From the IMG/VR virus record IMGVR_UViG_3300008120_000471, positions 1 to 20,562 of that record: DNA of 20,562 nucleotides, one strand, 5' to 3'. The notes below the pieces were generated by a model. It worked only from the letters and a program-made list of their open reading frames with translations. It searched no databases and was not told the origin of the DNA. Shown here in pieces: positions 1 to 20,562 of this stretch. Each line of letters starts with the position of its first letter. The stretch's first letter is position 1. The stretch comes from a virus. The translations under genes were made by a program, and so were the position numbers.

Positions 1-1650
1 AAATGGTTGAGTGCTGAATGCATCCCTGTATATATAGTCACCAACAACTGGGATGTCACCTGCTCCTTTATGATAAAGGACTGAATATAAAGGAGTTATT
101 AGACAAGCTGACGCTCCGTCAACTCCAAAGTTCTCGATGTCAATCAAGAATGGTTTAAACTTATTGTCAGCCATGACTGTGATATTTACTGTCTCAGGAG
201 CTGATGTCCCAAAACAATTTGTTGCTGTAAGCTCCAAGCTGAACTCACATGTATCAACAACTGTCCCTGAAAGTATACCTGTATTAAGGTCGAACGATAG
301 GCCGTTAGGAAGTATTGAAGAAAGACAAGGTCCGTTCAATGTAACAGTCCCATCACCTCCAACAACTATCGGAAGGGATGAAGAGCATACAACTCTTGAT
401 TCATTTATACTAACTGTAACATCTTGAACACCATACGTGCAGTCAGTCATGTTGAATACAGTACCTGTAGTACCTCCGAATAGTGTGTACTCATCACATG
501 CAGCAGTAACGCTCCATGATGTAGGATTATTTGTTGCTTCGAACTGTATATTTACTGCTTGGTTTCTGACAAGCGTTAAGTCTACTTGATTAATAACTGG
601 GTCAGCTACCTCAGCACAAGTACAAGAACCTTCTGCGTATACAACACCATTCTCATCTATAGCTACATATAGACCGACAGATGCTCCAGATATATTTATC
701 TGATGGTATGCATTGCCTCCATTAAAAAGTGCAGCACCTGATGCACTTGTATATATCCTGTTACCAATTGTAGGTAGTGCACCACTTCCGTCATGGAAGT
801 ATTTTGTTGATGGTACTTGAGCACATATATTTGTTATGTTACCATTTGTAGGATCAATAAAGAAATCTATAAGTGTTGGATCGACCCTAGTTGCTCCAAG
901 TCCATTACTATCTCTAGGTGCTGATATTAAAAGGTATGCATCTGGAACTGTAGAAAACTTATTAAATCTTAACTGCCCCGTACCATTGTTTACTAATCCA
1001 TTGTAAGGAAAGGAAAGATTTATATCGTCTGGGTCAACTCCTGCTGCTATAAGTGCATTATAATTGGCCAAGCTATTAAGTCCAACATATCCGCTATCTC
1101 CTACTATTACATTATTCCATTGCAACTGAAATCTTACAGGTCTAGTTAATGTAGAGTAGTCAACACCTGCTATACCTCTATTGGCACTATAGTCTATATT
1201 TACAATACGCTCTGTGTTCTTACCGCTATATGTTATAATACCCAAATCTAAGTTGTCAGTATAGTCCCATATAAGGTACAAGTTTGGCAAATCATCAGGA
1301 TTTGAGAATGTAAATGTTCCCTCCCATCTTTTTAATGGAACATTATATGTTACAGAAACAACTGTAGCTAAAGAAAGTATCGTATTCTTGTCGTTTGCAC
1401 CATAGTCAACATCTGTCACTAAGTAATAGATATTGTTATTCATATCAGGATCAAACTGCCTAGCATTTGTCTTTGGATCTGTATCAAAACCTGCAATTAC
1501 AGTAACAGTATCTCCATCAGATGGCATATAATCGACACCACCAATTCCAGTTCTACTATCAAACAATGCTATACCATTGCTAGGTATACCAATATTTGGT
1601 AACTTATATTCACTGCTTCCTGTATATGAGAATGCTTGATTTAAATTCAT
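1..1650 (-). CDS. Large tail/adhesin-like protein with Ig-like and repeated beta modules (partial, runs off left edge)
   Basis: An open frame of 550 codons starts at the ATG at 1650-1648 and continues past base 1, so the C-terminus is missing. The start overlaps the stop of the upstream muzzle gene as ATGA, which supports translational coupling. The protein is rich in G, N, T, S and D and poor in lysine, as in secreted or virion beta proteins. Near 173-330 it carries a segment of the putative Ig (He_PIG) type, with LPNGLSFD followed by NTGILSGT and a strand ending in TATNCFGTSAPETVNITV. Two copies of a motif of the form YH-x-G-x-G-x-x-P-x-x-G-x-x-IY occur near 620-815 and at 1-95, so the missing part probably has more copies. 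This repeat resembles modules of Bacteroidota surface adhesins (from memory). The role is inferred: tail appendage or receptor-binding protein acting with the muzzle protein. No catalytic motif was seen. Confidence 0.7.
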   Translation of the reverse strand, partial: MNLNQAFSYTGSSEYKLPNIGIPSNGIALFDSRTGIGGVDYMPSDGDTVTVIAGFDTDPKTNARQFDPDMNNNIYYLVTDVDYGANDKNTILSLATVVSVTYNVPLKRWEGTFTFSNPDDLPNLYLIWDYTDNLDLGIITYSGKNTERIVNIDYSANRGIAGVDYSTLTRPVRFQLQWNNVIVGDSGYVGLNSLANYNALIAAGVDPDDINLSFPYNGLVNNGTGQLRFNKFSTVPDAYLLISAPRDSNGLGATRVDPTLIDFFIDPTNGNITNICAQVPSTKYFHDGSGALPTIGNRIYTSASGAALFNGGNAYHQINISGASVGLYVAIDENGVVYAEGSCTCAEVADPVINQVDLTLVRNQAVNIQFEATNNPTSWSVTAACDEYTLFGGTTGTVFNMTDCTYGVQDVTVSINESRVVCSSSLPIVVGGDGTVTLNGPCLSSILPNGLSFDLNTGILSGTVVDTCEFSLELTATNCFGTSAPETVNITVMADNKFKPFLIDIENFGVDGASACLITPLYSVLYHKGAGDIPVVGDYIYRDAFSTQPF

Positions 1651-4600
1651 AATTTAATATCTTTATTTGATAGAACGTACCATATAATTCTTCCTTTCTT
1701 ACCTCTAGCTTGAGTAAGTATAAATTCTGCTGTAAGTCCATTACAGTACTCAACTACAAACTTAACTGTTCTATTTGCTGCCGTCAAGTTTTGAGCTACA
1801 GTAGCTGTTACATTCTGCGACCCTGTTCCTTCAGTAGGATAGTCAGTAACCCAAGATGTTCCGTATCCAGTATCTTCAAGGCTTAATGTCCAATCAAGTA
1901 TTGTGTTTATATTAAACAAAATATATCCAACAGGACCAACTCTAGTTACATTCAAGCTGTCTCTGCTAAGTGTCAGCATACATGGCACAACGCTCTGATT
2001 GTTTGTAGACAATACGTACATGTTATCATACGGGTCAAACGCTCCAATCTTCTGAGTTGTAGGATTGTCTTTAAGCAAATCTCTAAAGTAATCATTAAGA
2101 CCGAATGAAGATATCTCAGTTATAATCTGATTATTTAACTTCAATACAACACCTCTTCTAGCATCAGTAAAATAAACATTGTCACCAGTCTTAGCAAATG
2201 ACTCTGGGTTCCTACTGATTCCCCATTCTCCATTAACTGGTATTTGTGTACCAAGAACTTCAGGTATAGATACAACCTGACCACCACCAATAGAATCAAA
2301 CAATACATTCTTTCCGTATAGCACGTTTGATACCTTGTTTTCTTGGAATACAACTAAGTTAGTATCTGTTGCGTATAACTTTTGAATTGATCCAAAGTCT
2401 CTATCTAGATACTTAAAGTTAGATGTAGATAAATTGAATTCATTAAGTCTATTTAGTGCTGTGTTGAATTGAAATACACCACTATAACATATAGATGCCT
2501 CGTTTCTTATCTGTCTGTAGTTTTCTACAGGTGTCTGTACACGTACACTGAATCCTTTAGTGGTCTGATTGAAGTCATCAAATATACGGTCAGACTCTAG
2601 TCCGTTACCCCAAGACCAACCATTATTATCAGTGTTAAACGACATTGGCTTGTTTATCTCTATAATAGCAGGGACTGAAGGTCCGTTTTGGTCTTGCTCA
2701 TTAACTCCACTTAGAGATACAGTTCCAGGGGTTTCTGCTCCAGGTCCAGGAAATGTGAAATCTAATATAACTGAATATAAATCCTCTATACCATCAATTA
2801 TATATATTCCAGATGGCATTAATAAGTCATTTGATGACACAACATTTATAGAGTCTCCTGCATTAAAATAATGAGGCACAGTCTTGTCGAATTGTCTTAA
2901 TCTTGTTTTTCCAGCAAATGTTCCAGCTATTATAGCTTCATAATCGTCATAGTGCCATAATACTTGATGTTGTCCGTTTACAATTGGATATGTCTGGAAC
3001 AGCTCATGGTAAATATCTGAATCATCTTCAATAGGTGAAGTTTCACAAATATTTAAGTTTTCTTGTTGAGTTATTTCGAATGATACAACAAATTTACTTT
3101 GTGGTCTTCCTCCTGGAGGATATAAACCTGCCGCGAATGACAAATCACCTCCAGGATTATCAGGCATACTAGATCCAATAAACATCCTTATAGGATACTT
3201 TTTAGACTCATTGGTTAGTCCAGCTCCTGAAGGATCATAAAATTGAACTTGATTTACGTTAAATGTAGTATCCAATCCAGGGAAATATCCAAAATCTCTA
3301 CCTCTTCTGAACCTAACTCTAGACCCTTTATCATTGCCTCCATTTACATTGCTATATGAAAATAAATCTCTAGCACCTGACTCATACCACCACTCTTCTA
3401 TATTTTCATAATCTTGTGGTGACGGAGGAAATGTTTGCAATAGTTGCTCTGATCCACTTGGATTATAAGTATCTTCTTTAATTTGTATTTTTATTACAGC
3501 ACCTGTCAATATTTTTCTATCAGTTTCTGGTGTAGTATCGGACCAATTTGCACCTGGAACTATAGCTACAGCATTTCCTATTGATCTAGGATTAAGTCTA
3601 GTAAAACAATCTGTTGATCTGCAATTAAATATCCATTTATCTCCAACATTATATGTTGATTGATTAAATACAACCGTAAAGTAAAAAGCAATAACAGTAG
3701 GGATACCAGTAGAAATTGGTAGATTTGAATCTATTAATTGATTATAATTGGCAAATGAAAATAAGCTTATTGAATTTTTATATATAGAATATGTTGTTGG
3801 TGAATCAATTTGAATAGTTATTCTTACATCTTCAATACTATTGCTGAAAGTTGAACTATATAGATATATTCCACTTGGATCACTATTTCCATAATATATA
3901 GGATTATCAACATAATTAAAACCACTACTATCAAGTCCATCATTTTCTCTAAAAGGAAGTGGTGATATTCTTCCATTTGAACCATTATAATTGGTTCCAC
4001 CTATACCTGTAGAACTATAATTTTGTATTCCAGATCCTGATAATTCAGTAGAACTGTCTACCTTTATTTTAAAATATAACCCAGCAATCTCAGTGGACCC
4101 ACCTGCCAAAAAGTTTGCAGCTTTACTCTCTACCTCTAGTACTTTATATTTTTTATTTGAGTTTGTAGCACCTGCTGATGTTGATTTAAATATTACATAC
4201 TCACCAACATTTACTTTATTTACATCTGATTCGTTTATCAAGAAATATCTAAATAGACCATCAGAATAATAAAGTATTGGGAATACATTATAGTAAGACT
4301 TCTTGCTTTGCTTAACATATACACGATAGTGTGTAGCCCAACAAGGAGGTTCGTTCTTTATGCTAAGAACAAGAGTATTTGGAGTTGATGAATTTGCTGG
4401 TGGTACGAATATAGTACTATTTGTTCCATTTGTAGGAGTCGTAGGAGGGGCAGTAAGAACTGTGCTCATACGTCCATAGTCATCCAAATAAACTAATCCA
4501 ATCTCATAATCTCTATCAGATCTCCATGTTGATTTTGGATCAGCCTCAGTAGCAGCTACTGAAGGAGGATTTTTAACGCTTAACTGATAATTTATCTCTA

Positions 4601-5717
4601 CATCGTTACCAGTACAGTCAACGATATCTCTAAATTGAACATAGTTTCCGTATGCAACTCTGTTACCAACAACGTCTTGCGCTTTAGCAAGTAACGGAAC
4701 ATTATCATATAACCTTGTTACTTGGTCGTTTGGCAGTGCTGCATATACCTTGTTGTTATTAAATGTAATTGTGTACGAACCGTTATTTGGGATATCAAGT
4801 TCATTCTTTGAGAATGTATCAACTATGCCAACATTAATGTTTTTAGTATCACGCACAAATACTTGAATCTCTTCAACAAATTCATCACCAGTCTCAAAAC
4901 TAATTCTTATAGAGTTATAGAAGTTAGTCATTGACTTATTATTCCCTACACCATAGTCATACTCATACTCCTTTGGCATGAATGATACAGCAGAGAATGG
5001 GGACATTGCACTATACTGGTCATCAACATACTTATATCTATATGAGAAATATAAAAACTTCTCAGATAAGTTGTTTGTATCATTTACACTATCGTCATTA
5101 TAAAGAAAAATGCTAGGCGCAAAAAGTGGTGGTGCAAGAATTACATCTATATCTTTATCAATCCTAGGATCATCTACCTGATATCCTGACACACCACTTG
5201 GGTCAGATTTTACTCTAGTAATATTTATTCGTCTAGGTGGATTATAGTCGTCAGTCCAATATAAGAAATTATTCTCGTCATTTCCACGAATGAAGTTTAC
5301 TCCAGTAATAGGATATTCTTTTCTGAAGTTAAGTTTTGATGGAGTTGACGGAGTTGCCTTGTTAGATTGTAACACACGAACAGCTATACCTGTAGGTTCA
5401 TCATACTCGTATATACCATCAAATGTATCGCAAGCAACAAACCAATATATCTTATTGAATGCCTCATACTCTACTGCACCAATTGTCTTAGCTAATTCCT
5501 CAAATGTAATTGGATCAACTACTACACGACCAGATAACTCAGCAATACTTACAGCACGAGTGTTACCCATCTTATTCTTGGCAACACCTGCATCCTCACC
5601 CTTACTGACGTTAACATCAATATTTAATGCATCCCTGTACTGATTCTTTGGTATCAACCTCTCATCGAGGTCTTTATTCATTGAACCACTGATGAAGGTA
5701 TTATTAAATTCTGGCAT
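1647..5717 (-). CDS. Muzzle / tail stabilization-type protein (crAss-like), with C-terminal BACON-like domain
   Basis: This is a 1356-residue protein, the longest in the window. Its N-terminus carries MNKDLDERLIP (about 13-23) and YRDALNI (27-33), the signature start of the stabilization or muzzle proteins of crAss-like and flavobacterial podophages, which close the portal channel and form the short tail nozzle. The body is beta-rich with many N, S, T and Y residues and no transmembrane segment. Residues of about 1260-1337 look like a BACON domain: paired tryptophans in DWTLSLEDTGYGTSWV, then a G-rich turn, an NRTVKFVVEY strand and a final ILTQA. The middle of the gene (about 3300-4300) is clearly more AT-rich than its flanks. 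The gene starts 2 bases after the upstream neck gene and shares ATGA with the tail gene that follows. Virion location is inferred from the family. Assignment as muzzle is good, but the exact homologue (P22 gp10-like versus crAss001 gp44-like) is not provable here. Confidence 0.8.
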   Translation of the reverse strand: MPEFNNTFISGSMNKDLDERLIPKNQYRDALNIDVNVSKGEDAGVAKNKMGNTRAVSIAELSGRVVVDPITFEELAKTIGAVEYEAFNKIYWFVACDTFDGIYEYDEPTGIAVRVLQSNKATPSTPSKLNFRKEYPITGVNFIRGNDENNFLYWTDDYNPPRRINITRVKSDPSGVSGYQVDDPRIDKDIDVILAPPLFAPSIFLYNDDSVNDTNNLSEKFLYFSYRYKYVDDQYSAMSPFSAVSFMPKEYEYDYGVGNNKSMTNFYNSIRISFETGDEFVEEIQVFVRDTKNINVGIVDTFSKNELDIPNNGSYTITFNNNKVYAALPNDQVTRLYDNVPLLAKAQDVVGNRVAYGNYVQFRDIVDCTGNDVEINYQLSVKNPPSVAATEADPKSTWRSDRDYEIGLVYLDDYGRMSTVLTAPPTTPTNGTNSTIFVPPANSSTPNTLVLSIKNEPPCWATHYRVYVKQSKKSYYNVFPILYYSDGLFRYFLINESDVNKVNVGEYVIFKSTSAGATNSNKKYKVLEVESKAANFLAGGSTEIAGLYFKIKVDSSTELSGSGIQNYSSTGIGGTNYNGSNGRISPLPFRENDGLDSSGFNYVDNPIYYGNSDPSGIYLYSSTFSNSIEDVRITIQIDSPTTYSIYKNSISLFSFANYNQLIDSNLPISTGIPTVIAFYFTVVFNQSTYNVGDKWIFNCRSTDCFTRLNPRSIGNAVAIVPGANWSDTTPETDRKILTGAVIKIQIKEDTYNPSGSEQLLQTFPPSPQDYENIEEWWYESGARDLFSYSNVNGGNDKGSRVRFRRGRDFGYFPGLDTTFNVNQVQFYDPSGAGLTNESKKYPIRMFIGSSMPDNPGGDLSFAAGLYPPGGRPQSKFVVSFEITQQENLNICETSPIEDDSDIYHELFQTYPIVNGQHQVLWHYDDYEAIIAGTFAGKTRLRQFDKTVPHYFNAGDSINVVSSNDLLMPSGIYIIDGIEDLYSVILDFTFPGPGAETPGTVSLSGVNEQDQNGPSVPAIIEINKPMSFNTDNNGWSWGNGLESDRIFDDFNQTTKGFSVRVQTPVENYRQIRNEASICYSGVFQFNTALNRLNEFNLSTSNFKYLDRDFGSIQKLYATDTNLVVFQENKVSNVLYGKNVLFDSIGGGQVVSIPEVLGTQIPVNGEWGISRNPESFAKTGDNVYFTDARRGVVLKLNNQIITEISSFGLNDYFRDLLKDNPTTQKIGAFDPYDNMYVLSTNNQSVVPCMLTLSRDSLNVTRVGPVGYILFNINTILDWTLSLEDTGYGTSWVTDYPTEGTGSQNVTATVAQNLTAANRTVKFVVEYCNGLTAEFILTQARGKKGRIIWYVLSNKDIKL

Positions 5718-5719
5718 AT

Positions 5720-6628
5720 CTATTTAATTATTTTGTCCTTACCTCTCAGCACCATAATAAGTCTAGATGCATGTATATTTGAAAGTCTAAGTTTAGCATT
5801 TCTTAATTTTGCCGTCTTAGCGACCTGCGCTCTTCTAATTATATATTCTTGAATTCCATACTTGTTGTCAAGTATAGCCCACTTGATATATGCATATATG
5901 TAGTCCTCAGCTAACTTGTTTATAGTAATAGCGTCATCATTACCATTCTCCATGCCGTCAGATATGTACTCAATGACAATCAATTGATTCCTAACTCCAG
6001 AACTGAAGTCAATTACACCTGCTGCTCTATTTACAGTAAAGGTAGGATTTACGTTTGCTGTATCGGTCTGTAGACCGTAACGACTACCAATGTTATATCC
6101 AAAGTACCAATTCCCATTGTAAGACCATCCGTAGTATCCGTTAAATGTGCCTGGTCCAAAGTACTGCTGCTGTTCACCTCTCCTTATATCTAGAACTGAT
6201 TCACCCGTAAGAACCTCTCCGTCTAAGTCAAATAATATGTTTTGATTATTATCTTGTAAGTATGCAGTAGCTGAGTTAGCACTTAGATTCTCATGTAATG
6301 GATATAGTACGCCCTCAATGTTTACAGATATTCTTACGTAGTTAACATAATCTGGAGGCATAATCAACTTAAGATTATCACCCATTTGGATCTCAATAAT
6401 CTTAAAGTTTCTAAGGGCATCATAAGTTATCTCTTGAATACCTCTCTTAGCATGAAATATAACCTCATGTCTCTTTACGTTGTTAAGCAACTTATCGTCA
6501 CCTATGTTCATCAACATGAAGTTGTTTACAACATCATCCATAGATACAAACTGATAAGAACCCCAATTTAAATTATTTGGAGTGTTACCATTATTTGTAT
6601 AGTACTGAAGATTATTTATATATGCCAT
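5720..6628 (-). CDS. Neck/ring protein (head-tail connector), putative
   Basis: A 302-residue soluble protein between another neck-type gene and the muzzle gene, with gaps of 3 and 2 bases, so it is clearly part of the same operon. The N-terminal half is helical with HEVIFHAKRGIQEITYDALR (about residues 54-73), typical of the adaptor or ring proteins that sit below a portal. The middle holds an aromatic and glycine-rich stretch (GYYGWSYNGNWYFGYN, about 164-179) that looks like a surface loop. The C-terminal third is basic and helical. In crAss-like phages several ring proteins stack between portal and muzzle and are encoded just upstream of the muzzle gene, so position and fold pattern both suggest one of these. 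I cannot say which ring (R1 to R4) it matches. No enzymatic motif is visible. Confidence 0.6.
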   Translation of the reverse strand: MAYINNLQYYTNNGNTPNNLNWGSYQFVSMDDVVNNFMLMNIGDDKLLNNVKRHEVIFHAKRGIQEITYDALRNFKIIEIQMGDNLKLIMPPDYVNYVRISVNIEGVLYPLHENLSANSATAYLQDNNQNILFDLDGEVLTGESVLDIRRGEQQQYFGPGTFNGYYGWSYNGNWYFGYNIGSRYGLQTDTANVNPTFTVNRAAGVIDFSSGVRNQLIVIEYISDGMENGNDDAITINKLAEDYIYAYIKWAILDNKYGIQEYIIRRAQVAKTAKLRNAKLRLSNIHASRLIMVLRGKDKIIK

Positions 6629-6631
6629 ACG

Positions 6632-7366
6632 TTAAAGTTTTTTCTGTGAGTCCTTAGTCTCTTCTGCATCCATAAGCTGAACGACATCATTCTCACCGAT
6701 AGACACGCCAGCATACTGTAATATCTTAAGAGCTAACTCTGCTGAATCACTAAGAGGCAACTCAAAGTCTTGATAGTCAGCAGCTGACTGATTAAATACA
6801 GGCTCACCACCTGCTAGAACTTGCCATGTCCATTTAGGATCAAATGGATGTCTTACGTAACTCATAACTACATTACTTGTAATTGTAGTTGGATAAACCT
6901 GTATACTTGCATTTGATGAGTTGTAGTCATTAAGCGTGTATACTGGATACTTAACTGTTGGTGCAGTAAGGTTAGAGTTAACTAAATACAATATCTTATT
7001 GAATGCTACCTTCTCTATTTCTGTTGAATTGTTATATGTAAGTCTAATTGCATGGTACTGCTTAGGTGTAAGTAAGTTATCGTCTCCAGGTGCAAAAAAC
7101 TTACCAGATCCAGAGTCATATCCTAATGCCAAGTCAACTAAAAATCTATCTATAACTTCACCCAATCTTTCAGGTATGTTTGAATATCCTGAGTTATCAA
7201 GTCTAGCGTTTTGTTTATTTATATGATTGCTGTAATCGTAGAAGTATTGTTCGAATATCTCAAGTTGAGCCTGTCTAGCGAATAGATTGAACTCCTCTGG
7301 AGTAATATACCCTCTATTGTCCTTGCTCAATACAGCCAATACCGTATTTCTAACTTCATTTATCAT
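6632..7366 (-). CDS. Neck/ring or tail-completion protein, putative
   Basis: A 244-residue protein whose N-terminus reads MINEVRNTVL, then KDNRGYITPEEFNLFARQAQ (about 15-34), a start that is strongly conserved in the neck region of Bacteroidota podophages and followed here by an aromatic FEQYFYDYSNH helix. The segment resembles an EF-hand loop in wording but lacks the acidic spacing for calcium binding, so I do not call it one. The gene opens the last operon of the window: a TAnnTTTG box lies only four bases before the ATG and an intrinsic terminator lies just before that, so its mRNA may be leaderless. It is followed after 3 bases by the 302-aa ring-like gene. The function is inferred from its place between the capsid and muzzle genes. 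Confidence 0.6.
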   Translation of the reverse strand: MINEVRNTVLAVLSKDNRGYITPEEFNLFARQAQLEIFEQYFYDYSNHINKQNARLDNSGYSNIPERLGEVIDRFLVDLALGYDSGSGKFFAPGDDNLLTPKQYHAIRLTYNNSTEIEKVAFNKILYLVNSNLTAPTVKYPVYTLNDYNSSNASIQVYPTTITSNVVMSYVRHPFDPKWTWQVLAGGEPVFNQSAADYQDFELPLSDSAELALKILQYAGVSIGENDVVQLMDAEETKDSQKKL

Positions 7367-7370
7367 AGTG

Positions 7371-7378
7371 CAAAGATA
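7371..7378 (-). promoter_or_regulatory. Bacteroidota -7 promoter box, start-proximal
   Basis: On the minus strand the bases read TATCTTTG, matching the TAnnTTTG box of the primary sigma factor of Bacteroidota. Only CACT separates the box from the ATG of the 244-aa neck gene, which places the expected transcription start at or next to the A of the ATG. A -33 TTG at ideal spacing is not evident, and the upstream bases are taken up by a terminator hairpin. Confidence 0.65.
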
Positions 7379-7380
7379 AT

Positions 7381-7410
7381 AAAAAAAGGGTCAACAATGT
7401 GTCAACCCTC
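7381..7410 (-). terminator. Weak intrinsic terminator after the 97-aa gene
   Basis: On the minus strand GGGT-TG-ACA, a CAT loop, TGT-TG-ACCC can fold as a stem broken by one 2x2 internal loop, and it is followed directly by seven T. It lies 24 bases past the stop of the 97-aa gene and immediately upstream of the promoter box of the next operon. Both arms are flanked by A and T runs, so it could work in both directions. The internal loop makes it weaker than the terminator after the capsid gene. Confidence 0.55.
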
Positions 7411-7434
7411 TTTTAAGCTTAATAGCTAAAACTA

Positions 7435-7728
7435 TTATGCAACTGCAATACCAGAAACTGCGTAAGGTAGATTTGCTACTTCATAAGCAACAGCATACCA
7501 AGGAGTCTGCAATGCAGCAACTACTGCGTCTTGAATAGCATCACGCATAGTCTCGTCTCCTGCTCCAGCAGTAGCGTGAGTAATTGTGATTACATCTGTA
7601 CTAGTACTTCCACCTTTATAAGCGATAGTAACTGTACCTGTAGTAGCTTGCTCAATTAGAACGATTCCAGTAGCAGAAACAAGTTGAAACTGCTCACCAG
7701 TTACAGGGATTTTTAAAAACTTCTCCAT
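7435..7728 (-). CDS. Small capsid-associated (decoration or fibre-like) protein, putative
   Basis: A 97-residue protein starting MEKFLKIPVTGEQFQLVSATG, with an alternating beta pattern (VLIEQATTGTVTIAYKGG) and then a short helix (MRDAIQDAVVAALQ). It is small, nearly neutral and rich in A, T and V, with no signal peptide or membrane segment. It has its own TAnnTTTG promoter box and an A-rich leader with a run of 11 A, and it is closed by a hairpin terminator. That makes it a short, separately controlled unit, as expected for an abundant virion protein. Similar short proteins are common beside capsid genes of flavobacterial phages (from memory). I infer a head decoration or auxiliary capsid role, but no motif proves it. 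Confidence 0.5.
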   Translation of the reverse strand: MEKFLKIPVTGEQFQLVSATGIVLIEQATTGTVTIAYKGGSTSTDVITITHATAGAGDETMRDAIQDAVVAALQTPWYAVAYEVANLPYAVSGIAVA

Positions 7729-7761
7729 GTCTTTTTATTTTTTTTTTTGGTTAGTAAAGTA

Positions 7762-7769
7762 CAAAGATA
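7762..7769 (-). promoter_or_regulatory. Bacteroidota -7 promoter box for the 97-aa gene
   Basis: Minus-strand TATCTTTG fits TAnnTTTG and lies in the 48-base gap between two genes. The predicted transcript would have a leader of about 30 bases containing 11 consecutive A before GACATGG, in line with A-rich translation starts in Bacteroidota. No clear -33 element is seen. Confidence 0.6.
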
Positions 7770-7776
7770 TAAAATA

Positions 7777-8511
7777 TTATGCTTCGTATTCTTTAGTTAG
7801 GAATATATAGAAATCTTGCCCATCTTCAGATTGCATCCATGCAGATAATGCACTCTCAGCACTCTCTCCCATAGGTACAGAGAACATTCGTTTTTTGTTG
7901 TCTTTTAAGTTGTAATGAACATCACGACCACCATTTCTAACCGATACATATCCATCCTTGATTGCTCTGAAGGCCATGTCATCTACCGCTAGTTCTGGGT
8001 CATTAATTGCATTCATGAACTCCTCAGTGTAGTTTTCAGCAATATTCATCACCTCCCACTTAAGTTCATTTAATGACATCTTTTCAGTATTCTTTTCAGT
8101 AAAGATTCTTATTATAGATGCCATCTTGTCAGGACTCAATGATCGTGCCTCAATCTTAGCATCAAGAATTAAGTTCTCCATGTTAAGTTTTTCCTCAGCA
8201 TCCTTAGCAGGATCCCATTCGTAGAATACATCTCCATTGCTTGGGTGTAAACTTAAGAACTCATAAAGAACTGGATTTGTGTCTGGCACTGTAAGTACCC
8301 CATCTTCAAAGATAATCGGCTCTAAAATAGAGTTCTCATCTTGCTCATCTTGAAATGGTGACGTTTGATTACTTGCATATCGCAGACTGCGATTTTTCTT
8401 TTTCTCTTCATCGAAGTGTAGTAGTCTTCTAGTAGGAAGATCTCTAGATTGAAGAATAAATGATACTGGTGATTTCTTGCTATTAAGCAAGAATGTTCTT
8501 GTTGTTTTCAT
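7777..8511 (-). CDS. Conserved capsid-region protein of unknown function
   Basis: A 244-residue, acidic, mainly helical protein directly downstream of the major capsid gene. Recognisable blocks are LQSRDLPTRRLLHFDEE (about 21-37), a serine/glutamine-rich linker SLRYASNQTSPFQDEQDENS, then IFEDGVLTVPDTNPVLYEFL, and a C-terminal end DGQDFYIFLTKEYEA. Proteins with this layout are often found beside the capsid gene in Bacteroidota phages (from memory), but I know no assigned activity. The basic N-terminus followed by an acidic body could fit an inner capsid or capsid-assembly partner, which is inference. It starts right after an AATTAAAATCAA leader and follows a strong terminator, yet no good TAnnTTTG box lies in the gap. 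It may therefore depend on read-through from the capsid gene or on a divergent promoter. Confidence 0.6.
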   Translation of the reverse strand: MKTTRTFLLNSKKSPVSFILQSRDLPTRRLLHFDEEKKKNRSLRYASNQTSPFQDEQDENSILEPIIFEDGVLTVPDTNPVLYEFLSLHPSNGDVFYEWDPAKDAEEKLNMENLILDAKIEARSLSPDKMASIIRIFTEKNTEKMSLNELKWEVMNIAENYTEEFMNAINDPELAVDDMAFRAIKDGYVSVRNGGRDVHYNLKDNKKRMFSVPMGESAESALSAWMQSEDGQDFYIFLTKEYEA

Positions 8512-8523
8512 TTGATTTTAATT
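8512..8523 (-). promoter_or_regulatory. A-rich translation leader motif
   Basis: Minus-strand AATTAAAATCAA directly abuts the ATG of the 244-aa capsid-region gene. Nearly the same element (without one A) precedes two other operon-first genes at 11097 and 18155. There is no Shine-Dalgarno sequence, so this A-rich element is the probable ribosome-recruiting signal. Confidence 0.4.
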
Positions 8524-8534
8524 TGAATTATAAG

Positions 8535-8570
8535 AAAAAAAATAGAGAGGGACACTGATGCCCCTCTCTA
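8535..8570 (-). terminator. Strong intrinsic terminator after the major capsid gene
   Basis: On the minus strand a perfect 9-bp stem TAGAGAGGG / CCCTCTCTA encloses a 10-base loop and is followed by eight T. It begins 8 bases after the capsid stop codon. This is the clearest terminator in the window and marks the end of the scaffold-capsid transcript. Confidence 0.9.
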
Positions 8571-8578
8571 GGTTGTTT

Positions 8579-9976
8579 TTATTTGAAGATAAAGAAGTTG
8601 TTAGCTCCAAGTGTACACAACGCTCTTTCAGAAAGGAAGTGTACTTCCATTGCATCAAGATCGCTAGTTTGTGCTCCACCTGCTGAACCAGTCAACCAAG
8701 TCTTATACTTACGATTCTCGTTTGCTGTCTCACGGTAACGAACGTGCAAGAACGGACGAGTTGTGTTTTTACCAAGAACTTGGTCATAAACATTCGTTGA
8801 TCCTGCTGGAACTAATACACCGTTAACAACACCACCTACTAGACCTCCACGAAGAGTAGCATCATTCAAGTACTTCCAGTCAGACTTGTAGAAATCATAA
8901 CCACCTCTACGGAATCCTGTAAATCCAAGATTGATTGCCATTTGCTCATCGTTATCGAATAGACCATAAGATGTACCACCAACTCCGTAAGAGTTTTGAG
9001 CAGCCAACATATCGTCAATATTCAAAGAGAATGTACGGTTAGCGAAGATAGTATTCTCAGCGATTGCACCTTGCTTATCCAAACGATTAAGAATTGTATC
9101 GAAATCATTCAATGTAGAAGGAACACCACCTGACCATACGTTACCACGCTCTTCGATAGAAGAAAGTAAACCTTGAGATCCTTTGTTACCAACATCACCA
9201 GTTACAGCGATAGCTCCAGAACCTGCCTCAGCCTCAACGTGCTCAACCATCATCATTTCAAGGTAATCTTCGAAACGTAGACGAGTCTCATGCTTAGACT
9301 TCAAGTACCAAAGGTATCCCATTCCGTTATCACCTTCAACTTCGATCCATCCGATTTGAGCCATGTCAGAACCAGAGATAGCAAACTTGTCCTTGATGAT
9401 GATAGGAGAAACTTCAAAGATTTCAGTTTCAGCCTCCAAAGAACCTTGCATTCCATTAGCTCCTTTTTTGAATTCAGAACCGTAAACGAAACAAGTAACT
9501 ACTGCACCTAAAGCAAAAGTCTGACCACCTGCCTCATAGTAAGCAACTGTAAATGTAAGACCAGATACAGCTGTGATGATAGCTCTGTTAGCTACAGAAG
9601 AAGCGTTAGCTGAAATGAATACAGTCTGACCAACACGGAAGTTACAAGCTGTAATACCAGCATCAGCAACTGTCAATGTAGCTGTATCAGAAGTGATAGC
9701 CGCACCAGAAGTAACGTTAATATACTTAGTGTGAAGACGACCTTCTTCTGACCATTTAATCAAGTCAGAGTTAGAAGGAATTTCAGCACTCATGTTACGA
9801 AGGAAGGACCCGATAGAACGATCTCCATAACGTCCGAATTCTTTCTCCATTGTATCAGGTAGATACTGGTTTAAGAAATCGAAATCATTGCTACCTAAAT
9901 AGTTGCTCTGCAACGTAGCCTTTTTTGAACTTGGTTGTAACTCAAACGTAGGAGTTACCGATAATGAACCTGCCAT
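8579..9976 (-). CDS. Major capsid protein (HK97-type, crAss-like)
   Basis: A 465-residue protein that forms the icosahedral shell. Family features are the N-terminal arm with NYLGSNDFDFLNQYLPDTME (about 25-44), GDRSIGSFLRNMSAEIP (51-67), a helix with KHETRLRFEDYLEMMM, and the terminal block ALCTLGANNFFIFK that ends capsid proteins of crAss-like and flavobacterial podophages. Residues of about 86-168 form a beta-only, threonine/alanine-rich insertion that looks like a surface domain. No N-terminal prohead cleavage motif stands out. The gene follows the scaffold-like gene after 5 bases. Its ATG lies behind TAAAAAAAATG, an A-rich start context, and a strong terminator closes it, all in line with high late expression. 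Base composition is more GC-rich than its neighbours, as often seen in highly expressed capsid genes. HK97 fold is inferred from the family. Confidence 0.88.
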   Translation of the reverse strand: MAGSLSVTPTFELQPSSKKATLQSNYLGSNDFDFLNQYLPDTMEKEFGRYGDRSIGSFLRNMSAEIPSNSDLIKWSEEGRLHTKYINVTSGAAITSDTATLTVADAGITACNFRVGQTVFISANASSVANRAIITAVSGLTFTVAYYEAGGQTFALGAVVTCFVYGSEFKKGANGMQGSLEAETEIFEVSPIIIKDKFAISGSDMAQIGWIEVEGDNGMGYLWYLKSKHETRLRFEDYLEMMMVEHVEAEAGSGAIAVTGDVGNKGSQGLLSSIEERGNVWSGGVPSTLNDFDTILNRLDKQGAIAENTIFANRTFSLNIDDMLAAQNSYGVGGTSYGLFDNDEQMAINLGFTGFRRGGYDFYKSDWKYLNDATLRGGLVGGVVNGVLVPAGSTNVYDQVLGKNTTRPFLHVRYRETANENRKYKTWLTGSAGGAQTSDLDAMEVHFLSERALCTLGANNFFIFK

Positions 9977-9981
9977 TTTTT

Positions 9982-11091
9982 TTAGTTTTTGTTTTTACTT
10001 TTTATTTTATACTCTATATTGTCTCCGTCTAAGGATCTAACAGTGAAGCCTTGCTTTGGTGTTACCGTTGTTGCAGGACGACCCATGTCTATATTCTTAG
10101 ATTCAACAGCTATGTTTTCGACACCATCCGATTTGCCCTTCTCATAAAAGAATTTAGCAAACTTATCTGGGTCTGAAGCAATGGTAATAGCTCTGTGAAA
10201 AAGTTCCGCATCTTTAACGTAACCGTCTTCATTTAAAAAGTTCTTAATGAACTTAGTAATATCTGACTGCTCCTTTATTGCCTTTGTATCTGACGGCTTG
10301 TAAACAACCTTGTTGTCATCGATATTAAATCCGAAACCTTCGAACTTATCTGAAAACAACTCATTTGTTTTAGCTTCAAAATACTCAGACCTTTTGCGTG
10401 CCTCTTGCTCAGATGTTGTCACCTGTTGCTTATATTGCTTATAAGATTCAAACTCATCCTTATCTTCATCTGGAACAAAACTCTTACTTGACTCAAGCGG
10501 AATTTTATACTGCTCCTTCTGATCTTCTAGATATTGCTTGGCTCTTTTTAGCTCTTGTTTTAATGCTAACTTTTTAGATTTGATATCCTTCTCATCATCG
10601 AAGTCTTCATCGTATGAAAGCTCTTCAATCTTAAATGAGATATCCTCATCGTCAAACTCTGGATTTGAACTCTTATAGTATTCATACAAGACAGACTTTT
10701 CATCCATCTTATCGAAGTCCTTGTTAAGTCGTACAAAATCTTCTATTCCTCTACCAGTGTCTCGCTTAAACTTTAAAAAAGCAGCAGCGTCTTCAGGTAG
10801 TTCATCGTTAGCTTCTCTTTGCGCAAACAAATCATCTAAAGAGTTTATCTCTTTATTGTATCTGCTTCTAAGATGTGAAAGAACGTCCTCTTCTTTTATA
10901 TCATTAGTGACAGGTACTGCCTGTTCACTATTTATTACTGTCTCTTCAGTTACCTCAGCTATTGGCTCATCGGTTACTGATTCAGTTGCATCTCCTGCAA
11001 CTTCTCTCTCGTGTCTATCTACGAGTTCTTGTTCGTGTTCAACTACAGACTTCTCTTCGAACTCTACAGCTCTAACTTTGAATTCACTCAT
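9982..11091 (-). CDS. Scaffolding-like capsid assembly protein
   Basis: A 369-residue, very acidic, mostly helical protein directly before the major capsid gene, the usual place of a scaffold. The first 90 residues are rich in E, V and T and look disordered. Residues of about 125-230 are E/D/K-rich, with long helices such as EEDVLSHLRSRYNKEINSLD earlier and LKRAKQYLEDQKEQ, fit for coiled coils. The C-terminal segment DMGRPATTVTPKQGFTVRSL is the best-defined motif and may bind the capsid protein. The last residues (KIKSKNKN) are encoded by an A-run that also serves as the A-rich translation start region of the capsid gene. A TAnnTTTG box lies about 20 bases upstream. No protease signature was seen, so scaffold is preferred over prohead protease, by position and composition only. 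Confidence 0.65.
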   Translation of the reverse strand: MSEFKVRAVEFEEKSVVEHEQELVDRHEREVAGDATESVTDEPIAEVTEETVINSEQAVPVTNDIKEEDVLSHLRSRYNKEINSLDDLFAQREANDELPEDAAAFLKFKRDTGRGIEDFVRLNKDFDKMDEKSVLYEYYKSSNPEFDDEDISFKIEELSYDEDFDDEKDIKSKKLALKQELKRAKQYLEDQKEQYKIPLESSKSFVPDEDKDEFESYKQYKQQVTTSEQEARKRSEYFEAKTNELFSDKFEGFGFNIDDNKVVYKPSDTKAIKEQSDITKFIKNFLNEDGYVKDAELFHRAITIASDPDKFAKFFYEKGKSDGVENIAVESKNIDMGRPATTVTPKQGFTVRSLDGDNIEYKIKSKNKN

Positions 11092-11096
11092 TATAT

Positions 11097-11107
11097 TTGA
11101 TTTAATT
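11097..11107 (-). promoter_or_regulatory. A-rich translation leader motif
   Basis: Minus-strand AATTAAATCAA lies 5 bases before the ATG of the scaffold-like gene. It matches the element at 18155-18165 exactly and the one at 8512-8523 except for one A. Confidence 0.4.
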
Positions 11108-11112
11108 TGTTA

Positions 11113-11120
11113 CAAAATTA
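11113..11120 (-). promoter_or_regulatory. Bacteroidota -7 promoter box for the scaffold-capsid operon
   Basis: Minus-strand TAATTTTG fits TAnnTTTG. It lies in the 44-base gap between the 34-aa gene and the scaffold-like gene and would give a leader of about 17-20 bases. A T-run lies just upstream, but no well-spaced -33 TTG is seen. Confidence 0.55.
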
Positions 11121-11135
11121 ACTAAAAAAACAATA

Positions 11136-11240
11136 TTAGCATTTTGGTGCTTTTGGCATCTTAAACTTAGGCACTCCTTTAGACTTTATTGTCTTTGCTA
11201 TAGAAGCCTTTTTAGGGCTAGGTGTTTTTATACTTTTCAT
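11136..11240 (-). CDS. 34-aa highly basic protein
   Basis: A short complete frame beginning MKSIKTPSPKKASIAKTIKS and ending FKMPKAPKC. Its ATG overlaps the TGA of the 105-aa gene as ATGA, the same junction type as the clearly real genes around it, which is the main reason to accept so short a gene. About a third of the residues are lysine, with spaced prolines, so it has a very high net positive charge. It is the last gene before the scaffold-capsid promoter. The function is unknown. DNA binding inside the head or interaction with the acidic scaffold are possible readings of its charge. Confidence 0.6.
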   Translation of the reverse strand: MKSIKTPSPKKASIAKTIKSKGVPKFKMPKAPKC

Positions 11241-11554
11241 GATCCTTTTATCCATTTCTTACTTGGTGAAGAAGTCTTACTAGGACTCCACTTAACTTTG
11301 TCTGCCCAGTAAGCAGCTGATAATTTTCCTTTTGATATATTCTTTGCGTGTCTACTTTTGAATGCCTCACGTTGTCCGACAGTCTGATTAGTCTTTACAC
11401 CTTGCTGCCCGAAATGAATTAATTTATAAACTCCATTTTCTGAAGCCATGACAACATGACTTTTATTTGGATTATTTGGAGTTTTTTTAGGATTATTAAC
11501 GGATTTTAATCCATTTTTGTCCATTATTGATTTTACTCTACTTGGTATAGCCAT
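11237..11554 (-). CDS. 105-aa basic conserved phage protein of unknown function
   Basis: A basic protein with the blocks SHVVMAS (about 32-38), KLIHFGQQGV (44-53), FKSRHAKN (65-72) and SAAYWADKVKW (79-89). This pattern of HFGQQGV followed by RHAKN and AAYWA-KVKW recurs in small proteins of many tailed phages (from memory), but I cannot name a proven function or a family accession. The invariant aromatic and histidine positions suggest a folded domain that is more than a DNA-binding tail. The first 22 bases of the gene lie inside the end of the HNH gene in another frame. The end overlaps the 34-aa gene as ATGA. Location between portal and scaffold suggests a head-related role. Confidence 0.7.
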   Translation of the reverse strand: MAIPSRVKSIMDKNGLKSVNNPKKTPNNPNKSHVVMASENGVYKLIHFGQQGVKTNQTVGQREAFKSRHAKNISKGKLSAAYWADKVKWSPSKTSSPSKKWIKGS

Positions 11555-12114
11555 TGGTACATTTTTTTAATGTGTTCTTTAAAATCTTTAAAATCTAAAT
11601 TGCTTTTTGCTCTATTGCAATATACACAACACGGGACACAATTATTAACTGTATATCCTTTATTAGTATCAAATCTATCTACTCCAGTAAAATATATTTC
11701 ATAATCAGATGGGTTTACATTTGGAGAATCTTTTTGAAGTGATGGAGCATTGGATATACAATCCCATTTTTTAGGATTAGATCCGCAATAAAAACATTTT
11801 TGTGTAGAAATTTTACAAAAATCATTATAATCTAATTCCCATGAAAACCCTCTTTTTTTAGCTCCATTAATATATCCACTCATTCGGCTTTTAATAGATC
11901 TTCTTTGTTTAGAAGTGAATCCAAATTCATCATATCCGCATCCACATGTTTTTTGATTTTTTATAGCTGAAAATTTCCAAAATCTTTTAATTGAACCACA
12001 TTTGCATATGCAATCATAAACCTTATTTTTACCTACTAATAAAGTTTTGTCAATTACAAAATGACCAATAATATCACCACTTTTTACAATTGGTGATTTA
12101 ACTTTATCTTTCAT
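11533..12114 (-). CDS. Free-standing HNH endonuclease (homing-type), zinc-binding
   Basis: A 193-residue protein with an N-terminal cysteine cluster (CICKCG at about 35-40 and CGCG at 57-60) that probably binds zinc, and a C-terminal HNH-like core: CFYCG (107-111), GVDRFDTNKGYTVNNCVPCC (144-163) and YCNRAKSN (165-172). The pattern DR-D-N-KGYT-NN-V-C--CN--K is that of phage HNH nucleases, and the two CxxC pairs likely hold the structural zinc. The gene is more AT-rich than the packaging genes around it. It sits between two tiny genes of a tightly packed operon, with ATGA overlap at its start and a 22-base overlap at its end, so it looks like a mobile selfish insertion that did not break its neighbours. 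It could also assist packaging, as some HNH proteins next to terL do, but it lies downstream of the portal gene and resembles the homing group more. Confidence 0.85.
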   Translation of the reverse strand: MKDKVKSPIVKSGDIIGHFVIDKTLLVGKNKVYDCICKCGSIKRFWKFSAIKNQKTCGCGYDEFGFTSKQRRSIKSRMSGYINGAKKRGFSWELDYNDFCKISTQKCFYCGSNPKKWDCISNAPSLQKDSPNVNPSDYEIYFTGVDRFDTNKGYTVNNCVPCCVYCNRAKSNLDFKDFKEHIKKMYQWLYQVE

Positions 12115-12257
12115 TTCTTCTTAGCGGTTTTAGCTGCCTTCTTGAATGCCTTAGCTGTAGGCGCACCTTTAGTTCCTGGCTTTCTCATTTTCTCTCCAGA
12201 GCCTGCCTCAATACGCTCTCTTTTAGCGTGAATATTTGCGTATAGTCCTTTCTTCAT
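12111..12257 (-). CDS. 48-aa lysine-rich conserved small protein
   Basis: A complete short frame starting MKKGLYANIHAKRERIEAGS, passing through GEKMRKPGTKGAPTAKAFK and ending AAKTAKKK. Its start lies one base after the portal stop, and its TGA overlaps the HNH ATG. The GLYANIHAKR-RI-AGSGEKMRKPG pattern is one I recall from many small phage proteins, which supports a real gene. It is strongly basic, with glycine/proline turns and no predicted membrane segment. The role is unknown. The A-rich codons of its lysine tail also form the upstream region of the next start codon. Confidence 0.75.
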   Translation of the reverse strand: MKKGLYANIHAKRERIEAGSGEKMRKPGTKGAPTAKAFKKAAKTAKKK

Positions 12258-12258
12258 A

Positions 12259-14682
12259 TTACTTAGGTCCAAATGATTCTAAATCAAATCCCGATAAATC
12301 GTCTTCAGCACTCTCAAAGTTTTTTGCAGGAAGCTGCTTTTGTCTTTGTTCGATGAGGTCTGATTGTCTAGTTGCTTGTAGGTCAATTCGTTTGTCCTTA
12401 GCTTTTTCCTTATCTGCTTCTCGCTTCTTAAGTCCATCTACTTCAATTCCTTTTAATTGCATATTGTATTCAAATTCAATCTGCATCAATTGCTTCTTTA
12501 GCTCTACTTCCATCTGCAATTTTTGCATCTCTAACTGAATCTCAGTCTGCTTAACTTGAGACTTTACCTGAGCCTCAGCCTGAACCTTTTGAATGGCAGC
12601 ATCGGCAGCAGCTTGTTGAGACATAGCGTTATTATTTGCTTGCATCTGTGCGACTTGGTCTTCTCTCTTCTGCATAGCTAAAAGTTTACGCTTACGCTTA
12701 ACCTTCAATAGTTCGTTAGCTACCTTTATATTCTTTACGTTTCTTATATCAATCGCATCCTCTAGGTCAATTGCATCTCTCTGTAAAGCTATCTGAATAT
12801 TTCTCTCTAGCATCTCCTTCTCGTCCTCATCTGGGTCAAGCTCAATGAATATACCAAAGTCATATAGATACAAGTCCTTAACATCATTAAGTATTCTCAT
12901 GTTATACTTACCAATCTGCATTGCAAACTGATCTGCAAACGTAGCGTAGTTAAGTATGTCTGCTATCCTAATAGATATACATTCAGCAAGTCTCTTAACG
13001 ATAGACATACTTGCCTCCATTACGTGTCTAGTTGCTGTATTACTATTCAATGCCGCTAACTTCTGAACACCAACAAGTGCATCAGGGTTAGGCATTGATC
13101 CATCACGAGCTTCATTCAGTCCAGTGACATCACGAATCATACTAAGGTAATGGTTATAGCTTCCGATAAGTGCAGCAATCTTAGACTGACCGCTATTACT
13201 GTTTAATTCTTGAATAGGAACTCTAGCATTATTGAATTCGCCATCACCAGTATAAGACCTACCAATAACGGAACCTGTCTGGAAGTATAACTTAAGTGCG
13301 TCCTCTGGATTGTAAGCGGCTCCTGTCCCAAGGTCAACTTCATTCAATCCATCTGCATCGATAAACACCCCATCAGGAACAATCCTTGCTTGTACTTGCT
13401 GTAGCTTTAAATGTATTAACTGTATCTGGTCAGCAAAAGGGATCATTCTCTTAACTAGTGAATCAATCTGCCCTTTATACATTCTAGGCGCAAACAATAC
13501 ATAATTAGCAGTAGCTTTGTTAGATGCAGATTTAGGACGAACCATATTCTTACACATCTCCCACTGAAGTATAATATTAGTACCAGCTACAATTACACCT
13601 TCGTACCAAACCTCTTTGCTAACCTCTACTTTTTGGAACATCTCATTATCCTCTGGATTAAATGAGTCATCCTTTCTAATTACTTTAGACCCGCCATTCT
13701 CTAGATTCTTTTTCTTATAGACAAACTTCTTATCTGTCTTATAATTAAAATATAAAAGAGTAACTAACTCGTTAGAGAATATATCGTCTTGGTACTTATA
13801 TATTACTGGGAATGCGTTATACCACGCACTTCCTGACTGTTGAATTTCTAACAATTCTTCCTCACTGATGTCTGGCTTAATTTTCTTAAGCTCAGTAAAG
13901 TGCATCTGTTTAATCTCACCAAAGTAATAGCAGTCAGAGAAGTCAGGCTTTTCTGTATAACTGTAAATCATGTTCGCTGGATCAACGTACTCAACTGATA
14001 CACCTTTTCCAGGATAGAAGCTATGCTTAACTGCACCGATACCAATCTCAGTCTGGTCCTTGTCTACCATCTTTCTAACGGTAGAAAAGTCATTCATCTG
14101 AAACACTGTATCAATAGCTATTTCCTCAGCTATTTCTATTGATGGCTTGTACTTAAGATTCATGTAAAGAGATAGCTCTTCATCGTTCTCAGGTAGCTCA
14201 TCTGGATCAACATTAAATGCGTTGATACCTAACTGATCTTTAGCCTTCAATAGTAAATCCTTAGATACCATGTCAGCCTCAACCATGTCTTGAAATAAGT
14301 TCTTCTTCTCAGCCGACATTATGTCTTGGGCCTGTGCCTTTACAGCATAAAGTCTGTCAGACATACCGTTAACAACTATGTCAACGAATTTAGGTATGAT
14401 TGGAACAATGTCCCAATTTAAATTAAGATACGATAGATCACCATCTACAGAAATCTCATTCTTATATTTTTGAATAGGTTGCTCTCCACGAGCATAAAGT
14501 CTAAGTTTATGAAACTGCCCAAACTGATCGTAGTATCTACAAGATCCTCCTTTTCGACGAAACCACTCGTTTTCTATAGCCTTCCCGACTCTTAGTCCGT
14601 ATTCCATTGTTGCCTTCTCTTGGTCAGAAGCTAACTGATTTGGAAATGGAGCGTTACTTATAATTATCTCTGGGATCTTCAT
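12259..14682 (-). CDS. Portal protein with long C-terminal coiled coil
   Basis: An 807-residue protein directly after terL with a 4-base ATGA overlap. As a portal it would form the dodecameric ring at one capsid vertex through which DNA enters and leaves, and dock the terminase and neck proteins. Support comes from size, position and the family-like central region: YVDPANMIYSYTEKPDFSDC, WYEGVIVAGTNIILQWE, and the conserved DVTGLNEARDGSMPNPDALVG-type segment that is typical of crAss-like portals. Residues of about 673-786 form a long alanine/glutamine/lysine-rich helix with heptad-like spacing (for example QLEMQKLQMEVELKKQLMQI), probably the barrel/crown or an extension into the capsid. The acidic tail is ESAEDDLSGFDLESFGPK. 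The ATG is preceded by the end of terL, so the start is well set. Confidence 0.85.
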   Translation of the reverse strand: MKIPEIIISNAPFPNQLASDQEKATMEYGLRVGKAIENEWFRRKGGSCRYYDQFGQFHKLRLYARGEQPIQKYKNEISVDGDLSYLNLNWDIVPIIPKFVDIVVNGMSDRLYAVKAQAQDIMSAEKKNLFQDMVEADMVSKDLLLKAKDQLGINAFNVDPDELPENDEELSLYMNLKYKPSIEIAEEIAIDTVFQMNDFSTVRKMVDKDQTEIGIGAVKHSFYPGKGVSVEYVDPANMIYSYTEKPDFSDCYYFGEIKQMHFTELKKIKPDISEEELLEIQQSGSAWYNAFPVIYKYQDDIFSNELVTLLYFNYKTDKKFVYKKKNLENGGSKVIRKDDSFNPEDNEMFQKVEVSKEVWYEGVIVAGTNIILQWEMCKNMVRPKSASNKATANYVLFAPRMYKGQIDSLVKRMIPFADQIQLIHLKLQQVQARIVPDGVFIDADGLNEVDLGTGAAYNPEDALKLYFQTGSVIGRSYTGDGEFNNARVPIQELNSNSGQSKIAALIGSYNHYLSMIRDVTGLNEARDGSMPNPDALVGVQKLAALNSNTATRHVMEASMSIVKRLAECISIRIADILNYATFADQFAMQIGKYNMRILNDVKDLYLYDFGIFIELDPDEDEKEMLERNIQIALQRDAIDLEDAIDIRNVKNIKVANELLKVKRKRKLLAMQKREDQVAQMQANNNAMSQQAAADAAIQKVQAEAQVKSQVKQTEIQLEMQKLQMEVELKKQLMQIEFEYNMQLKGIEVDGLKKREADKEKAKDKRIDLQATRQSDLIEQRQKQLPAKNFESAEDDLSGFDLESFGPK

Positions 14683-16889
14683 TCTTTTATAATACTGCTA
14701 TTATTTTGCGAGTTGTCGTATCTCGCAAATTTAATCATTATTTTCGACTTTTTGGTCTCTGTCTTGAATAGATGCTTACGTGTAGCCATTATTGCAAGAC
14801 CAGAACTAATGGATGCATCAAACTTTGTTCTATTGTTTATATCGTATCTAGCCCAATCCTCAAGTGTTCTAGTGAAATACATATTTCCAATTAGGTCTGA
14901 ATCTCTGTACGTCTCTTCTGTATCAAACCCTACGTACTGTTCTACATAAGACTCTATACATGCGGCATGGGTTTGCTTAATGTCTTCAGAAGTCTTCGGT
15001 ATACCACCAATTTCAATCTCAGTCTTACTTAATTGAGCAACATTCTTGTCAGGTCTATTCATAGAAAATCCTCTATAGCCTCTATTCTTAAAGTGGTACA
15101 GCATCCTTGCCTTGTTGTTCTCAGCCAACACAGGCATACCATAAAATACGCAAGCCATAAGCACTTCCTCAAAGAATATATCTGCCGTCTGCGGCCTTGC
15201 TACATACTCTAAGAAAAACATATTTGACGGAACCTCTGGATTTAAAGATGTGCCAGTTAAACCATGTAGTGCACCGTTAGATCCACCACCACCTACAACT
15301 CCAGATATGTCATACGGGTCACACCCAAATGCGCCGAACTCCTCATTGCCTGGACATCGCTTGCCGTTTCTCATTACAACATTATTCCTTAAGCCATCTG
15401 GTGGAATCCATGATATTAAGAACCTGCCACGTGAGTCAGGAGTCCAAATAACCTCTGTATCCTTCTCTCCATTTCTCCAACTAAAAGAACCTCTAGTAAG
15501 TACCCTGTCTCTTATAAGCGAGTCGTTATAATCTATCTGTTGGTATATCTTTGTGAGATTGAATAATGACTGCTTAGACTCATCTCTAAATGCATGAGAC
15601 TCAGTTCTAGGATACTGCCTGTAGAATTCATTGAGTGCATCAGCATCATGCTTCAGTGCCTCAACCTCATTCTCCCAATATGTGACAGCACCTACCTTAA
15701 TGTCTCTACCATCTATACCCATTATTGGAGTCTTTGGATTATCTATAACAGCAAAGCCGTATTCATCAATAAATCCCTCCATATTGTATTCCATCGGAAT
15801 AAACAGAGAGTATAATCCACTTTTTGTCTGACCGTTAGCATTACGCTTATTAGGATCTGAATCATAATATAAATCTTTGAAGTTTTGTCCACCTTTAGCT
15901 AGTGCATTAACAGTTGACCCCATCATGCACTTCCCTACTATCCTGCTACCTAAACGAAGACAAGTCTTAGTTACTCGCCAATTATTTAATATGTTATTTG
16001 GTACAAGCCATTTTCCAGATTCGTCATGAACTAGGTTTAGTAGCTTCTGACCATCATAAGAGTTGTCCGCAGTATTAAGCCAGTCAATTGTTGTGTCAAG
16101 ACCTAATATCTCATCAGTATCAGTCTCAGACATGTTCTTCTTTGTAATCTTCTTTGCAGGAACCCTAAACGATAACTCTGTCTTGGGATTGTCCATACCA
16201 TCTTGGATTGGCTTAAAGAAGAATGGGTAGTTCCTTACGATAGGAACAACCTTATTGATAAACATCTCCTTAGCATCAGCTCCTGTCTTTGATAGTATCC
16301 CTAGCTTCGCATCTTTAGATATAGTACCAATGTTTGCCGTCTCAGATGAAGACATAAATGAAAAACCACTACGCCTGTTCTTTAGGTAGCACATACCAAA
16401 ACATCTGTCGTCAGCTTTGCATGCCTCCCAAAATATATGAAAGATTCTATTTGATTCACGAAAGTCAGGAAGACCAACGTCAATCTTAGACCACTGCAAG
16501 TACATATAATGACTGCCAGTTATGTACGTAGGCTTGCCGTTATTCATGAACCAATGTCCAAACTCCCTACTCTCAAACTCTTGCTGTATGTAATCTACCC
16601 ATTTTACCTTGAACTCATTTGACTTTGAGTTCCATTCAAATATTGTCTTTATTCTAGCAAGTTCTTGTGGATATTCTTTTGGCTCCCATTTGTTGTTACC
16701 TTTCGGTAAGTTACCTTTTGGTAAGTTTGGAAGACCTATCTTTAGTCCATTAATCTCATATATATCACCAAGACTTCCGTCCTTAGATATAACAACCATG
16801 TCGTACTTCTCATTGTAGCCATAATCCCAACTCTTAGTTCTTTTTACAGAGTTAGCTATGTAGTCTGGAAGGACGCTATATAGACTCAT
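14679..16889 (-). CDS. terL: Terminase large subunit (ATPase and nuclease)
   Basis: A 736-residue packaging motor that drives DNA into the prohead and cuts the concatemer. The ATPase half shows a Walker A-like loop CYLKNRRSGFSFMSSSE (about 167-183), a Walker B block LLNLVHDES (283-291, catalytic DE) and a coupling-type motif GSTVNA (324-329). The nuclease half has GAFGCDPYDIS (519-529) with the first metal aspartate at about 524 and MPVLAENN (585-592) with a metal-binding glutamate at about 590. The late block EFYRQYPRTESHAF (421-434) is typical of this family in Bacteroidota phages. The Walker A lacks the canonical GK[ST] (see findings). A tandem LPKGN repeat lies at 56-65. The gene overlaps both neighbours as ATGA, and the gene before it is a candidate small subunit. 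Confidence 0.92.
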   Translation of the reverse strand: MSLYSVLPDYIANSVKRTKSWDYGYNEKYDMVVISKDGSLGDIYEINGLKIGLPNLPKGNLPKGNNKWEPKEYPQELARIKTIFEWNSKSNEFKVKWVDYIQQEFESREFGHWFMNNGKPTYITGSHYMYLQWSKIDVGLPDFRESNRIFHIFWEACKADDRCFGMCYLKNRRSGFSFMSSSETANIGTISKDAKLGILSKTGADAKEMFINKVVPIVRNYPFFFKPIQDGMDNPKTELSFRVPAKKITKKNMSETDTDEILGLDTTIDWLNTADNSYDGQKLLNLVHDESGKWLVPNNILNNWRVTKTCLRLGSRIVGKCMMGSTVNALAKGGQNFKDLYYDSDPNKRNANGQTKSGLYSLFIPMEYNMEGFIDEYGFAVIDNPKTPIMGIDGRDIKVGAVTYWENEVEALKHDADALNEFYRQYPRTESHAFRDESKQSLFNLTKIYQQIDYNDSLIRDRVLTRGSFSWRNGEKDTEVIWTPDSRGRFLISWIPPDGLRNNVVMRNGKRCPGNEEFGAFGCDPYDISGVVGGGGSNGALHGLTGTSLNPEVPSNMFFLEYVARPQTADIFFEEVLMACVFYGMPVLAENNKARMLYHFKNRGYRGFSMNRPDKNVAQLSKTEIEIGGIPKTSEDIKQTHAACIESYVEQYVGFDTEETYRDSDLIGNMYFTRTLEDWARYDINNRTKFDASISSGLAIMATRKHLFKTETKKSKIMIKFARYDNSQNNSSIIKE
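16696..16725 (-). repeat. Two 15-bp in-frame tandem repeats with hairpin symmetry inside terL
   Basis: Two adjacent 15-base units, differing at one base, encode LPKGN twice (residues 56-65 of TerL). On the minus strand each unit contains TTACC-NAAA-GGTAA, where N is A in one and G in the other, a 5-bp stem with a 4-base loop. The mRNA could therefore form two consecutive small hairpins, one with a GAAA (GNRA) loop. Confidence 0.75.
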
Positions 16890-17170
16890 TTCTTTTTCTC
16901 TTTAGCCATTGACTCAACAAAGCTAGTTGGTATCTCTGCTGCCTTTGCTTGTACTGCTGACATGTCTTGAGCATTACTTAACTGTTCAACTCTCTCAAGC
17001 ATATACAGTGCATCATCAAATGCAAGCCTCTTTGCAGCAGCTGCATTCTTCATCTTGTCGGCTGACAGTGCATCCTCTGGGTTTGAAATAATTGGATCAC
17101 GAAGAACACCTATGAGTTCATCTATCCCAACCATTGCAGCTTTTAGGATTTCTTCTCTCTTATTAGACAT
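16886..17170 (-). CDS. Candidate terminase small subunit
   Basis: A 94-residue, all-helical protein starting MSNKREEILKAAMVGIDELI, with NPEDALSADKMKNAAAAKRL (about 31-50), a second helix with ALYMLERVEQLSN, and a lysine-rich end AKEKKK. It lies immediately before terL with a 4-base ATGA overlap and starts 28 bases inside the end of the GroES-like gene. Small terminase subunits are usually short helical proteins encoded just before terL, so the position and composition fit. No clear helix-turn-helix can be assigned by eye, and the family match is not certain. Its terminal AAAGAGAAAAAGAAATG stretch doubles as a purine-rich start region for terL. Other options are a terminase accessory or an unrelated helical protein. 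Confidence 0.5.
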   Translation of the reverse strand: MSNKREEILKAAMVGIDELIGVLRDPIISNPEDALSADKMKNAAAAKRLAFDDALYMLERVEQLSNAQDMSAVQAKAAEIPTSFVESMAKEKKK

Positions 17171-17715
17171 ATATTTTGTGTTCTCATTCTGTACAACAAT
17201 CTATCATCTATTCTGAACTCATATTCAGTCTCAGGACTGAAAACTACTTGGTCGCCTTCTTGGACGTTTTCTTGGTCGTCATTCTTATAAACCATCGTAC
17301 CAAACAGTGCTTCGTTTATCTCTCCAGACAGTATATCTTTACCCTCTGACTTTATTGGCTCAACAAAACAGTATGGCGATGGTGCTTTCCAATCTCCATT
17401 GATTTTCTTATATAAGAACAATTCCTCAGATGTGACTAAGAATGTATTGTCCTTCAGGAAAGACCAAGAGCTTTTCTCCATTCCTTTCATGTCGTAATAC
17501 AATCTAAATACGTTATGATGAACTATAACTATATCTCCTGCCTCTATTGGACCGTTATAGTATAGAGGAGTAGACATAACAACACCTTGCCTGTTAGTAG
17601 TAGTATGATCTTCTTTGGATGTAGATGTTATCAATTCTACTCCGTCAATTTCTTTGGTGTTGCTATATCTTTTTCCCCCAACTGGCTGTACGATAAAGCA
17701 ATATGGTGATTGCAT
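17143..17715 (-). CDS. Protein with two tandem GroES (Cpn10)-like halves
   Basis: A 190-residue protein made of two similar halves that both start with SPYCF (residues 3-7 and 113-117). The first half follows the GroES layout: CFIVQPV strand, a variable 25-40 loop where the GroES mobile loop would lie, RQGVVMS, IEAGDIVIVHHNVFRL (57-72) and the closing TFLVTSEELFLYK. The second half shows ILSGEINEALFGTMVY, VQEGDQVVFSPETEYEF (151-167) and RLLYRMRTQNICLI. Phage co-chaperonins (T4 gp31 type) help host GroEL fold the capsid protein. A tandem form in the packaging operon is inferred to do so or to be a structural reuse of the fold. Its start uses a TAATG overlap, and its last 28 bases are shared with the candidate small terminase gene. 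The canonical hydrophobic GroEL-binding triad in the loop is not clear (ELI in half one, DIL in half two are the closest). Confidence 0.55.
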   Translation of the reverse strand: MQSPYCFIVQPVGGKRYSNTKEIDGVELITSTSKEDHTTTNRQGVVMSTPLYYNGPIEAGDIVIVHHNVFRLYYDMKGMEKSSWSFLKDNTFLVTSEELFLYKKINGDWKAPSPYCFVEPIKSEGKDILSGEINEALFGTMVYKNDDQENVQEGDQVVFSPETEYEFRIDDRLLYRMRTQNICLIREKKS

Positions 17716-17927
17716 TAGAAGTCTATTTTATATTCAATAGTGATTGGAACATTGGCATTCAATGATTTCCATTTTACGATTTCATCTTCCTTCTTGATAT
17801 ATATTACAATATCAAGACCTTCATATCGTATTGTATCTATAGAGTAAGACTTGTCAAGTACCTGCTGCCCAACGACATAATGCATAGCCTTCAGGAGATC
17901 TAAACCTATAGATATCTTGCGAATCAT
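17715..17927 (-). CDS. 70-aa conserved small protein of unknown function
   Basis: A short alpha/beta protein starting MIRKISIGLDLLKAMHYVVG and ending with WKSLNANVPITIEYKIDF. It is linked to both neighbours by overlaps: ATGA with the 74-aa gene and TAATG with the GroES-like gene, so it is well supported as a gene in the packaging operon. The pattern of a short N-terminal basic strand, IG-D, a helix, and a final WKS-N...EY block recurs in small proteins next to terminase genes of flavobacterial phages (from memory). No catalytic or metal-binding motif and no membrane segment are visible. No function can be assigned. Confidence 0.65.
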   Translation of the reverse strand: MIRKISIGLDLLKAMHYVVGQQVLDKSYSIDTIRYEGLDIVIYIKKEDEIVKWKSLNANVPITIEYKIDF

Positions 17928-18148
17928 TTAAAAAGCCCTGATTGTGAATCAATAGTAACTTCACCATATTTAGATACAAGTTCTTCTTGCAGCTTATGCA
18001 ATGAATTTTCAGTTGCATCTAATATGTCTAAACTTCTTTTTTGAAATAATGAAGCGTCAGCTACTCTACCTTTGGCATTTAAGTATGCTTCATTAAGACC
18101 CTTAAGTCTTTCAAACTCCTCTTCAGTGAGTCCTTTTTCTTTTGCCAT
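17924..18148 (-). CDS. 74-aa coiled-coil protein, first gene of the packaging operon
   Basis: A helical, charged protein starting MAKEKGLTEEEFERLKGLNE, with a long amphipathic helix (ALSLDILDATENSLHKLQEE-type spacing of leucines, about residues 30-60) and a short tail SQSGLFK. It is the first gene after a TAnnTTTG promoter box and has an A-rich leader with AATTAAATCAA. It overlaps the next gene as ATGA. Its length and coiled-coil character resemble small phage scaffolding or terminase-accessory proteins, but no motif fixes the role. The start is set by the promoter and the leader. Confidence 0.65.
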   Translation of the reverse strand: MAKEKGLTEEEFERLKGLNEAYLNAKGRVADASLFQKRSLDILDATENSLHKLQEELVSKYGEVTIDSQSGLFK

Positions 18149-18154
18149 TTTGAT

Positions 18155-18165
18155 TTGATTTAATT
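18155..18165 (-). promoter_or_regulatory. A-rich translation leader motif
   Basis: Minus-strand AATTAAATCAA lies 6 bases before the ATG of the 74-aa gene. It is identical to the element at 11097-11107 before the scaffold-like gene and is followed by a second ATCAAA. Confidence 0.4.
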
Positions 18166-18175
18166 AATAGTGTCG

Positions 18176-18183
18176 CAAATATA
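18176..18183 (-). promoter_or_regulatory. Bacteroidota -7 promoter box for the packaging operon
   Basis: Minus-strand TATATTTG fits TAnnTTTG. A TTTTTG lies 14 bases upstream, shorter than the usual -33 spacing. The predicted leader is about 24 bases and contains the AATTAAATCAA motif. It would drive the genes from the 74-aa protein through terL and portal. Confidence 0.6.
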
Positions 18184-18188
18184 GTAGA

Positions 18189-18203
18189 TTTTTGTGACAA
18201 AAA
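18189..18203. repeat. Perfect 6-bp inverted repeat upstream of the packaging promoter
   Basis: TTTTTG-TCA-CAAAAA on the minus strand, between the TAG stop of the 143-aa gene and the -7 box. It may be an operator half-site pair. It could also be a weak terminator for the preceding operon, although it is AT-rich and lacks a good T-tract after it. Confidence 0.4.
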
Positions 18204-18635
18204 CTAGTATACTCTAATTTCTATATATTGGTCTTGTCCAAGGCCATCTGTCAGTACATCATTCTGATAGACATTAAATGTAACTACATCTGAACTTGTT
18301 TTCGTGAATGCAATCCTTACATCAGTAGCACTAACCGCAGATAGCCCTGCTATAGTAGTAACATTACCAACAAAACCATTAATCAATGTGGCTGTATAAA
18401 TACCCGCAGATGATCTAGCCCAAACAAGTGGACCAATAGTGTTAGTACCAACGATAGTAGGAACTGGTGCGTTAGTTCCTGTCTGGGTCATAAAAGCTCT
18501 ATACACCTTACATCCTGCAAGCTCTGCTACATCTCCAGCTGAAACATTCTTAGTAGCTCCACTGATTCCGTCAGAGGCAAGTATCCTGTCATTTATTCTT
18601 ACTGACTCTACTGAGTAATTGTTAATTTCTCCCAT
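18204..18635 (-). CDS. 143-aa fibre or decoration-like structural protein
   Basis: An N-terminal linker of about 40 residues (NYSVESVRINDRILASDGIS, then TKNVSAGDVAELAG) resembles the start of phage fibre proteins. It is followed by a beta domain (CKVYRAFMTQTGTNAPVPTI, LVWARSSAGIYTATLINGF, ending QYIEIRVY). This C-terminal domain also occurs fused to other phage structural proteins (from memory), so the gene looks like a two-module protein. No enzymatic motif is seen. It has its own promoter box only four bases before the ATG, which predicts a leaderless transcript, and it is separated by 19 bases from the 81-aa gene before it. The role is inferred from composition and from the neighbouring lectin-like and fibre-like genes. 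Confidence 0.55.
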   Translation of the reverse strand: MGEINNYSVESVRINDRILASDGISGATKNVSAGDVAELAGCKVYRAFMTQTGTNAPVPTIVGTNTIGPLVWARSSAGIYTATLINGFVGNVTTIAGLSAVSATDVRIAFTKTSSDVVTFNVYQNDVLTDGLGQDQYIEIRVY

Positions 18636-18639
18636 AGCA

Positions 18640-18647
18640 CAAAGATA
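18640..18647 (-). promoter_or_regulatory. Bacteroidota -7 promoter box, start-proximal
   Basis: Minus-strand TATCTTTG, with TGCT between the box and ATGGG. The spacing to the start codon is the same four bases as at 7371-7378, again predicting transcription start at or next to the ATG. Confidence 0.65.
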
Positions 18648-18654
18648 ATTAAAA

Positions 18655-18900
18655 TTAATTTATTGGAGGGAATGGTGGTGTAGTGACTTCAAAATCTGTA
18701 GGATTCCCTAATACTATTTTCAATGATTCATCAAATGTGATGTAATAAAAGATAGGTGTATCCAAATTAGCAGTTTGATATTCTACCCAATTCTGTGTAA
18801 CGTCATCAGGTGCTACAGGAATGCCGTAGTAAGTATCACAAGCCTCTCTAGCATTAATTGCTTCTTGCTCTGTATTGTATTTATATCCGTTTATCTCCAT
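18655..18900 (-). CDS. 81-aa small protein of the fibre cassette, unknown function
   Basis: An acidic protein starting MEINGYKYNTEQEAINAREA, continuing CDTYYGIPVAPDDVTQNWVE and ending with a proline-rich VTTPPFPPIN. Its ATG overlaps the end of the lectin-like gene by one base, so it is coupled to it. Small acidic proteins with a helix containing an N-x-E-E-A pattern followed by CDTYYGIP and an FYYI-FD strand are found after fibre genes in related phages (from memory). A fibre-assembly or fibre-capping role would fit, but nothing in the sequence proves it. No signal peptide or membrane segment is present. Confidence 0.6.
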   Translation of the reverse strand: MEINGYKYNTEQEAINAREACDTYYGIPVAPDDVTQNWVEYQTANLDTPIFYYITFDESLKIVLGNPTDFEVTTPPFPPIN

Positions 18901-19637
18901 TAGTAGATTGAATAGAATGTGTTAATGTTTGTGTTTATTGATGAATAAGAACCATTATTTTTCTGTACATATCCATTTGTGGCATCATAATATTGAGAAA
19001 ATAATGAATATGGAGTTGGTTTACTTCCCGATATTGCTACACTACTTGTAGAATTATTTATAGTAAATTGTCCAAAACTAGGTGAACCATCTCCTAAATT
19101 GCTATTTCCTCCATTAGCATTTGAGAAGTCATCACCTGAGCTTGGAGCATAACTTATCACACCTCTATATGAACCAGATGAAGTTTCTTTAATAACATAA
19201 AAATGTGACCTTTTGTCTAATCGTATTAACCCAGTTGTAGTGTTTTGCATATAGGTTGCAGATGCGCCATCAAACTGAATACAAGGCTTTGAATTTTCTT
19301 TTATTATAGTTCCACTTGATACAATCTTAGGCTGATTGCCAGCGGTAGATTGAGTTTGATTTTTCCCGTTTCCGCTTTGGTCGTACCAAGTAGTTACAAA
19401 TCCATTACCAGCACCCACAAATGTGGTAAGTGCAGATTCATCTAATAAATTGCTTCCGTCATATCCTATGTCTTGCTCTGTATTATCACTTGACCTTCTT
19501 ACTCTAATAAGTGAGCCAGTATATGTAGAAGACAATCTTCTTGCAGCAGAATAAGCTAAAGCAGCACCTGAATAGGTGTCAAGCAATCCAGTGAATGCTG
19601 GCACACCTGGCTGCACTAAATATGGATTGATTATCAT
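18900..19637 (-). CDS. Lectin-like (AbfB/concanavalin-type) module protein, probably shortened
   Basis: A 245-residue protein with the signature of the arabinofuranosidase B catalytic-domain-like, concanavalin-type fold: GLLDTYSGAALAYS (17-30), RVRRSSDNTEQDIG (45-58) and VTTWYDQSGNGKN (81-93). In phages and Bacteroidota this module usually binds carbohydrate in tail fibres and is often not enzymatic. I see the fold markers but cannot confirm catalytic residues. It ends in NINTFYSIY, the usual terminus of the module, yet the region just before it appears shorter than usual, with GYVQKNNGS running almost straight into the end. It overlaps both neighbours (ATGA upstream, one base downstream). 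The likely role is surface-glycan binding by the virion. Confidence 0.7.
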   Translation of the reverse strand: MIINPYLVQPGVPAFTGLLDTYSGAALAYSAARRLSSTYTGSLIRVRRSSDNTEQDIGYDGSNLLDESALTTFVGAGNGFVTTWYDQSGNGKNQTQSTAGNQPKIVSSGTIIKENSKPCIQFDGASATYMQNTTTGLIRLDKRSHFYVIKETSSGSYRGVISYAPSSGDDFSNANGGNSNLGDGSPSFGQFTINNSTSSVAISGSKPTPYSLFSQYYDATNGYVQKNNGSYSSINTNINTFYSIY

Positions 19638-20416
19638 GCTCTTGTTCCTATGATAGTAACTTTCAAACCTTTTGCAGTACCATCGCCAATTTGGTCAATG
19701 TCAATAGTTATCTCAGCATCATCTGCTAGTGCAGTGTCAGATACAACCGCTGGTGTTGCTGCCGTTGTAGATGTCTTTTCAGTGTTATCTATAGTTAGCT
19801 TTGTAGATAGTATAGTTGTACCACCTTCATTGATGTCAACAGTGAAGATACTACCTGATGCTTGAGCAGTTGAAAGAGATGCACGAACCGCAGTAACTGT
19901 CATAGCGTAAGGCATTCTGAAAGTAACCTTTGCAGTACCAGTTGTTAGTGCTGTAGTTTCATCTGACGCAGCCACCTGGATCTCAGTAGGTAACGATGCC
20001 CAATTAGTTACTCCAGATCCAGAGTTTGTTAGAAATTGACCAGCAGAACCTACAAATCCAGGGAAAACAAAAGATGTAGTTTGAGCCATAAATTGAGGAG
20101 CTTTTAGCTGAACATAATCTGAACCAGCATCAAAGTCTTCATAAAGTTTTATGGAACCAGAATTTGTAGTGCCTTGATTAAATACAACTTCACCTCCGCT
20201 AAATGTAAGTGATCTTCCAGACATTGTAACAGTCCTGTTCGCGTCTAACGTACCGTCACTATTATATATATTAGTACTAGCTGCTGATGCCTCTGCTATA
20301 ATATCGTCAATAGTGTATACTTCTTGATAGCTATTGCTTAAAGCTGATCTGTTCTCTGGTACAGGGACATTTGAAGATATCCCAATAAACTTAGTGCCTG
20401 ATGGTATTGCTGGCAT
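19634..20416 (-). CDS. Mosaic fibre-like protein with a shared C-terminal beta domain
   Basis: A 260-residue protein in two parts. Residues 1-145 start IPSGTKFIGISSNV, then carry a short helix (YTIDDIIAEASAA) and a beta part with NRTVTMSGRSLTFSGGEVVF and GQFLTNSGSGVTNWA, all typical of phage fibre or spike shafts. Residues of about 146-260 (DETTALTTGTAKVTFRMPYA onward, then FTVDINEGGTTILST and DIDQIGDGTAKGLKVTIIGT) form a beta domain seen at the end of structural proteins in many unrelated phages (from memory), probably a carbohydrate-binding or oligomerisation module. The protein is lysine-poor and rich in S, T and A. A TAnnTTTG promoter box with a leader of about 12 bases drives it, and it overlaps the lectin-like gene as ATGA. 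Fibre or head-fibre function is inferred. Confidence 0.65.
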   Translation of the reverse strand: MPAIPSGTKFIGISSNVPVPENRSALSNSYQEVYTIDDIIAEASAASTNIYNSDGTLDANRTVTMSGRSLTFSGGEVVFNQGTTNSGSIKLYEDFDAGSDYVQLKAPQFMAQTTSFVFPGFVGSAGQFLTNSGSGVTNWASLPTEIQVAASDETTALTTGTAKVTFRMPYAMTVTAVRASLSTAQASGSIFTVDINEGGTTILSTKLTIDNTEKTSTTAATPAVVSDTALADDAEITIDIDQIGDGTAKGLKVTIIGTRA

Positions 20417-20432
20417 AATATTATGTTTTATG

Positions 20433-20440
20433 CAAAGATA
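20433..20440 (-). promoter_or_regulatory. Bacteroidota -7 promoter box for the fibre cassette
   Basis: Minus-strand TATCTTTG fits TAnnTTTG, 16 bases before the ATG of the mosaic fibre gene, predicting a leader of about 12 bases. No well-placed -33 TTG was seen. Confidence 0.6.
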
Positions 20441-20447
20441 GTTAAAA

Positions 20448-20562
20448 TTATCTACCTTGAGACTTGTAGGTCTTCTTGTAGTTCTTGCTAGTCTTTAGCT
20501 TGCTAGTCTTTGTTTTAGAATGAACGCCTGGCCTGCTGACCTTCTTCTTCTCAAGTTTCCCT
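20448..20562 (-). CDS. Small basic protein, C-terminal part (partial, enters from right edge)
   Basis: The last 37 codons of a frame that is open to the right edge, ending at TAA. The visible part reads KKKVSRPGVHSKTKTSKLKT, then SKNYKKTYKSQGR. About 40 percent of the residues are lysine or arginine. The pattern SRPGVHxKTKTS followed by SKNYKK-Y--QGR is one I recall from short, strongly basic proteins of many tailed phages, which supports a real gene despite the truncation. The start lies outside the window. The function is unknown. Like the other tiny basic proteins here, it could bind nucleic acid or an acidic virion partner. Confidence 0.6.
   Translation of the reverse strand, partial: GKLEKKKVSRPGVHSKTKTSKLKTSKNYKKTYKSQGR

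Follow-up and report, generated by a model that had tools for sequence, protein, structure and literature searches.

The DNA analysed here, hereafter the window, comprises an entire virus record (G000; 20,562 bases) from a phage of Bacteroidota-type hosts and encodes a muzzle protein of the Crassvirus type (PF25731). On its minus strand lie three consecutive genes of a putative tail operon. The first (6632–7366) encodes 244 amino acids (aa) and matches phrog_14543, which is annotated as 'virion structural protein'; together with its predicted structure, this match suggests a tail-barrel ring-like virion protein. It is followed after 3 nt by a gene for a virion structural protein of 302 aa (5720–6628; phrog_13977) and, another 2 nt downstream, by a gene for a muzzle-like protein of 1356 aa (1647–5717; Pfam crAss_MUZ, PF25731; phrog_14478). 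The AlphaFold model of the first gene product was built from 20 sequences and is of moderate confidence (pLDDT 71.2, pTM 0.57), with chain 7qoj_D as its best structural match (Foldseek E 1.4e-4; VIA-align Z 10.5, rmsd 3.8 over 185 residues). The predicted model has the fold of a crAss-type tail-barrel ring protein, as found in phicrAss001 (PDB 7qoj), but the identity to these proteins is only about 10%, and a sequence-profile search of the PDB with the first gene returned no chain up to E = 1. Five stacked rings and a muzzle are mentioned in an excerpted review (PMC10136315). On the basis of the model, the genes are best described as an operon for a tail-barrel ring and a muzzle, to which the term 'neck operon' of the initial annotation came close. 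The nearest named records for the first gene are flavophages, among them Maribacter phage Panino, Elemovirus and Callevirus phi38:1, with at most 47% identity. Elsewhere on the minus strand, an ORF flanked by the portal and capsid genes (11533–12114) has PHROG matches to endonuclease VII and HNH proteins, and another (18900–19637) matches Pfam ArabFuran-catal (PF09206, E 4.8e-10) and possibly encodes a glycan-acting part of the virion.

Directly in front of the ring gene, the minus strand reads, from 5′ to 3′, TATCTTTG (7378–7371), the four bases CACT (7370–7367) and the start codon ATG (7366–7364). The octamer is an exact match to the -7 element of Bacteroidota sigma-A (sigma-ABfr) type promoters, TAnnTTTG or TAHHTTTG. 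The TTTG element at -33 of the older sigma-ABfr consensus is absent from this site, where the -33 position falls inside a hairpin stem (see below) that is wholly different in sequence among three related loci (L001, L004, and L005). We do not treat this element as defining, because it is not evident in Flavobacterium johnsoniae either: its promoters have no clear -33 motif but AT-rich tracts upstream, as stated in the excerpt of the study consulted (PMC6847099), and the window site resembles them in both respects. TAnnTTTG words are frequent in the window, with 42 occurrences on both strands compared to 22.9 (sd 4.9) in dinucleotide shuffles, none of which reached 42 (0/100). Five copies of TATCTTTG are on the coding strand, four of them in front of gene starts (gaps between box and start codon of 4, 33, 4, and 16 nt) and one within a gene. 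A sigma-70 type candidate overlapping the site (TTGACA, 18 nt, TATTAT; 7405–7376) was rejected, since 67 such hits were found where 73.4 are expected, and since its TTGACA forms part of the hairpin stem and is not retained in L004 or L005. A search with the pattern TTTGNNNNNNATG was uninformative.

To follow the box through related viruses, IMG/VR was scanned for relatives of the ring gene and the best 80 of 298 loci were kept. Together with the window and seven named phage records (six isolates and one environmental genome, MW202828) these make up a set of 88 rows. All 80 of the IMG/VR loci (best 80 of 298) have an exact TATCTTTG upstream of an ATG aligned with residue 1, and thus share with the window the start codon expected of a leaderless mRNA. 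A TAHHTTTG box precedes the ring gene in each of the 88 rows, in the variants TATCTTTG (84 rows), TATATTTG (3), and TAACTTTG (1). The homologous genes of Elemovirus, Callevirus (phi38:1, Calle_1), Maribacter phage Panino, and other flavophage records are therefore all located behind such a box. TAnnTTTG is a short, AT-rich consensus of which 22.9 copies per window are expected, so that a chance match has to be considered; its presence in 80/80 relatives (best 80 of 298) and the enrichment of 4-nt gaps over permuted octamers (see below) reduce this explanation to a negligible probability. The initial annotation had called a promoter at 7364–7378, and both this range, which is exact to the base, and the promoter call itself are strongly borne out.

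The box is fused to a second element. Immediately upstream of it the minus strand can form a hairpin of 15 pairs with a loop of three bases (7382–7414), followed by a run of seven Ts (7381–7387) that ends two bases before the box. The segment 7379–7425 folds with -16.2 kcal/mol (z -5.46), and none of 200 shuffled sequences was as stable. A stable, G+C-containing hairpin with a subsequent T-run is the signature of an intrinsic terminator, whose U-tract would here also provide the AT-rich spacer that precedes the box. By inspection, a hairpin abuts the box in 83 of the 88 rows, the exceptions being L049, L316, L321, L322, and L010, which has no sequence at this position; of the named records, elemoF, phi38:1, Calle_1, and MW202828 have a terminator-like hairpin in front of the box. 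L001, L004, and L005 share no stem sequence, yet all three stems fold, and the loci differ little or not at all in box, spacer, and gene start. Host sigma-A promoters differ from this arrangement, as the window box is only 4 nt away from the ATG and directly behind the U-tract of a terminator. When sites were collected by a T6 pattern (see below), a stable hairpin was found in front of 36/54 viral but only 18/88 bacterial sites (Fisher p 5e-8; among the matches listed, for two sets not matched by host). Another strong terminator in the window (8543–8570, minus strand; 12 pairs, then T8) precedes the 244-aa gene at 7777–8511. It is not followed by a TAnnTTTG box in the window, while TATCTTTG occupies the corresponding position in elemoF and MW202828.

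Intrinsic terminators can leak, and the genes upstream of the hairpin are codirectional with the operon and have another TATCTTTG at 7769–7762. The operon might thus be expressed mainly by read-through from upstream late promoters, which would give the box a minor role and most transcripts a leader. We consider this unlikely, because a stable hairpin with a T-tract intervenes and is retained in 83/88 rows (by inspection) even where the stems are unrelated, because the box is kept in 88/88 rows, and because a read-through mRNA would carry the stable hairpin 15 nt before its AUG. The terminator may nevertheless leak, and would then add leadered read-through mRNA to the products of a promoter at the box.

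The hairpin also marks the point at which related genomes diverge. Between -20 and +40, each 20-base step of L004, L005, L008, and L009 agrees with the window at 19–20 positions. Between -40 and -20, however, only 5–9 of 20 positions agree, which is near the level found further upstream. In the window, the element is preceded by a cargo gene of 97 aa (7435–7728, minus strand), whose transcription the terminator is predicted to end and which some close relatives lack or have exchanged for other genes: L004 has genes of 104 and 222 aa instead, and L009 has none, its ring gene directly following the 244-aa gene that is the counterpart of 7777–8511. Since the upstream genes and the stem differ while the sequence from box to ATG is kept, the junction of hairpin and box borders an exchangeable cargo slot. 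Different small genes, or none, occupy this slot between the 244-aa gene and the ring gene, in the window (7367–7776) as well as at the equivalent position in L004, L009, L316, and L321.

The distance between box and ring gene falls into two groups. Short gaps of 4, 5, and 7 nt were found in 30, 5, and 17 of the 88 rows, respectively, and longer gaps of 14 (24 rows), 15 (2), 16 (1), 17 (4), 18 (1), 19 (1), 21 (2), and 31 nt (1) in the remainder, whereas gaps of 0–3, 6, or 8–13 nt do not occur in any row. The long class (14–31 nt) accounts for 36/88 rows and includes all seven named phage records. Elemovirus, Callevirus, Panino, and the other named flavophages, with gaps of 15–31 nt, thus differ from the window in being leadered. 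A leader is therefore tolerated or even preferred elsewhere, and a leaderless start at the ring gene would be a trait of a clade rather than a requirement. In a tree of 40 representative rows, the window is one of 19 that form a supported clade (97/90), and 18 of these 19 have a gap of 4 or 5 nt. The exception is L010 with a gap of 17 nt, whose contig starts at the box; its ring gene (L010:1–60) is 93% identical in protein but has a different N-terminal end, so that it is probably a recombinant or reflects a contig-edge effect. The tree requires at least three changes between short (≤7 nt) and long gaps. At a constant length of 4, the spacer differs in its bases (CACT, CATT, CAAT, TGAT).

The significance of these gaps follows from the spacing known for flavobacterial promoters. 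The box of F. johnsoniae promoters lies at -12 to -5, transcription starts 4–5 nt beyond it, and 87% of predicted leaders are longer than 10 nt (excerpt of PMC6847099). Applied to the window, this spacing predicts that transcripts begin with the A of the ATG (7366) or, alternatively, with the U at 7365, and CACT (7367–7370) would remain untranscribed; by the same reasoning, the 7-nt gap of 17/88 rows predicts leaders of 2–3 nt. In the window and the 80 loci (81 sequences), 10 of 42 non-redundant TATCTTTG sites near ORFs have a gap of exactly 4 nt, compared to 2 of 216 near-ORF sites for 60 permuted octamers (Fisher p 2.5e-7). Gap classes of 0–3, 4–5, 6–7, 8–13, and ≥14 nt were then counted in four sets. 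The phage loci, again the window and 80 loci with 50 non-redundant near-ORF TATCTTTG sites, gave 0, 15, 3, 1, and 31 sites, respectively. A viral sample of IMG/VR stretches, chosen by T6-NN-TATCTTTG with any gap of 0–30 nt (80 listed of 120), gave 0, 16, 4, 2, and 32 (54 sites among the matches listed). Bacterial contigs selected by the same T6 pattern, a sample that retains some non-Bacteroidota records, yielded 0, 6, 1, 11, and 70 (88 sites among the matches listed). Finally, 800 kb of one flavobacterium, searched with TAHHTTTG, gave 7, 21, 5, 13, and 250 (296 sites). The excess of gaps 4–5 over neighbouring gaps has binomial p-values of 3e-7 in the flavobacterium, 9e-10 in the viral sample (among the matches listed), and 5e-10 in the phage loci; as sites and rows are related by descent, p-values here are optimistic and overstate independence. 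In the phage sets, the gaps mostly form two classes, 4–7 and ≥14 nt, with almost nothing between them. Gaps of at most 7 nt account for 20/54 viral but only 7/88 bacterial sites (p 4e-5, among the matches listed; the two sets are not matched by host), and in the flavobacterium most boxes (250/296) are, unlike the window box, at least 14 nt away from the ATG.

The absence of gaps 0–3 is what a start 4–5 nt past the box would lead to, because at such distances the AUG would be left untranslatable. This bears on the idea that initiation takes place further downstream, inside the gene, so that the transcript lacks the AUG. Start sites can scatter by a few nucleotides, and the 4–5 nt spacing would allow a start at +2, the U; yet 4 nt is the smallest gap in the phage samples (0/50 sites, and 0/54 among the matches listed, at 0–3), as expected if the AUG remains translatable, and the N-terminus of the ring protein is conserved from residue 1, with M1 and I2 invariant in 20/20 sequences. 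Downstream initiation thus appears very improbable. An exclusive use of ATG was considered as a further mark of leaderless genes but is not a clean one, as TTG is present at gaps 4–5: the phage sites have 29 ATG, 12 TTG, and 0 GTG, and the host sites 19, 3, and 1, respectively.

The share of gaps 4–5 in the flavobacterium, 7% (21/296), fits the 5.5% leaderless transcripts among 890 mRNAs of F. psychrophilum (excerpt of PMC9723704), and in Bacteroides about 3.7% of 5′ UTRs are shorter than 10 nt (excerpt of PMC7366714). The 5′-terminal AUG predicted here resembles these leaderless mRNAs as they are described in the parts of both studies consulted, but concerns phage virion genes, is fixed within a clade, and belongs to a viral sample in which short gaps are more frequent (20/54 vs. 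7/88, among the matches listed). We do not claim the trait for Crassvirales at large, since two model crAss phages show no gap-4 site, either among the 10 near-ORF boxes in the first 50 kb of phi14:2 or among the 14 in the first 50 kb of crAss001; the single gap-5 site in these stretches is found in crAss001, inside the terminase gene.

The spacing argument presupposes that the box is read by the host enzyme. If the box were instead read by a polymerase or sigma-like factor that the phage encodes, the start-site spacing could be different and the leader lengths of F. johnsoniae would not apply. Such a factor would be in line with the strong preference for TATCTTTG at the ring gene (84/88 rows) and with the virion RNA polymerases that crAss-like phages carry according to the review excerpt mentioned above (PMC10136315). 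According to the same excerpt, however, it is probably the host RNA polymerase that transcribes late crAss-like genes; in addition, the box conforms to the host consensus TAHHTTTG, and the flavobacterium genome likewise shows an excess of gaps 4–5 and few gaps of 0–3; we therefore give a phage-specific factor little credence.

Taken together, we consider it likely that the site is a compact intrinsic terminator fused to a leaderless sigma-A type promoter, which insulates and restarts the tail operon. In this late-gene switch of about 51 bp, the terminator would, as its conservation suggests, end transcription arriving from the upstream cargo gene. A host RNA polymerase of the sigma-A type would then bind TATCTTTG as its -7 box, with the U-tract serving as the AT-rich upstream spacer, and would initiate 4–5 nt past this box, at one of the first two bases of the ATG, as published spacing and gap statistics indicate. 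The genes for the ring protein, the second structural protein, and the muzzle would be translated from a 5′-terminal AUG without a leader. A leaderless start had also been proposed in the initial annotation, and the F. johnsoniae spacing, the missing gaps 0–3, and the peak at 4–5 nt in the phage samples speak for it; that account was not wrong but incomplete, as it covered neither the fused terminator nor the variable upstream slot nor the restriction of the short gap to a clade.

Each part of this element is already known; new is the conserved fusion of terminator and leaderless promoter. Among titles and the beginnings of abstracts, with most subscription journals outside the scope, we found no description of leaderless promoters in phages of Bacteroidota. 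Bacteroidota ribosomes hardly use Shine–Dalgarno pairing, and to our knowledge little is known about how phages of this phylum secure high late expression. The element suggests a means by which such phages shield an essential operon from an adjacent slot with exchangeable genes, and, being conserved in tail genes, it offers a natural and compact test case for leaderless translation in Bacteroidota. From the two-class gap distribution follows the general prediction that leaders of about 4–9 nt are avoided. It is conceivable, if rather doubtful, that these phages maintain a discrete leaderless class of virion genes, set apart from a leadered one, which would be translated late via a 5′-terminal AUG, with insulation from built-in terminators and perhaps with an advantage from ribosomes or initiation factors in a state altered by infection.

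Gaps of 4 nt recur in front of genes other than the ring gene. In the family phrog_18548 (239–264 aa), which is unrelated to the ring gene, each of the 18 copies that carry a box no more than 60 nt away has a gap of 4 nt, a count that excludes box-less copies and in which several of the 18 are near-identical. Their boxes are TATCTTTG, TAAATTTG, or TAACTTTG, their upstream sequences are diverse, and no terminator is visible before any of the 18. The window itself contains a second gap-4 site (18633–18647, minus strand; TATCTTTG TGCT ATG), with no terminator listed in front of it, that precedes an ORF of 143 aa. This ORF has no PHROG match, and its one relative, in L317, is weak (27.5% identity) and has no box within the 50 nt inspected. 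With a gap of 33 nt, the 97-aa cargo gene is leadered in the window, but among its relatives the gap is 4 nt in 11 loci (TATATTTG TTGT ATG) and 7 nt in 3. Its A/T-rich leader in the window (7728–7769, minus strand), consisting of the box, a stretch like TACTTTATTAACC, and the ATG, recurs in many relatives. In the cultured Flavobacterium phage elemoF 6-3D, whose host is Flavobacterium sp. BAL314 and whose ring gene has a gap of 19 nt, a gap-4 box (TATCTTTG caat ATG) is also present, in front of a gene of 135 aa (phanotate85; L317:21070–21084).
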